Of a DNA stretch of 64,000 nt, positions 1 to 64,000 are shown piece by piece. The notes below the pieces were generated by a model, which did no database searches, was not told where the DNA came from, and was given only the letters and a program-made list of their open reading frames with translations. Both the position numbers and the translations under genes were made by a program. Source of the DNA: an uncultured Bacteroidia bacterium. GTDB lineage: Bacteria; Bacteroidota; Bacteroidia; Bacteroidales; UBA932. Position 1 is the first letter of the stretch, and the number at the start of each line of letters is the position of its first letter. The DNA lies in assembly GCA_902778855.1 (NCBI GenBank), contig CACYZM010000001.1:69838-133837 (forward strand), written 5' to 3'.

Positions 1-206
1 TCGTTCTCCAGTGTCTGACCGGGTCACTGCAAGTGGAATCCGACGGCGCGCGTTTCCCGCTCGCAGCCGGCGAGACCATGCTGCTCCCCGCATCGCTCGA
101 CGCCGTGACGCTCGTCCCCGACGCCGGCGGCGCGCACCTGCTGCAGGCCCATATCCCCCAGCCCCCGAAAGACGACGTCTACGACGGTCCGGAGCCGGAG
201 GAGTAA
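1..206 (+). CDS. manA: Mannose-6-phosphate isomerase-like protein, C-terminal end (partial)
   Basis: The window opens inside this gene; the readable frame begins at base 3 and stops with TAA at 204-206, giving about 67 residues. The fragment reads as the last beta-strands of a cupin: a G-x-L-x-V segment, then AAGETMLLPASL and a closing strand LLQAHIPQ, before an acidic tail. This pattern matches the C-terminus of type I phosphomannose isomerases, which interconvert mannose-6-phosphate and fructose-6-phosphate. A different sugar-binding cupin cannot be excluded from so short a piece. The neighbour is convergent, 51 bases away, with nothing recognisable between them. Confidence 0.6.
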   Translation, partial: VLQCLTGSLQVESDGARFPLAAGETMLLPASLDAVTLVPDAGGAHLLQAHIPQPPKDDVYDGPEPEE

Positions 207-257
207 TCTGGCTTAATCTCCCACGCGCGGCAGGCCGACCTACGGCCCGATGGTCAG

Positions 258-1604
258 CTATTTTTTAACGAATTCGACGCGGCGGTTTTTGGCGCGGCCT
301 TCGTCGGTGGTGTTGTCGGCGATGGGTTCGTGGGCGCCTTTGCCGACGGCGGTCAGGCGGGAGGCGTCGATGCCGTTGGAAACGAGGGCAGCCACGATGG
401 CTTCGGCGCGCTTCTGGCTGAGGGGATCGTTGACCTTGTCGGAGCCGGTGTTGTCGCAGTGGCCCTGGACCTCGAAGCTGAGGGACGGATCATCGGTCAT
501 CATCTTCGTGATGCGGTTGATTTCACCCGTGGATTCCGGTTTGATGGTGGCTTTGCCGGTGTCGAAGGTGATGGCGTAGGTCACGATCTTGCCGTCGGAG
601 GCCAGGCGGTCATACAAAGGCACGGCACCTTTCGCGATGCGGACGTTGCGCCAGAAATACAGCCGTTCATAATCGTACTCACCCGTGAACTGCACGAACC
701 GGGGCGCCTTGGCGTTGGGAATGTTGGCGACCCGCTGCTCGTCGAAATAGATTTTGAAGGCGCGCTTGTTGAAAGAAACGGCGATGTGGTGCCAGGCATT
801 CCGCTGGAGATTCTTGATCTCATACTGGCCTTCCCGGATATCGCCGTTGGGGGCGGTCCACTCATAGTAAAAGTTCTGATTGGGCGCGTTGTCATAGCCT
901 GCCGCATCGATATGCATATACAACGACATTTCGTCCGGGTTGCGCCCGATGCGATGGATCTCCTCTTCACAACCCAGATAGATGGCATAGCCGTTCAGGC
1001 CCAAGCCGTCGCCGTTGTTGACTTCTTTGGAAAAGAATCCTTCCTCCCAAATATAGATGTCGAATTCCACGGTGCATTCGTCGGTCAGGTAAACCTTGCC
1101 GTCCCGATAGAGCGGCGTGATCGAAGCGTCTTGCGTATTGATCACTTTCTGTCCGTCGAAATCGACGATTTCCGCCGCGCCGCTGAACGCATCCCACATC
1201 GACGGGAATTCGCCGAGCGGCTCGTTTTCCATTGTGTCTTCGAAGATGATCTCATCGCCGGCCACGAAGTCGTAGTTGTTCCAGCCGATCTTGGCGGCCG
1301 CCGGTTTGTTGTCCTGCGGCGTGGCAGGCAACACGTCGACATTCTGCTCGGGGACGGACTGTTCGACCACCACCTGCTCGTCGCGCGATTCGACCTTCAC
1401 TTCCTGGGTACGCCGGGTCTTGTTGCCCGTCTGGCCATTGAGAGCATTGTTGATGCCTTTTTCAATCTTGTTGCTGATGTTGTTCTCAACGGCGTTCTTC
1501 GCCCGGTTCTTCAGGCGGTTCAACACGTTGCTTTGCGCCGACGCCCCGCTGCACACCAGCAGGAGGGCCGTCATCAGTAAAACGATTTTTTTCATATCGG
1601 TCAT
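258..1604 (-). CDS. OmpA-family outer-membrane protein
   Basis: A 448-residue exported protein. It starts with a signal peptide (MKKIVLLMTALLLVCSGASA, from residue 4), followed by a basic, Asn-rich amphipathic stretch at about 25-65. The middle (about 115-330) resembles a concanavalin/LamG-like beta-sandwich. The last 100 residues form an OmpA C-terminal peptidoglycan-binding domain with the motifs VQGHCDNTGS and AKNRRVEF, so the protein probably tethers the outer membrane to peptidoglycan. A second ATG at 1595 would begin directly at MKK and is equally plausible. It lies 13 bases downstream of cca and is probably co-transcribed with it. The ligand of the central domain is unknown. Confidence 0.85.
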   Translation of the reverse strand: MTDMKKIVLLMTALLLVCSGASAQSNVLNRLKNRAKNAVENNISNKIEKGINNALNGQTGNKTRRTQEVKVESRDEQVVVEQSVPEQNVDVLPATPQDNKPAAAKIGWNNYDFVAGDEIIFEDTMENEPLGEFPSMWDAFSGAAEIVDFDGQKVINTQDASITPLYRDGKVYLTDECTVEFDIYIWEEGFFSKEVNNGDGLGLNGYAIYLGCEEEIHRIGRNPDEMSLYMHIDAAGYDNAPNQNFYYEWTAPNGDIREGQYEIKNLQRNAWHHIAVSFNKRAFKIYFDEQRVANIPNAKAPRFVQFTGEYDYERLYFWRNVRIAKGAVPLYDRLASDGKIVTYAITFDTGKATIKPESTGEINRITKMMTDDPSLSFEVQGHCDNTGSDKVNDPLSQKRAEAIVAALVSNGIDASRLTAVGKGAHEPIADNTTDEGRAKNRRVEFVKK

Positions 1605-1617
1605 TTTATAGGGGATG

Positions 1618-3012
1618 CTAGAGTCCGAGCTCGGCAGCTTTCTGCTCCATCAGGGCGTAGGCGGCGTCGAACTCGTTGGGGATGACGCCGTCGAGAATGG
1701 CTTCCTTGACAGCTTCCTTGATGACGCCGATCTCGCGGCAGGGCGGGATGTGGTATTTGTCCATAATCAGCTCGCCGGTGATGGGGTTCTTGAAGTTGCG
1801 GACAGCGTCCTTGGCTTCGACTTCGACGAGTTTCTCCTTGACGTGGTCGTATTGCTTGCGATAGCGCTCCACCTTCTGTTCGTTGGCCGAGGTGATGTCG
1901 GCCTTGCAGAGGATCATCAGGTCGTCGATGTCGTCGCCGGCGTCGAAGAGCAGACGGCGGACCGCCGAGTCGGTAACCTCGTCGGTGACCAGTGCGATGG
2001 GGCGCATATGGAGGAGGACCAGTTTCTGGACGTATTTCATGTCGTCGGTCTGCGACATCTTGAGGCGGGAAAAGACGCCCTTGACCATTTTGGAGCCCAC
2101 GTATTCGTGCCCGCGGAACGTCCAGCCGGTGCCGGGCTCCCACTTTTTGGTCGAGGCCTTGCCGATGTCGTGGAGCAGCGCGGCCCAGCGGAGCCAGACG
2201 TTGTCGCTGGCGGCGGCCACGTTTTCGAGCACCTGGAGCGAGTGGCGGAAGTTGTCTTTATGGCCCCGGCCTTCCACCGTCTCCACGCCCTTGAGCGCCG
2301 CGACGGACGGGAGGACCTGCGGGAGCAGGTCCGTCTCGTCGAGCAGGCGGATGCCGTCGGCGGGATGGGCGCTCTTCATGATCTTCATCAGTTCGTCGGC
2401 GATGCGCTCGGCGGAAAGGATTTCCATCCGGTCCTTGTTGCGACGGATCGAGGCGACCGATTCGGGGACGATGGTGAAGCCCAGCTGGGTGGCGAAGCGG
2501 ACGGCCCGCAACATCCGGAGCGGGTCGTCGCTGTAGGTGGTGTCGGGATCGAGCGGCGTGCGGATGAGGCCGTCGGCCAGGTCGCGGATGCCGCCGAAGG
2601 GGTCGACGAGCGCCCCGAAATCATCGCGCTGCAGGCTGAAGGCCATGGCGTTGATGGTGAAGTCGCGCCGGGCCTGGTCTTCTTCGAGCGAGCCGTCTTC
2701 CACGATCGGCTTGCGGGATTCGGCCCGGTAGGATTCGCGGCGGGCGCCGACGAATTCGAGTTCGATGCCGCCGGAGCGGAGCATGGCGGTGCCGAAACGC
2801 TTGAACACGGTGACCTTCGTGTGCAGCTTGTGCGCCACGGCCTCGGCCAGGGCAATGCCGCTGCCTTCGACCACGATGTCGATGTCGTTGCACGGGCGCT
2901 GCAGGAAGAAATCACGCACGTAGCCGCCGATGACGAAGGCACGGACGCCCAGTTCGTGCGCCGTGTCGGCGACGACGTCGAAGACTTTTCCTTTCAGGGC
3001 CTCGGTAAACAT
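1618..3012 (-). CDS. cca: CCA tRNA nucleotidyltransferase, HD-domain type
   Basis: A 464-residue class II nucleotidyltransferase that adds or repairs the 3' CCA end of tRNAs. The N-terminal catalytic head shows the G-G at 29-30, R33 and the metal-binding D43-x-D45 (NDIDIVV). A second signature, RRDFTINAMAF, follows at about 115. An HD domain (LLHDIGKA) lies near residues 275-285, as in many bacterial Cca proteins with extra phosphohydrolase activity. The start at 3012 lies only 4 bases after a perfect TATCTTTG promoter element on this strand, so the mRNA is probably leaderless. It is divergent from holA. Confidence 0.93.
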   Translation of the reverse strand: MFTEALKGKVFDVVADTAHELGVRAFVIGGYVRDFFLQRPCNDIDIVVEGSGIALAEAVAHKLHTKVTVFKRFGTAMLRSGGIELEFVGARRESYRAESRKPIVEDGSLEEDQARRDFTINAMAFSLQRDDFGALVDPFGGIRDLADGLIRTPLDPDTTYSDDPLRMLRAVRFATQLGFTIVPESVASIRRNKDRMEILSAERIADELMKIMKSAHPADGIRLLDETDLLPQVLPSVAALKGVETVEGRGHKDNFRHSLQVLENVAAASDNVWLRWAALLHDIGKASTKKWEPGTGWTFRGHEYVGSKMVKGVFSRLKMSQTDDMKYVQKLVLLHMRPIALVTDEVTDSAVRRLLFDAGDDIDDLMILCKADITSANEQKVERYRKQYDHVKEKLVEVEAKDAVRNFKNPITGELIMDKYHIPPCREIGVIKEAVKEAILDGVIPNEFDAAYALMEQKAAELGL

Positions 3013-3016
3013 ACTA

Positions 3017-3024
3017 CAAAGATA
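3017..3024 (-). promoter_or_regulatory. -7 promoter element of cca
   Basis: Reads TATCTTTG on the minus strand, matching the Bacteroidetes -7 consensus TAnnTTTG. It ends 4 bases before the cca ATG. It is one arm of a perfect inverted repeat (3014-3024 and 3036-3046) shared with the holA promoter. Confidence 0.7.
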
Positions 3025-3035
3025 GCAATTATTCG

Positions 3036-3043
3036 TATCTTTG
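3036..3043 (+). promoter_or_regulatory. -7 promoter element of holA
   Basis: TATCTTTG on the plus strand, 7 bases before the holA ATG at 3051. It is the mirror image of the cca element; the two 11-base arms are separated by 11 bases. Confidence 0.7.
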
Positions 3044-3050
3044 TAGGGTC

Positions 3051-4109
3051 ATGGCAAAGGCAACGACCGATACCGTTCAGGAATACAAGGCCCTCCGCGA
3101 AGAAATCGAACGCGGGGACATCAAACCCTTCTATCTGCTTTTCGGCAAGGAACATTACTACATCGACGAGCTCTGCCGGCTGCTGATGGAACGGGTCATC
3201 CCGCCCGAAGAGCGGGACTTCGGCCAGATCGTATATTTCGGCGCCGACGTCACGGCCAACCAGGTGGTCAGCACCGCCCGCCAGTACCCGATGATGATCG
3301 CCCGCCAGCTGGTGGTGGTCAAGGAGGCGCAGATGATGAAGAAAGTGGAGGACATCGGCGTCTATTTCGAAGGTATCCAGCCCACCACCGTCCTGGTAGT
3401 CTGCTACAAGACACCCAACGACCCCACCAAGTCGGGCAAGAACATCGACAAACGCTCCACGTTCTACAAACAGGCCAAGAAAATCGGCGTGGCGTTCGAG
3501 TCCAACCAGATTCCCGACTACCGCGTCGCCCGCTGGATCGACGGCTACCTCGCCGACGAGGGCCTGCGCATCGATCCCGACGCCGCGGCCCTGCTCGCCG
3601 AATCGGCCGGCAGCGATCTCCAGAAAATCACCCTCGCCATCGACAAACTCCGCAAGATGCTGCCCGAAGACCGGCGCCGCATCACGGTCAAGGACATCGA
3701 GGAGAACGTGGGCATGAGCCGCGACTACTCGGTCTTCGAGCTGACCAAGGCCCTGTCGCTGAAAGATGCGGGCAAAGCGTTCCGGATCGCCCACTTCTTC
3801 GGCGAAGCGCCGAAGCGCTTCCCGATCCAGATGACGGTCGCCGCCCTGTCGGGCCATTTCATCCGGCTGCTGCGCTACCACGCCCTGCTCCAGAGCGGCG
3901 CCGGCCGCAATGACATCCTCGCCCAGCTCGGCATCAATCCCTACTTCGCCGGCGAATACGACACGGCCATCCGCAACTATCCCGTGAAGAAGACGATGCG
4001 CGCCATCGCCCTGCTGCGCGAATACGACCGTCGCTCGAAATCGAACACCCGCGGGGAAGCCTCCGACGGAGACCTCCTGAAAGAACTCATCGCCAAAATC
4101 TTAGCGTAA
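3051..4109 (+). CDS. holA: DNA polymerase III subunit delta
   Basis: A 352-residue clamp-loader subunit that opens the sliding clamp on DNA. Family features are the N-terminal KPFYLLFGKEHYYIDEL segment (about 26-42), a degenerate AAA+ core without a Walker A motif, and the C-terminal helical region with QLGINPYFAGEY near 290. Length is normal for bacterial delta. The ATG sits 7 bases after TATCTTTG, suggesting a leaderless or nearly leaderless transcript. Its last 9 bases overlap the stop of the convergent HsdR_N gene. No other replication gene is adjacent. Confidence 0.92.
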   Translation: MAKATTDTVQEYKALREEIERGDIKPFYLLFGKEHYYIDELCRLLMERVIPPEERDFGQIVYFGADVTANQVVSTARQYPMMIARQLVVVKEAQMMKKVEDIGVYFEGIQPTTVLVVCYKTPNDPTKSGKNIDKRSTFYKQAKKIGVAFESNQIPDYRVARWIDGYLADEGLRIDPDAAALLAESAGSDLQKITLAIDKLRKMLPEDRRRITVKDIEENVGMSRDYSVFELTKALSLKDAGKAFRIAHFFGEAPKRFPIQMTVAALSGHFIRLLRYHALLQSGAGRNDILAQLGINPYFAGEYDTAIRNYPVKKTMRAIALLREYDRRSKSNTRGEASDGDLLKELIAKILA

Positions 4110-4502
4110 ACTGTCCGGCATCGCCGTCAGCGCCTCATAGCTGCCGCCGTCCTCACTGCGGACGAGCAGGTGCGTGGTGCGTCCGTTGGTCACCATCACA
4201 TAGCGGACGGGCAGCACGCGCGTGTAGCGCACCACCTGGTCGACGACCGCCTGGCCAAGCGTCACTTCCGGCGCCTTGCATTCCACCAGCAGATAGGGCT
4301 GGAGCTGCCGGTCGAAGACCAGCACGTCGGCGCGATAGCGCCGGCGGTTGTATACGAAACCGTATTCGCTTTCCATCAGGCCGACGGGAAAGCCCTGGAC
4401 ATCGCGGAGCCAGGCGATCACGGCCTGGCGCACTTCTTCTTCGGGGGTGCGGGCCACCCATTTCCGGCGGAGCGGATCGTAGAGCCGGTCGGCGTCGGTC
4501 AT
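4101..4502 (-). CDS. Stand-alone HsdR N-terminal (PD-(D/E)xK) domain protein
   Basis: A 133-residue protein corresponding to the type I restriction enzyme R N-terminal nuclease domain, without helicase domains. The nuclease core is visible: conserved acidic residues near 21-23, then D59 in RADVLVF and E74-x-K76 in YLLVECKAPE, so the active site looks intact. The start at 4502 overlaps the stop of the upstream lipoprotein gene in an ATGA; a longer reading from 4544 would run well into that gene and is less likely. No hsdM or hsdS is nearby, so this is not a restriction system. Its substrate is unknown. Confidence 0.8.
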   Translation of the reverse strand: MTDADRLYDPLRRKWVARTPEEEVRQAVIAWLRDVQGFPVGLMESEYGFVYNRRRYRADVLVFDRQLQPYLLVECKAPEVTLGQAVVDQVVRYTRVLPVRYVMVTNGRTTHLLVRSEDGGSYEALTAMPDSLR

Positions 4503-4975
4503 AGGCGCTGGACAATGATGCCCACTTTCTGGAATTCGTTCCAAAGCCAGAGGTATTCGTCGGTGGCCTTGACCACGACCAGTTTGACGATGAGGGTCGT
4601 GGATTCACCCGCGTCCAGCCGGTAGTGGATCTCGCATTCGACTTCGTCGTTCTCCTGCCGGGGGACGGCATTCTGGTAGCGGACGTTCAGGTAGCGCGTC
4701 TGGTCGTCGCTCTGGATCCGGTAATTCTGCTGCTCCGGGTTCGTAGCGCGCTGGAAGGTAGCCAGGTCGAAGGCCAGGGCACACGCGCCTTTGAGATAGA
4801 GCCCTTCGACATAGGCGGCTTCCAATTGCTTGCGTTCTTCCGACTTGGTGTCGGGCGTGGGCTCAGGGGCGGGTTCCGGCCCGGGCCGCGGGCACGACAC
4901 CGCCATCGTCGCGGCGACGACGGTCAGCAGCCAGGCGATGCGCAGGGCGGTCAGGATCGTGGGGCGCAGTCTCAT
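4499..4975 (-). CDS. Predicted lipoprotein, hypothetical
   Basis: A 158-residue protein. The N-terminus (MRLRPTILTALRIAWLL) is a lipoprotein signal ending near C28 in MAVSCPRP, followed by a Pro/Glu-rich linker. The remainder looks like an all-beta domain; I recognise no family. The start at 4975 overlaps the M6 protease stop as ATGA, which is why I prefer it to an upstream start at 5026. It is the middle gene of the M6 protease / lipoprotein / HsdR_N operon and may be a surface partner of the protease, but that is only inferred from position. Confidence 0.7.
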   Translation of the reverse strand: MRLRPTILTALRIAWLLTVVAATMAVSCPRPGPEPAPEPTPDTKSEERKQLEAAYVEGLYLKGACALAFDLATFQRATNPEQQNYRIQSDDQTRYLNVRYQNAVPRQENDEVECEIHYRLDAGESTTLIVKLVVVKATDEYLWLWNEFQKVGIIVQRL

Positions 4976-6951
4976 TCTTTTACCTCCAGGATTTTGGTCA
5001 GGGTCTCGCGCGACCCGTCGGCGCAAAGGATGGTCGCCGTGATCCGGTAGGATCCGGCTTGCTCGAAGACATAGACGTCATCGGTACAGGTCTTCCCGTT
5101 GATCGCCCAGGTAACGGGCGCCTTTTCATCGGACCGGTTGAGCAGGAACAGGCGGAAGCGGTCGCCCTTATGCCAGGTGCGGTCGAAGCCGCCGATGAGC
5201 GGATAGTCGCTCAGCCGGTCCAGGGCCTGGAATTCCATGCGGTAGACCTTGCCGGTCACATTGGCGCGCGTGTAGTAAAGTTCGCAGTAATAGCGGCGGC
5301 CCGGTTCGAGGGCCCCGATCAGGTAGCGGGTCTGGCTGCCGATGGCCACCAGCCGCTCGTCGACGCCGTTTTGCTCGCCCCAGCGGAGATTCCACTGGCC
5401 GAGGCCGGTCTTGTCGCACTGCCACTCGAGGAGGGCGGAAGTCTGGGACGGCGTAATGGACCAGTCGAGCACCACCGGCATGTCCCAACTCTGGTCGTTC
5501 ACCAGGCGGCAGGTGATGCCGGCCGCGCTCCGCGCGATGTCGAGCAAGCCGAGGCCGGTACCCTTCCCATTCCAGGCCAGCAGGGGAAAATTATAGGCGG
5601 AATGGAGGGTCTGCACGCCGGAAGGGCCCGGGAAGAAAGCGTCCGCGGCCGAAGCCGCCGTGCCGCCGGCCGGGACGAAAGTCACGCAGGGATGCGCGGC
5701 GCAGGCGTTCACGGCGTTGGCCGTCCAGCGCATCTTCGCGGTCATCGATCCCGCCGTGTTCGTACTCCGGTCGAGGTGGTAGACCACCAGGCCCGTTCCG
5801 CCCAGATAGGCATCCCACTTGACGCCTTCGCGGTATTCCAGCCAGAAATCCTCGCCGGTCACGCCGGTCGGGATGAGATACGCCTTGTCGGCCGACTGCA
5901 CCGGGACGATGGTCAGCGGCTGCTCCTGGCGGAGCGTTTCGGTGCGGACCAACCCCAGCATCTGACGCTCGAAGATCGTCAGATACGGCGGGGTCTTGCC
6001 GCCGTTGTTGTAGTTGCCCTGGTCCATCACGGAAAGCGTGCCGAACAGGCCGTTGCACGCGCCTTCCTTGTCATCGTTCACATCGTACAGGTCCTGGAGA
6101 CCCAGGAAATGGCAGTATTCGTGGCAGATGGTGCCGATGCCGGCGAACTGGTAGCCGGAAGGACCGCTGTATTCGGAGTAGAGGGAGAAGTTCGAGATCC
6201 GGAGGCCGTCGATCGTCAGGCCCTGGTCGGCGATGTTCCACGACTGGGGCCAGAGCGTGTCGTCGCCGCCACCTTCGGCCTCGTTGTGGCCGGCGAACAG
6301 CAGGAAGACATTGTCGACGTAGCCGTCGCCGTCGAAATCGTAGCGCGAGAAGTCGACGCCGGCCGCATCAGCCGCCTGGCAGGCCTGAACCACCAGCTGC
6401 TTCAGGTTGCCGTCGGTTTCGCCGTTGGTGTTGGCGCCGTACCAGGCCGCATTTTCGGGGAGGGTCACCACGTCGCAGACCTCGAAGGAGAAGTTGCCGT
6501 AGGTACCCAGATTATCGCGGAACCAGTCGAGCACGCTGCCGGTGGCGCCGTTGTCGGAATAATACTGCTGGTTGAACAGGTTGTAGATTGCGGCGCGCGG
6601 CGTGGGCACGGTGAATTTCCGGTCGCGGAACTGGACGGGGATGACGATCGTCCGCAGGTTGACCGTCGCTTTGGTGGAGAAGAACAGGGAGATGGATCCG
6701 CCTTCCGGCTCCAGACACTTGGCCCGGGCACCAAGCGGCCGGGGCAGCGAATCCGTGACGCGCCAGAAACCGTCGGCGCCCTTGCAGACGGGCGTCCCGC
6801 TGAGGGTCGTGGCCCAGGAACGGTTCTCGTCGCCGTGGAGCCGGATGGTCAGCGAAGAGCCGTCAGGCTGCGTGACGGTGACGGGATACGGGTAGGCTTT
6901 CACCGCAAACAGCTGCAGTGAAAAGCCCAACAGGGCAATCATCAGTGTCAT
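4972..6951 (-). CDS. M6-family secreted metalloprotease
   Basis: About 659 residues from the ATG at 6951. A signal peptide (MTLMIALLGFSLQLFAVKA) is followed by a propeptide-like region, the M6 (immune-inhibitor-A-like) protease domain and C-terminal beta domains, one fibronectin-like and one PKD-like. The zinc site is H277-E-Y-C-H281 in GTICHEYCHFLGLQDLYD; the preceding FDGDGYVDNVFLLFAGHNEAEGG segment (given as positions about 215-240) is typical of M6. A TTG start at 7008 is possible but would place 19 odd residues before the signal peptide. It probably acts outside the cell on host or dietary protein. Confidence 0.85.
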   Translation of the reverse strand: MTLMIALLGFSLQLFAVKAYPYPVTVTQPDGSSLTIRLHGDENRSWATTLSGTPVCKGADGFWRVTDSLPRPLGARAKCLEPEGGSISLFFSTKATVNLRTIVIPVQFRDRKFTVPTPRAAIYNLFNQQYYSDNGATGSVLDWFRDNLGTYGNFSFEVCDVVTLPENAAWYGANTNGETDGNLKQLVVQACQAADAAGVDFSRYDFDGDGYVDNVFLLFAGHNEAEGGGDDTLWPQSWNIADQGLTIDGLRISNFSLYSEYSGPSGYQFAGIGTICHEYCHFLGLQDLYDVNDDKEGACNGLFGTLSVMDQGNYNNGGKTPPYLTIFERQMLGLVRTETLRQEQPLTIVPVQSADKAYLIPTGVTGEDFWLEYREGVKWDAYLGGTGLVVYHLDRSTNTAGSMTAKMRWTANAVNACAAHPCVTFVPAGGTAASAADAFFPGPSGVQTLHSAYNFPLLAWNGKGTGLGLLDIARSAAGITCRLVNDQSWDMPVVLDWSITPSQTSALLEWQCDKTGLGQWNLRWGEQNGVDERLVAIGSQTRYLIGALEPGRRYYCELYYTRANVTGKVYRMEFQALDRLSDYPLIGGFDRTWHKGDRFRLFLLNRSDEKAPVTWAINGKTCTDDVYVFEQAGSYRITATILCADGSRETLTKILEVKE

Positions 6952-7012
6952 AATCCGTCTCAAAGCGACTACATAATTACTATTTTTTTCCCAATTATGC
7001 AAAAACAAAGGT

Positions 7013-7020
7013 TATCTTTG
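7013..7020 (+). promoter_or_regulatory. -7 promoter element of the glycosyltransferase operon
   Basis: TATCTTTG, 5 bases before the ATG at 7026; the predicted mRNA would have essentially no leader. Confidence 0.65.
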
Positions 7021-7025
7021 TATCG

Positions 7026-7760
7026 ATGAACGCCACTGCCAGCTACCGGTTTACCATCGTTGTCCCGCTCTACGACGAGCGGGAGAATCTTCCACGCCTT
7101 GAAGAGCGGCTGGCAGCCTACCTGGCGCATTCGGCCGCGCAGCCGGCCTGCGTGCTGCTGGTCGACGACGGGTCCACCGATGGCGGCAGCGCCCTGATCG
7201 AAGCGATTTGCGCCCGCCAGCCCGGGTTCTTTTTCCTCCGGCTGCAACGGAACAGCGGCCTGAGCGCCGCGCTCAAGGCGGGCTTCGAAGCCTGCGAATC
7301 GCCCCTGGTCGGCTACATCGACGCCGACCTGCAGACCGATCCCGACGATTTCGACCGCCTGCTTCCTTATGCGTCGGAATACGAATTGGTGACCGGCATC
7401 CGTACCGAGCGGAAAGACGGCTTCGTGAAACGGGTCTCCTCGAAAATCGCCAACGGCTGGCGCCGGATGATGACCGGCGACGGCGTAGCCGACACCGGTT
7501 GTCCGCTCAAGGTTTTCCAGACGGATTTTGTCAAGCGGTTGCCGCTCTTTAGCGGCATGCACCGTTTTCTTCCCGCCCTGGTCCAGATGGCCGGCGGCCG
7601 GGTCCGGCAGGTGCCGGTCCGGCATTTCCCGCGCGTGGCCGGGCAGGCCAAATACCATCTGTTCAACCGGCTCTGGAAACCGTTCATCGACTGCTTCGGT
7701 TTCCGCTGGATGCGGCGGCGCTATGTCGATCCGACGGTTGAAAAAAGCAGTCTCCAATGA
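7026..7760 (+). CDS. Family 2 glycosyltransferase (polyprenyl-phosphate sugar transferase type)
   Basis: A 244-residue GT-A enzyme related to dolichyl-phosphate mannose synthase and ArnC. Visible motifs are the N-terminal TIVVPLYDERENL, the nucleotide-binding VDDGSTDGG near 48-56, LQRNSGLSAALKAGF, and the metal-binding DADLQTDPDD near 99-108. It lacks the two C-terminal membrane helices of the ArnC type, so a membrane partner is expected. The next gene, overlapping by ATGA, encodes a small multi-pass LAB_N protein that could fill that role. The donor and lipid acceptor cannot be read from the sequence. Confidence 0.85.
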   Translation: MNATASYRFTIVVPLYDERENLPRLEERLAAYLAHSAAQPACVLLVDDGSTDGGSALIEAICARQPGFFFLRLQRNSGLSAALKAGFEACESPLVGYIDADLQTDPDDFDRLLPYASEYELVTGIRTERKDGFVKRVSSKIANGWRRMMTGDGVADTGCPLKVFQTDFVKRLPLFSGMHRFLPALVQMAGGRVRQVPVRHFPRVAGQAKYHLFNRLWKPFIDCFGFRWMRRRYVDPTVEKSSLQ

Positions 7761-8395
7761 GCACGAGCCCCTGGATCTTCGCCCTCGGCTTCTTTGCGCA
7801 GGGGCTGTTCGCCGCGCGTATGCTCGTGCAGTGGCTGCTTTCCGAAAAAGCCGGGAAAGTGATCAATCCCACGGTTTTCTGGATACTCAGCCTGATCGCC
7901 TCCCTCCTCTTTTTCATCTACGGCTGGCTCCGGCAAGACTTCGCCCTGATGCTCGGCCAGGTCATCGGCTACTGCGCCTATGTCTGGAATCTCGACGCCA
8001 AGGGCGTCTGGCGGCCGCTGGGCGCCTGGCGGCCCGTCGCCACGAGCCTGCTGCTGGCCGTCCCGGCCGCCGCCATCGGCATCGTCGCCGCCCACTGGCC
8101 GGAGGTGCGCGAGATCCTGTTCCACAACGACGACATTCCCCGCTGGCTGCTGATCCTGGGCGTCGTCGGGCAGACCATTTTCTCGCTGCGTTTCCTCTAC
8201 CAGCTGTTCTATTCCGCCAGCCGGCGGGAATCGCTGTTGCCGACCGGTTTCTGGATCATCAGCCTTACCGGGGCGATCCTCATCCTGACGTACGGCATTC
8301 TCCGGCGCGATCCCGTACTCATCCTGGCCCAGTCTTTCGGGCTGGTGACTTATATCCGCAACCTGATGCTCATCCGGCGGAATCGCGCCGCCTGA
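7757..8395 (+). CDS. Membrane protein with two LAB_N (lipid-A-disaccharide synthase N-terminal) repeats
   Basis: A 212-residue protein made of two similar halves. Each has a Q-x-x-F-x-x-R-x-L-x-Q-W/L-like helix, an F-W-I-x-S-L-x-x helix, a YGxLRxD turn and a final helix ending Y-x-x-N-L. The first half spans about 10-80, the second about 130-205. LAB_N domains occur at the N-terminus of some lipid A disaccharide synthases and as small stand-alone membrane proteins beside GT2 enzymes. Together with the upstream glycosyltransferase it probably forms a polyprenyl-phosphate-sugar system that modifies lipid A or another glycan. The biochemical role of LAB_N is not firmly known. Confidence 0.8.
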   Translation: MSTSPWIFALGFFAQGLFAARMLVQWLLSEKAGKVINPTVFWILSLIASLLFFIYGWLRQDFALMLGQVIGYCAYVWNLDAKGVWRPLGAWRPVATSLLLAVPAAAIGIVAAHWPEVREILFHNDDIPRWLLILGVVGQTIFSLRFLYQLFYSASRRESLLPTGFWIISLTGAILILTYGILRRDPVLILAQSFGLVTYIRNLMLIRRNRAA

Positions 8396-8446
8396 CCGGG
8401 CCGTTCATTTTTGTATTTTTTCAGCATAACATTACTTCCCTTTCTG

Positions 8447-8454
8447 TATTTTTG
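8447..8454 (+). promoter_or_regulatory. -7 promoter element of alr
   Basis: TATTTTTG, 21 bases before the alr ATG at 8476; the gap after the upstream operon is otherwise AT-rich and featureless. Confidence 0.6.
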
Positions 8455-8475
8455 TGTAGCAAAATACGCAAAAAC

Positions 8476-9585
8476 ATGTCACAGAATCCCCCTCTTGCCC
8501 GTCTGGAACTGAGCCGCAGCGGCATTGCCGGCAACTTCCGCCATTTCCGCTCCCTGCTCAAACCGGAAACCAAAGTTTTGATCCTGGTCAAGGCCAACGG
8601 ATACGGCCACGGCGCCGTCCCCTTCGCCCGCCAGATGGAAGAACTCGGCGCCGATTACCTGGGCGTCGCCCTTCCCGGGGAAGGCGTGGAATTGCGGAAG
8701 GCCGGCATCGACCTGCCGATTCTCGTCCTGACCACCGGAACGGAAGATTACCCGGAGATGATCCGCTACGGCCTCGAGCCCGGCATCCCCGACCTGTTCG
8801 CCCTGACGCGACTCCGCGAAGAACTCCGGAAAATGGGACGCAAAGACTATCCCGTCCACATCAACATCGATACCGGCATGCACCGGCTGGGATTCATGGA
8901 ACGCGAGATCGACGACCTGATCGCGTTTGTCCGCGAAAGCCCCGAAATCCATCTGGAAGGCCTCTATACCCACCTGGCCGCAGCCGATGAAACCCAGCAC
9001 GACGCCTTCACGCTGGGCCAGATCGCCCTCTACGAGAAACTGAGCACCCGGATCATGGACGCGCTCCCCTACAAGCCCATCCGCCACGTCCTCAACTCGG
9101 CCGGCATCGAACGGTTCACGCAGTACCAGTACGACATGGTCCGTCTGGGCATCGGCATCTACGGCATCAGCGCCACCGGGTCGAAAGACCTCCATCCGGC
9201 CGCCTTCTACCGCTGCCCCATCCTCCAGATCAAAGACCTGCTGCCGCAGGACGGCACCGTCGGCTACGGCCGCCACGGCAAGCTGCGGCCCGGCATCACC
9301 CGTTCCGCCACCCTCTGCGTGGGCTACGCCGACGGCATCAACCGCCACCTGGGCTGCGGCAACGCGAGTTTCGACGTCAACGGCCAGCTCGCTCCCACGC
9401 TGGGCAACATCTGTATGGATATGTGCATGATCGACGTCACCGGCATCGACTGCAAGGAAGGCGACATGGTCACCATCTTCGGCGACCGGCCCACCGCCGC
9501 CGACCTGGCCAAGATCCTCGACACGATCCCCTACGAAATCTTCACCTCCGTTCCGCGAAGGGTCAATCGGGTGTTGATTGATTAA
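8476..9585 (+). CDS. alr: Alanine racemase
   Basis: A 369-residue PLP enzyme that makes D-alanine for peptidoglycan. The PLP lysine is K39 in LVKANGYGHGA, the usual position, and the second catalytic residue is Y264 in VGYGRHG. HINIDTGMHRLGF and the C-terminal GNICMDMCMIDV are family signatures. The frame is open far upstream, but the ATG at 8476 follows a promoter element and gives the standard protein length. It is apparently monocistronic: an independent promoter precedes it and another precedes the next gene. Confidence 0.95.
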   Translation: MSQNPPLARLELSRSGIAGNFRHFRSLLKPETKVLILVKANGYGHGAVPFARQMEELGADYLGVALPGEGVELRKAGIDLPILVLTTGTEDYPEMIRYGLEPGIPDLFALTRLREELRKMGRKDYPVHINIDTGMHRLGFMEREIDDLIAFVRESPEIHLEGLYTHLAAADETQHDAFTLGQIALYEKLSTRIMDALPYKPIRHVLNSAGIERFTQYQYDMVRLGIGIYGISATGSKDLHPAAFYRCPILQIKDLLPQDGTVGYGRHGKLRPGITRSATLCVGYADGINRHLGCGNASFDVNGQLAPTLGNICMDMCMIDVTGIDCKEGDMVTIFGDRPTAADLAKILDTIPYEIFTSVPRRVNRVLID

Positions 9586-9621
9586 TTTTTAAATTTTTTG
9601 TTGTTTTTCAATAAATTTTTA

Positions 9622-9629
9622 TATCTTTG
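9622..9629 (+). promoter_or_regulatory. -7 promoter element of the 9655 membrane protein gene
   Basis: TATCTTTG in an AT-rich gap, 25 bases before the ATG at 9655. Confidence 0.65.
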
Positions 9630-9654
9630 CATCAAATTCTAAACCCGATACACT

Positions 9655-10326
9655 ATGGCAACTGAGAAACTCGACATCATGCAGACCATCAAGGACGGCG
9701 TCCGGTATGGCCTCAAGAACTTCTTTCCCCTGCTGCTGATGATCATCCTTTATATGGTGACCGTCTGGATCCCTTACCTCAACGTCGGAACGACCATCGG
9801 TCTCTACAAAGCCGTCATCGGCATCGGCCGCGGCGAAACCATCGACCCCGTCGCCATTTTCGCGAAAGAGAACTTCAAAGACCTGAGCGGCTTCTTCCTG
9901 CTGCTGGGCCTCCTCTATATGGGCGTTACCGTCGCCTGCTTCTTCATGCTCATCCCGGGCTTCGTCATGGGCATCGCCTGGGGCTTCGCCATCTATTTCT
10001 TCCTCGACAAGAAGGTCTCCCCGCTCAAGGCCCTGCGGCTGAGCTATGACACCACGTTCGGCAACAAATGGCGCATCTTCTTCCTGGGCCTCATCTGCAG
10101 CCTGGCCATCGGCATCATCTGCGGCATCTTCGCGGCGATCCCGAAAGTCGGCGTCGTCCTTTGCGTCATCGCCACCCTCCTCTGCACCGCCATCATGGTC
10201 GCCATCGAAGGCGTGATGTACAACTTCTTCTCGAAGAAGGCCGACAAGATCATCGAAGCCAAACCCGAGTTCGTCCGCGAACCCGTCGAAGAAGACACCA
10301 CCCCCAACGTCGAAACCGAGGCATAG
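9655..10326 (+). CDS. Integral membrane protein, hypothetical
   Basis: A 223-residue protein with about four or five hydrophobic segments: roughly 22-48, 80-105, 107-120, 140-165 and 167-190. A charged cytosolic-looking tail rich in Glu and Pro follows. The arrangement, with a GLKNFFPLLL start and repeated Gly-rich helices, resembles small DUF975/YciC-type membrane proteins common in Bacteroidetes, but I cannot assign a family firmly. It has its own promoter and a strong terminator directly after it, so it is expressed alone. Confidence 0.7.
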   Translation: MATEKLDIMQTIKDGVRYGLKNFFPLLLMIILYMVTVWIPYLNVGTTIGLYKAVIGIGRGETIDPVAIFAKENFKDLSGFFLLLGLLYMGVTVACFFMLIPGFVMGIAWGFAIYFFLDKKVSPLKALRLSYDTTFGNKWRIFFLGLICSLAIGIICGIFAAIPKVGVVLCVIATLLCTAIMVAIEGVMYNFFSKKADKIIEAKPEFVREPVEEDTTPNVETEA

Positions 10327-10352
10327 CCCTTTCGGTTAGAAACTTAGCTGAG

Positions 10353-10391
10353 TCCTGCCCGCCCTGATTCCAAGGCGGGCAGGATTTTTTA
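10353..10391 (+). terminator. Rho-independent terminator
   Basis: Perfect 11-base stem TCCTGCCCGCC / GGCGGGCAGGA (10353-10363 and 10374-10384) with a 10-base loop, followed by a run of T. It ends transcription of the 9655 gene and insulates the lipid operon that starts about 20 bases further on. Confidence 0.9.
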
Positions 10392-10406
10392 TATCGATTT
10401 AATGTG

Positions 10407-10414
10407 TATATTTG
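10407..10414 (+). promoter_or_regulatory. -7 promoter element of the exporter-fakA-fakB-plsX-acp operon
   Basis: TATATTTG, 24 bases before the ATG at 10439. A TTG codon at 10412 lies inside this box, so an upstream TTG start is unlikely. Confidence 0.65.
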
Positions 10415-10438
10415 CTGGATATTTTGGTTTTGAAAGAA

Positions 10439-12928
10439 ATGCACCGGATTTTCCTACCGATTTACCGATATTTCCAGCAGCACAAGGGGTGGTTGTATGC
10501 CATTCTGGCCGTCAGCACGCTTGTGTTCATTCTTTTCGGGGCCCGGCTGCGCTATGAGGAGGACATCATCAAACTCCTGCCGCGGTCGAGCCTCGACAGC
10601 GAACTGGCCTTTGGGGACATCGGACTGAAAGACAAGATCTTTATCCAGATTACGGGAACCGACCCCGAGAATCCGCTCGACACCTGGACCCTCAGCGACT
10701 ATATCGACGAATATACCGACGCCCTGCGCGGCCGCGATACGAGCGGCCGCTACATCGTGGGCATCCTGAGCGCACTGGAGGTCGAAGCCGCGCTCGGCGC
10801 GATGGACTATGGCTTCGAGCATCTCCCGTCCTTCATCGACACCGCCGTTTACGGCGCAATGGCCGCAGCGCTGGAGCCGGCGGCCATCGAGGCACAGATG
10901 GCGCGCAACCTCGAACTGATCGAGGCGGATATGACCGGCGAGACCACGCAGCTGGTCTGCACCGACCCGCTGGCCCTGCGCGATGTTTTCCTGGCCGATA
11001 TCCTGCCGAGCCTCGAAGGCGGCGGCGCCGGGAGCTATACCATCGAGAACGGCCATTTTTTCTGCCCCGACAAGACGGTCGCCCTGGCCTTCGTCACGCC
11101 GGCCTTCACCCAGACCGACTCGGGCAACGCCACCCGCTTTGCGCGGATCCTGACGCAGGAAAAGAAAGCCTTTGAAGCGGCGCATCCCGATGCGCGCATC
11201 CTCATCCACGGTGCCCCGCTGGGCGGCGTCTCGAACGCCGGCACCATCAAGAAAGACCTCGTGCGGACCGTCGGCATCTCCCTGATCATCATCCTGGCCA
11301 TCCTGCTGGTGTGCTTCCGCAAACCCGCGTTCCTCGGCCACCTGATCACCCCCATCATCTACGGAGCGGTCTTCTCCCTGGCCTGCCTGTACTGGATCAA
11401 GGGGACGATGTCGCTCATGGCCCTGGGCATCGGCGCCATCGTGCTGGGCGTTGCGCTGAGTTACGTGCTGCACGTGCTCATCCATTTCTACTATGTGGAA
11501 GACGTGGAGCGGGTGCTGCAGGAGGAATCGACCCCGGTATTCCTGGGCTGCCTGACCACCATCGGCGCCTTCCTCGGCCTGCTGTTCACCGAAAGCGACC
11601 TGCTGCGCGATTTCGGTCTCTTCGCCACCTTCGCCCTGATCGGCAGTACGTTCTACGCACTGGTGTTCCTGCCGCATTTCCTCCGGAAAAAGCACGTAAA
11701 GACCGACAAGGCGCACGGCTTCCCGCTGATCGACCGCGTCAACAATTTCGCGTGGGACCGCAATCCGGTGGTTCTCGGCCTGATGGCCCTGATCATCGTG
11801 GTGGGTGTCGCGCTGAGCGGCCGCGTGAAATTCGACAGCGACCTGCGCAACCTCGACTACGACAACGCCGAACTGCGGGAGAGCCAGACCCTCTACAACG
11901 AAAAGAATCAGAACGGGCACACCGACCTCTACTTCGCCGTCTATGACGACGACCTCGACCAGGCGCTGGAATACAACAAACTGATGATGCAACGCCTGGA
12001 GGCCCTCTCCGAAAAAGGCCTGGTCAAGAGCTACGGCAACCTGGTCCCGCTGCTCTTCCAGAGCACCCGCGACCAGGAACTCCGCATTGCCGCCTGGAAG
12101 GCCTTCTGGACGCCCGAGAAGATCGCCCGCACCCGGCAGCTGCTCTCCGCCGCCGCCCGCAAGCACAATCTCGACCCGAAGCTCTTCACCCCGTTCTTCG
12201 CCCTCCTGGAGGCCGACTATGAACCGGGATCCCTGCTGGAGGCCGGCGTCATCCCGCCCGAACTACTCTCCAACTACGTCGAGGAGCAGCCCAGCGGCCG
12301 GAAGATGATCTTCACCTCCGTCTCCTTCGCGCCGGAAGATATGGATCCGGTGATCGAAGGACTCATCGACGGACCGCAGTCGCTGGTCCTTGAACCGTTC
12401 TATTACTGCCGCGACCTGGTGCGGATCGTCCACGACGACTTCAACACCACCCTGTGGATCTCGTCGCTGTTCGTCCTGCTGGTGCTGCTGATCGCATTCC
12501 GCAACATCTGGGTGGCCGAGACGGCCTTCCTGCCGATGTTCCTTTCGTGGTACGTCCTGCAGGGCCTGATGGCGCTCCTGGACCTGGAATTCAACCTGAT
12601 CAACATCGTCATCTCGACCTTCATATTCGGCATCGGCGTGGACTACAGCATCTTCATCATGGAAGGCCTGCTGCAGCAGGCGCGCACGGGCGAGAAAGAC
12701 CGGCTTGCCTCGCACAAGGTGGCCATTTTCTTCTCGGCCCTCGTGCTGATCATCGTGGTGGCCTCGCTCATCTTCGCCCGCCATCCGTCCATCCGGTCGA
12801 TCGGCCTGATCACCCTCATCGGCATGCTCTCCACGATCCTGATGACCTATTCCCTGGAACCGCTCATGTTCCGGCTGCTGCTCAAATGGAAACACTTCCG
12901 CCGGACGCTGCATCTGGAAGAAAAATGA
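10439..12928 (+). CDS. RND/MMPL-family exporter
   Basis: An 829-residue inner-membrane protein with the two-fold RND layout. It has a first helix at about 17-35, a large periplasmic loop, a helix bundle near 275-425 (VGISLIIILAILLVCF, LGIGAIVLGVALSYVL), a second periplasmic loop, and a second bundle near 665-820 containing FGIGVDYSIFIMEGLL, typical of MMPL proteins. These proteins move lipids or other hydrophobic molecules by proton motive force. It is the first gene of an operon continuing into fakA (ATGA overlap), so a fatty-acid-derived cargo is likely. No periplasmic adaptor or outer-membrane channel is adjacent, but a LolA-like gene is at 17776. Confidence 0.85.
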   Translation: MHRIFLPIYRYFQQHKGWLYAILAVSTLVFILFGARLRYEEDIIKLLPRSSLDSELAFGDIGLKDKIFIQITGTDPENPLDTWTLSDYIDEYTDALRGRDTSGRYIVGILSALEVEAALGAMDYGFEHLPSFIDTAVYGAMAAALEPAAIEAQMARNLELIEADMTGETTQLVCTDPLALRDVFLADILPSLEGGGAGSYTIENGHFFCPDKTVALAFVTPAFTQTDSGNATRFARILTQEKKAFEAAHPDARILIHGAPLGGVSNAGTIKKDLVRTVGISLIIILAILLVCFRKPAFLGHLITPIIYGAVFSLACLYWIKGTMSLMALGIGAIVLGVALSYVLHVLIHFYYVEDVERVLQEESTPVFLGCLTTIGAFLGLLFTESDLLRDFGLFATFALIGSTFYALVFLPHFLRKKHVKTDKAHGFPLIDRVNNFAWDRNPVVLGLMALIIVVGVALSGRVKFDSDLRNLDYDNAELRESQTLYNEKNQNGHTDLYFAVYDDDLDQALEYNKLMMQRLEALSEKGLVKSYGNLVPLLFQSTRDQELRIAAWKAFWTPEKIARTRQLLSAAARKHNLDPKLFTPFFALLEADYEPGSLLEAGVIPPELLSNYVEEQPSGRKMIFTSVSFAPEDMDPVIEGLIDGPQSLVLEPFYYCRDLVRIVHDDFNTTLWISSLFVLLVLLIAFRNIWVAETAFLPMFLSWYVLQGLMALLDLEFNLINIVISTFIFGIGVDYSIFIMEGLLQQARTGEKDRLASHKVAIFFSALVLIIVVASLIFARHPSIRSIGLITLIGMLSTILMTYSLEPLMFRLLLKWKHFRRTLHLEEK

Positions 12929-14526
12929 TGGACGTACTCGACGGAAAACGCTTTCTCGACCTGGTCCGCAGCGGCGCCGCCGCGCTGAACCGACACCGTA
13001 AGACGGTCAATGACCTGAATGTATTCCCGATTCCCGACGGAGACACCGGCGACAATATGTATATGACGATGGAAGCCGGCTGCCGGGCCGCCGCGGCCGG
13101 ACTCGGCCGGACGGCGCACGCCGTCTCCGACGGCATGCTGACCGGCGCCCGCGGCAACTCCGGCGTGATCCTCTCCCGGATCTTCGCCGGTATCGCCCGG
13201 GGATTGTCCGACCTCGAAGAAGCCGATCTGCCGGCTTTTGAAAAAGCCATGGCCTGCGGCGTGGAAGCCTCCTACAAGGCCGTCTCCACACCGGTGGAAG
13301 GCACGATTCTGACAGTCTTCCGCGAAGGCGTCGCGGCGGCTGCGCAAAGCCGCACTTTCGAGGAGTACTTCGACCTGCTGATCGCTGCCATGGACCTTTC
13401 GCTCCAGCACACCCCCGACCTGCTCGACGTCCTGAAGAAGGCCGGCGTGGTGGACAGCGGCGGAGCGGGCCTGCTCTATATCGCCGAAGGCATGCGCGAC
13501 GCCCTGCACGGCACGCCCAATGCCCTGCCCGAGGAACTGGAAGCCCCGGCCGCCCATCCCGTCGACCTGAGCGCCTTTACCGAAGACAGCGTCCTGGAAT
13601 TCGGCTACTGCACCGAGTTCCTGCTGCGCCTGCAGCGCGCCAAGGTAGACCTGGACACCTTCGACGAAAGCGTCCTCTCCGACTGGCTCGGCGCCCACGG
13701 CGAATCGCTCGTCTTCTTCCGGGAAGGCTCGATCATCAAGGTCCACGTCCATACCCACACGCCCGGCGAGATCCTCAACCACTGCCAGCAGTACGGCGAA
13801 TTCCTGACCCTGAAGATCGAGAACATGACGCTGCAGCACCACGAGAACCATATGGACGAACGCTTCCACGTGGGCGGCAAGGCGCTCGGCGTTGTGGCCG
13901 TCGCCGCCGGCGAGCGGATGCAGCAGCTGTTCCGCGAGCTGGGCGCCGACGAAGTGATCGCCGGCGGACAGACCATGAATCCGCCCGTCCAGGCCTTCCT
14001 CGAAGCTTTCGACCGGATCGGGGCCGAGACCGTCATCGTGCTGCCCGACAACGGCAACATCATCCTCACGGCCCGGCAGGCCGCCGAGATGTACGGCAAG
14101 TCCCACATCGAAGTCATTCCCACGCACAGCCCGGCCGAGGGCTATTTCGCCCTGGCCAACCTCGACGTCTCCCTTCCGGTCGACGAACTCGTTCCGGCGC
14201 TGAATGAAGCGATCGGGGAAACCGTCACCGGCAGCGTCTCGCGCGCCATCCGCGACAGCGCGGCCGGCGCCACCGGCGACTATCTCGGCCTGAGCGGCAA
14301 GGAAATCCTCTGCGGCTCGCCCGAGCGCCTGCAGGCGCTGCTCGAACTGGCCCGGAAACTCGATGCCGGCAGCCACGACATCGCCATCGTCTTCCAGGGC
14401 GCCGACGTGCCGGCCGACGAAGCGGCCGCCGCCGTCGACGCGCTGACCCGGGAATTCCCGCGCACCGAAACCACCCTGATCGAGGGCGGACAACCCGTTT
14501 ACGACTATATCCTTCTGCTATGCTGA
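12925..14526 (+). CDS. fakA: Fatty acid kinase subunit FakA (DhaL/DAK2 domain)
   Basis: A 533-residue protein with the three-part FakA layout. The N-terminal DhaL kinase domain (about 1-205) contains the magnesium-binding Asp triad D38, D40, D43 in FPIPDGDTGDNMY, and GARGNSGVILSRIF near 73-86. A linker domain follows, then a C-terminal domain with LPDNGNIILTARQAA. FakA transfers phosphate from ATP to a fatty acid held by FakB, giving acyl-phosphate. Length matches Gram-positive FakA (about 550). The ATG overlaps the exporter stop, and the gene's last 7 bases overlap fakB. The immediate DegV and plsX neighbours support this over a dihydroxyacetone kinase. Confidence 0.88.
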   Translation: MMDVLDGKRFLDLVRSGAAALNRHRKTVNDLNVFPIPDGDTGDNMYMTMEAGCRAAAAGLGRTAHAVSDGMLTGARGNSGVILSRIFAGIARGLSDLEEADLPAFEKAMACGVEASYKAVSTPVEGTILTVFREGVAAAAQSRTFEEYFDLLIAAMDLSLQHTPDLLDVLKKAGVVDSGGAGLLYIAEGMRDALHGTPNALPEELEAPAAHPVDLSAFTEDSVLEFGYCTEFLLRLQRAKVDLDTFDESVLSDWLGAHGESLVFFREGSIIKVHVHTHTPGEILNHCQQYGEFLTLKIENMTLQHHENHMDERFHVGGKALGVVAVAAGERMQQLFRELGADEVIAGGQTMNPPVQAFLEAFDRIGAETVIVLPDNGNIILTARQAAEMYGKSHIEVIPTHSPAEGYFALANLDVSLPVDELVPALNEAIGETVTGSVSRAIRDSAAGATGDYLGLSGKEILCGSPERLQALLELARKLDAGSHDIAIVFQGADVPADEAAAAVDALTREFPRTETTLIEGGQPVYDYILLLC

Positions 14527-15389
14527 CCCTCTATACTGACACTGACACCGACATTACCCCCGCCGTCGCCGCTGAATATGGCTACAAGCTCATCAGCATG
14601 CCCTACAGCATCGACGCCAAAACCATCCATCCGTACGTCGACTTCACCGAATTCGACAGCCGGGCCTTCTACGACATCCTGCGCAGCGGCGTCCTGCCCA
14701 CCACCAGCGCCATCTCGAAAGAGCGTTACCTCGAATACTTCGAGCCGGAATTCGCCGCCGGCAACGACGTGCTCTACGTGCACTTCTCCCGCGCGATGAC
14801 CAACACTTTCGACGCGATGGACCAGGCCGTGGCGGAACTCCGCGCCAAATATCCGGAACGCCGGTTCGAGGAGATCGACACCAAGGGCATCACCACCATC
14901 AGCTACGCCGTCGTCCGGGCGGTCGGCGACCTGTTCAAGGCCGGCAAGACGCTCGACGAAGTGCTGGAATGGGCGAAGACGGAAGTCGACCATTACGCGA
15001 TGTATTTCTACGCCGACGACCTGAAGTTCTTCCGGCGCAGCGGCCGCGTGAGCGGGCTGGCCGCCACGATGGGCACGCTGATCGGCATCCGCCCGATCAT
15101 CTATATGTCGCCCGAAGGCAAGATGGTGTCCTGCGGCACGGAAAAGGGCCGCGCCAAGGCGATGGACCGCCTGATCAACCAGGTCGCCGAACTGGGCGAC
15201 GACATCAAGTCGTATCGCTTCTACGTGGGTCACACCGACGCGCCGCAGCTGGCCGAAGACCTCGGCCACGCGCTGCAGGCCCGCTTCGGCGAAGACCTCA
15301 ACATCGAATACGTGGTCTGCAACCCGACCGCCGGCAGCCACGCCGGTCCCAACGGCGTTGCCGTCTGTTTCCACGCCAAACACCGTTAG
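14520..15389 (+). CDS. fakB: DegV-family fatty-acid-binding protein FakB
   Basis: A 289-residue DegV-fold protein. It has the N-terminal YTDTDTDITPAVAAEYG acidic segment, the PTTSAIS loop (about 60-66) that binds the carboxylate in the family, FRRSGRVSGLAA near 171-182, and a C-terminal G-x-H-x-G-P segment. FakB proteins hold one fatty acid and present it to FakA for phosphorylation. The gene starts inside the end of fakA (7-base overlap), so the two are translationally coupled. Chain specificity cannot be told from sequence. Confidence 0.88.
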   Translation: MLTLYTDTDTDITPAVAAEYGYKLISMPYSIDAKTIHPYVDFTEFDSRAFYDILRSGVLPTTSAISKERYLEYFEPEFAAGNDVLYVHFSRAMTNTFDAMDQAVAELRAKYPERRFEEIDTKGITTISYAVVRAVGDLFKAGKTLDEVLEWAKTEVDHYAMYFYADDLKFFRRSGRVSGLAATMGTLIGIRPIIYMSPEGKMVSCGTEKGRAKAMDRLINQVAELGDDIKSYRFYVGHTDAPQLAEDLGHALQARFGEDLNIEYVVCNPTAGSHAGPNGVAVCFHAKHR

Positions 15390-15391
15390 CG

Positions 15392-16519
15392 ATGATAGAA
15401 GTCCGGGAAGTCAAAACGCGGCGCGAACAGCGGGAATTCCTGAACTTCCCGCTCGACCTCTACCAGGGAAATCCCTGCTTCGTCCCGCCGCTCTACAGCG
15501 ACGAGAAGAAGATGTTCCGGTCGGACTTCGTCTACAACGACTGCTGCGACTGGATCTGCTTCAACGCCTACCGCGACGGCCGGATGGCCGGACGCATCCA
15601 GGGCATCATCCAGAAAGCTGCAAACGAGAAGAACGGCGAAAAGCGCGCGCGCTTTTCCCGCTTCGACACGATCGACGATCCCGCCGTCTCCCAGGCCCTG
15701 TTCGCGGCTGTGGAAAAGTGGGCGTGCGAGAAGGGCATGGACACGATCTGCGGGCCGCTGAGCTTCTCCGACCTGGAACGCGAAGGCCTGCTGGTCGAAG
15801 GCTTCGACCAGCCCGAGACCTTCGAGGAGCAGTACAACGCCGAATACTATCAGCACCACATCGAAGCGCTGGGCTACCGCAAGGAGATCGACTGGACCGA
15901 ATCGCGGATCTATGCGCCCGACCCGTCCGACGACGAAGAGGACCTCGACAAACTCACCGACTTCATTTTCCGTCGTTACAAACTCCATTTCGGCCCTTCG
16001 ACCAGCGCCCGCGATTTCATCCGGCGCTACGCCGACGGGATCTTCGAACTGCTTGACAAATCGTACGACGGCCTGTACGGCACCGTCCCCTTCACCGACG
16101 GGATGAAGAAACTGATGATTGACAATTTCCGGTTGGTCATCAATCCGAAATACACGGCAGTGATCCTCGACGAAAATGACAAGATGGTCTGCTTCGGTTT
16201 CGCCATCCCGGCCCTCGCCCCCGCCCTGGTCGGAACACGCGGCAAATTCACGCCGCGCGTGCTGCTGCGGCTGCTGCGCTGCATCCGCCACCCGAAGATC
16301 ATCGACCTCTGCCTGATCGGCGTCGAGCCCGCCTGGCTCAACCGCGGCGTGTCGGTGGCCTTCTCGTCGGCCATTATGCATATGCTGCGCGACACCGACG
16401 TGGAATATGCCGAAACCAACCTCAACCTCGAGGACAACTACGCCATCCAGAACCAGTGGCGCCGCTTCAAGGCCGTGCAGGCCAAGCGCCGCCGCGCCTA
16501 TGTGAAGAAACTGTCATGA
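15392..16519 (+). CDS. GNAT-like acyltransferase of unknown substrate
   Basis: A 375-residue protein. The first 130 residues (FLNFPLDLYQGNPCFVPPL, RDGRMAGRIQGI) and the C-terminal third (VEPAWLNRGVSVAFSSAIM, ETNLNLEDNYAIQNQWRRF) have the rhythm of GNAT folds, including the late helix and Asn-rich strand seen in N-acyltransferases. Similar 370-residue proteins are usually annotated only as GNAT family. The start at 15392 follows fakB by 2 bases and the stop overlaps the plsX start as ATGA, so it is locked into the fatty acid kinase operon. An acyl-phosphate or acyl-ACP donor is a reasonable guess; the acceptor is unknown. Confidence 0.7.
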   Translation: MIEVREVKTRREQREFLNFPLDLYQGNPCFVPPLYSDEKKMFRSDFVYNDCCDWICFNAYRDGRMAGRIQGIIQKAANEKNGEKRARFSRFDTIDDPAVSQALFAAVEKWACEKGMDTICGPLSFSDLEREGLLVEGFDQPETFEEQYNAEYYQHHIEALGYRKEIDWTESRIYAPDPSDDEEDLDKLTDFIFRRYKLHFGPSTSARDFIRRYADGIFELLDKSYDGLYGTVPFTDGMKKLMIDNFRLVINPKYTAVILDENDKMVCFGFAIPALAPALVGTRGKFTPRVLLRLLRCIRHPKIIDLCLIGVEPAWLNRGVSVAFSSAIMHMLRDTDVEYAETNLNLEDNYAIQNQWRRFKAVQAKRRRAYVKKLS

Positions 16520-17535
16520 TCAAGATTCTCGTCGACTGTTTCGGCGGCGACCACTGCCCCGAAGCACCCGTAGCGGGCGCCCTGGCCGCCCTGGCCGCCA
16601 ATCCGGACCTCTACCTCATCCTGACGGGCGACGAAGCCCGGCTGAAGGCCGAACTCGCCGGCAAGACCTACGACGCCGCACGGCTGGAAATCGTCCACGC
16701 CCCCGAAGTGATCGGCTGTGACGAGAAACCCACCGACGTGATCCGTCTCAAGCGGAACAGTTCGATGATGAAAGCCATCATCCTGCTCCGCGACCGCGAC
16801 GACATCGCCGCCCTCGTCTCGACCGGCTCGACCGGCGCCCTCGTCACGGGCGCCCTCGTCCGGTTGGGCCGCATCCCGGGCGTCATCCGCCCGGCCTTCT
16901 GCCCCATCCTGCCGACAATGGCCGGCGGCATCGTGGGCATCTGCGACAGCGGCGCCAACGTGGAAGTGACACCCGCCCATCTGCGGCAGTTCGCCATCAT
17001 GGCCAGCCTGTATCTCGAGAACGTCTACGACGTGACGCGGCCCCGCACCGCCCTGCTCAATGTGGGCAAGGAGGCCGAAAAGGGCGACACCATCCGCCAG
17101 GAGACCTACAAGCTCCTCCAGGAAACCCCATCGGTCAACTTCGTGGGCAATATGGAAAGCCGCGACTTCCTCTCCGGCAACTACGACCTGGTGGTGGCCG
17201 ACGGCTTCTCAGGAAACGTGCTGGTCAAGAGCACGGAGGGAACGGCGCTCGAACTGCTGAAGAAACTCAAGAAAGACATCTATTCCCGACCGATCTACAA
17301 ACTGGGCGCCCTGCTGATGAAGCGGATGTTCCAGGAAGAAAAGGAGTTCATGAATTACCAGAACTACGGCGGCAGCGTCCTGCTGGGCACGCAGAAAGTC
17401 GTGGTCAAAGGCCACGGCAGCAGCCGGGCCGTCGCCGTGGAAAAATGCATCGAACAGGCCTGGCGGATGGAAACCAGCCGGCTGGCCGCTAAGATCGAAA
17501 CGGAAATCGCCCGATACGAGCACTACGAAGAGTAA
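16516..17535 (+). CDS. plsX: Phosphate acyltransferase PlsX
   Basis: A 339-residue protein. The N-terminal VDCFGGDHCPEAPVAGALAA matches the glycine-rich PlsX opening, and VSTGSTGALVTGALVRLGRI, LLNVGKEAEKGD, GNMESRDFLSGNYDLVVADG and GFSGNVLVKSTEG are family segments. PlsX interconverts acyl-ACP and acyl-phosphate. In most bacteria plsX sits with rpmF and fabH; here it lies between fatty acid kinase genes and an acp gene. In this setting it could load kinase-made acyl-phosphate onto ACP, the reverse of its usual written direction. Start chosen by ATGA overlap with the upstream stop. Confidence 0.9.
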   Translation: MIKILVDCFGGDHCPEAPVAGALAALAANPDLYLILTGDEARLKAELAGKTYDAARLEIVHAPEVIGCDEKPTDVIRLKRNSSMMKAIILLRDRDDIAALVSTGSTGALVTGALVRLGRIPGVIRPAFCPILPTMAGGIVGICDSGANVEVTPAHLRQFAIMASLYLENVYDVTRPRTALLNVGKEAEKGDTIRQETYKLLQETPSVNFVGNMESRDFLSGNYDLVVADGFSGNVLVKSTEGTALELLKKLKKDIYSRPIYKLGALLMKRMFQEEKEFMNYQNYGGSVLLGTQKVVVKGHGSSRAVAVEKCIEQAWRMETSRLAAKIETEIARYEHYEE

Positions 17536-17546
17536 TCCAAGAAACT

Positions 17547-17786
17547 ATGTTTGATAGAGTACAAGCCATCCTGGCCAAACAGCTCCGGAAAGATCCGGCC
17601 ATCATCACGCCCGACGCCCAGATCAAACGGGACCTGGGCGCCGATTCCATCGACATCCTGCAACTCCTGATGCGCATCGAAGACCAGTACGGCATCGTCA
17701 TCCCCGACGAGTCACTCGCTACGTTCGTGACGGTCGGAGACGTGGTGGCCTACCTGGAAGAGCAGGAGCGCCGGCTCAATAAGTAA
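17547..17786 (+). CDS. Acyl carrier protein
   Basis: A 79-residue acidic four-helix protein with the phosphopantetheine site at S34 in LGADSIDILQLLMRIED, and a C-terminal VGDVVAYLEEQ helix. It lies 11 bases after plsX, so it is probably the acyl acceptor or donor for that enzyme. It is not next to fabF or fabD, suggesting an ACP dedicated to this operon rather than the housekeeping one, although a second acp outside the window cannot be checked. Its final 11 bases overlap the convergent LolA-like gene. Confidence 0.92.
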   Translation: MFDRVQAILAKQLRKDPAIITPDAQIKRDLGADSIDILQLLMRIEDQYGIVIPDESLATFVTVGDVVAYLEEQERRLNK

Positions 17787-18294
17787 AACGATACTCCGTC
17801 GAGATGCCCCCGAATTCTTCGAGGACCATGCGCACGGGCAGGCCCTTGACGTATTCGAGGACGATTTTGGAATAGCCGCGGACGGCCGCTTTGCGGGCCG
17901 TCATCGAAACGGTTTTCACACCGCCCTTTTCGGAAACCACGAGGTCGGCGTCGTTGTCGGCGGCGGCCTTTTCATATTCACCCGTGATGCAGTTGAGCAG
18001 GGTGTTCTTCAAACCGCGGAAGCGGACATTCTTGTCGGTATCGACCGAGATTTGCTGGCCCAGGGTGTTCGAACGGAGCATCGGACCGGCGATGACGAGA
18101 TACTCACCGGCGGGTTTGGTATAGGTCATGGTCAGCTGGTCGGGAGCTTTGAACGATACGACGCCTTCGGCGTTGATAACCTTCCCGGAGGCTTGAATTG
18201 TCCTTGCCTGGGTGAACGAGCATTCAATGGTCTGCTGGGCAAATGCCGAAATAACGAGGCAGAGCAAAGATGCGACAATAAAAATCTTTTTCAT
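17776..18294 (-). CDS. LolA-like periplasmic lipoprotein carrier
   Basis: A 172-residue exported protein with a clear signal peptide (MKKIFIVASLLCLVISAFA). The mature part begins with FTQARTIQASGKVINAEGVV and continues as an all-beta half-barrel with FKAPDQLTMTYTKPAGEYLVI, the LolA pattern. LolA carries lipoproteins across the periplasm; LolA-like relatives in lipid clusters are thought to carry other lipids. I start it at 18294 because the upstream stretch includes promoter sequence. Its location beside the MMPL exporter operon suggests a joint role in lipid transfer to the outer membrane, though it is transcribed separately. Confidence 0.8.
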   Translation of the reverse strand: MKKIFIVASLLCLVISAFAQQTIECSFTQARTIQASGKVINAEGVVSFKAPDQLTMTYTKPAGEYLVIAGPMLRSNTLGQQISVDTDKNVRFRGLKNTLLNCITGEYEKAAADNDADLVVSEKGGVKTVSMTARKAAVRGYSKIVLEYVKGLPVRMVLEEFGGISTEYRFTY

Positions 18295-18314
18295 GTCTTT
18301 TTGAAAATCGGGTG

Positions 18315-18322
18315 CAAAGATA
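18315..18322 (-). promoter_or_regulatory. -7 promoter element of the LolA-like gene
   Basis: TATCTTTG on the minus strand, 20 bases before the ATG at 18294; back-to-back with the araC promoter element at 18336. Confidence 0.65.
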
Positions 18323-18335
18323 GGATAATTATTCC

Positions 18336-18343
18336 TAAATTTG
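18336..18343 (+). promoter_or_regulatory. -7 promoter element of the AraC regulator gene
   Basis: TAAATTTG, 16 bases before the ATG at 18360. Only 13 bases separate it from the divergent LolA-like promoter, so a protein bound here could control both. Confidence 0.6.
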
Positions 18344-18359
18344 TAACAAATAGTATAAG

Positions 18360-19181
18360 ATGGCAAAAATCGAACCATATTGGAATCCCCAGAAGGACAT
18401 GAACGAATTCCGCTTTGCGATGCGGAAAGAAAAACGGGAAGGCTATTTCGACGTTTCCGAAGTGCCGGAAGCCATCCTGCCTTTCTTCTCCTTCGTCTAC
18501 CTGGTCGAAGGGGAAGTCCTGCTGGAAATCGAAGGACAGACCTGGCTTTGCCAAAAGGGCCAGGCGTTGCTGGTGCCCCGCAACGTGCCGTTCAAGGTTC
18601 TCTACTTCAAGGAAAATCTCAGTTTCGAATGCGGCTTCTCCATCCATTTCCTCAAGGATGTGTCGTATAATTTCCTGCACGACCCGCATCCGTTGCTCCA
18701 CACATTCCTCCCGCAGGAGGTCGATTTCACGACGGCCCTCTTCGAACAGATCCTTGCCGCCTGGGAACGGAAAGACTATCCGCTGGTCGCCAGCGCACTC
18801 GATTTATTCCTCTGCCGGATCCGACGGAAGGAAAGCAATCCGGGCAACCCCACGGTCAACCTCTTCCTGGAACGCGTCTTCGACCGCAGCCGCAAGCCGG
18901 GCAAAGTGTCGGACTATGCCGACGAACTCTGCATCACGCCCAACTACCTCAACCGCCTCGTCCGCACCCAGACCGGGCATTCCGCAATGGAATGGATCGA
19001 GATTTCCCGGATGAACATGGCCAAATCGCTGCTCAAGCAGGGCGAACGGCAGATCGCTGAAATCGCCGCCGCCGTCGGCATCGACGACCAGTCCTATTTC
19101 ACGCGTTTCTTCAAGAAGAACCAGGGAATCACGCCCACCCAGTACCGCGAACGGATCCTGCGGGGCGAAAAGGGCATCTAG
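18360..19181 (+). CDS. AraC-family transcriptional regulator
   Basis: A 273-residue regulator. The N-terminal half (about 20-130) looks like a cupin-type sensor with EGEVLLEIEGQTWLCQKGQALLVP split across two strands. The C-terminal 100 residues are an AraC double helix-turn-helix, ending IAEIAAAVGIDDQSYFTRFFKK and GITPTQYR. It sits between the LolA-like gene and the thioesterase gene, so it may control lipid genes nearby; the ligand is unknown. Its stop overlaps the convergent thioesterase stop by 4 bases. Confidence 0.88.
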   Translation: MAKIEPYWNPQKDMNEFRFAMRKEKREGYFDVSEVPEAILPFFSFVYLVEGEVLLEIEGQTWLCQKGQALLVPRNVPFKVLYFKENLSFECGFSIHFLKDVSYNFLHDPHPLLHTFLPQEVDFTTALFEQILAAWERKDYPLVASALDLFLCRIRRKESNPGNPTVNLFLERVFDRSRKPGKVSDYADELCITPNYLNRLVRTQTGHSAMEWIEISRMNMAKSLLKQGERQIAEIAAAVGIDDQSYFTRFFKKNQGITPTQYRERILRGEKGI

Positions 19182-19921
19182 CGGAACAGGATCTCCACAC
19201 AGAAAGAAGAAGCGTCGCCCAGGCGGCCTTCAACCACCCAGCCGCCTTCGACGGGGGCACGGAACAGCGCCACGGTATCGCCGGGGCGCGTTTCTTTATT
19301 GAAATTGATGCGGATGTCACTCACGCGATGCGCCGCCAGGTAGTCGAACGGCAGGCAGTCCATGGCCCAGACCACGTATTTCGTATTGTTGGTATGGCCG
19401 ATGATGTCCACGTCGGAATAGGCTACGCAGTGCGACCCGGCCGGCTCGACACCCTCGCGGGGCATCACGACCTTTTCGCAGGGCTCGTCGATGGCGCTTT
19501 CGTGGCATTCCGTATCGACGGGCAGATATTCGGCCAGGTGCTCCCGACGCAGCAGGCGGCGGGTCGCCACGTCGATGATCAGCCACGAAGACGTGGCAAG
19601 GACGGCCGGCTGGCCGTCGGCGCCGGTCATCCGGAAATCGCGCACATAGAACGGCCCGGAAAAGCCCTTGTGCCAGGTCGCGAGTTCCACGACATCGTTC
19701 CAGCGAGGCATGGCCGGGAAAACGATGTGCATCCGCGACAGCACCCAGGCCAGTCCGAAGCGCTGCAGGTCGTCATATCCGAAATGCAGGCTGTCCGCCG
19801 AAACATACGCAATCTCCTGCGCCAGGTCCATGAAAGCGCCGGGCTTCAGGTAGTGAGCCACATCGGTATCGTAGCAGGTAATCTTCTGCCGCTGGATGGT
19901 TTTCAGGTCTTCGGACGCCAT
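19178..19921 (-). CDS. Acyl-ACP thioesterase (FatA/FatB-like)
   Basis: A 247-residue protein with two hotdog repeats, the layout of acyl-ACP thioesterases known from Bacteroides and plants. The second repeat has the active-site-like DIIGHTNNTKYVVWAMD near 175-191, with His and Asn positions conserved. The first repeat carries CYDTDVAHYLKPGAFMDLAQ. It would hydrolyse acyl-ACP to a free fatty acid. That product is the substrate of the nearby FakAB kinase, so the two could form a cycle or set free-fatty-acid pools. It is second in a minus-strand operon, 6 bases after the 19928 gene. Confidence 0.87.
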   Translation of the reverse strand: MASEDLKTIQRQKITCYDTDVAHYLKPGAFMDLAQEIAYVSADSLHFGYDDLQRFGLAWVLSRMHIVFPAMPRWNDVVELATWHKGFSGPFYVRDFRMTGADGQPAVLATSSWLIIDVATRRLLRREHLAEYLPVDTECHESAIDEPCEKVVMPREGVEPAGSHCVAYSDVDIIGHTNNTKYVVWAMDCLPFDYLAAHRVSDIRINFNKETRPGDTVALFRAPVEGGWVVEGRLGDASSFCVEILFR

Positions 19922-19927
19922 GGCCGT

Positions 19928-20353
19928 CTATTTAATGTCCGCATCCAGGCACATCCCCTCCTCCCGGAAAAGGAGGCTGTTGATCTGCAATTTCTCCGAA
20001 AGGGCCTTCACCGGCTCCAGGGCGCCCAGGTTCAGCACGGCCTGCCCGCCCGAAAAATCTTCGACCAGCCCTTCCGGCAGCCGCTTGAGCAGCATGCCGG
20101 ACGCCATGTCCAGCGCCATGTTGCCGGCCCCGCCGGCATCGAGCTGAAGCGTCACGCGCGGAAACGCCAGTTCCGCGAGACGGACGTCCGCCGACACGGT
20201 ATGCGTCAGCGGCCTGTTGAGCAGCGGAATCGGAATGGAAGCCTCGAAAGAGACCGTCAGGGTATCCGCATCCTTATACCGGAACCCGATCTGCTGTCCG
20301 CTCTTCTCGCGCAGCAGCCGGGAGATTTCATCGTATGTAGCTGAGAGTGTCAT
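19928..20353 (-). CDS. Conserved-looking hypothetical protein paired with the thioesterase
   Basis: A 141-residue protein without signal peptide or membrane helix. The sequence alternates hydrophobic and polar residues (LTVSFEASIPIPLL, HTVSADVRLAELAF, VTLQLDAGGAG), suggesting a curved beta-sheet with an amphipathic helix near 80-105. This is reminiscent of small lipid-binding domains, but I recognise no family. A TAATTTTG element lies 19 bases upstream, and the thioesterase follows 6 bases downstream. Function not assigned. Confidence 0.65.
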   Translation of the reverse strand: MTLSATYDEISRLLREKSGQQIGFRYKDADTLTVSFEASIPIPLLNRPLTHTVSADVRLAELAFPRVTLQLDAGGAGNMALDMASGMLLKRLPEGLVEDFSGGQAVLNLGALEPVKALSEKLQINSLLFREEGMCLDADIK

Positions 20354-20372
20354 AAAGGGTCAGAATGAAAAT

Positions 20373-20380
20373 CAAAATTA
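20373..20380 (-). promoter_or_regulatory. -7 promoter element of the hypothetical-thioesterase operon
   Basis: TAATTTTG on the minus strand, 19 bases before the ATG at 20353. Confidence 0.55.
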
Positions 20381-20447
20381 CGAAAAATCTTATAACCGCC
20401 ATCTAACATTAGATCCCGCTTATATCGGCGAACGGGAAAAAAATTAA

Positions 20448-20455
20448 TATTTTTG
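20448..20455 (+). promoter_or_regulatory. -7 promoter element of the acyltransferase pair
   Basis: TATTTTTG, 24 bases before the ATG at 20480. The TTG at 20453 lies inside this box, arguing for the ATG start. Confidence 0.6.
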
Positions 20456-20479
20456 CAAGTAAGGTTAAAGTTTTGCCGT

Positions 20480-21298
20480 ATGCCCGTCAACGAAACCGTC
20501 CGTCTCGATCTCGACGAGATCGTAAAAAGCCGATTCGGCGAAAAGAAGATTCCCCAGTTCGTGCTGAACTGGCTCAAGCGTTTCATCCATCAGGACCATC
20601 TCAACGGATACCTGGAGAAAGGCTATCTGGGGGTGGAGTTCGCCGAGAAATCGCTCGACTATTATGACGTACACCTGACGGTGGAAGGGCTGGAGAATGT
20701 GCCCGACGAGGGGCGCTTTACCTTTGCGGGCAACCATCCGCTGGGCGGCATCGACGCGATGAGCCTCATCGGCACGGTGGGCCGCAAATACAACGGGAAT
20801 ATCGTCATCCCGGCCAACGACTTCCTGATGGCCATCAAACCGATTGCCGAATATACCATCCCCGTGAACAAAATGGGCGGCCAGAGCGCCGAACTCATCG
20901 GGATGATCAACGACGCGTTCAACTCCGACCGTCAGGTCATCATCTATCCGGCCGGACTGTGCTCCCGGAAGATCGACGGCATCGTGCAGGACCTCCCCTG
21001 GAAGAAGACCTTCATCACCAAGAGCCGGATGTCGCACCGCGACGTGGTCCCGGTCTGGTTCAGCGGCTGCAACTCGAAGCGCTTCTACCGGCTCGACAAG
21101 CTCCGGAACCTGCTGAAGCTCAAGTTGAACATCGCCATGCTCACCCTCCCGGACGAACTCTACAAGTGCCAGCACAAGTCTTTCCGGATGGTCTTCGGCA
21201 AGCCCATCCCCTGGCAGACGTTCACCCCGGAAAAACGGGATGCCGAATGGGCCGCCTGGGTCCGGGAAAAAGTCTATGAATTGAAAAAGGACGTGTAA
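20480..21298 (+). CDS. PlsC-type O-acyltransferase, GlsA/OlsA-like
   Basis: A 272-residue acyltransferase. The catalytic motif is AGNHPLGGIDAM (about 85-96), with His and Asp separated by five residues rather than the four of classical PlsC. The second block, IIYPAGLCSRKIDG, replaces the usual FPEGTRS motif. This variant is typical of the hemolysin/OlsA branch. With the GNAT gene 2 bases downstream, the pair resembles glsA-glsB of Bacteroides thetaiotaomicron, where GlsB N-acylates glycine and GlsA adds a second O-linked chain to form glycine lipids. The assignment rests on motif and gene pairing, not on a search. Confidence 0.72.
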   Translation: MPVNETVRLDLDEIVKSRFGEKKIPQFVLNWLKRFIHQDHLNGYLEKGYLGVEFAEKSLDYYDVHLTVEGLENVPDEGRFTFAGNHPLGGIDAMSLIGTVGRKYNGNIVIPANDFLMAIKPIAEYTIPVNKMGGQSAELIGMINDAFNSDRQVIIYPAGLCSRKIDGIVQDLPWKKTFITKSRMSHRDVVPVWFSGCNSKRFYRLDKLRNLLKLKLNIAMLTLPDELYKCQHKSFRMVFGKPIPWQTFTPEKRDAEWAAWVREKVYELKKDV

Positions 21299-21300
21299 TC

Positions 21301-22278
21301 ATGAAAATGGAAGAGATCATCGCCCCGGTCGACAAGGAATTGCTCAAGGCCGAGCTCAACGAAAAACGTTTCCTGCGCGACACCAACCACGCCGGAAACA
21401 AACTCTATATCGTCGACAACGCCTGCGCACCCAACGTGCTGCGCGAAATCGGACGCCTTCGCGAAATCGCTTTCCGCGCCGGCGGCGGCGGAACGGGCAA
21501 ATCGGCCGACCTCGACGAATTCGACCTGGACGGTGCTTTCAAATACAAACAGCTCGTGCTGTGGGATCCCGATGCCGAATGCATCATCGGCGGCTACCGC
21601 TATGTTTTATGCGACAATGTGATGTATGACCGTTGCGGACAGCCCATCATGCCGTCGGCCCACTTGTTCAAGTTCACCCGGCGCTACCTGAAGGGCGCTT
21701 TCCTCAAGACCATCGAGTTGAGCCGCTCCTTCATCCGCCCGGAATACCAGAGCTCCGAGCAGGGCATGAAAAGCCTCTATTCCCTCGACAACCTCTTCGA
21801 CGGGCTGGGCGGCCTGATCGTGCTCTACAAAGGCCGGATGGAGTATTTCTTCGGCAAGATGACCATCTACCCGTCCTTCCCGGAAGAAGGCCTGCAGATG
21901 CTCCTGTACTTCCTGCGCAAGCACTTCGGAACCTGGGAAAATGACCTGATGCACCGGTTGGACAGGATGGTGATTCCCAAACAGCCCGTCAAGATCAAAC
22001 TGACGCGCAAATTCGACAACATCTTGACGGAAAAAGATTTCCGGGAAGACTATAAAATCCTCAAGCGCGAGATCCAGAAAATGGGCGTCAACATCCCGCC
22101 GCTGGTCAATACCTATATGAATCTGTCGCCGACCATGAAGTCGTTCGGCGCCGGCATCAACGACGAGTTCGGCAACGTCATCGAAGCGGGCATCCTCATC
22201 AAATTCGACGAATTGCACCCGGAGAAGACGCGCCGGCACCTCTCATTTCCTAAGCTGTTTTCCCGTCGTCCGTTTTAA
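21301..22278 (+). CDS. GNAT N-acyltransferase, GlsB/OlsB-like
   Basis: A 325-residue protein. The core (about 45-180) shows the acyl-homoserine-lactone-synthase/OlsB arrangement: LREIGRLREIAFRAGGGGTG, DLDEFDLDGAFKYKQLVLWD, then IIGGYRYVLCDN and ELSRSFIRPEYQSSEQGMK. The Bacteroidetes members make N-acyl-glycine from acyl-ACP and glycine. It is translated 2 bases after the PlsC-type gene and almost certainly works with it. The C-terminal 29 bases overlap the convergent mscS-like gene, so the last residues of both are constrained together. Confidence 0.74.
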   Translation: MKMEEIIAPVDKELLKAELNEKRFLRDTNHAGNKLYIVDNACAPNVLREIGRLREIAFRAGGGGTGKSADLDEFDLDGAFKYKQLVLWDPDAECIIGGYRYVLCDNVMYDRCGQPIMPSAHLFKFTRRYLKGAFLKTIELSRSFIRPEYQSSEQGMKSLYSLDNLFDGLGGLIVLYKGRMEYFFGKMTIYPSFPEEGLQMLLYFLRKHFGTWENDLMHRLDRMVIPKQPVKIKLTRKFDNILTEKDFREDYKILKREIQKMGVNIPPLVNTYMNLSPTMKSFGAGINDEFGNVIEAGILIKFDELHPEKTRRHLSFPKLFSRRPF

Positions 22279-24787
22279 GATAGACGTCCCGCTGCGGGAA
22301 CGGAATCTCGATGCCGTTTTCCCGGAAGGCATTGTAGATGGCCTCCTTGGCGCGGGCCGGGAAGGTATAGTGCGTCTCGACCGTCGAATATAAAGCGACG
22401 ACCAGATTCACGGAGCTGTCGCCGAAACTGTCGAACCGGACATCGATCGGGAACGAAGGATCCACGATGTCGCGGCCCGCCTTGTCCTGCGTCATCAGCG
22501 GTTTGAGGGCTTCCAGAATGACCTGCCGCGCTTTCTCGATGTCCGAACCGTAGCGGATGCCGACCGGTATCTTGAGGAACTCGTAGTTGCGGCCGCTGCT
22601 CAGGTTACGGAACTTCTTGGTGAAGAGTTCCGTGTTGGTGAAAGCGATGTGGGAGCCGTCCTCATCTTCCACCAGCGTCGTCTGGTAACTCACCCGCTTG
22701 ACGATGCCGCGGACGCCGTCGCAGGCGATCTTGTCGCCCACGCGGATGCGGCCCGCCATCAGTTGCACGCCATAGAAGAAATTATTGATCAGATCCTTCA
22801 AGGCGAAACCAACACCGGCGGCCAAACCGGTCGTGATGGTGGTGATGGCCTTGGTCGGCAAGTGAAGGATGACAAAGACAACGATCAGATAGACCAGCCA
22901 GCCCAGCAGGGTGAAGAGGGCGTTGGGCAGGGACAGGTTCACGTCGGATTCCTTGAGCGGCAATTCTGCAGGCTTCTTCTTTTCGATGATCCGGCGCAGC
23001 CTGATGATGCGGGCCATGGCCTTGATCAGATAGATCAGGTACCGGAAGATGAAGAACAGTCCGATGACCAGCAGGATGTTGAAAAGGGTCAGGCTCTCGA
23101 AACCCGGTCGCGGAACCAGCGGACGGTTGAAGAAGTCCGCGCCTGTCAGGGACAACTGATAGGCCCGCGACGTGAGCTGGATGCTCACCAGGAAGGAGAG
23201 CAGGATGGCGAGCGGAAGGATGACCATCCGGAGCAGATCGTAGAACCAGGTGACTTCGATGAACGCATCCTTGTCTTCCAGCGGCAGATTCGGATTCTCG
23301 ACGTGGAAACGGGCCTTCCTGCGCGACACCTTGTTCTCATAGTACCGCTTCATCAGGAAAAAGAGCGTGGTGATGGTGTGCAGAAGGGCAAGCTGGAAAC
23401 TCCAGAAAGTAAGCAGCAGGACGCCCACCATCGCATAGCCCGCCAGCGACAGGACGCCCGCGGCCGCCATGATGCCCACGGAAATCCACATATACCGCAG
23501 GTCGGTCCGGTCGACAGTCGTCCGGAAACGGATATTCACGGCCGATTGCCAGATGACGAACACCAGCAGGGCGGGCGGGAAAATGAGCGGAATCAGGCTG
23601 GCAGGCAGGAACACGGCCCGAAGCAGGATGGCCAGGAAGGTCAGCAGCAGCGTAGGAAAATAGATGAATACGGAAGAGCGGGCCTGATTGCCCCGGACAC
23701 GGATCAGCAGGGAGACAAAGATGGCCAGCGTGAGCCAGAAGAACTGGCTCAGCAGCCGGTACGCCATCCGCCAATAAGGATTGCCCGGTTCCGACTTGAA
23801 AAGAAGCGTCGCCAGAATGAACAGCAGGATGGCCAGAATGCACGAAATGATCGGCCGGAATTCCCGCAGTTTTCCATTGCGGATGAACTTGCAGGCCAGG
23901 CGCGTAAGGATGCTGGCCACCAGGAAAGACAAAAAGAGTACGATCAGGGCCAGAAAGGCATATCGCGGAATGCTCCGCCCGCTCAGGGTCTCGTCATCCT
24001 CCGCCTCATCGGCGGGGCGGAAACGGGCGTTCATGTCACTCTTTACACGGGCGATGAAAGCGTCCCAATTCCTGATGATGTGGACGGCATTGACGCTTCC
24101 GCCGATAAAGATGTTCTTCTGCGTCTGGGCATAATTGTCCTGGGCGTACTCATACGCCTGCTGGAGCCGTCGTTCGGTCTCGGCATAAGCGACACTGTCC
24201 TGGAGGGCCAGCAACACGGAACCACCGTACAGGGCCGCGAGCGCATCGGTATAATAGAGACAGCTGTCGAGCAGGTTCTTCTCTTCCGGATCCGTCTCCT
24301 GCAGGGGTGCCGGAGGCGTCAGTTCCTGCAGCAAAGTGTCCACCACCAGCAGCGAATCCATCGGATGGCTCATATACATATCGCGAAGCGTCTCGCCCAG
24401 CAGGGAGTAGCGGCGCAGGCCGGAGCGCGAAGCGATCAGATATTTGTCGGACAGGCGGGCCTGATCGCGGAAAGAGGCATACACGGCGGAAACCTTCTCC
24501 AGCGCGAATGCCATGTCGAAGGCGAATTCGGACTGCTGGGTGTAGAGCATGACCGTGACTTCGTCGGCCGCCCGGATGATTTCGGACAGTTCCTGGCGGC
24601 GGGCGGTGTTGTCCAGCAGCAGGGAGTCGGAGGCCTGCGCATCCTGGTAAGACTTCCGGAGTTCCGGAAGCAGCTCGGTCAGCGTGATCCGGAAATCATC
24701 GTCCGGTGCGTCGGCACGTGCCGGAAGGACGGGCAGCAGGCACATCAGCGCTGCGAGAAGCCATCGGAACTGGAAACGGAAGTGCAT
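22250..24787 (-). CDS. MscS-family mechanosensitive channel, large form
   Basis: An 845-residue protein. It has a signal peptide (cleavage after about residue 25), a periplasmic helical domain to about 265, roughly ten membrane helices (about 275-630), and a C-terminal MscS domain near 640-830. The pore-lining helix is recognisable as TGLAAGVGFALKDLINNF, followed by the beta domain AGRIRVGDKIACDGVRGIVK. Large MscS proteins release osmolytes on hypo-osmotic shock and some sense membrane lipids. It follows the patatin gene by 12 bases and is probably co-transcribed, placing a tension sensor beside an outer-membrane lipase. Confidence 0.88.
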   Translation of the reverse strand: MHFRFQFRWLLAALMCLLPVLPARADAPDDDFRITLTELLPELRKSYQDAQASDSLLLDNTARRQELSEIIRAADEVTVMLYTQQSEFAFDMAFALEKVSAVYASFRDQARLSDKYLIASRSGLRRYSLLGETLRDMYMSHPMDSLLVVDTLLQELTPPAPLQETDPEEKNLLDSCLYYTDALAALYGGSVLLALQDSVAYAETERRLQQAYEYAQDNYAQTQKNIFIGGSVNAVHIIRNWDAFIARVKSDMNARFRPADEAEDDETLSGRSIPRYAFLALIVLFLSFLVASILTRLACKFIRNGKLREFRPIISCILAILLFILATLLFKSEPGNPYWRMAYRLLSQFFWLTLAIFVSLLIRVRGNQARSSVFIYFPTLLLTFLAILLRAVFLPASLIPLIFPPALLVFVIWQSAVNIRFRTTVDRTDLRYMWISVGIMAAAGVLSLAGYAMVGVLLLTFWSFQLALLHTITTLFFLMKRYYENKVSRRKARFHVENPNLPLEDKDAFIEVTWFYDLLRMVILPLAILLSFLVSIQLTSRAYQLSLTGADFFNRPLVPRPGFESLTLFNILLVIGLFFIFRYLIYLIKAMARIIRLRRIIEKKKPAELPLKESDVNLSLPNALFTLLGWLVYLIVVFVILHLPTKAITTITTGLAAGVGFALKDLINNFFYGVQLMAGRIRVGDKIACDGVRGIVKRVSYQTTLVEDEDGSHIAFTNTELFTKKFRNLSSGRNYEFLKIPVGIRYGSDIEKARQVILEALKPLMTQDKAGRDIVDPSFPIDVRFDSFGDSSVNLVVALYSTVETHYTFPARAKEAIYNAFRENGIEIPFPQRDVYLKTDDGKTA

Positions 24788-24799
24788 CAGCAGGTATGG

Positions 24800-27265
24800 T
24801 TAAAAATCAAAACCGATCGAAGCATAGCCGGAAAAACCGACATACGTAGCCCACTGAACTGCGAACCGGAGCGGACCGATCATCGACTGCCGGGCATACT
24901 CCGCACCAAAAGCCTTGACGCTCCCCATCTGAGGCCACCATTGGAAAGTGTAGGCATCCTTGTACATGCCGGCCCGGACCGTGATGTAATTCTTGTTCAG
25001 GAAACAATACCGCAAGTCAATCTGGCCCATCGCAGTGACGGGGAGACAAACCCGGTATCCTGTCGCAAATCCGAAGAACGGAATCTGGCGCTCCGTATAG
25101 CGGTTCGGCATGAATCCGCCAATGGTAACCAGATGCTTGGGGTTGAAATAATCCTCGAACCGGTCGGTATTCAGGGTGATCCCCTTGAATGTCGAAGCCC
25201 AATCAAAACCGACGTAGAGTTTGGGGAGAATCGCAAAATGGTTGCCGAGGGGAATGGCGGCTTCGACACAAGCAATGGCGGCCAGATAGTTCGGAACAAC
25301 GCCGTTTTTCGTCGTCATGGCCTCAGGCTCGTGATAAAACTCATCATCCAGATCGATGGTATATCCCTTAAAGACGTAACGGCCGTCAATTTTCAGGCGA
25401 AGGCCCCGGGTCGGGAAATAACCGTCATTGAACGTATCGAGCTTGAAGGCCGCAAATGCGGAGAGCCAGTAACTCTTCCAATCCCAGCCTTCCCATTCTT
25501 CACTATGTGTCAGATAATGCTCATAGGGGTCCATCTCGGCCGTAGCCCCGATCCGGAAGGATCCGAGACGCATCCGGGAGTCTTCCAGATAGACATCCGC
25601 GGCCGTAGAAAAGAGTTTGTCGTATGTATCGGAGCCCCAGCCGGAATTCGTGTTCATCACCCGCGCCCGCAGGTCCGCGCCGAACGTCGGAAGACCGATT
25701 TTCGACTTGACGGCCCAGTCGACGGTCAGGGCGGGATTCGTGCCCAGTTTCAGGTCGGTCGTCAGGCGGGAACCGGAAAGCCGGCGGGTGCCCAGGCCCA
25801 GGTGCACCGCGACCGCCACGGCCTCGTCGGTATCGGCGCGAAGACTCAGGGCGAAATCGTTCGTCTGGCCCTTCTGGCAATCGAACACCAGGGTAAACGG
25901 CGCCTCACTCCCTTCCAGATGATAGGTAACCGACTGGAAGGCGTTGGTTCCATAGATTTTATTGAGCAGTTTCTCAATGATGTCCCGGTCGTACATGTCA
26001 GTCGCGGGGAAATCGCTGGAATGCAGGATGCTGTTCCGTTCATCGTCGCTGATGCCCGTAAACTTGATGTCTTTGACCTGAACCGCAGTCTGGGCCAGGT
26101 TGATGGCGGGCGCGTGGTGGCTGACCTGGGGCTCAGCCTTGCCGGCCACGGCGGCCGCCACGGATTCGAACATTTCTTTGTGGGCGATGGCGTTCTGATA
26201 GCCCTGATCGATGATGTCGTCCACGCTCGCGTCATCGAAAGAAAGCATGTTGTAGCCCTTCAGTTCGTGGTGCACGTGGAGATCGGTCATCTCCTTGGCA
26301 GGCTCGAAAGCGGTGGAAGACAAAAGCGTGATGGTCTGGAACAGGAAGTCCATCGGGGAGTTCAATTCATCGAGCTCGCGACGGGTGGACATATCGGAAC
26401 CGATGATGATGTCGGCGCCCATTTCCTTGGCCAGGTCCACCGGGAAGTTGTTGCGCATACCACCGTCCAGCAGCACTTCACCGCCGCCGCGGACCGCACG
26501 GAAGTAGAAGGGAATGGCCATCGTGGAACGCATGGCCGTGGTAATATTTCCGTCCGTCCAATACTTCGGCGCCAGCGCATGCAGGTCGGTTGCGACGCAG
26601 GCATACGGAATCGGCAGGTCGGCGAAACTGATGCTGTCCTGATAGCCGACGCTGACGGAACTGAGGGTGTTCCGGACGTTCAGGCCGTACAGATAGCCGT
26701 CCGGCATGCCGATGCCGATTTTGCTCATCGCATTGCGGAGTGACTCCGAAGAACCGCCCTGGGCCTCCGCTTCGATTTTATCCCAGGCCTGCTCCTGACG
26801 GATCCGCACGGCCAGATCCTCGTCGTCATAGTGGAAAGGGATCCGGATGAGGAAACGGTCGCGGTATTTGCGAAGCCGGTAGCCGATATAGTCGTTCGGG
26901 ATGTTGTCCGACATCATCACGGGCCAGTTGATGTCCCGGATCAGGGAATCCAGCTGGTCGTGCTTGTATCCCAGCGCATACAGGCCACCCACCAGGCCGC
27001 CCATGCTGGTACCCGTGACGATATCCACGGGAATCCCGAGTTCTTCCATATATTTGATCACGCCCAGGTGGGCCAGGCCCCGTGCACCGCCGCCGGCCAG
27101 CACCAGGCCCACGGTCGGCCTGTACTGCCGGATGGAATCCATCCGGGCCCGCACCTTGGCAAAAGCCAGGGAGTCAGCCTCCGGATTGGCACTGGGAAGA
27201 ATCTGGGCAAAAGCCGTAAAAGAAACCGCGCAAGCGAATAACAGCGCAATGAACTTTTTCTTCAT
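24800..27265 (-). CDS. Patatin-like phospholipase fused to an outer-membrane barrel
   Basis: An 821-residue protein: signal peptide (ends FTAFAQ), patatin domain about 50-345, a POTRA-like region near 390-450, and a C-terminal BamA/FhaC-like barrel ending in an aromatic residue (GYASIGFDF). The patatin active site is complete: oxyanion loop AGGGARGLAHLG, nucleophile in GTSMGG, and the Asp of LLDGGMRNNFP. This is the PlpD-type layout, an outer-membrane phospholipase whose lipase domain faces outside or the periplasm. Two paralogues lie at 51043 and 53404. Released fatty acids could feed the nearby fatty acid kinase. Confidence 0.9.
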   Translation of the reverse strand: MKKKFIALLFACAVSFTAFAQILPSANPEADSLAFAKVRARMDSIRQYRPTVGLVLAGGGARGLAHLGVIKYMEELGIPVDIVTGTSMGGLVGGLYALGYKHDQLDSLIRDINWPVMMSDNIPNDYIGYRLRKYRDRFLIRIPFHYDDEDLAVRIRQEQAWDKIEAEAQGGSSESLRNAMSKIGIGMPDGYLYGLNVRNTLSSVSVGYQDSISFADLPIPYACVATDLHALAPKYWTDGNITTAMRSTMAIPFYFRAVRGGGEVLLDGGMRNNFPVDLAKEMGADIIIGSDMSTRRELDELNSPMDFLFQTITLLSSTAFEPAKEMTDLHVHHELKGYNMLSFDDASVDDIIDQGYQNAIAHKEMFESVAAAVAGKAEPQVSHHAPAINLAQTAVQVKDIKFTGISDDERNSILHSSDFPATDMYDRDIIEKLLNKIYGTNAFQSVTYHLEGSEAPFTLVFDCQKGQTNDFALSLRADTDEAVAVAVHLGLGTRRLSGSRLTTDLKLGTNPALTVDWAVKSKIGLPTFGADLRARVMNTNSGWGSDTYDKLFSTAADVYLEDSRMRLGSFRIGATAEMDPYEHYLTHSEEWEGWDWKSYWLSAFAAFKLDTFNDGYFPTRGLRLKIDGRYVFKGYTIDLDDEFYHEPEAMTTKNGVVPNYLAAIACVEAAIPLGNHFAILPKLYVGFDWASTFKGITLNTDRFEDYFNPKHLVTIGGFMPNRYTERQIPFFGFATGYRVCLPVTAMGQIDLRYCFLNKNYITVRAGMYKDAYTFQWWPQMGSVKAFGAEYARQSMIGPLRFAVQWATYVGFSGYASIGFDF

Positions 27266-27290
27266 GATGATTGTCGAAGCTATATTTTCA

Positions 27291-27298
27291 CAAAATTA
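27291..27298 (-). promoter_or_regulatory. -7 promoter element of the patatin-mscS operon
   Basis: TAATTTTG on the minus strand, 25 bases before the ATG at 27265, directly abutting the T-tract of the terminator at 27299-27340. Confidence 0.55.
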
Positions 27299-27340
27299 CA
27301 AAAAAATAAGGATGGGACAAGCACTGCTTGTCCCATCCTT
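27299..27340 (-). terminator. Rho-independent terminator of the DUF2795 gene
   Basis: Perfect 16-base stem (27308-27323 and 27325-27340) around a single C, followed on the minus strand by a run of T (27301-27306). It ends transcription of the small gene at 27359 just before the next promoter begins. Confidence 0.9.
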
Positions 27341-27358
27341 GGCGTTTCTGCTTTTGTT

Positions 27359-27580
27359 TTAATATTCTTCCTCGTCGAAGAAAAAGTCGTCTTTGGTCGG
27401 ATAATCGGGCCAGATGTCTTCGATGGATTCGTAGACTTCGCCGTCTTCTTCGAGATCTTCCAGGTTCTCGATCACTTCGAGCGGGGCTCCCGAACGGGTG
27501 GCATAATCGATCAGTTCTTCGCGGGTTGCGGGCCAGGGTGCATCTTCCAGTTTCGATGCGAGCTCAAGTGTCCAATACAT
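27359..27580 (-). CDS. DUF2795-like small acidic protein
   Basis: A 73-residue protein: MYWTLELASKLEDAPWPATR, then ELIDYATRSGAPLEVIENLE and a very acidic C-terminus. The LxDAPWPATREELIDYA block is the DUF2795 signature found in many Bacteroidetes. It has its own TATCTTTG promoter and a strong terminator, so it is a free-standing, probably well expressed gene. No function is established for the family. Confidence 0.85.
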   Translation of the reverse strand: MYWTLELASKLEDAPWPATREELIDYATRSGAPLEVIENLEDLEEDGEVYESIEDIWPDYPTKDDFFFDEEEY

Positions 27581-27625
27581 GCTGCGTATGTGTTTAAAAA
27601 AAGGTTACTTTTTCAATTGGGGCCG

Positions 27626-27633
27626 CAAAGATA
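27626..27633 (-). promoter_or_regulatory. -7 promoter element of the DUF2795 gene
   Basis: TATCTTTG on the minus strand, 45 bases before the ATG at 27580; the leader is A/T-rich. Confidence 0.65.
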
Positions 27634-27669
27634 TAAAAAAAACAATATAGCAAACTTTTTTTCAATTAT

Positions 27670-28165
27670 TTACGGCAGCCAGTTGTCATCGCAGCCTCTG
27701 CTCAAGTATCTTGCCAAAGTGAACAGATAGTCACTCAGGCGGTTAACATATTGGATCGCAACTGCGTCCTGAGCGGTTTTTTCCTCGATTTGCACGGCGC
27801 TGCGCTCGGCGCGGCGGCATACGGTGCGGGCCACGTGAGCCAGTGAAGAGGCGTGCGGCATACCGGGGAGAATGAAGGCCGTCTGGGGCGGCAGCAGCGC
27901 CGTCATCCGGTCGATTTCCGACTCGAGAAAGGCGGTTTCGCCTTCGTCGAGCGGTTTGAGTTTGGCGGAGCGGCCGTCGTTGGCCAGGTGGGCACTGGCG
28001 TTCATCAGATGGATTTGGATCCGGCGCAGGGGAAGGTCTTCGTCTTCGGTCTCGCAGCGGAGCACGCCGAGGAGACTGATCAGTTCATCGAGGTCGCCGT
28101 AGGCCATGACGCGGGGATGCGCCTTGCTCACGCGCGTTCCGCCGACCAGCGAAGTGGTACCGGCA

Positions 28166-28191
<26 letters not shown>
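27670..28191 (-). CDS. ATP:cob(I)alamin adenosyltransferase, PduO type
   Basis: A 173-residue enzyme that makes adenosylcobalamin. The N-terminal [18 protein letters not shown] is the PduO ATP-binding motif, and the C-terminal half has [15 protein letters not shown] and [16 protein letters not shown]. The start at 28191 is set by that motif and lies 26 bases inside the upstream ABC gene. It is last in the mqnB-mqnD-ABC-adenosyltransferase run. A B12-dependent enzyme such as methylmalonyl-CoA mutase is implied elsewhere in the genome. Confidence 0.92.
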
Positions 28192-28861
<670 letters not shown>

Positions 28862-29650
28862 AGCGTTGATACAAGGTATCGACCGCCCGCCGGCCTTCTT
28901 CTCCCAGATCGAGGGAGAAGCGGTTCACGAACAGGTCGATGTGTTTCCGTTGGATCGATGCCGACAGCTCGCGGGCGTACGAGGCGACATACTCGCGCGA
29001 GGCCTCCGGATGGGCGAATGCATACTGGATGCTCCGGTGCAGCGCACGGTCGACGGAAGCAGCAATTTCCGCGCCAAGGGACCGTCGGACGGCGATGCCG
29101 CCGAGGGGAATCGGGCAGCCCGAAGTCTGCTGCCACCAGGCGCCGAGGTCGCGGACCAGGCCGAGACCTTTTTCGCGGTAGGTAAAGCGTCCTTCGTGGA
29201 TCAGGACGCCCAGGTCGAAGTCGCCGCGGGCGACGGCGCCTTCGATTTCGGAGAAGAGCCTGGGGGTCTGCTCACCCACGCCGGGGTAAGCCAGCGTGCA
29301 AAGCAGGGCGCCGGTGGTGTAGCGGCCGGGCGTGGCGATGCGGAGATTCGGACGGGAGAGCACCTCCGTGTCGCCTGCGCGACACACCAGCAGCGGCCCG
29401 CAGTCCCAGCCCAGGGCGGAGCCGGAAGCCAGCATTTCATAGCGGTCGCGGACGGTGAACCAGCCGTGGTAGCTGAGTTTGGACACATCGTAGGTATCGC
29501 GCTGGGCGCGTTCGTTGAGCTCCTCGACATCGTGGATGTCGACCTCGAACGACAGGCCTTCGGTGTCGACCAGGCCGTGGACCAGCGCGTGGAACATGAA
29601 CGTGTCGTTGGGGCAGGAGGAAAAGGCGAGTTTGAGCGGCTTCACTTCTT

Positions 29651-30184
29651 TCAGACAGACAAAAGGGTCAAGGCTTTTTTCAGATTGTCGAGGGCCAGGG
29701 GAATGACCCAGCGGGAACGGTCGGCCTCGCCGACCGCATTGGAAATGGCGCGGATCTCGGCAAACGGGACGCCGGCCGCCAGGCAGGCTTCGAAGAAGGC
29801 GGCGCCTTCCATCGACTCCACGTCGGCCGCGACGCCGCGATACCGCTCGTCCAGGGCGGGCACGGTATTGCCGACGACCTTCGGCAGCGCGTCGAAGACG
29901 GCGGGCGGGGCCGGATTGCGGAGCGCGGGGCCGGGCCGGTCGCCGAAGTACTCGGCGACCACCTGCGCCACGCTCCCAGCGGGAAAGCGGGTCGTATCGT
30001 AGCTGCCGGCGACGCCGAGATCGACCGCCAGCTCGAAGTGCCCGGCCGCAAGGGCGGCGGCAAGCGCTTCGCGCGTGGCCGCCGGGCCCATGCCCGTGCA
30101 CAGGAAAACATCGTCGCTTCCGGGCCGGATGGAGCGGGCGACGGCGAGTTCAAAATCGACGGCGGCGACAAAGAGAATCTTCAT
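29651..30184 (-). CDS. mqnB: Futalosine hydrolase
   Basis: A 177-residue nucleoside-phosphorylase-fold protein. MKILFVAAVDFELAVA opens the fold, FLCTGMGPAATREALA and VDLGVAGSYD form the base/ribose site, and ADVESMEGAAFFEACLAAGVPF is the catalytic region, with IRAISNAVGEADRS following. MqnB releases hypoxanthine from futalosine. Pairing with mqnD confirms the assignment over an MTA/SAH nucleosidase. The start at 30184 is the only ATG at the right place. It is first in a four-gene operon and divergent from folE; only weak promoter-like sequences are seen in the 74-base gap. Confidence 0.9.
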   Translation of the reverse strand: MKILFVAAVDFELAVARSIRPGSDDVFLCTGMGPAATREALAAALAAGHFELAVDLGVAGSYDTTRFPAGSVAQVVAEYFGDRPGPALRNPAPPAVFDALPKVVGNTVPALDERYRGVAADVESMEGAAFFEACLAAGVPFAEIRAISNAVGEADRSRWVIPLALDNLKKALTLLSV

Positions 30185-30258
30185 TTCGGACCGAAAATAC
30201 GAATAAAACGGGAAAATTGAAATAATATTCGTAAATTGCCTTGATTTTAAGAAGTACC

Positions 30259-30858
30259 ATGTCCTACCAGAAAGAGGAATCATTCGATCCGCACGTGACG
30301 GAAGAACTCTCCGGCCACTACCGCGAGATCCTTCGCCTGCTCGGTGAAGACCCCGGCCGCGAGGGTCTGCTCAAGACGCCCCTCCGCGTGGCCCGCTCCA
30401 TGCAGTTCCTGACCAAAGGTTATCAGGAAGACGGCGCAGAGATCCTTCGTTCGGCCATGTTCCGGGAAGAATACCACCAGATGGTGGTGGTCAAGGACAT
30501 CGAACTCTACTCGATGTGCGAGCACCATATGCTTCCCTTCTATGGCAAGGCCCACGTGGCCTACATCCCCGACGGATGGATCACCGGCCTGAGCAAGCTC
30601 GCCCGCGTGGTGGAAACCTACGCCCGCCGCCTCCAGGTCCAGGAGCGCCTGACGGTCCAGATCCGCGACTGCATCCAGGACACGCTGCATCCGCTCGGCG
30701 TAGCCGTGGTCATCGAAGCCGCCCATATGTGCATGCAGGTGCGCGGCGTCCAGAAGCAGAATTCCGTGACCACCACCTCCGCCTTTACCGGCACGTTCCT
30801 CAAGGACATCCGCACCCGGAATGAATTCATGACGCTCATCGGAGCCTCATTGCATTAG
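30259..30858 (+). CDS. folE: GTP cyclohydrolase I
   Basis: A 199-residue enzyme that converts GTP to dihydroneopterin triphosphate for folate. Zinc ligands are C87 and H90 in MCEHHMLPF and C158 in [30 protein letters not shown] and [14 protein letters not shown] are family signatures. The ATG at 30259 gives the usual length; a TTG at 30241 is less likely. trkA starts 6 bases after its stop, so the two are co-transcribed. Confidence 0.95.
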
Positions 30859-30864
30859 AACGCT

Positions 30865-32214
30865 ATGAAAATCGTAATCGCAGGCGCAGGAGAAGTCGGA
30901 TGCCACTTGGCCAAAATGCTGAGTGAGGGCTACCACGAAATCACCATCATCGACAACGATGAGGAGCGGCTCGCGCTGGTGACCGAAAGCATGGACGTAC
31001 TGACCGTCCAGGGCGATCCTACCTCCATCAGCGTCCTCAAGTCGGCCGGCGTCGACAAGGCCGACCTCTTCGTGGCCGTCAGCCCGGCCAAACAGCAGGA
31101 CGTCAACGTCGTGTCCGCCCTGATCGCCAAAAAGCTGGGCGCCGGCAAGGTGACGGCCCGCGTCAACAACGCCGAATACCTCAACTACGAGAATAAGTTG
31201 ATGTTCACCGACATGGGCATCGACCTGCTGTTCTACCCCGAGAAGATCGCCGCCACCGAAATCGGTGACCTGCTCAAGCAGTCCGACGTGTCGGAATTCG
31301 TGGACTTCGCCCGCGGCCAGCTCCAGATGATCGTCTTCCGCATCGACGAAGGTTCCCGGATGCTCAACAAGAGCATGGCCGATTTCCCCTACGACCCCGA
31401 AAACCTCCCCTTCCGCGTCGTGGCCGTCACCCACGACGGCGAAACCCTCATCCCGCAGCGCGACACGCTCTTCAAGCGCGGCGACATGGTCTACATCATC
31501 ACCAAGCGGGAATTCGTGGACGAACTGATGTCCTGGTCGGGCAAGCGCTATCTCGACATCAAGCGCCTGACCATCCTGGGCGGCGGCCGCATCGGCGAGA
31601 TGGTGGCCCGTCAGTTCGAGAAGACGGCCGAATTTGTGAAAATCATCGAAATCAACCGGGAGCGCTGCGAAGTGCTCTCCGAGAACCTCGACCATACCCT
31701 CGTCATCAACGGCGACGGCCGCAACTCCGATTTCCTCTACGAGGAGGACGTCAAGAGCTGCGACGCCTTCGTGGCCGTGACCTCCAGTTCGGAGACGAAC
31801 ATCCTGGCCTGCGTAGCCGCCAAGAACATGGGCGTCTCGAAGACCATCGCGGAGGTCGAGAACATCGAATACATCAAGCTCGCCGAAGGAATGGGCGTTG
31901 ATGCGGTGATCAACAAGAAAGTGATTACCGCCGGCCGCATCTTCCGTTTCACGATGAGTACCAAGGTCCGCACCGTCAAGGTCATCGGCGGCGCCGACGC
32001 CGAGGTGATCGAATACATCGTCAACCCCGACAGCCCCGTGACCAAGGCGCCCCTGCGCGACTTGAATTTCCCCCGCGACGCCGTGGTCGGCGGCATCATC
32101 CGCGGCAGCGAAACCTTCATCGCCACCGGCGACACGCGCATCAAGCCCTACGACCGGGCCGTGATCTTCGCCCTGCCGACAGCCCTGTCGCGCATCGAAA
32201 AACTGTTCAGCTAA
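30865..32214 (+). CDS. trkA: Trk potassium uptake regulatory protein TrkA
   Basis: A 449-residue cytosolic protein with two RCK units. Each has a Rossmann NAD-binding domain (IAGAGEVGCHLAKML at 4-18; ILGGGRIGEMVARQF near 236-250) followed by a TrkA-C domain (about 140-225 and 365-445). It gates the TrkH/TrkG potassium channel in response to nucleotides. No trkH lies in this window, so the channel subunit must be elsewhere. It is between folE and aspA on the plus strand. Confidence 0.93.
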   Translation: MKIVIAGAGEVGCHLAKMLSEGYHEITIIDNDEERLALVTESMDVLTVQGDPTSISVLKSAGVDKADLFVAVSPAKQQDVNVVSALIAKKLGAGKVTARVNNAEYLNYENKLMFTDMGIDLLFYPEKIAATEIGDLLKQSDVSEFVDFARGQLQMIVFRIDEGSRMLNKSMADFPYDPENLPFRVVAVTHDGETLIPQRDTLFKRGDMVYIITKREFVDELMSWSGKRYLDIKRLTILGGGRIGEMVARQFEKTAEFVKIIEINRERCEVLSENLDHTLVINGDGRNSDFLYEEDVKSCDAFVAVTSSSETNILACVAAKNMGVSKTIAEVENIEYIKLAEGMGVDAVINKKVITAGRIFRFTMSTKVRTVKVIGGADAEVIEYIVNPDSPVTKAPLRDLNFPRDAVVGGIIRGSETFIATGDTRIKPYDRAVIFALPTALSRIEKLFS

Positions 32215-32242
32215 AAGTCAAACCAACCATATAAAAAACGAT

Positions 32243-33673
32243 ATGATCGAATACAAATTCAAAACTTCGGGCAAGACCCGTTCCGAACACGACTTGCTCG
32301 GCGACAAAGACGTTCCCGTGGAGGCCCTCTTTGGCGTCCAGACGCTCCGCTGCATCGAAAACTTCGACATCAGCCGCAACCTGCTCGGCGACCATCCGGA
32401 ATTCGTCAAAGCCTTCGGCATCGTGAAAATGGGTGCCATCCTGGCCAACCACGAACTCGGCCTGGTCTCCGATGAAATCACGAACGCCGTCGTCGAGGCC
32501 TGCAAGGAACTCATGGAAGGCAAGCACACCGAGCACTTCCCGATCGACATGATCCAGGGCGGCGCCGGCACGTCGGCCAACATGAACGCCAACGAGGTCA
32601 TCGCCAACCGCGCCCTCGAAATCCTGGGCAAGAAACACGGCGACTATAAGGTGATCCACCCGAACGACCACATCAACATGGCCCAGTCGACCAACGACGC
32701 GTATCCGACCGCCATGCATCTGGGCCTCTATATGATTCATCAGGATCTGATGGCCGCCCTCAAGGCGCTGGCCAAGGCCTTCCGCGCCAAACAGCGCAGC
32801 TTCGCGAACATCATCAAGATGGGCCGCACCCAGCTGCAGGACGCTGTGCCGATGACCCTCGGCCAGACCTTCGGCGCTTTCGCCACCGCCGTCGAGACCG
32901 AAATGAAACGTCTTGACGCCGCCGCTCAGGAGTTCCTCGTGATCAATATGGGCGCCACCGCCATCGGTACCGGCATCACCGCCGAACCGGGCTACGCCGA
33001 AGCCTGCACGAAGCACATCAAGAAGATCTCCGGCTGGAAGATCACGCTGGCCAAAGACCTCGTGGAAGCCACCAACGACACTTCCTGCATGGTCTGCTAC
33101 CACGCCGTGCTGAAGAACATCGCCATCCGCATCTCGAAGATCTGCAACGACCTCCGTCTCCTCGCTTCCGGTCCGCGCACCGGTCTGGCCGAAATCAACC
33201 TGCCGCCGAAGCAGCCGGGCAGCTCCATCATGCCGGGCAAGGTCAACCCCGTGATCCCCGAAGTCACCAACCAGGTATGCTTCAAGGTCATCGGCAACGA
33301 CACCTGCATCACCATGGCTTCCGAAGCCGCCCAGCTCGAGCTGAACGTGATGGAACCGGTCCTCGTCGAATCGATCGTCGAATCGCAGACCTGGATGACG
33401 AACGCCCTCAACACCCTCCGCATCGAATGCGTCGACGGCATCACCGCCAACAAGAAGCATTGCAAGGACCTGGCTGAACACAGCATCGGCATCGTGACGG
33501 CCCTCAAGCCGTACATCGGCTACGCCAAGTGCACCGAGGTCGCCAAGGAAGCCCTCGTCACCGGTGGCAGCGTCTATCAGCTGGTGCTCGACAAGGGTTA
33601 TCTCACCAAGGCCCAGCTCGACAAGATCCTCGATCCGAAGAACATGGTCAAACCGACCAAGGTGGAACTCTAA
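32243..33673 (+). CDS. aspA: Aspartate ammonia-lyase
   Basis: A 476-residue lyase of the aspartase/fumarase family that deaminates aspartate to fumarate. The family loop GSSIMPGKVNPVIPE is near residue 325, and HPNDHINMAQSTNDAYPT and MGRTQLQDAVPMTL are present. The DLLGDKDVPVEALFGVQT start is characteristic. It begins 28 bases after trkA with no clear promoter. A strong terminator follows, lying inside the convergent HTH gene. It could supply fumarate for anaerobic respiration and work with the dcuC and iadA genes near 59 kb. Confidence 0.94.
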   Translation: MIEYKFKTSGKTRSEHDLLGDKDVPVEALFGVQTLRCIENFDISRNLLGDHPEFVKAFGIVKMGAILANHELGLVSDEITNAVVEACKELMEGKHTEHFPIDMIQGGAGTSANMNANEVIANRALEILGKKHGDYKVIHPNDHINMAQSTNDAYPTAMHLGLYMIHQDLMAALKALAKAFRAKQRSFANIIKMGRTQLQDAVPMTLGQTFGAFATAVETEMKRLDAAAQEFLVINMGATAIGTGITAEPGYAEACTKHIKKISGWKITLAKDLVEATNDTSCMVCYHAVLKNIAIRISKICNDLRLLASGPRTGLAEINLPPKQPGSSIMPGKVNPVIPEVTNQVCFKVIGNDTCITMASEAAQLELNVMEPVLVESIVESQTWMTNALNTLRIECVDGITANKKHCKDLAEHSIGIVTALKPYIGYAKCTEVAKEALVTGGSVYQLVLDKGYLTKAQLDKILDPKNMVKPTKVEL

Positions 33674-34029
33674 TCGCCGTTCACCCTTTCCCGTAAAGCG
33701 CAGGCCGTCGAGCCTGCGCTTTTTTTGATGTGCCGGTTCATGGCGTCGGCGCAGGAGAAGCCGCTCATTTCGGCGATGTCTTCGCGGGAGAGGCCCGCAT
33801 TCTCCTTTTCGAACAGCAACTCCAGGGCGTGCTCGACCCGGTAGGCGTTGACGAACTGGGCGAAATTCAGGCCCCGGCCCTTCAGGGCCCGGGAGATGTA
33901 AGTGCGGTTGGTCATCGCCTCCCGCGCCACGTCCGCCCGGGTCAGGTCTTTCTTCAGGTACAGCTTCTTCTCCCGCATCAGCCGGTTCATCTTCCGGTAC
34001 AACTGGTCGGTGCTAAGTCTTTGCCTCAT
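33670..34029 (-). CDS. Minimal AraC-type helix-turn-helix protein
   Basis: A 119-residue protein consisting of one AraC DNA-binding domain with no sensor domain. Helices of the first HTH (DLTRADVAREAMTNRTYISRAL) and the second (GLSREDIAEMSGFSCADAMNRH) can be seen. The C-terminal residues STACAL are encoded by the aspA terminator hairpin. It overlaps the end of the upstream HTH gene by 17 bases, so both are made from one transcript. The pair may form a heteromer or one may be degenerating. Its stop overlaps the aspA stop by 4 bases. Confidence 0.75.
   Translation of the reverse strand: MRQRLSTDQLYRKMNRLMREKKLYLKKDLTRADVAREAMTNRTYISRALKGRGLNFAQFVNAYRVEHALELLFEKENAGLSREDIAEMSGFSCADAMNRHIKKSAGSTACALRERVNGD
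33695..33726 (+). terminator. Rho-independent terminator of aspA
   Basis: Stem AAAGCGCAGGC / GCCTGCGCTTT (33695-33705 and 33712-33722) with a six-base loop and a T-run. It lies within the 3' coding end of the convergent HTH gene. Confidence 0.88.
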
Positions 34030-34576
34030 TCCTTTTGCGGTACTCCTTGCACCATTCGGCAGGCGTATATCCGGTGTTGCGGCCGAAAGCCGTGTTGAAC
34101 GTCGTCATGGAGTTGAACCCGACGCGGCGCGACAGCTGCGTGATGGTCAGGTCCGGATGCTGCGCATAAATCCGCATGGCCTCCCGCACTCGGTAGTAAT
34201 GCACCAGCTGGCAGAAATTCTTGTTGAGCTTGATTTTGATGGTCTGCGCCAGATAGCTTTTGTTGGTGTACAGGCGTTCGGCCAGGTCGCCGACCCGGAT
34301 GTCGGGGTTCAGGTAGAGTTTCTCCCGCTCCAGTACGTTGCAGAGCCGCTCCTTCAACTCTTCCATATCCGAATCCTTGAGGCTCGGCCCGTCGTCGGCC
34401 AGGATCCGGTCGGCATTGGGAATGGCCCGTTCCATCCGCGGGTACTCCTTGCCGGAGCCCGCAGCCGCCTCCGGTTCTTGTTTCAAGGCCCGGGAATGCC
34501 GATACAAGCGTACGACCAAATACACAAGAGCCGCCGTCAGCGGCACATAACCGATCAGAATGAGCATCGTGTCCAT
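34013..34576 (-). CDS. Membrane-anchored AraC-type regulator
   Basis: A 187-residue protein with one N-terminal membrane helix (MDTMLILIGYVPLTAALVYL), a charged linker, and an AraC double HTH in the last 100 residues: RVGDLAERLYTNKSYLAQTI, LTITQLSRRVGFNSMTTFN and TGYTPAEWCKEYRKR. This is like the C-terminal half of larger membrane-bound AraC regulators of Bacteroidetes that have lost the extracellular sensor. Its 17-base overlap with the smaller HTH gene downstream implies coupled translation. Targets are unknown. Confidence 0.78.
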   Translation of the reverse strand: MDTMLILIGYVPLTAALVYLVVRLYRHSRALKQEPEAAAGSGKEYPRMERAIPNADRILADDGPSLKDSDMEELKERLCNVLEREKLYLNPDIRVGDLAERLYTNKSYLAQTIKIKLNKNFCQLVHYYRVREAMRIYAQHPDLTITQLSRRVGFNSMTTFNTAFGRNTGYTPAEWCKEYRKRNEAKT

Positions 34577-34612
34577 AGCTTCGCTGTTTTTACGAATACG
34601 AATCTACGAACA

Positions 34613-34653
34613 AAAAGGGCGGTTACATCGTTTTTCGATATAACCGCCATATA
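34613..34653 (-). terminator. Probable terminator between yitT-like gene and HTH pair
   Basis: A 13-base stem with one mismatch (GGCGGTTACATCG at about 34618-34630 against CGATATAACCGCC at 34636-34648), followed on the minus strand by a short T-run. It probably ends the leuS-yitT transcript. Confidence 0.7.
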
Positions 34654-34681
34654 ACAGCTACTGAAAATACTTGATTTCCAG

Positions 34682-35578
34682 CTATTTCTTAATTACCTCG
34701 AAACCGGAGCCATAGACGCCCGTCACACTGGCGACGGAGATGAAGGCCTGCGGATCTTCCTCTTTGATGAGGTTCAGCAAAAATTTGAGTTCCTGTTTGC
34801 GGGCCACGACCACCAGGACGGTCGATTCGGTCTTTGTGTACCAGCCCTTTCCGTCGAGCGCCGTCACGCCGCGATGGACGTCGGTGGTGATGCGGTCGGC
34901 GATTTTTTCAAAGTTTTTCGAAAAAATAAAGATTTGTACGGACTGCTTTGAACCCGAAACGAAGAGATCGAGCGCCACGCTGAAGACGCCGGCCATCACA
35001 TAACCGTACACCAGGTTGGCGACCCGGACGCCCCAGCTGCCCTCGGTCGGAACGATGAGCGACGAACCGATGATGAAGATGTCGAGAATCAGCAGGATCT
35101 TGCCCGGCGAGATGGCGCGGTACTTGGTGATCATCAGGGCCACGATGTCAGTGCCGCCGGAACTGCCGCCTTGCGAGAAGGTGAGCGAGATGCCCAGCGC
35201 GGAGAGCATACCGCCGATGATGACGCTGAGCAGCTTGCCGTTGTCCAGGGCGATGATCTGGATGAACTCCTGCGGGATGATCATCGGCAGGAACCGCAGC
35301 AGCAGCGTCGTGACCACCATCGCATAGACGGTCTTCACGCCGAAAGCCGGACCCAGCACCTTGAGGGCGATCAGCAGCAGGATGGCGTTGATGATGAAGA
35401 AGGAGTAGCTCACGTGGAACCCGGTGCAATACTGAATCACGGCCGAGATACCGGTGACGCCGCCACCCACCAGCTGATGGGGGATGATGAAGACGACCCA
35501 GGCCAGCGTATACAGAATCAGGCCGACCGTGATGATCGCGTAGGACTTGAGCGTCGCGAAGACTTTGTTCCGATCCAT
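34682..35578 (-). CDS. YitT-family membrane protein (DUF161 plus DUF2179)
   Basis: A 298-residue protein with five or six membrane helices in the first 210 residues, containing HQLVGGGVTGISAVIQY and FSQGGSSGGTDIVALMI, the two repeated glycine-rich YitT motifs. A cytosolic DUF2179 domain follows, with RGVTALDGKGWYTKTESTVL and EDPQAFISVASVTGVYG. Function is not established; some relatives affect transport or sporulation. It starts exactly one base after the leuS stop and is probably co-transcribed with it. Confidence 0.9.
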   Translation of the reverse strand: MDRNKVFATLKSYAIITVGLILYTLAWVVFIIPHQLVGGGVTGISAVIQYCTGFHVSYSFFIINAILLLIALKVLGPAFGVKTVYAMVVTTLLLRFLPMIIPQEFIQIIALDNGKLLSVIIGGMLSALGISLTFSQGGSSGGTDIVALMITKYRAISPGKILLILDIFIIGSSLIVPTEGSWGVRVANLVYGYVMAGVFSVALDLFVSGSKQSVQIFIFSKNFEKIADRITTDVHRGVTALDGKGWYTKTESTVLVVVARKQELKFLLNLIKEEDPQAFISVASVTGVYGSGFEVIKK

Positions 35579-38290
<2,712 letters not shown>

Positions 38291-38321
38291 GGGGTTGTAC
38301 GCCAAATTGAAAAATTTGGCG

Positions 38322-38329
38322 CAAATATA
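38322..38329 (-). promoter_or_regulatory. -7 promoter element of leuS
   Basis: TATATTTG on the minus strand, 31 bases before the leuS ATG. Confidence 0.65.
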
Positions 38330-38342
38330 ACGATTTCCCCCC

Positions 38343-39632
38343 TTATTTCAGCCGGAATTCCACCGGAATGACGATTCTGGTGCGGACTTTCATCCCCTTG
38401 ATCTGCCCGGGAATCCATTTGGGCGAGACTTCGACCACCCGGACGGCCTCGTCGTCGAGCAATTCGTCGACGCCGTGCTCCACCGCCACGTTCGTGACGC
38501 TGCCGTCTTTTTCGACGATGAAACTCACGAGCACCTGGCCCTGGATGTTGCGCTCGATGGCGGCGCGGGGATACTTCAGGTACTTGTAAACCCAGCTCGT
38601 CAGGAAATGCTTCTCGTTGGAATGGAAGAACTGCGGGCGGACGTCGCAGTCGGAAGCGGCATATACCCGCTCCGGGCGTTTGCTGGCCTGGTTGGGACTG
38701 GCGGTATCGGTGGTGATTTCATCCTGGGCGCAGAGCACCAGGAGAAAATGATACAGATAGTTGCAGCGCGCCTCCAGGGCGGCGTAGTCAATCAGCCGGG
38801 GCGTGTCGCGCAGCGTCCGGTGCTCGCGGGCGGATCCGGAAGAGAAGAGGAACACCGGAATCTTGCGCTCATAAAAGGCCAGATAGTCGGAAGAGGGCGT
38901 CGCGCCGGCCATCCGCTCCGGGATGGTGACCACGGGCTGCTCCTGGGTCTTGTCGAGGATATAGTCCAGGTCGCGCTGGGCCAGCCGGCTGAAATAGCTG
39001 AACGGATGGCCGTCGCCGCCGCGGCCCAGACAGTTCAGGTCGACCATCGCGCCGACCTTGTCCATCTGCGTGAATGCCCGGTTGGCAAAATACCAGGCGC
39101 CCGCCATCCCCTGTTCGCCGGCGCCGAAGCCCACGAAAATCACGGAACGCCGGAAAAGCCCCCGGTAAGTGGCCACCATACGGGCCACTTCAATCAGCGC
39201 CGCCACGCCCGAGGCGTTGCAGTCGGCGCCGGGGAACACCTGGACGACAGGCTCGCCGTTGACCGTCAGGGTGTTCGTCCCCATATGGTCGTACCGGGCT
39301 CCCACCACGACATACTCGTCGCGCAACTCCGGATCGGACCCTTCGACGATCCCCAGGATGTTTTGGGAACGGATCTCGCCGCCGTCGCCGGTGATGGTGA
39401 AATCCTGCCCGAGGCTGTCGGTCAGCATCAGCACGCCCGCTTCGGCGAGCGCGTCGTAGAGGTAGCGCGCCGCCAGCCGCTCTCCGTCGCTGCCGGCCTT
39501 GCGGCCGTCCAGTTCATCGTCGCAGAGCGCCTCCACGTGCCGCCGCAGGGCCGGGGCAACAGCAAAATTCTGTGCGGCGAGATCCGCCGCACAGAACAGA
39601 GCGATCAGAATTATCGATAAAAATCTTTTCAA
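38343..39632 (-). CDS. Degenerate M28-family peptidase domain fused to a TonB C-terminal domain
   Basis: A 429-residue exported protein (signal peptide [20 protein letters not shown]). Residues about 25-300 align by eye with M28 aminopeptidases, but key positions differ: R113 replaces the first metal His (GARYDH), C138 the bridging Asp (GADCNASG), G172 the catalytic Glu (GAGEQG), and N200 an Asp ligand (DLNCLG). D115, E173 and H271 remain. Residues about 335-429 are a TonB C-terminal domain ([20 protein letters not shown]). The protein is probably not a normal zinc peptidase and may bind peptides or partners. It starts one base after the gcvT stop. Confidence 0.82.
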
Positions 39633-40739
39633 TTACTTTTTGTAGAACGGCATCTTCACGACGACGGCCTTCAACAGGCGACCGCGCACGTCGATGAAGA
39701 TTTCGCTGCCGACTTTGTTGAAAGGAACATTTACATATCCCATGCCAATCGCCTTCTTGACGCTCGGGCCCATGGTGCCGGAGGTCACGTGGCCGATCTT
39801 GTTGCCTTCCGCATCGCAGATGGGCATCTCGTGACGGGCGATGCCGCGGTCCACGAGCTCGAAGCCCACGAGCTTGCGCGTCAGGCCGGCCGCCTTCTGA
39901 TCGAGCAGGTACTGCTTGTCGATGAAGTCGCCCTTGACGTCGTTGAATTTGGTGATCCAGCCCAGGCCGGCCTCCAGCGGGGAGGTGGTGTCGTCGATGT
40001 CGTTGCCGTAGAGGCAGAAGCCCATTTCCAGACGGAGCGTGTCGCGGGCGCCCAGGCCGATCGGCTGGATGCCGAAAGGTTCGCCGGCCTCGAAGACGGC
40101 TTTCCAGAGCTGGTCGCCGTATTCGTTGGGCACATAGACTTCGCATCCGCCGCTGCCGGTGTAACCGGTGGTGGAGAGGATGGCGCCGGGGATGCCGGCG
40201 ACTTCCATTTCCTTGAAGGTGTAGTATTCCATCGAGAGCACGTCTTCCTTGCAGATGCGCTGCATGACCTCCATGGCCTTCGGGCCCTGGATGGCGAGCT
40301 GGCAGGTGGCGTCGGAGGCGTTCACCAGGTCTTTGCCCACTTCGAGGCCGAACTTCGGCGCGATGGCGCAGAGGTGGTTCCAGTCTTTCTCGATGTTGGC
40401 GGCGTTGACGGCCAGCAGGTATTTCTCGGTGCTGAAGCAATAGGCGATGAAGTCGTCGACGATGCCCCCCTTGCCGTTGGGGAAGCAGGTGTACTGGGCC
40501 TTGCCCGGGAAGAGGACGGAAGCGTCGTTGGAAGAAACATACTGCAGGAAAGCCAGGGCCTTGGGACCCTTGATCCAGATTTCGCCCATGTGCGAGACGT
40601 CGAAGACGCCGACGCCTTCGCGCACGCAGGCGTGTTCCTCATTGATTCCCTTGTATTGGATCGGCATGTTGTAGCCGGCAAACGGAGCCATCTTCGCACC
40701 CAGCGCGATGTGCTTCTCGGTAAATACGGTGTTTTTCAT
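39633..40739 (-). CDS. gcvT: Aminomethyltransferase (glycine cleavage T protein)
   Basis: A 368-residue folate-dependent enzyme of the glycine cleavage system. [20 protein letters not shown] opens the family fold; [16 protein letters not shown] and [13 protein letters not shown] follow, and [21 protein letters not shown] is the C-terminal barrel signature. gcvH and gcvP are not present here. The ATG overlaps the stop of the SPOR lipoprotein gene (ATGA), so it is translated from a three-gene transcript with unrelated-looking neighbours. Confidence 0.95.
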
Positions 40740-41239
40740 ATTTCTTTATGTAGTTTTTGCTTCGTGTCGTAGATCCAGGGGTCGGTCGGGGCCAGGTGGA
40801 GCTTCTTGAGCGCGGCCATGTCGCGACGGACCACTTCGAGGGAATCGCTGCCGTCGATGCAGACCACCGAAAGGCCGCTGCGGAACTGGAACGTGCGGGT
40901 CTTGAATCCGTTTTCCTTCAGCTTTTCTTCGAACAGCTGGACGCCGATATCCTCCTTGAAGGCGCCGGCGACGGCGTAGTACCGCTTGACGGCGAGCGCG
41001 GCGGCGGCGGCTTCGATTTGGGCCCGCTCGGCTTCCAGCCGGGCAACTTCCGCCTTTGCGGCGGCGATCGAGTCGCGGACGGCCTGTTCGTGCGCGGCGC
41101 GGAGCTGGCGGAGGGCCTCCAGATCGGCGGAGGTCGGTTTGCCGAGCGAAGCGCGGACGGAATCGCATCCGGCCGTCAGGCCTGCAAGCAGGATGACAAC
41201 CAGAAACCAGAGGGCCGCTTGGGCGAAATGATTTTTCAT
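40736..41239 (-). CDS. SPOR-like lipoprotein with coiled coil
   Basis: A 167-residue protein. The signal peptide ends in a lipobox (LLAGLTAGC), followed by an Ala/Glu-rich coiled coil at about 40-88. The C-terminal 75 residues fit a SPOR fold: [20 protein letters not shown] and the closing [24 protein letters not shown] domains bind glycan strands lacking stem peptides, often at division sites. The start at 41239 is preceded 6 bases upstream by TATCTTTG; an upstream TTG lies inside that element. First gene of the gcvT operon. Confidence 0.82.
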
Positions 41240-41245
41240 ATTCAA

Positions 41246-41253
41246 CAAAGATA
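41246..41253 (-). promoter_or_regulatory. -7 promoter element of the SPOR lipoprotein-gcvT operon
   Basis: TATCTTTG on the minus strand, 6 bases before the ATG at 41239. Confidence 0.65.
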
Positions 41254-41276
41254 CGATAAAAAACGTTAAAAAAGGT

Positions 41277-41284
41277 TATCTTTA
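41277..41284 (+). promoter_or_regulatory. Probable -7 element of the capA-phoH operon
   Basis: TATCTTTA, one mismatch to TAnnTTTG, 18 bases before the ATG at 41303 and 23 bases from the divergent element. Confidence 0.45.
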
Positions 41285-41302
41285 CATTTGAAAGCGAACG
41301 GG

Positions 41303-42379
41303 ATGTCAAAAAACCGAAAAAAAACGTTGCTCTTGCTGATGCTGCTGGCCCTCGGGTTGCCGGCGGCCGCCCGGCAACCCGATACCGTCCGCGTCGTGTT
41401 CGTCGGCGACGTCATGTCGCACGGCCCCCAGGTCACGGCCGCGCTGCGGCACGGCGGCAATCCCGCCAATCCGGCCGACTACGACTACGGCTCCTATTTC
41501 CAATACGTCCAGCCCTGGTTCCAGGAAGCCGACCTCGTGGTGGCGAACATGGAGTTCCCCGTGGGCGTGCTGCCCTACTCCGGCTACCCGTTCTTCTCAG
41601 CCCCGCCGGCCCTCCCCGACGAGGCGAAGCGAAGCCACGTCACGGTCTTCCTCACGGCCAACAACCATCTTTGCGACCGGGGGCGGGTCGGACTCGACAG
41701 TACGTATGTCAACTATTCCCGCCTCGGCGTCCCGTTCACCGGCTTCTACCGGTCCGCGGGCGAAGAATACGAAAACGACCCGCTGATCCTCAATATCCGC
41801 GGCCACCGCATCGCCCTGGCCAACTTCACCTATGGGACCAACGGCCTGCCCATCCCGCCGCCCTACCACATCAACCGGCTCGACTCCGCGCACATCAGGG
41901 AAGTCCTCGCCCGGGGACGGGCGCGCGGCGCGGAATTCCTCATCGCGCTCCCCCACTGGGGCGAAGAGTATCAGCTCACGCCCAATGCGACGCAACGGCA
42001 ATGGGCCGATCTCTTCTTCCGCGAAGGCGCCGATGCCATCGTCGGAGCCCATACCCACGTCGTCCAGCCCGTGGAGACCCGGGCGGACGGACGGCCCGTG
42101 GCCTGGTCGCTGGGCAACTTCATCTCGAACCAGCCTTTCCCCTATTCACAGATCGGCATGCTCCTGTCGATGACGCTCGTCTGCGACGAAGACGGGATCC
42201 GCGTCGCGGAGCTGGTTCCCACCTACCTCTGGTGCTCCCGCAAACGGATGCTGGAAGCCAACTACACCGTCATCCCCATCCTCGAATGGATCGGCACCCG
42301 CGACCGCTGGCTCGACCCTTCGGAATACGATAAAATGGTCCGTGAATGGACGGACCTCAAACATAAATTCGGACTGTAA
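41303..42379 (+). CDS. CapA-family protein (calcineurin-like fold)
   Basis: A 358-residue exported protein with signal peptide (KKTLLLLMLLALGLPAAA). The metallophosphatase-like motifs of the PGA_cap family are all present: VVFVGDVMSHGP (about 30-41), TANNHLCDRG, LPHWGEEYQLTP and GADAIVGAHTHVVQP. CapA proteins take part in polyglutamate capsule export in Bacillus, but in Bacteroidetes the substrate is unclear and no capB or capC is here. The ATG at 41303 begins just before the signal peptide. phoH follows after 6 bases. Confidence 0.87.
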   Translation: MSKNRKKTLLLLMLLALGLPAAARQPDTVRVVFVGDVMSHGPQVTAALRHGGNPANPADYDYGSYFQYVQPWFQEADLVVANMEFPVGVLPYSGYPFFSAPPALPDEAKRSHVTVFLTANNHLCDRGRVGLDSTYVNYSRLGVPFTGFYRSAGEEYENDPLILNIRGHRIALANFTYGTNGLPIPPPYHINRLDSAHIREVLARGRARGAEFLIALPHWGEEYQLTPNATQRQWADLFFREGADAIVGAHTHVVQPVETRADGRPVAWSLGNFISNQPFPYSQIGMLLSMTLVCDEDGIRVAELVPTYLWCSRKRMLEANYTVIPILEWIGTRDRWLDPSEYDKMVREWTDLKHKFGL

Positions 42380-42385
42380 GCGCCT

Positions 42386-43336
42386 ATGGAAAAAACCATC
42401 CTGCTCGAAGAGATCGACCCGGTCGACATCTACGGCATCCACAACCGCCTGTTTGACCTGCTCACCAGCCATTACCCCAAAATCAAGGCAGTCGCCCGCG
42501 GCGCCGAGATCTATCTGGTGGGCCCGCAAAGCGAGCTCGACGATTTTGAAGACAAGATCAATACCCTCTGCCGGCTCCGCCGCTCCAAAAACGTGCTGAC
42601 CGAATATGACGTGGATTCCCTCTTCGAAGGAAGCGGACACGCCGAAAGGGCGGAGGCCGAAAGCGAATCGCCCGTCGACAGCGGGCTGATCCTCTACAGC
42701 AACGAAGGCCGCCCCATCAAGGCCCGGACACCGAACCAGAAACGCATGGTGGCCGAATCGGCCCGCAACGACCTGGTCTTCGCCATCGGCCCGGCCGGCA
42801 GCGGCAAGACCTACACCGCCATCGCCCTGGCCGTGCGCGCCCTCAAGAACCGGGAGGTCCGGCGCATCATTCTCACCCGGCCCGCCGTCGAAGCGGGCGA
42901 ACGGCTCGGCTTCCTGCCGGGCGACCTCAAGGACAAACTCGATCCGTATCTCCAGCCCCTATACGACGCGCTGGGCGACATGATTCCCGCCAAACGGCTT
43001 CAGTCGTTCATGGAAGAAGGGATCATCCAGATCGCGCCCCTGGCCTATATGCGCGGCCGGACGCTCGACCGGGCTTTCGTGATCCTCGACGAGGCGCAGA
43101 ACACCTCGCTGGGCCAGCTCAAGATGTTCCTGACCCGAATGGGCAGCGACGCCAAATTCATCGTCACGGGCGACCCGACGCAGATCGACCTGCCCAACAA
43201 GTCGGATTCAGGCCTGATGCGCGGCGTGGAACTCGTCCGCAACATCAAGGGGATCAGCATCGTGGAATTCGGGAAGGAAGATATTGTGCGGCACCCGCTG
43301 GTTACCAAGATTGTGGACGCGTTCGAACGCACCTGA
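42386..43336 (+). CDS. PhoH-family ATPase
   Basis: A 316-residue cytosolic ATPase. The N-terminal KH-like region (about 1-75) precedes Walker A GPAGSGKTYTAIALA (about 138-152) and Walker B FVILDEAQNTS. ILTRPAVEAGERLGFLPGD and VTGDPTQIDLP are PhoH signatures. Members are linked to RNA metabolism, often beside ybeY, which is not seen here. Its final 35 bases overlap the convergent FISUMP gene. Confidence 0.93.
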   Translation: MEKTILLEEIDPVDIYGIHNRLFDLLTSHYPKIKAVARGAEIYLVGPQSELDDFEDKINTLCRLRRSKNVLTEYDVDSLFEGSGHAERAEAESESPVDSGLILYSNEGRPIKARTPNQKRMVAESARNDLVFAIGPAGSGKTYTAIALAVRALKNREVRRIILTRPAVEAGERLGFLPGDLKDKLDPYLQPLYDALGDMIPAKRLQSFMEEGIIQIAPLAYMRGRTLDRAFVILDEAQNTSLGQLKMFLTRMGSDAKFIVTGDPTQIDLPNKSDSGLMRGVELVRNIKGISIVEFGKEDIVRHPLVTKIVDAFERT

Positions 43337-44291
43337 CGGAGGCCATCATGTCGGACTTGCCGGTATAGCTCATCGGGAAGTCGGGATCGTCATACCAGAC
43401 ATAACGATAATACGCGTGGGTCGCATCCTTTTCGGTGGCGCTCCACCAGCATCCGTATTCATTGAGGCCGACGATGTCGTGGTCGCCCACGAAGCAGTAG
43501 CCCAGCGGCATGGCGTTCCAGCCGCAGTCGTTGGTATGCAGGTTGTCGGGCGAGTAGGGCCACATCCGGGTTCCGTTCAGATAGACGTCGGCCGAAACTT
43601 TCGCGCCCAGGCCCGGCCAGCGGCCGACGAAGGGCAGCGGCACACCGCCATTGAGCGCGGCGGCCAGCGATTCCCAGTCTTCGTTGGTCGGAATGCGCCA
43701 GCCTTCGGGGCAGACGTCCTCTTCCATGGCCATTTCCCAGGAATAAAGGTTGCCGAAGTAGGGCGCCGTCGCTTGGGAAGCGCGGTACCGGATGCCGCCG
43801 TAGGCGAGATTCTGGGTGAACCAGTCGAGGCCGCCGACGGTCACATAGCGGTACGCGCGGCCGTCACGCTCGTCGCAGAACACCTCGCGGCTCTTGTGGA
43901 GGCCGGTGAAAGAGGTATTCCAGGTGGTGTCGATCGTGGTGACCTGGCGGGTGTTGACCGAAATGTAGTAACCGGGGCTGTAGGCGACGGCCGAAACCGT
44001 GAAGGAAGCGAGACTGTCCGGGAAGTGGATCGTGATGGGGTTGGTATCCAGACTGTCGACATAAACGCCGGAGACGTGCCACTTATAGTAGGCATCATCG
44101 GGGTACTCAATGCCGGAGGCCTCCATCGTGACCGTTTCTCCCTTGAGCACATAATACGGGACATCCATCACCACGCTGCCGGTCATGGATGCTGAAGTTA
44201 CGGTTTCCTCCTCTTCCTCCTTGCAGGATGCGATGCCTGCGAACAGCAGGACTGCGAGGGCGAACCACCCGAATTTTTGGATCAGACTCAT
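43302..44291 (-). CDS. FISUMP-domain lipoprotein
   Basis: A 329-residue protein. The lipobox ends LLFAGIASC and is followed by acidic residues (KEEEEE), the Bacteroidetes surface-export-like signal. An immunoglobulin/PKD-like region spans about 35-130. The C-terminal 190 residues carry the Fibrobacter-succinogenes major paralogous domain: YRYVTVGGLDWFTQNLAYGG, CPEGWRIPTNEDWESLAAAL, GCWWSATE and SVRCVR. It is probably displayed on the cell surface; ligands of this domain are unknown. Divergent from apbE across a 58-base gap with mirrored promoter sequences. Confidence 0.87.
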   Translation of the reverse strand: MSLIQKFGWFALAVLLFAGIASCKEEEEETVTSASMTGSVVMDVPYYVLKGETVTMEASGIEYPDDAYYKWHVSGVYVDSLDTNPITIHFPDSLASFTVSAVAYSPGYYISVNTRQVTTIDTTWNTSFTGLHKSREVFCDERDGRAYRYVTVGGLDWFTQNLAYGGIRYRASQATAPYFGNLYSWEMAMEEDVCPEGWRIPTNEDWESLAAALNGGVPLPFVGRWPGLGAKVSADVYLNGTRMWPYSPDNLHTNDCGWNAMPLGYCFVGDHDIVGLNEYGCWWSATEKDATHAYYRYVWYDDPDFPMSYTGKSDMMASVRCVRTRPQSW

Positions 44292-44335
44292 GTATCTTCC
44301 TGAGGTTACGACTTGCAAAGATGCACAAATAATCG

Positions 44336-44343
44336 TAAATTTG
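44336..44343 (+). promoter_or_regulatory. -7 promoter element of apbE
   Basis: TAAATTTG, 6 bases before the ATG at 44350. CTTGCAAA (44312-44319) and TTTGCAAG (44340-44347) form an inverted repeat; the left arm carries CATCTTTG on the minus strand, a near-match promoter for the FISUMP gene. Confidence 0.6.
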
Positions 44344-44349
44344 CAAGAA

Positions 44350-45366
44350 ATGTACCATTCGCGCATATGCCCGTGGCTGCTCGCCGTGCTGCTTCTGGTC
44401 AGTTGCAGCGGCCCTGCGACGTACGTCCGCATCGAGGGCTTCGCCCAGGGCGGCACCTACCACGTGATCAGCGCGCCGCTGCGCGGCGTGTCGGAGACGG
44501 AACTCCGCGCCCGCATCGACACCCTCCTCAACGAGATTGACTTTACCCTGAGCGGCTACAACAAGGGCTCGCTCCTGTCGCGCATCAACGCCGGGGAAGA
44601 CCCGCCCCTCAACGACCTGTTCGTGGATTGCTTCACCCGCTCCAAAGAGATCTGGGCTGAAAGTGACGGCGCCTTCGACCCGTCGGCCGCCCCGCTGTTC
44701 GACCTCTGGGGTTTCGGTTTCGCGAACAAGGGAACCGTCACCCAGGCGGCCATCGACTCGATCCTCGCCTTCGTGGGCATGGACCTGCTGACGCTTGAAA
44801 CCCGCGACGACGGCGTCCACCTGGTGAAGGCGGATCCGCGCATCAAACTCAATTTCAACGCCATCGCCCAGGGCTTTTCGGCCGACACCGTCGCCGGCCT
44901 GCTGGAATCGCTCGGCAGCACCGACTATCTGGTCGACATCGGGCGCGAGATCCTCTGCAAAGGGAAAAACGCCTCGGGCGGCTTGTGGCGGATCGGCCTG
45001 GACCGGCCCGAAGACGGCAATATGGAGGAAGGCAAGAACCTCCAGGCCGTCATCGAAGTCAGCGGCAAGGGCATCGTGACTTCGGGCAACTACCGCAAGT
45101 TCTACGTGGAGGACGGGCAGAAATACGCCCACACGATCGACCCCGCGACCGGCCGCCCCGTGACCCACAATCTCCTGAGCGCCACGGTCATCGCCGATGA
45201 CTCCACCACGGCCGACGCCTACGCCACCTGGCTGATGGTCATCGGCACGGAGCACGCCCGCGAACTGCTGGCCGCGCGCGACGACATCGAGGCCCTGCTG
45301 GTCTTCGACCAGGACGGCCAAATGCAGACTTTCCAGACAAAAAACGTAAATTCATTCATACCATGA
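44350..45366 (+). CDS. apbE: FAD:protein FMN transferase
   Basis: A 338-residue lipoprotein (lipobox LLLVSCSG) that attaches FMN to threonines of respiratory proteins such as Nqr or Rnf subunits. GFAQGGTYHVISAPL, FTLSGYNKGSLLSRIN, KLNFNAIAQGFSADTV and DIGREILCKGK match the family, and HTIDPATGRPV is the C-terminal metal/FAD site. Length is normal. The stop overlaps the next gene as ATGA. No nqr or rnf genes lie in the window. Confidence 0.93.
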   Translation: MYHSRICPWLLAVLLLVSCSGPATYVRIEGFAQGGTYHVISAPLRGVSETELRARIDTLLNEIDFTLSGYNKGSLLSRINAGEDPPLNDLFVDCFTRSKEIWAESDGAFDPSAAPLFDLWGFGFANKGTVTQAAIDSILAFVGMDLLTLETRDDGVHLVKADPRIKLNFNAIAQGFSADTVAGLLESLGSTDYLVDIGREILCKGKNASGGLWRIGLDRPEDGNMEEGKNLQAVIEVSGKGIVTSGNYRKFYVEDGQKYAHTIDPATGRPVTHNLLSATVIADDSTTADAYATWLMVIGTEHARELLAARDDIEALLVFDQDGQMQTFQTKNVNSFIP

Positions 45367-47042
45367 ACAGACGAGACTTCTTCAAGGCTTCCGCCCTCGG
45401 CGCGGCGGCCCTCGGTTTCACATCCCTGACAGGATGCAAAGTCACCACCCGACAGTCTTTCGACACCATCATCAAGAACGGTGTCATCTATGCCGGCGAC
45501 GGCAAAGCGCCCATCACCGGTGACATCGCGATCCGCGACGGAAAAATCGCCGCCCTGGGCAAAGACCTCGGCACCAGTGCCGACAACATCATCGACGCGA
45601 AAGGACTGGTCGTCTCGCCCGGTTTCATCGATATCCACACCCACACCGATACGAACCTGTTCGACGCGCCCAAGGGCGACAGCCGCATCTTCCAGGGCAT
45701 CACCACCGATCTGGGCGGCAACTGCGGCTACTGCCCCTTCGTCTACAGCGACGACGCCTGGGAAAGCCGCAAAGACCGGCCCCGGCACGGCGGCCCGGCC
45801 TGGCGCGACATCGACGGCTTCTATCAGCGGCTGACCGAGAACAAGATCGGCATCAACTACGCGAGCCTCGTCGGCCACGGCGACGTGCGCGAAGCCGTGG
45901 TCGGCCCCTACAACGTGAAAGCCACCGCGGATGATCTGCGGAAAATGTGCGAGGTGCTCGACCGCCAGCTCTCGCTGGGCGCCGTAGGCCTGTCTTACGG
46001 CCTGGAATATGCCCCCGGCTGCTATTGCGACACCGAGGAAATGGTGGCGCTCAACAAAGTGGTCAAAAAGCACAACGCCCTCTACACCATCCATATGCGC
46101 AATGAGGACGACCACGTGCTCGAAGCCATGGACGAAGCCATCGCCGCCGCCCGCGAATCGGGCGCCCGCCTGGAAATCTCCCACCTCAAGGCCCAGAATC
46201 CGGCCAACTTCGACAAGATCGACCGGATGCTCAAGAAGATCGATGACGCCCACAACGCGGGCATCGACATCGCCTTCGACCGCTATCCCTACACCGCCTT
46301 CTCCACGGGGTTCACATCGTTCATTCCCATCGAGCTGCGCGACGGCACGTCGGAAGACATCTACGCCCGCCTCAACGATCCGGCGACCTGCGAAAAGATC
46401 AAGGCCTACGCCTACAGCCGCCTCGAGCGCTTCGGCGGCCCGCAGCAGGTCGTGGTGGCCGGCTGCAACGACCCGGCCAACGCGGTCTACGCCGGCAAGA
46501 ACCTGGCGGAGTGCTGCAAGATTTCCGGCATGGACGAATGGGAGATGATCCGCTACCTGCTCATCTCCGAAAAACTGGCGGTCAACCAGGCCACCTTCGC
46601 CATGAAAGAAGACAACCTGAAGAAGATCTACGCGCACCGGCTCTCGATGCCCGCCTCCGACGGCAGCGTCTACTCGCCCGAAGGCCCGCTGGGCCAGGAA
46701 CTCCCGCACCCGCGCTCCTACGGCACCTTCCCGCGCTTTTTCGAGAAGTTCGTCCGCGAAGACAAGGTCCTCGACCTGGCCACGGCCATCTGGAAATGCA
46801 CCGGCCTGCCGGCCTCGCGCATCAAACTCAAGGAACGCGGCCTGCTCATCCCCGGCTATGCCGCCGACATCACGATCTTCAATCCGGACACCATCGCCGA
46901 CCTGTCGACTTACGCCAAGCCGCACACCTTCCCCGCCGGCATCGAGCACGTGCTGGTCAATGGTGTGCATACCATAAAAAACGGCTCCCACACAGGAGTC
47001 CTGGCGGGAGTCGTCTTGGATGGTTCGCAGCTGAACCGCTAG
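45363..47042 (+). CDS. D-aminoacylase / N-acyl-D-amino-acid deacylase family amidohydrolase
   Basis: A 559-residue exported enzyme. The N-terminus has a twin-arginine motif (NRRDFFKA) and a lipobox (SLTGC), so it may be a folded lipoprotein. Metal-binding GFIDIHTHTDTNLF (about 82-95) and TTDLGGNCGYCPF follow; the cysteine in GNCGY is the bridging ligand in D-aminoacylases. EISHLKAQ and FDRYPYTAFSTGF are further family segments, and LIPGYAADITIFNP closes the beta-sandwich. It would free D-amino acids from acylated or peptidoglycan-derived forms; the exact substrate is uncertain. Confidence 0.87.
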   Translation: MNRRDFFKASALGAAALGFTSLTGCKVTTRQSFDTIIKNGVIYAGDGKAPITGDIAIRDGKIAALGKDLGTSADNIIDAKGLVVSPGFIDIHTHTDTNLFDAPKGDSRIFQGITTDLGGNCGYCPFVYSDDAWESRKDRPRHGGPAWRDIDGFYQRLTENKIGINYASLVGHGDVREAVVGPYNVKATADDLRKMCEVLDRQLSLGAVGLSYGLEYAPGCYCDTEEMVALNKVVKKHNALYTIHMRNEDDHVLEAMDEAIAAARESGARLEISHLKAQNPANFDKIDRMLKKIDDAHNAGIDIAFDRYPYTAFSTGFTSFIPIELRDGTSEDIYARLNDPATCEKIKAYAYSRLERFGGPQQVVVAGCNDPANAVYAGKNLAECCKISGMDEWEMIRYLLISEKLAVNQATFAMKEDNLKKIYAHRLSMPASDGSVYSPEGPLGQELPHPRSYGTFPRFFEKFVREDKVLDLATAIWKCTGLPASRIKLKERGLLIPGYAADITIFNPDTIADLSTYAKPHTFPAGIEHVLVNGVHTIKNGSHTGVLAGVVLDGSQLNR

Positions 47043-47671
47043 AAGCGGCCGCGGATGCCGATCTGGAAAATGCCTTCCATGCCGGCGCCCAGCTCCATAA
47101 AGCCACTGATGGCCCGACCCACTTCCAGGCCGATCAACGACACGTGGAAGGCAGGGGTCCAGTAGGTGCGGCTGATGAGGTCATCCTCCAGCAGCTTGCC
47201 GCCCCAGGCCATGGCGCCAAGGCCGACCTTGGAATACATACCGAACATATCCGACTGATTGCGGAACCAGTCGAACTTACCCGTAGCCAGAATGGGAACC
47301 AGGCCGGCGGACGAATTCACCGTACCCGTATCATCCTTCAGCGTGATGCCGACATTATAGTAGCCGACATTCAGGCCGACCGAGATGACCCGGTTGAGCT
47401 GATAGGTATAGCCGAGCGTGATCCAGCCCCGCGTACCCGCGTTGCGCACCTGGACGTCACCTTCTCCGAGGTCGGAGATCAGGCTGGCGTAATTGATGAT
47501 CTTGCTGAAAGAGGCGCCGATCAGGGACACGCCGTAGCCGAGGGAGATTTCATTGGGATGCTCCAGCTTGTAATATTCCGGATAGGACATCTGGGAAATC
47601 GGACGCACCTGCGCCTGGGACACGCCGAACAGGCAGCAAAGGGCGATGAGGGAGATAAGGATCTTTTTCAT
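47039..47671 (-). CDS. Small outer-membrane beta-barrel protein, hypothetical
   Basis: A 210-residue protein with signal peptide (MKKILISLIALCCLFGVSQA). The mature region consists of alternating hydrophobic/polar strands (ISLGYGVSLIGASFSKI, WITLGYTYQLNRVISVGLNV) and ends in Phe (QIGIRGRF), the usual end of an outer-membrane barrel. About eight strands are plausible. No family recognised. It lies 13 bases after trpS and may share the recA-trpS transcript. Its stop overlaps the deacylase stop by 4 bases. Confidence 0.78.
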   Translation of the reverse strand: MKKILISLIALCCLFGVSQAQVRPISQMSYPEYYKLEHPNEISLGYGVSLIGASFSKIINYASLISDLGEGDVQVRNAGTRGWITLGYTYQLNRVISVGLNVGYYNVGITLKDDTGTVNSSAGLVPILATGKFDWFRNQSDMFGMYSKVGLGAMAWGGKLLEDDLISRTYWTPAFHVSLIGLEVGRAISGFMELGAGMEGIFQIGIRGRF

Positions 47672-47684
47672 CGTATAGGGTTTA

Positions 47685-48836
<1,152 letters not shown>

Positions 48837-48840
48837 CCGG

Positions 48841-49878
48841 TCAGTCTTTTACGTCTTTGAGTTTCTCGCGGATCTTGGCCTCGATTTCGTCGGCCAGCTG
48901 CGGGTTGTCCTTGAGCAGCGCCTTGACGGCGTCGCGGCCCTGCGCCAGGCGGGTGTCGCCGTAGCTGAACCAGGAACCGCTCTTCTTGATCACTTCCAGT
49001 TCGACGCCCAGGTCGACGATCTCGCCGATGTGCGAGATGCCTTCGCCGAAGACGATGTCGAACTCGGCCTTCTTGAACGGCGGGGCCATCTTGTTCTTGA
49101 CGATCTTGGCGCGGGTGCGGTTGCCGGTGGCTTCGTCACCGTCCTTGATCTGGGTGACGCGGCGCACGTCGATGCGCACCGAGGCGTAGAACTTCAGGGC
49201 GTTGCCGCCCGTGGTGGTCTCGGGGTTGCCGAAGAGGATGCCGATCTTCTCGCGGAGCTGGTTGATGAAGATGCAGCAGGTATTGGTCTTGGAAATGTTG
49301 GCCGTGAGTTTGCGGAGGGCCTGGCTCATCAGGCGGGCCTGGAGGCCCACTTTGTTGTCGCCCATCTCGCCTTCGATCTCGGCTTTCGGCGTCAGGGCCG
49401 CCACGGAGTCGATGACGATGATGTCGATGGCGCCGCTGCGGATCAGGTTGTCGGCGATTTCAAGGGCCTGCTCGCCGTTGTCGGGCTGGGAAATGAGCAG
49501 CGTGTCGATGTTCACGCCCAGGTTGACGGCGTAGGTGCGGTCGAAGGCGTGCTCGGCGTCGATGATGGCGGCGATGCCGCCCTGTTTCTGCGCCTCGGCG
49601 ATGGCGTGGATGGCCAGCGTGGTCTTGCCGCTGGATTCCGGGCCGTAGATTTCAATGACGCGGCCGCGCGGATAGCCGCCGATGCCCAGCGCGTGGTCGA
49701 GCGCGATAGAGCCCGTCGCGATGGTGGAAACCTCCAAGGAAGGCTGATCTCCCATCTTCATGATGGTGCCTTTGCCGAAATCCTTTTCGATCTTGGCGAT
49801 GGTCGCCTGAAGCGCCTTGAGCTTCTCGGCGTTCTTGCCGGCACCCGCATTGTTCATTTCTTCATTTTCTTTTGCCAT
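48841..49878 (-). CDS. recA: Recombinase RecA
   Basis: A 345-residue recombinase. Walker [10 protein letters not shown] is at residues 79-87; IIDAEHAFD, the L1/L2 region ([32 protein letters not shown]) and a C-terminal lysine-rich end are present. A TATCTTTG element lies about 53 bases upstream, giving a true leader, unlike several neighbours. I see no LexA box. recX is on the divergent transcript about 6 kb away. Confidence 0.98.
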
Positions 49879-49931
49879 ACATGGTTGGTTTTAAGGGTTA
49901 ATACATCGCAAACGCTTTCTTCCTATCTTCG

Positions 49932-49939
49932 CAAAGATA
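49932..49939 (-). promoter_or_regulatory. -7 promoter element of recA-trpS
   Basis: TATCTTTG on the minus strand, 53 bases before the recA ATG. Confidence 0.65.
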
Positions 49940-49971
49940 CGATTTTTGTGGGAATGTGCGCCGATTTGTCG

Positions 49972-49979
49972 TAAATTTG
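49972..49979 (+). promoter_or_regulatory. -7 promoter element of the rlmN operon
   Basis: TAAATTTG, 5 bases before the rlmN ATG at 49985, predicting a leaderless message. Confidence 0.62.
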
Positions 49980-49984
49980 CAAAG

Positions 49985-51046
49985 ATGAAAGAGGCTTTAC
50001 TGGGCAAGACGCTTTCCGAATTGCAGGCCGTCGCCGCAGCGGCCGGACTGCCTTCCTACGCGGGCGGGCAGCTCGCCCAATGGCTTTACGTGCGGCGTGT
50101 CAGGACCTTCGATGAAATGACCAACCTGTCGAAAGCCGCCCGCGCCGCGCTCGCCGAGACCTACGAAGTGGGGCGCAACCGCCCCGTCGAGGCCTTCACC
50201 TCGAAAGACGGCACACGCAAATACCTCTTCCCTACCCGCGCCGAAGGCAAATTCATCGAAACGGTGATGATCCCGCAGTTCGAAGACGGCTCCGAAGGCG
50301 GCCTGGCCCGCGCCACCGCCTGCGTCTCCTCGCAAATCGGCTGCAAAATGGGCTGCCGCTTCTGCATGACCGGCCGCGGAGGCTTCCACGGGCACCTTTC
50401 GGCCGCGGAGATCCTTTCCCAGCTGATGGACATCGACGAAGCCGACGAACTGACGAACGTCGTGTTCATGGGTATGGGCGAACCGCTCGACAACTGGCCG
50501 GAAGTGTCCCGGGCGCTGACCGTGCTTACCGAGCCTTGGGGCTTCGCCTGGAGCCCCAAACGCATCACGGTGTCCACCATCGGCGTCATGCCCGTCCTGG
50601 AACGCTTCCTCGAAGAGAGCCGCTGCCACCTGGCCGTGAGCCTCCACAACCCCTTCCCCGCCGAACGCGCCGCCCTGATGCCGGTGCAGAAGGGCTGGCC
50701 CATCGCCGACGTGATCGCGCTGCTCCGCCGCTACGACTTCTCCGGTCAACGCCGCGTCAGTTTCGAATACACGATGTTCGCCGGCGTCAACGATTCCGCC
50801 CGCCACACCGACGCCCTGGCCCGCCTCCTCCGGGGGCTGCCCTGCCGCGTCAACCTCATCCGCTTCCACGCGATTCCCGATTCCCCGCTGCGCACCTCCG
50901 GTGACGCCGCTATCGCGGCCTTCCAGGCCCGGCTTCAAAAGGCCGGCATCACCACCACCCTGCGCGCCTCGCGGGGCGAAGACATCCTGGCCGCCTGCGG
51001 CCTGCTCGCAGGCAAAGGTTTAAAGAAAAATACGCCGAACCCATGA
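49985..51046 (+). CDS. rlmN: 23S rRNA (adenine-2503 C2)-methyltransferase
   Basis: A 353-residue radical-SAM enzyme. The iron-sulfur cysteines are C120, C124 and C127 in GCKMGCRFCMTG; the methyl-carrying pair are C113 (TACVSSQ) and the Cys of LAACGLLAG near 340. MGMGEPLDNW and STIGVMPVLE are RlmN motifs. It modifies A2503 of 23S rRNA and A37 of some tRNAs. First of a five-gene run (rlmN, two patatins, recX, prfB) linked by overlaps or short gaps. Confidence 0.94.
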   Translation: MKEALLGKTLSELQAVAAAAGLPSYAGGQLAQWLYVRRVRTFDEMTNLSKAARAALAETYEVGRNRPVEAFTSKDGTRKYLFPTRAEGKFIETVMIPQFEDGSEGGLARATACVSSQIGCKMGCRFCMTGRGGFHGHLSAAEILSQLMDIDEADELTNVVFMGMGEPLDNWPEVSRALTVLTEPWGFAWSPKRITVSTIGVMPVLERFLEESRCHLAVSLHNPFPAERAALMPVQKGWPIADVIALLRRYDFSGQRRVSFEYTMFAGVNDSARHTDALARLLRGLPCRVNLIRFHAIPDSPLRTSGDAAIAAFQARLQKAGITTTLRASRGEDILAACGLLAGKGLKKNTPNP

Positions 51047-53391
51047 AACGAATCCTGGCTCTTTCCCTCCTCCTGTTACTCTTCGCTCCCAGCCTCCGTG
51101 CGGAAGAAGGCGAACCCGTCCCCGCACCGAAACGGCCGCGGCCCAGAGTGGGCCTCGTCCTCTCCGGCGGCGGCGCCAAGGGCATGGCGCACATCGGCGC
51201 CCTCAAGGTGCTCGAAGAGTTGGACATCCCCGTCGACTATGTCGTGGGCACCAGTATCGGCTCCATCATCGGCGGTATGTACGCCCTGGGCTATTCGGCC
51301 GACCAGCTCGACTCTCTCGTGCGCGCCCAGGACTGGGACCTGCTGATGAAGGACCACGTCGCGCGCCGCAACGTTTCCTACGCCTTCAAGGAAGACAACG
51401 ACCGTTTCCTGCTGACCATCCCCTTCTGGAACCGCAAGAACCTGAGCGAAGAGACCGCTCCCGCCCAGCCGGGGCAGGAAAACACCGGCATCCGGGGATT
51501 GCTCCAGAATGTGCCCGGCGCAGTGGTCGAGGGCCAGAACCTGGACCAGCTCTTCACCAAACTGTCGGTCGGCTACCAGGATGACATCGACTTCAATACG
51601 CTGCCCATTCCCTTCGCCTGCGTGGCGGTGGACCTCAACACGAAGGAGGAAGTGGTATTCCACCGGGGCGACATCGTGACCGCCATCCGCGCCAGCATGT
51701 CGATTCCGGGCTACTTCTCCCCGGTGCGCATCGACGATAAGTACCTGGTCGACGGCGGCATGATCAACAATATGCCGGCAGACGTCGCCAAGCAGATGGG
51801 GGCCGACTACATCATCACGGTCGACCTGCATCATTTCAAGAAGGTCACACCCGACAATGACCAGACGATTCCGGAGATGCTCAACTCCCTGCTCAACATC
51901 ATGAACGGTGAGAAATACCACGCCGGTCGGGCGATGTCGGACATCATCATCGAGCCGAACACCAGCGCCTACGGCGTCCTCGATTTCGACGAAAAAAGCG
52001 TCGACGCCCTTGTCGACAGCGGCCGGGTCGCCGCCTTCCGGGTGCTTCCGCAACTGCGCTCGCTGGCCCAGCACCTGAAAGAGTTTCCCGACACGAAGCG
52101 CCTGCGTCCGGCCAACGCCATTGACCTGAACCGCGACTCCGTGCTGATCTCCCAGATGGAAATCAAGGGAACCGACGTCGACGAGATGGCCTGGCTCCTG
52201 TCGAAAACCGACATCGGACCCGGCAAAGTCGTCTCGGGGCACGACATGGACGAGACCATGGACTTCTTCTACAACACCCGCTGCTTCACCAAATCGACCT
52301 ACGACATCGCCGGGACCCGGGACGAGGGCTTCCGGCTCAAGATCAACCTGGAGCCGCAGAAAGTCCACGAAGCCGACCTTGGATTCCGTTTCGACAGCGA
52401 GGAGATGGCCTCCATCCTGCTGGGCGTCAGCCTCAACAAGCGCAAACTCTTCGGCTCGAAGCTCAGTCTCGAAATGGAGCTCGGCCTCAACGCCAACGCC
52501 ACCCTCAATTACAGTTATACCTTCCGCAACCTGACCCGCCTCAACGTGTCCGCCCACTTCCGTCATATGAATATGGACGTCTATGACGACATCAACATCC
52601 TGAAAGAGGGTGAGGACCTGCCCTATGAATACGGTCTGGACCACTCGGAACGCGCCAACGTCTTCCGTTCCGAAATCAACTACCAGATCACCGGCTGGCG
52701 GAACGCCGACATCCGGATCGGCGGCCGTTACGACAATGCGGAATACCGGGAACTGTCGGCCATCAATTTCATCGACCTGCATTATTATGAGCAGGCCATC
52801 AACGGATTCGGCTGCTGGCGCTACGACATCCTGGATGACAAGTATTTCCCGACCCGCGGCATGAACCTGCAGATCGAAGGCGGCGCTTACAGAGGCTGGG
52901 GCCATTACGACGACCTGGATGGGAACAACATTCCGTACAGCAACGTGTTTTACGAAGGAAAACTGGACTTGAAAGGCGCCATCCGGCTCGGCAGCCGGAT
53001 AACCCTCATCCCCCAGACCTGGAACCGGGTCCTGTTCGGCGAATCTTTCGGCTTCTACCGCAACTATGTCGGCGGCACGCGGTACGGCCGCTACACGCCG
53101 TCGCAGATGCCGTTCATCGGCCTGAACAACACCTATCACGTCCTCGACAAGGTACACATCGCCCGGGCCGACCTGCGTTTCAACCTGTTCAAGCAGCACT
53201 ATCTGACCCTCTTTACCAATTATCTGTACAGTTGGGACATTGCCAATTCGTATTTCTTGCACGAGCAACACTTCGGCCTGGGCGCCGGCTATTCGCTCAA
53301 CACCATCGTCGGGCCGATCCAGCTGGTCCTCCACTGGTCCGACATTTCCCGGAGCCTCGGCGTCCATTTCTCGCTGGGTTATGATTTCTAA
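51043..53391 (+). CDS. Patatin-like phospholipase with outer-membrane barrel
   Basis: A 782-residue exported protein: signal peptide (LALSLLLLLFAPSLRA), patatin domain about 35-330, short POTRA-like region, and a barrel ending GVHFSLGYDF. Active site: SGGGAKGMAHIGALKVLEEL oxyanion loop, GTSIGSIIGG nucleophile, and Asp in LVDGGMINNMP. It overlaps rlmN by 4 bases and is followed after 12 bases by a paralogue. Unlike the 24800 paralogue it has an additional proline-rich linker after the signal peptide. Confidence 0.9.
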   Translation: MKRILALSLLLLLFAPSLRAEEGEPVPAPKRPRPRVGLVLSGGGAKGMAHIGALKVLEELDIPVDYVVGTSIGSIIGGMYALGYSADQLDSLVRAQDWDLLMKDHVARRNVSYAFKEDNDRFLLTIPFWNRKNLSEETAPAQPGQENTGIRGLLQNVPGAVVEGQNLDQLFTKLSVGYQDDIDFNTLPIPFACVAVDLNTKEEVVFHRGDIVTAIRASMSIPGYFSPVRIDDKYLVDGGMINNMPADVAKQMGADYIITVDLHHFKKVTPDNDQTIPEMLNSLLNIMNGEKYHAGRAMSDIIIEPNTSAYGVLDFDEKSVDALVDSGRVAAFRVLPQLRSLAQHLKEFPDTKRLRPANAIDLNRDSVLISQMEIKGTDVDEMAWLLSKTDIGPGKVVSGHDMDETMDFFYNTRCFTKSTYDIAGTRDEGFRLKINLEPQKVHEADLGFRFDSEEMASILLGVSLNKRKLFGSKLSLEMELGLNANATLNYSYTFRNLTRLNVSAHFRHMNMDVYDDINILKEGEDLPYEYGLDHSERANVFRSEINYQITGWRNADIRIGGRYDNAEYRELSAINFIDLHYYEQAINGFGCWRYDILDDKYFPTRGMNLQIEGGAYRGWGHYDDLDGNNIPYSNVFYEGKLDLKGAIRLGSRITLIPQTWNRVLFGESFGFYRNYVGGTRYGRYTPSQMPFIGLNNTYHVLDKVHIARADLRFNLFKQHYLTLFTNYLYSWDIANSYFLHEQHFGLGAGYSLNTIVGPIQLVLHWSDISRSLGVHFSLGYDF

Positions 53392-53403
53392 CGTCTGTTC
53401 TCG

Positions 53404-55674
53404 ATGAAACGTTTCTTTACCTTTGCCATCCTGCTTTTCCTGACACTATCCGCCTCCGCCCAGCGGCCGAAGGTGGGTGTCGTGCTCTGCGGCGGCGGCG
53501 CGAAAGGCGCCGCGCACGTGGGCGTACTCAAGGTATTGGAAGAAAACCATATTCCCGTCGATATGATCGTGGGCACCAGTATGGGCGCCATCGTCGGCGG
53601 CCTCTATGCCATCGGCTACAACGCGGCCGAACTCGACTCGCTGATCATGGCACAGGACTGGAACTTCGTGATGAGCGACCGCATCTCCCGCAAGGACACC
53701 TATTTCGACCAACGCAAATACCAGGACAACTATGTTCTCCGGATTCCCTTCGGCAAAGACGACTATAGCCGACTGGGGGCCACGGGCTCGGACGGCCAGG
53801 GGAAATCCGAGGGATCGATCCTGAGCACCATCCCGATCGCGATGGTCACGGGCCAGAACATCTACAACCTCTTTACCCGGCTTTCCGTCGGCTATCAGGA
53901 TTCGCTCGACTTCAACCGCATGCCGATTCCATTCGCCTGCGTGGCGGTCGACCTGATCGGCAAGCAGGAAGTCGTGTTCCACGGCGGCAACTTCGTCGAC
54001 GCCATCCGCTCGTCGATGGCCATCCCGGGGTATTTCTCCCCGGTCCGTATGAATGACATGGTCCTGATCGACGGCGGTGCCCTCAACAACTATCCGGTCG
54101 ACGTGGCCCGGGCGATGGGCGCCGACATCGTCATCGGCGTCAAACTTGGCGAACTGGAGAAGAGCCAGCCGCAGATCGACAACATCGGCGACCTGCTCAA
54201 TGAGGCGCTCGACCTGTACATGGACACGAAACTGGCCGACAACATCAACGACACCGACCTGCTCATCACCCCGAGCGTCAAGGGCTTCGGAACGATGAGC
54301 TTCGACACGAAGAGCCTCCGTACCCTGATTGACAACGGCGAAAAAGCCGCCCGCGAAAAACAGACCGAGATCGAGGGTGTGAAAGACTGGCTCAACCGCT
54401 CGCAGCAGAATTTCATCGGGCCGATCAAGCAACCCGCAAAATACCGGAAGGCCGTGCGTCTGGACCGCGACACCGTCACCCTGGGTCACGTCTCGTTCAA
54501 CGGGCTTTCCCAGCAGGATGCGCAATGGCTCATGCGCCGGAGTCCGCTCAAGGCCGGCGAACGCATCAGCGGCGCCACGCTGGAGAACGAAGTCGCCCGT
54601 CTGTACAATACCGGCGCCTTCGAGTCGGTCACCTATCTGCTGAAAGGGCAGAACGAACCGTATGACCTGGAACTCAATTTCGTGGGCGGCCGCAAATCCT
54701 CCCTGGGCATGGGCGTCCGCTTCGACAGCGAGGAGATCGCCGCCATCCTGCTCAACATCGGGTTCAATGAAAAGGCCCTCTACGGCTCGAAATTCACCGC
54801 CAACGCCAAACTGGCGTACAACATGCACGCGAACCTGGAGTATTCCTATGCTTTCAAGTCGCTGGCCCGCTTCAACGTGGCCTACGGGTTCCGGCATTCC
54901 AGTATGTACCTGCAGGCCGGCGGCCTGCGGAGTACGACCAACTTCCGGACCCACGGCCTGAAGGTTTACTTTTCAACGGAAAAGGCCCGGAATCTCGACA
55001 TCGACCTGGGCGCCCAGTTCCAGTGGTACCGCGACTTCGACGTGACCGATACCGACCTGCTGCCCGGCAGCTACGACTACGATTTCAAGCGCGACAAGTT
55101 CCTGAGCGGTTTCGCCCGCTTCCAGTTCGACTGGCGTGACCAAAAGAATTTCCCGACCCGGGGCTCGGCTTTCGACGGGCAGTTCAACTACTACCTCAAC
55201 CGGCTGTTCCAGCCCGGCGGCAAGGATTTCAGCGCCTTCAGCATCCACTACACCCACGTCATCCCGTTCGGCAACCGGATGGCCGGCATCGTGACGCTCG
55301 ACAACCGCACGCTCCTGGGCAGCAACGTTCCCGTGGCCATGGGCAACGTGATGGGCGGCACGCTGCGCGGACGCTATATCGACCAGCAGCTGTCGTTCAT
55401 CGGTTTCGGCTATTCACACCTGTTCAAGAACGTGCTGAGCGAAGCCACACTTGACCTCCGTTACCGGATGCTCGACAACCACTATTTCTTCCTTTCCGGC
55501 GCCTACGCCCTGGCGTTCCAGAACCTGAAGACCGTCTTTGCGGACGGTTCCATCTACGGCGCCAGCCTGGGCTACGCCTACAACTCCTTCATCGGTCCGC
55601 TGGCCGCCAATCTGTACTGGTCTAATTACACCAAATCGGTCGGCTTCTATTTCTCGCTGGGCTACAATTTCTGA
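53404..55674 (+). CDS. Patatin-like phospholipase with outer-membrane barrel, tandem paralogue
   Basis: A 756-residue protein of the same design: signal peptide ending LTLSASAQ, patatin domain about 22-315 with CGGGAKGAAHVGVLKVLEEN, GTSMGAIVGG and LIDGGALNNYP, and a C-terminal barrel ending FYFSLGYNF. The tandem position after the 51043 gene suggests local duplication, but the two barrels differ enough for separate roles. recX starts 3 bases after it. Confidence 0.9.
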   Translation: MKRFFTFAILLFLTLSASAQRPKVGVVLCGGGAKGAAHVGVLKVLEENHIPVDMIVGTSMGAIVGGLYAIGYNAAELDSLIMAQDWNFVMSDRISRKDTYFDQRKYQDNYVLRIPFGKDDYSRLGATGSDGQGKSEGSILSTIPIAMVTGQNIYNLFTRLSVGYQDSLDFNRMPIPFACVAVDLIGKQEVVFHGGNFVDAIRSSMAIPGYFSPVRMNDMVLIDGGALNNYPVDVARAMGADIVIGVKLGELEKSQPQIDNIGDLLNEALDLYMDTKLADNINDTDLLITPSVKGFGTMSFDTKSLRTLIDNGEKAAREKQTEIEGVKDWLNRSQQNFIGPIKQPAKYRKAVRLDRDTVTLGHVSFNGLSQQDAQWLMRRSPLKAGERISGATLENEVARLYNTGAFESVTYLLKGQNEPYDLELNFVGGRKSSLGMGVRFDSEEIAAILLNIGFNEKALYGSKFTANAKLAYNMHANLEYSYAFKSLARFNVAYGFRHSSMYLQAGGLRSTTNFRTHGLKVYFSTEKARNLDIDLGAQFQWYRDFDVTDTDLLPGSYDYDFKRDKFLSGFARFQFDWRDQKNFPTRGSAFDGQFNYYLNRLFQPGGKDFSAFSIHYTHVIPFGNRMAGIVTLDNRTLLGSNVPVAMGNVMGGTLRGRYIDQQLSFIGFGYSHLFKNVLSEATLDLRYRMLDNHYFFLSGAYALAFQNLKTVFADGSIYGASLGYAYNSFIGPLAANLYWSNYTKSVGFYFSLGYNF

Positions 55675-55677
55675 TCG

Positions 55678-56148
55678 ATGGAAGAAGCCGCCCAGAAACA
55701 GCTGGCCCGCCTGATGCGCCTTTGTGCCGGCCGGGAATGCTGCCGGAGCGATATCCGGCGCAAGCTCGCCGCCCTTCCGCCCGCTGAGGCGGAGGAAGTG
55801 CTTGAGACCCTCTGTCGCGAAGGCTACGTCGACGATACCCGCTACGCCCGGGCTTTCGCCCGCGACAAAAGTGCGCTCCAGGGTTGGGGAAATCTCAAAA
55901 TTAAGCTAGCTTTGCAACGCAAAGGAATCGCCGCCGACGCCGTTTCCGCGGCTTTGGCGGAGATTGACGCCCCGGCCGCCGACAACCGGAAGGAGCAGGT
56001 GCTCCGCGCCAAATGGAAGGCCCTCGAACGGGAAACCGACCCCGACAAAAAAGCGGCCCGGTTCTTCCGCTACGGCCTGGGCCGCGGCTACAGTTACGAA
56101 GAAATCAAAAAGACATATGACAACATCAGAAGAGATCAAAGCGCTTGA
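55678..56148 (+). CDS. recX: Regulatory protein RecX
   Basis: A 156-residue helical-repeat protein that modulates RecA filaments. LLRR-like CCRSDIRRKLAALPPAEAEE, LCREGYVDDTRYARAFARDK and GNLKIKLALQRKGI are the RecX three-helix repeats, and FFRYGLGRGYSYEEIKK closes the third. It begins 3 bases after a patatin gene, and prfB begins 32 bases before its stop. recA is divergent, about 6 kb away, rather than adjacent. Confidence 0.88.
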   Translation: MEEAAQKQLARLMRLCAGRECCRSDIRRKLAALPPAEAEEVLETLCREGYVDDTRYARAFARDKSALQGWGNLKIKLALQRKGIAADAVSAALAEIDAPAADNRKEQVLRAKWKALERETDPDKKAARFFRYGLGRGYSYEEIKKTYDNIRRDQSA

Positions 56149-57194
56149 ACAGCGGATAGCGATGTTGGGGAGGTTTCTTTGACATCCCCGGCAAACGTGC
56201 GGAATTAGCGGAAAAACAGGCCAAAACCACCGCCCCGGACTTCTGGGACGACCCCAAGGCCGCCGAGACCTTCCTGAAAGGCGTCTCGGCCATCAAATAC
56301 TGGGTGGACGGCTATGACGCCCTGGAGGCCGGCTATGCCGACCTGACGACGCTCCTCGACTTCGGCGAGGATGCGGCCGACGACATCGACGCCGCCTACG
56401 CCGACCTGCTCGAAAAAGTCGAGGCGCTGGAACTGCGCAACATGCTCGGCGAAGAGGGCGACAACCTCGGCGCCGTGCTGACCATCAACTCGGGCGCCGG
56501 CGGCACCGAAGCCAACGACTGGTCGTCGATGCTGATGCGCATGTACACCCGCTGGGGCGAGCGCAACGGTTACAAGATGACCGTCACCGAACTGATCGAA
56601 GGCGACGAGGCCGGCATCAAGTCGTGCACCATCCAGTTCGAGGGCGACTACGCGTACGGCTATCTCAAGGCGGAGAACGGTGTGCACCGGCTGGTGCGCA
56701 TCTCCCCGTACAACGCCCAGGGCAAGCGGCAGACCACCTTCTCTTCCGTGTTCGTCTACCCGCTGGTCGACGACACCATCCAGATCGAGATCAATCCCGC
56801 CGACCTGGAATGGGACACTTTCCGTTCCTCCGGCGCGGGCGGCCAGAACGTCAACAAGGTCGAGACGGGCGTGCGGGTGAAGCACCTGCCCACCGGCATC
56901 ACGGTCGAAAACACCGAGACGCGTTCCCAGCTCGACAACCGGCAGAACGCCCTGCGCATCCTGAAGTCCCATCTCTACGACCTGGAACTGAAGAAACGGC
57001 AGGAGAAACAGGCGGAGCTCGAAGGCCAGAAAAAACGCATCGAATGGGGTTCCCAGATCCGCTCCTACGTCCTGCACCCCTATAAGATGGTAAAAGACCT
57101 GCGCACCGGTTATGAAACGTCCGATACGCAGGCCGTCCTGGACGGGGATTTGAACCCCTTCATGAAAGAATTCCTGATGCGGAACGATCTATAA
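56117..57194 (+). CDS. prfB: Peptide chain release factor 2 with programmed +1 frameshift
   Basis: About 358 residues from two joined frames (56117-56179 and 56181-57194). The first 21 codons end at CTT, followed by an in-frame TGA at 56180-56182; skipping T56180 continues into GACATCCCC and the full RF2. A Shine-Dalgarno-like GGGGAGG (56167-56173) lies 3 bases before CTT, as in other bacteria, so RF2 can autoregulate its level. The GGQ loop is SSGAGGQNVNKVE. The stop-codon-reading motif is SPY (RISPYNAQGK) where E. coli has SPF. The start overlaps recX by 32 bases. Confidence 0.93.
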
Positions 57195-58082
57195 ATCGTT
57201 CCCGTACAGGCACTTGGCAGCACCTCCCGCCATCTTTCCGTCGGAGTGGCCGACTCCGGCCACGTAGGCAATGTCCCAGTTGAACGGAACGCCGCGACGG
57301 GCGGCATCGGCCCGGCAGAACGCGAAGAAAGTCTCGCCCCGCTGGAAGCGGTTCAGACCCTGTGCATCCGCCTCCGGCGTCTGGCGCAGGGAAGACTGCC
57401 GCAGCGTGTCGGCATCGCCCAGCAGGATGGTCATTCGTTTCGCATAGTAAGCCGCCACGTCGGTCCCGATCTTTTCGACACTGTCGCCGATTCCGTAGGG
57501 ATAACCGATCGTGTCGGTCGGGAACGTGTACCAGCCGGCATTGGCCGCCACGGCCCGTTCCACTTCGGGCGTGTCGTTGAACAGCAGGTAGCGGTGGACG
57601 AACTGTCCGCCGGCCGAATGGCCGTAGATGCTGAACTTCTTCGCCTGCGAAGCGCTATGGTCTTTGAAGAAATGGAAGATCTCGCTGATGATCGGATAGG
57701 TCATCGACTCCTTGGGATTGAAGTTCCCGTCCGCATCCTGGACATTCCCCTGCTGATAGGCGATTTCGGGGAAATCCTCGTCGGTAAAGTGCGGCGTCAG
57801 CAGGATGAAACCATACTGGTCGGCCTGCGATTTCCAATGGTCGAGATAGCCGTCGGCGTTGCGGCCCATGCCGTGCATCACGATCTGGACCGGCATGGTG
57901 CGGATGTCACCGGCCGGAATGTGGTAGTAGACGTTCACCGTCTTGCCGGCAAAGGGGCCCTGGCAGGCATACGGAACCATGCCTGTCCCTTCGACGAACA
58001 GTTGTTCCTCGCCCTTGCAGCAGCTGAGCAGGACGACGACCGAAAGGACGGTCGCAGCGATTGCAGTCAATTTACGCTTCAT
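57189..58082 (-). CDS. Alpha/beta hydrolase, predicted lipoprotein
   Basis: A 297-residue exported protein with lipobox-like VVLLSCCKG near 21. The nucleophile is S156 in YGHSAGGQF; an oxyanion HGMGRNADGY is at about 70-79, and a catalytic His is likely in GVGHSDGKMAGG near the end. It resembles secreted PHB-depolymerase or feruloyl-esterase-like enzymes. The ATG at 58082 lies 11 bases inside iadA. It is last in the susCD-dcuC-iadA run. Substrate unknown. Confidence 0.78.
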   Translation of the reverse strand: MKRKLTAIAATVLSVVVLLSCCKGEEQLFVEGTGMVPYACQGPFAGKTVNVYYHIPAGDIRTMPVQIVMHGMGRNADGYLDHWKSQADQYGFILLTPHFTDEDFPEIAYQQGNVQDADGNFNPKESMTYPIISEIFHFFKDHSASQAKKFSIYGHSAGGQFVHRYLLFNDTPEVERAVAANAGWYTFPTDTIGYPYGIGDSVEKIGTDVAAYYAKRMTILLGDADTLRQSSLRQTPEADAQGLNRFQRGETFFAFCRADAARRGVPFNWDIAYVAGVGHSDGKMAGGAAKCLYGNDL

Positions 58083-59181
58083 AGACTTTCTGGCCTTTCG
58101 CATAGACACTGTGGATGGAGAGGTCTTCGTTGAGCGCCACGAAATCGGCGTCGCGGCCCACGGCGATCCGTCCCTTTTCCTTCAGCGAAAGGTTCCGGGC
58201 CGGGTTGACGGTGATCAGTTGCAGGGCCGATTCCAGCGGCAGGACACCGTTCTTGACCAGTGCGACCATCTCCTTGTAGTTGAGCGTCAGCGGGGCCGGC
58301 GTGTAGGTCACGACACCCGTTTCTGGGTCCTCGCGGCGCACGCCGCCGTGGCCATCGCTCGAGAACGTCAGGTTCGAGAGCGGCGCACCGGCTTCAAGCG
58401 CCAGGGCGACCGCCTGGTGCGCATCGACGAAGCGCGTGCCGCCGGTGGAGATATCCATCATACCGCCTTTCTTGGCGAAGTCGACACACGTGTCGAAGAG
58501 GGCCCGGGTGCGGCTGCAGTGCGTCGGCGAGATGTAGGAAATCAGCGTGGGATACTGGTCCACGATGCGGTGCAGCACGTCGATCCGGCTCTTCAGGTTG
58601 CCCAGGTGGATGTGCAGAATGCCGTGCTTGCCCGAGGTAAACCCGCCCAGGCGGACCTGGTTGATCAGGCGCAGGATCTCGAGCTCCGTCGGGAACGAAC
58701 TGCGGTCATCGCTCAGGGCCAGTTTGCAGCCGATGACCTTGTCGATGTAGATCAAATCCTCGGCCACCGAACCGGTAATCGTTTTCTCCGGCACGCCGTA
58801 ATAGCTGGTCAGCATATAGGCCGAAAGGCCTTCCGCATCGAGCGCCTTTACCTTGGCGTAGAGCGTCGACAGTTCCTTGACGAACCCGTCAGTGCCCAGC
58901 AGGCCCACGACCGTCGTCGTACCCGTGGCCGCGAGCTCCGCCTTTGTCACTTCCGGGATGAACGAAGCGAAGCCGAACTGGCCGCCGCCGCCCGTCACGT
59001 GCACGTGCTGGTCGATGAACCCCGGGCACAGGCAACGCCCCTTCAGGTCGATGACCTGAACGTCGCAACCCCGCACCGACAGCTTATCGCCGATGGCCAG
59101 AATCTTCCCCGCCGCCGTCAACACCTGCGTCTCCTCCCGCCGCTCCGGCGCGAATATCTTACAGTTTTTGAATAATTCCAT
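58072..59181 (-). CDS. iadA: Beta-aspartyl (isoaspartyl) dipeptidase
   Basis: A 369-residue amidohydrolase that cleaves beta-aspartyl dipeptides. The first metal-binding motif is GFIDQHVHVTGGGGQFG (about 54-70), followed by KHGILHIHLGN, PTHCSRTR and the catalytic Asp in FSSDGHGG. NPARNLSLKEKGRIAVG closes the beta-domain. It frees aspartate from damaged or dietary peptides. A 128-base structured repeat lies 13 bases upstream of its ATG, separating it from dcuC. Confidence 0.9.
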   Translation of the reverse strand: MELFKNCKIFAPERREETQVLTAAGKILAIGDKLSVRGCDVQVIDLKGRCLCPGFIDQHVHVTGGGGQFGFASFIPEVTKAELAATGTTTVVGLLGTDGFVKELSTLYAKVKALDAEGLSAYMLTSYYGVPEKTITGSVAEDLIYIDKVIGCKLALSDDRSSFPTELEILRLINQVRLGGFTSGKHGILHIHLGNLKSRIDVLHRIVDQYPTLISYISPTHCSRTRALFDTCVDFAKKGGMMDISTGGTRFVDAHQAVALALEAGAPLSNLTFSSDGHGGVRREDPETGVVTYTPAPLTLNYKEMVALVKNGVLPLESALQLITVNPARNLSLKEKGRIAVGRDADFVALNEDLSIHSVYAKGQKVYEA

Positions 59182-59194
59182 ATGAACGATTCTT

Positions 59195-59322
59195 GAGGGG
59201 ACTCTTCACGCTTTCCAGACTACGGACCCTACGGGTCCTATCCCTCCCAAAGCTAGCTTTGGGCCCCTCCCACTCACGGCTGCGTGGGCGCAGACGGTCT
59301 GGAAAGCGTGAAGAGTCCCCTC
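59195..59322. repeat. Inverted-repeat element with three nested hairpins (MITE-like or structured RNA)
   Basis: Perfect 26-base arms (59195-59220 and 59297-59322) enclose 76 bases. Inside are GGACCC-TAC-GGGTCC (59224-59238), an 18-base perfect palindrome CCCAAAGCTAGCTTTGGG (59246-59263) and CTGCG-TGGG-CGCAG (59280-59293). As RNA it would fold into a closing stem with three side hairpins. It fills nearly the whole gap between the dcuC stop (7 bases away) and the iadA start (13 bases away). No T-run follows either end, no open frame is present, and no target-site duplication is obvious. Confidence 0.8.
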
Positions 59323-59329
59323 CATAATA

Positions 59330-60703
59330 TTAGATAAAGAAATGAATGATCGTCAGACAGGTGACGCCGATGATCAGGGGGACCATGTTGCGCTTGGCCA
59401 GCTCCAGGGGGGAGACGCCGGCGACGCCGCAGATCGCCACGATCACGCCGGCGATCGGCGAGGTGGCGCGGCCCATGCTGGCCGCCAGCTGCATCGGCAG
59501 AATCATCTGCACGGCGGGCATCCCGATCTGCGCCGCGATGTCGGGCACCAGCGGGCCGAACGAGAAGAACGCCGCATTGCCGCTGCCCATCAGCATCGCC
59601 GCAAAGAACACCACGGCGGTTATGACGATCGAAATCGACACGCCGCCCAGGCCGATGCCCGTGGTCCCGGCCACCAGATTGTCGATGAAGCCCAGACTGA
59701 TCAGACCGCCCGAGAAAATCTCGGCCGCCACAATCAGCGTAATCACCGACGCGAACACATTGCCCATCCCCTGCCAGAACGTGCCGAACAAAGGGAAGAT
59801 CTCCTTCACGCTGCGCCGATGGATAGCCACGAACACCAGCGAAATCAGGAACGACACCAGCATCGCCACCGTCGTCGAAAGCTCGACGTGGAAAATGCCG
59901 ACATACTCCGAGAAAAACACCAGCAACAGGATCGGAACCAGCGGAAGCAGGGCGAAAATGCCCGGCACGTCCGGCCGGTCGGCTTCGTCCACCCGCTCCG
60001 TACTGTAAATCTGCTTGCCGGCGGCCAGATCGCGGCGGTCACACCAGCGGTTGTAGAAAAAGAATACCAGCATCAGGATCACCGTGGTCGGAATCACGTT
60101 CGGCATCTGGAACTTGAGGAAATACTCCACCGGACTGAGCCCGACCAGCGACGAGGCGGCCGCCGTATTGGCGGAGCCCGGCCCCTGGTCGAACAACGTC
60201 GCGGCCGATATGACCGTGAGCGCGGTCATCTTGCTCACGCCCAGATTCACCAGGATCGGATAGAGCGTAGCCACCAGCAGCAGCCCCACCCCCGCCGCGG
60301 ACGGCGTGGTGATGAACAGCAGCTGGCCGATGGGAATGGCCAGCGCGGCCGCCAGATACGGGCACTTTTTCAGGAACCCCAGCGGCTTGATGGCCAGCCA
60401 GACCAGCATGTTGGTCGCCTGGATCTTGTTCATGAAAGCCACATAGCCGCCGATGACCATAATCATCAGGCCGGCCCGGCCGAAGTTCGAGATGAACTTT
60501 TCCTCGGCAAACCGGAACACATCGAACACACCGGACCCGGTGGTCTTGGCCACGTCCGCCGGATGGAGTCCGACGATCGCGGCCAGGGCCACCATAAACA
60601 GTCCGGAGAGCAGCAGAACGCCTTGCGGATTGTATTTCCTGTACAGCAGCACCGCCGTCAGGGCGATGACCGCCACACAAACGAGAAAATAGAGGAGTCC
60701 CAT
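59330..60703 (-). CDS. DcuC-family C4-dicarboxylate carrier
   Basis: A 457-residue membrane protein with about 12 helices. SAATLFDQGPGSANTAAASS and the FFAAMLMGSGNAAFFSFGPL/ATSPIAGVIVAICGVAG segments are the paired DcuC/ArsB-like transport hairpins. DcuC exports succinate, or exchanges it, during fumarate respiration. It begins 18 bases after the susD stop. The nearby iadA, which yields aspartate, and aspA at 32 kb, which yields fumarate, fit succinate export or aspartate/fumarate uptake. Confidence 0.87.
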   Translation of the reverse strand: MGLLYFLVCVAVIALTAVLLYRKYNPQGVLLLSGLFMVALAAIVGLHPADVAKTTGSGVFDVFRFAEEKFISNFGRAGLMIMVIGGYVAFMNKIQATNMLVWLAIKPLGFLKKCPYLAAALAIPIGQLLFITTPSAAGVGLLLVATLYPILVNLGVSKMTALTVISAATLFDQGPGSANTAAASSLVGLSPVEYFLKFQMPNVIPTTVILMLVFFFYNRWCDRRDLAAGKQIYSTERVDEADRPDVPGIFALLPLVPILLLVFFSEYVGIFHVELSTTVAMLVSFLISLVFVAIHRRSVKEIFPLFGTFWQGMGNVFASVITLIVAAEIFSGGLISLGFIDNLVAGTTGIGLGGVSISIVITAVVFFAAMLMGSGNAAFFSFGPLVPDIAAQIGMPAVQMILPMQLAASMGRATSPIAGVIVAICGVAGVSPLELAKRNMVPLIIGVTCLTIIHFFI

Positions 60704-60721
60704 AGCGTTTTGCCGTTCGAA

Positions 60722-62506
60722 TTAATAACCCGGATTCTGCTGGATCGCTCTGCCTGTGTTGGAGTTGATGAATTCCTGCGGAATCGGGAAGAGGACCGGC
60801 GTCACGTCGTCGTGCATACCGCGCACTTCACGGCCGGACACTTCGTTGTGGGCACGGACCCGGCTCTTGAAGATATTGTCGGCCCGGCGCTCGTCGCCGC
60901 CGTTCTCCTGGCTCAGACGGATCAGCGTCTCGCGGCGCTGCTCCTCGGTGATCAGTTCGCGGCTGCGCTCGTCGAGGATGAAATCGATCGACACGACGGA
61001 AGCGGGAATCTCCGAGCAGTTGGCACGACGGCGCACCTTGTTGATCCACTCGGCGGCGCCGGCGGCGTCGTTCAGTTTGTAGAGCGCTTCGGCGTAAAGC
61101 AGATAAGTCTCGGCCAGACGCAGGTACACCATATTGTTGAACTGGTTGTCGGCATTGGACTTCTCGAACACCGGGTTGACATACTGCCACTTGCGGGTGG
61201 ACGGCAACTTGTACTGTTTGATGGTCGGATCGTTGTCGTTGCTCATCGCCGCATTGGTCTTGAGATTGATGAAGTTCTGTACCTCGTATTTTTCACCGTT
61301 GTCATCCAGGAAATAGAGGTGCCAGACCATCGAATTCTCATCGTAGCGAACGTCATTGTCCTTCTGGTTGTCATAGTTCCAGAGCTTGTGGGCACCCAGC
61401 GAAATGGCGCAGCGGCCCGCACCCTTGCCACCGTTGAGCGACCAGAACAGGATCGGCGTCTGGCCCGGATACAGGGCGCAGGTCAGCTTCGAAATGGCGG
61501 AGTCGTTCGAGTAGTAATTCACCCACATGTTGCGCATGAAGATGACGGTCGAGTTGCCGTAGCTGGTATTCTCTTCCTCGGTGTTGAGGAAAGCCCAGAG
61601 GACCTCGCTGTTGCCGTCGGTATAGAGCGGCGAGCGGAACACGTCGATGAAGGCGCTGCCCGGATTGTTGGCGTTCTTGCCGAAACGGCTGGTCATCAGG
61701 CGGTAGTCACCCCCTTCCACGAGCGGCTGCAGGACGGCTTTGGCCTCGGAAGGCTTGCCCATGGCCAGGTACAGTTCGCCGAGATAGTGGCGGGCAATGG
61801 CCTGGTTCGGCTTGGTGTTGTTGCCGGCCTGACGCCAGGGAAGCTTCTCCACGGCGTACTTGAGGTCTTCTTCCATCAGACCGCGGATCTCGGAAACGGG
61901 ATTGCGCTCCCAGTCGACCCGGTAATTGGCACCCGTGATCTCGGCCGTGCTCAAAGGTACGTCGCCGAAGGAATAGGTCAGGTGGCGGTAGGCCCAGGCC
62001 CGGTAAAGTCTGGCTTCGGCCACGATCTGTTCCTTGTGCGCCTGATCGGCGGCGGCGGAACCGCCCGCCCAGTCCACGTCGGGATTTTCAGCGCGTTCGA
62101 TGACCATGTTGGCGGTATTGACCACCTTGTAGAGCCACTCGAACAGCGAGAGGAAGCAGGCCTCGTCGGTCATGCCCACGATGTTCTTCGGGAAATTGAA
62201 GAAACGGAAACTGGTGTGGCGGTTGTTGCCCCACGCATTGTCGGTACCGCAGCTCCACATCGTGGATTTGGCGAAGGGAAGCGAACCGAAATCGGTGCTG
62301 CCGTAGTTGATGTCCATACGGCCGTATTCGTCGCGGACCATGCTCAGAAGCGCATAGTTCATGCTCTCGAAGCCGCTGTAATTGGTCAGCAGGTTGTCGG
62401 CATAGATGTCGGTGACCGGTTTTTCAACCAGGAAGTCTTCCGCGCAGGAAGTCAGGGCCGAAAGGGTCAGCAGGGAAACGAGGATAACAAGTATGTTCTT
62501 TTTCAT
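60722..62506 (-). CDS. SusD/RagB-family nutrient-binding lipoprotein
   Basis: A 594-residue surface lipoprotein (lipobox TLSALTSC; then AEDFLVEKPVTD, the usual SusD start). TPR helices include ARLYRAWAYRHLTYSFGDVPL and PNQAIARHYLGELYLAMGKP. The C-terminal RLAETYLLYAEALYKLNDAAGAAEWINKVRRR and LDERSRELITEEQRRETLIR blocks are shown here by position only (about 480-560). It caps the SusC barrel. The ligand is unknown; no glycoside hydrolase is in the visible part of the locus. Confidence 0.94.
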   Translation of the reverse strand: MKKNILVILVSLLTLSALTSCAEDFLVEKPVTDIYADNLLTNYSGFESMNYALLSMVRDEYGRMDINYGSTDFGSLPFAKSTMWSCGTDNAWGNNRHTSFRFFNFPKNIVGMTDEACFLSLFEWLYKVVNTANMVIERAENPDVDWAGGSAAADQAHKEQIVAEARLYRAWAYRHLTYSFGDVPLSTAEITGANYRVDWERNPVSEIRGLMEEDLKYAVEKLPWRQAGNNTKPNQAIARHYLGELYLAMGKPSEAKAVLQPLVEGGDYRLMTSRFGKNANNPGSAFIDVFRSPLYTDGNSEVLWAFLNTEEENTSYGNSTVIFMRNMWVNYYSNDSAISKLTCALYPGQTPILFWSLNGGKGAGRCAISLGAHKLWNYDNQKDNDVRYDENSMVWHLYFLDDNGEKYEVQNFINLKTNAAMSNDNDPTIKQYKLPSTRKWQYVNPVFEKSNADNQFNNMVYLRLAETYLLYAEALYKLNDAAGAAEWINKVRRRANCSEIPASVVSIDFILDERSRELITEEQRRETLIRLSQENGGDERRADNIFKSRVRAHNEVSGREVRGMHDDVTPVLFPIPQEFINSNTGRAIQQNPGY

Positions 62507-62524
62507 GGGTTTGTCCTCCTAGAA

Positions 62525-64000
62525 TTAAAAGTCCAGTTTAAGACCGAAGAGTACTTCGAAGGTCTGCGGGATGGAACGCTGGGCGTTCCCTGAAGTGACG
62601 AATTCCGGATCGAGACCGGTCCAGGTGGTCCAGGTATACGGATTCTTGACGTTGCAGTAGACTTCCGCACGGCTCAGGCCAATGACATTGACCCACTTGG
62701 AAGGCAGGCGGTAAGCCAGGTTGACGTCTTTCACGCGGACGTAGTCCGTCCGTTCGTAGAAGGCAACGCGCTTGGTGTTCTCGGAGCCGTCACCCACATT
62801 CTTCGGATAGGTGTTGATCGGATTGCTCTCCGTCCAGAATTCCTTTTCGAGCTGGTTCTGGCGATAGGAAAGGGTGTGGACGCCGCGCAGGTAGTTGCGG
62901 TAGGTGGCGCCGAACTGGCCGTTCAGGAAGAACGAGAAGGTGAAGTTCTTGTAGGAGAACGTGTTGTTCATACCCAGAATGACCAGCGGAATGCGGCTGC
63001 CGATGATCGAGAGGTCTTTCGAGTCGATGACCTGGTCGACCACGATGTCCTTGTACTTGACGAAGCCCGGCTGGGAAAGCGGGTTGTTGTAGGAGAGCGT
63101 CTCGCCCACCTGGTGGATGCCGTCGAACGTATAGTCGTAGTTGACGTTCACGGGGTAGCCGATGAACCATTCGGACGCCACGTCGTCGATCGGGTTGCCC
63201 GCCTCGTCATAGAGGCCGACGTCCACGATCTCGTTGTGGTAGTGCACGATGTTGAAGTTCGTGGACCAGGTGAAGTTCTTCGTGGCCACGTTGACCGAGG
63301 AGATCTGGAACTCGACGCCGTGACCTTTGGTCTTGCCGATGTTCTGGAGCAGCGAGTTGGTACCGTTGATCGACGGAATGGTGCGCTCGAGCAGCAGGTC
63401 GGTGGTCCGGGTCGTATAGATGTCGAAGGTACCTTTGATCCGGTCTTTCAGGATGCCGAAATCGATACCGGCGTTGTACGACGTGGTCGTCTCCCAGCCC
63501 AGGATCGGCGAAGCCAGCTGGTTGGGATAGAAACCGTAGACCGGGTTGTAGTCGTCGGTCAGATAGTTCTTGCCCCTGAGCACCGGAAGCGTGGCGTAGG
63601 CGTCGATGGCCTCGTTGCCGTTCTTACCCCAGGAGAGACGGAGTTTCAGGTTGTTGAAGGTATTGCCGAAGGCCGTGTCCTTCATGAACGGCTCGCGGGC
63701 GATGTTCCAACCCAAGGCGACGGAGGGGAAGATACCGTATTTGCGGTCGGCGCCGAAAGCGGAGAAGCCGTCACGACGGGCCGTCAGGGTGATCAGGTAA
63801 CGGGAATCGTAGCTGTAGTTGGCGCGGAGCATCTGGGAGATGTGCGTCGTGGTCGTGCTGTTGGCGGTAGCGGAAAGCGCATTGGCCTTATTGGGCTGCC
63901 AGTACGTCATCACGTCGTTCGGGAAACCCGAAGCGTTGATGGTGTTGGAGACGCGGTTCGAATACTGCGAAGAGTAGAGGCCCGTCAGGAAGATGGTGTG
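62525..64000 (-). CDS. SusC/RagA-type TonB-dependent outer-membrane transporter (partial)
   Basis: The C-terminal barrel of a SusC protein; the frame stays open to the window edge, so about 491 residues are visible and the start is missing. Typical strand motifs include ANYSYDSRYLITLTARRDG, FPSVALGWNIAREPF, WETTTSYNAGIDFGIL, and YVRVKDVNLAYRLPSKW before the final strand ending LKLDF. It imports nutrients with the SusD protein encoded 18 bases downstream. The plug and TonB box lie outside the window. Confidence 0.94.
   Translation of the reverse strand, partial: HTIFLTGLYSSQYSNRVSNTINASGFPNDVMTYWQPNKANALSATANSTTTTHISQMLRANYSYDSRYLITLTARRDGFSAFGADRKYGIFPSVALGWNIAREPFMKDTAFGNTFNNLKLRLSWGKNGNEAIDAYATLPVLRGKNYLTDDYNPVYGFYPNQLASPILGWETTTSYNAGIDFGILKDRIKGTFDIYTTRTTDLLLERTIPSINGTNSLLQNIGKTKGHGVEFQISSVNVATKNFTWSTNFNIVHYHNEIVDVGLYDEAGNPIDDVASEWFIGYPVNVNYDYTFDGIHQVGETLSYNNPLSQPGFVKYKDIVVDQVIDSKDLSIIGSRIPLVILGMNNTFSYKNFTFSFFLNGQFGATYRNYLRGVHTLSYRQNQLEKEFWTESNPINTYPKNVGDGSENTKRVAFYERTDYVRVKDVNLAYRLPSKWVNVIGLSRAEVYCNVKNPYTWTTWTGLDPEFVTSGNAQRSIPQTFEVLFGLKLDF

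Follow-up and report, generated by a model that had tools for sequence, protein, structure and literature searches.

A dispersed cloverleaf palindrome in a Bacteroidales genus whose arms change together and whose core flips in place

In an uncultured bacterium of the Bacteroidales, the gap between dcuC and iadA is almost filled by a cloverleaf-like palindrome which belongs to a family dispersed within the genome and among its congeners. The reading that we prefer, and to which we assign a probability of about 0.6, is that this palindrome is a dispersed, non-autonomous DNA element of the REP/MITE/RPE class which occupies operon-like junctions, has resided in these genomes for a long time, and has arms that are kept perfect by template switching. 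Bacterial palindromic repeats are normally recognised by a conserved arm sequence. In the present family the pairing of the arms is kept while their sequence drifts, the core flips in place, and the same operon junctions are occupied across species.

The copy from which the analysis started lies in a stretch of 64,000 nucleotides (the window, meaning the whole stretch that was analysed), and its features are listed in Table 1. An earlier note made from the letters of the window had described perfect inverted ends of 26 bases on an element of 128 bases as well as an 18-base perfect palindrome, and all of these are present to the base. The same note had counted three separate hairpins; the first two stand, while the third (the stem at 59269-59288) is really a pair of interleaved helices. 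From the stop of dcuC (59330) to the start of iadA (59181), both of which are on the minus strand, there are 148 bases, of which the element takes up 128, so that it does occupy nearly all of the gap. No T-run was found at the window element, and its structure exceeds what a terminator needs, as the note had also held. The fold of 59180-59340 has a minimum free energy of -82.3 kcal/mol on the plus strand (z = -9.0; no shuffle out of 200 did as well) and -86.7 kcal/mol on the minus strand (z = -8.0). The open frame of 39 codons that crosses the element at this site is probably incidental.

Table 1. Features of the window copy and its neighbouring genes (window coordinates; the covariance-model score of 148 bits was obtained in the genome of the window and is high by construction, as the window copy is included in the model)
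Feature	Position	Strand	Remark
Entire palindromic element, 128 bp	59195..59322	.	dcuC-iadA gap; covariance model 148 bits
Left arm, 26 bp	59195..59220	.	outer 59195-59211 locus-specific; inner 59212-59220 TTTCCAGAC conserved
Hairpin 1, GGACCC TAC GGGTCC, GGACCCTACGGGTCC	59224..59238	.	compensated variation among copies
Invariant unpaired segment TATCCCT	59239..59245	.	copy comparison
Hairpin 2, 18-base perfect palindrome in window copy, CCCAAAGCT/AGCTTTGGG	59246..59263	.	
Two interleaved helices	59269..59293	.	CCCAC 59269-59273 with GTGGG 59284-59288; CTGC 59280-59283 with GCAG 59290-59293
Right arm	59297..59322	.	exact reverse complement of left arm
39-codon open frame across element	59206..59325	-	ATG just past dcuC stop
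dcuC, C4-dicarboxylate carrier, upstream gene	59330..60703	-	confirmed as DcuC carrier
iadA, beta-aspartyl-peptidase, downstream gene	58072..59181	-	identity confirmed

Comparison of the copies separates the parts of the element by how they vary. The arms, with a median length of 26 bp, consist of 9 conserved inner positions and 17 outer positions that are specific to the locus. The core is near-invariant, with TATCCCT, CCCCT and TCACGG as unpaired or loop positions, and in hairpin 2 of other copies both the stem and the loop vary, with compensation. Both interleaved helices are backed by covariation, since 145 of the 175 distinct sequences have Watson-Crick pairing in all 9 pairs, whereas even 8 of the 9 pairs were reached in only 3 of 875 shuffled controls. 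The pattern across copies is CCCNN/N'N'GGG for the first helix and XXXX/X'X'X'X' for the second, for which about 20 different strand pairs occur among the 175 distinct sequences. Judged from these pairings, the two helices would make up a pseudoknot or else exclude each other as alternative hairpins; the single base between the last two strands may favour the second arrangement.

BLAST detects 11 close copies in the window genome, and a covariance model based on 26 copies detects 17. The earlier note had named the absence of any second copy among its grounds for giving up its view of the element, and with at least 11 copies in the same genome this is not the case. The search of the genome and of related Bacteroidales that the note had proposed instead returned many dispersed copies, with orthologous empty sites. 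By the covariance model the family is present in 28 of 40 congeneric genomes and in 4 of 246 other Bacteroidales genomes sampled, of which one comes from another genus within the same taxonomic family and the remaining three from different taxonomic families. A search of public genomes with the core pattern gave at least 119 stretches; all of the records listed were Bacteroidales or Bacteroidia MAGs, and the source habitats among these listed records were largely ruminant and other animal guts. Neither Rfam (at the gathering threshold) nor plasmids, phages or IMG/VR gave a match, and literature searches on Bacteroidales and Prevotella found no description of cloverleaf or palindromic repeats, which bears out the note's remark that it recognised no known family here.

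Elements of the window subfamily (A) are about 125-135 bp long. Those of a second subfamily (B, loci L233-L272) are built around a core of the same plan but have longer arms, and these arms resemble one another in several copies whose sites are unrelated. A recent local duplication is suggested by two subfamily-B copies that are almost identical and separated by about 360 bases (L254 and L256, G061:C2:74769-75248). In one further copy (L346, G029:C39:174363-174534) the core carries some tens of extra bases in the region of hairpin 2, possibly another repeat inserted into the element. The gaps of other congeners (L315, L316 and L318) contain a different short palindrome, GATTCTTCGCTTCGCTCAGAATGACA, which resembles CGTC-tagged REPs and shares an TTCGCTTCGCTC motif with hairpin 1 of one element subfamily.

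The sites that the element occupies are operon-like. With gene strands called by a score trained on genes of known strand, the flanking genes are co-directional in 46 of the 50 subfamily-A copies with confident calls, some of which share a site; the excess has P = 2e-4 against an assumed baseline of 70% and 0.02 against one of 80%. Relatives without the element have very tight junctions at places that are filled elsewhere. The murG-murC junction of G029 lacks the element and has a gap of -3 bases, pyrD and pyrF meet stop to start in two genomes without it (G061 and G023), and element-free orthologous gaps occur at five further sites. A gene for a secreted glycosidase lacks the element in eight species and contains it in six (L326, L323, L327, L329, L334 and L336), where it is located just 3' of the original start codon in the region of the signal peptide. 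The reading frame is open through the element in all six filled species and runs into the downstream gene, so that the element would, judged from the frame, either add an N-terminus of its own or force a new start inside it. Together with the occurrence of the copies in both orientations, these filled and empty orthologous sites and the dispersed copies within one genome support the option, raised in the earlier note, of a REP-like or non-autonomous mobile palindrome.

Both flanks are homologous between species at 11 shared insertion sites, one of which is the window site, shared with G029 and differing there by one compensated change. The element has long been vertically inherited at many sites, though descent and independent insertion are indistinguishable at some of the shared sites. 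The clearest case is the glycosidase gene, at which five species have the same unusually long hairpin 2 with an identical A.C mismatch, and the insertion is therefore one event. Loss can be seen as well. In the closest pair compared, which has nearly identical flanks (L303 and L304), no clean empty site was found; one of the two is instead a derivative from which the core and the right arm were lost between TTCG repeats. At murG-murC of G018 only a small hairpin is present, bearing the same arm letters, and both of these derivatives fit the instability of palindromes. A test for target-site duplication in 45 copies gave direct repeats of 6.67 versus 6.54 in mispaired controls, a result that has to be read with the age of the copies in mind, as decay is possible. 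Duplications that look suggestive by eye at start codons gave no signal above controls.

The arms change together. Among the arm pairs of 26 copies there are 224 changes on both sides versus 4 one-sided changes that still pair. At the glycosidase site, the outer arms are 62% identical and the core 95% identical, and between G000 and G011 12 of the 26 arm pairs differ, all of them on both sides and with no single changes. The closer species G000 and G029 differ mostly by single changes, which are the start of the process by which the arms change. The outer 17-mers at 24 distinct sites retain a founder consensus, AGAATTATCTGTTTCTC, with 9.0 matches of 17 versus 5.2 when shuffled (shuffled maximum 7.4), and the comparison of these letters indicates that the arms are element sequence which has drifted from a common founder. 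Inverted target duplications had been considered as a source of the arms, given their fixed length and locus-specific letters, and were rejected on this founder consensus and on the similarity of subfamily-B arms at unrelated sites.

The core also changes direction. Its orientation is opposite between species at 6 of the 11 shared sites, and relative to the genes the overall count is 25:20, flips which exclude most strand-specific RNA functions. Selection for pairing in RNA would favour G.U. Arm mismatches read in gene orientation comprise 37 G.T and 41 A.C, hence no excess of G.U in the transcribed strand, and this, taken with the core flips, argues that a DNA process keeps the arms complementary.

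Replication template switching is the most likely process of this kind. During replication the strand would fold back at the palindrome and the polymerase would copy one arm from the other, by which a mutation in one arm would be passed to its partner; the same switching would occasionally invert the segment between the arms. Arm complementarity is probably maintained in this way, and a transposase that works on the element in its folded form may have dispersed the copies themselves. Template switching accounts for double changes without one-sided intermediates, for the missing G.U signature and for the flips in place. It is reported to homogenise the arms of short inverted repeats and to invert their spacers (PMC8604942) and to maintain hairpins (PMC8794818), and the marks taken from the former study, joint arm change with spacer inversion and no RNA pairing bias, are found here. 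The spacer inversions documented for template switching in yeast are much shorter, however, involving 2-5 substitutions (PMC8604942), and the core of the element, at 76 bases, is far longer, which counts against the preferred reading.

Conservation of the core at old sites also counts against it, since in a passive element the core sequence there should have changed. The likeliest reason for it is constraint on a DNA site that works in either orientation, and a site for DNA binding or recombination would be the simplest remaining reading of this constraint. Alternatively, the core might be recognised by its shape, as folded single-stranded DNA read by an HUH-type or other enzyme, in which case the arms need only pair and their sequence is free. 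We regard this as tentative and on balance doubtful. If it were true, the family would be defined by its shape rather than by its terminal sequence, and the core would be selected in either orientation.

It is unlikely that the element is a structured RNA of operon mRNAs, such as an RNase III processing site, an mRNA-stabilising hairpin or a riboregulator, with selection on the RNA keeping the arms paired. The stable fold, the core conserved in place and the strong covariation, which includes the interleaved helices, are all what such an RNA would have, and the 46 of 50 confidently called copies between co-directional genes are probably transcribed. Set against this are the flips of the core relative to transcription at orthologous sites, the nearly even orientation overall, the missing excess of G.U and the lack of an Rfam match. 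The structured-mRNA option of the earlier note is thus weakened in so far as, at one and the same site, the core can lie opposite to transcription between species and the arm mismatches have no G.U bias; a role of the hairpin in the transcript stands as possible given that nearly all copies lie between co-directional genes. An RNA role that depends on shape only, and not on the strand, is possible.

It is improbable that a RAYT-like Y1 enzyme actively moves the element in the form of folded single-stranded DNA, with the arms remade at each move because the enzyme needs a hairpin rather than a sequence. Y1_Tnp genes over the cut-off are present in 24 of 28 element-bearing genomes and in 1 of 12 without the element (Fisher P = 6e-6, for species that are related and not independent). 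IS200/IS605 elements make no target-site duplication, and the lack of such a signal, like the occurrence of both orientations, would fit. However, in four element-bearing genomes no Y1 gene was detected, none of 20 Y1 loci has the element directly flanking the gene (one model match lies about 1.5 kb away), and double arm changes also build up at copies that have not moved. Most of the Y1 genes inspected adjoin other large palindromes of different sequence, which is a point in favour of this reading. The co-occurrence could be a lead to a candidate mobiliser, and is only a lead because the species are related and none of the 20 genes is directly flanked by the element.

The Y1 genes are themselves of note. 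Those at L381-L400 (for example L381, L385, L388, L390 and L400) are RAYT-like, encode about 300-350 aa, and number one to five per genome; most are flanked, on one side or on both, by a large nested palindrome. Hairpin sequence in the flanks is common to related genes (such as ATCGTGTGCG, ATCGGTTGCG and AGTTGATCCCC), and to judge from these sequences the genus seems to harbour several distinct RAYT/palindrome pairs.

Invertible segments are common in Bacteroidales, and an invertible DNA switch, in which a site-specific recombinase acting on the inverted arms flips the core and recombination keeps the arms identical, would explain the flips at 6 of 11 shared sites, at which both orientations occur between species. 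Such a switch is very improbable, as the arms vary among copies unlike a recombinase recognition site, except for the inner 9 bp, and the element, with its GC-rich core, lies within runs of co-directional genes and not upstream of operons. That the element merely terminates or attenuates transcription between dcuC and iadA can be dismissed despite the strong hairpin directly 3' of the dcuC stop, since the T-run that would accompany the hairpin of an intrinsic terminator is absent, the arms are far longer than needed, and other copies are found, in either orientation, at junctions unrelated to this one.

Judged on covariation alone, the element would pass as an excellent new RNA family, and it cautions against taking strong covariation in a bacterial hairpin as proof of a functional RNA. 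Its dozens of orthologous copies form a natural data set from which template-switch correction and the inversion of palindromes could be measured in bacteria, and the family is a natural record of the way in which replication errors would keep hairpins perfect.

The closest systems each share part of this description. Rickettsia palindromic elements are palindromic repeats found between genes and in frame within coding sequence (PMC10969869); compared by description, the element is likewise a dispersed palindromic repeat of roughly 100-150 bp. At one gene in six species the frame is open through it, but it differs in that nearly all copies are at gene junctions, the arms are locus-specific yet complementary, the core flips, and the host belongs to another phylum. 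REP units measure 20-40 bp, conserve the sequence of their stem and carry a tag, GTAG or CGTC (PMC3733652), and Bacteroidetes RAYT genes are reported to have atypical secondary structures at their flanks (PMC6006769). Like REP/REPIN-RAYT systems, the family consists of intergenic dispersed palindromes accompanied in most element genomes by a RAYT-type Y1 gene; unlike them, its element is 128 bp long, has unconserved arms in place of a conserved tagged palindrome, and does not flank the Y1 genes examined as a cognate repeat would. MITEs resemble it as short, non-coding elements with terminal inverted repeats and many dispersed copies, except that its terminal repeats are not common to the copies, the outer 17 bp differing and retaining only a weak founder consensus, and that no transposon that could be their parent came to notice. 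Strictly, the element is a member of none of these three classes, membership being withheld because for each of them one defining feature is lacking or unsettled. Homogenised arms and inverted spacers are shared with inverted repeats maintained by template switching, or quasipalindrome correction (PMC8604942, PMC8794818), although those cases are isolated inverted repeats of yeast or RNA genes, whereas the present repeats form a dispersed family and have a conserved core. This, then, is a family of cloverleaf palindromic repeats not described before, akin to the REP/MITE/RPE kind, and the joint evolution of its arms is due to a process at the level of DNA, most likely template switching.
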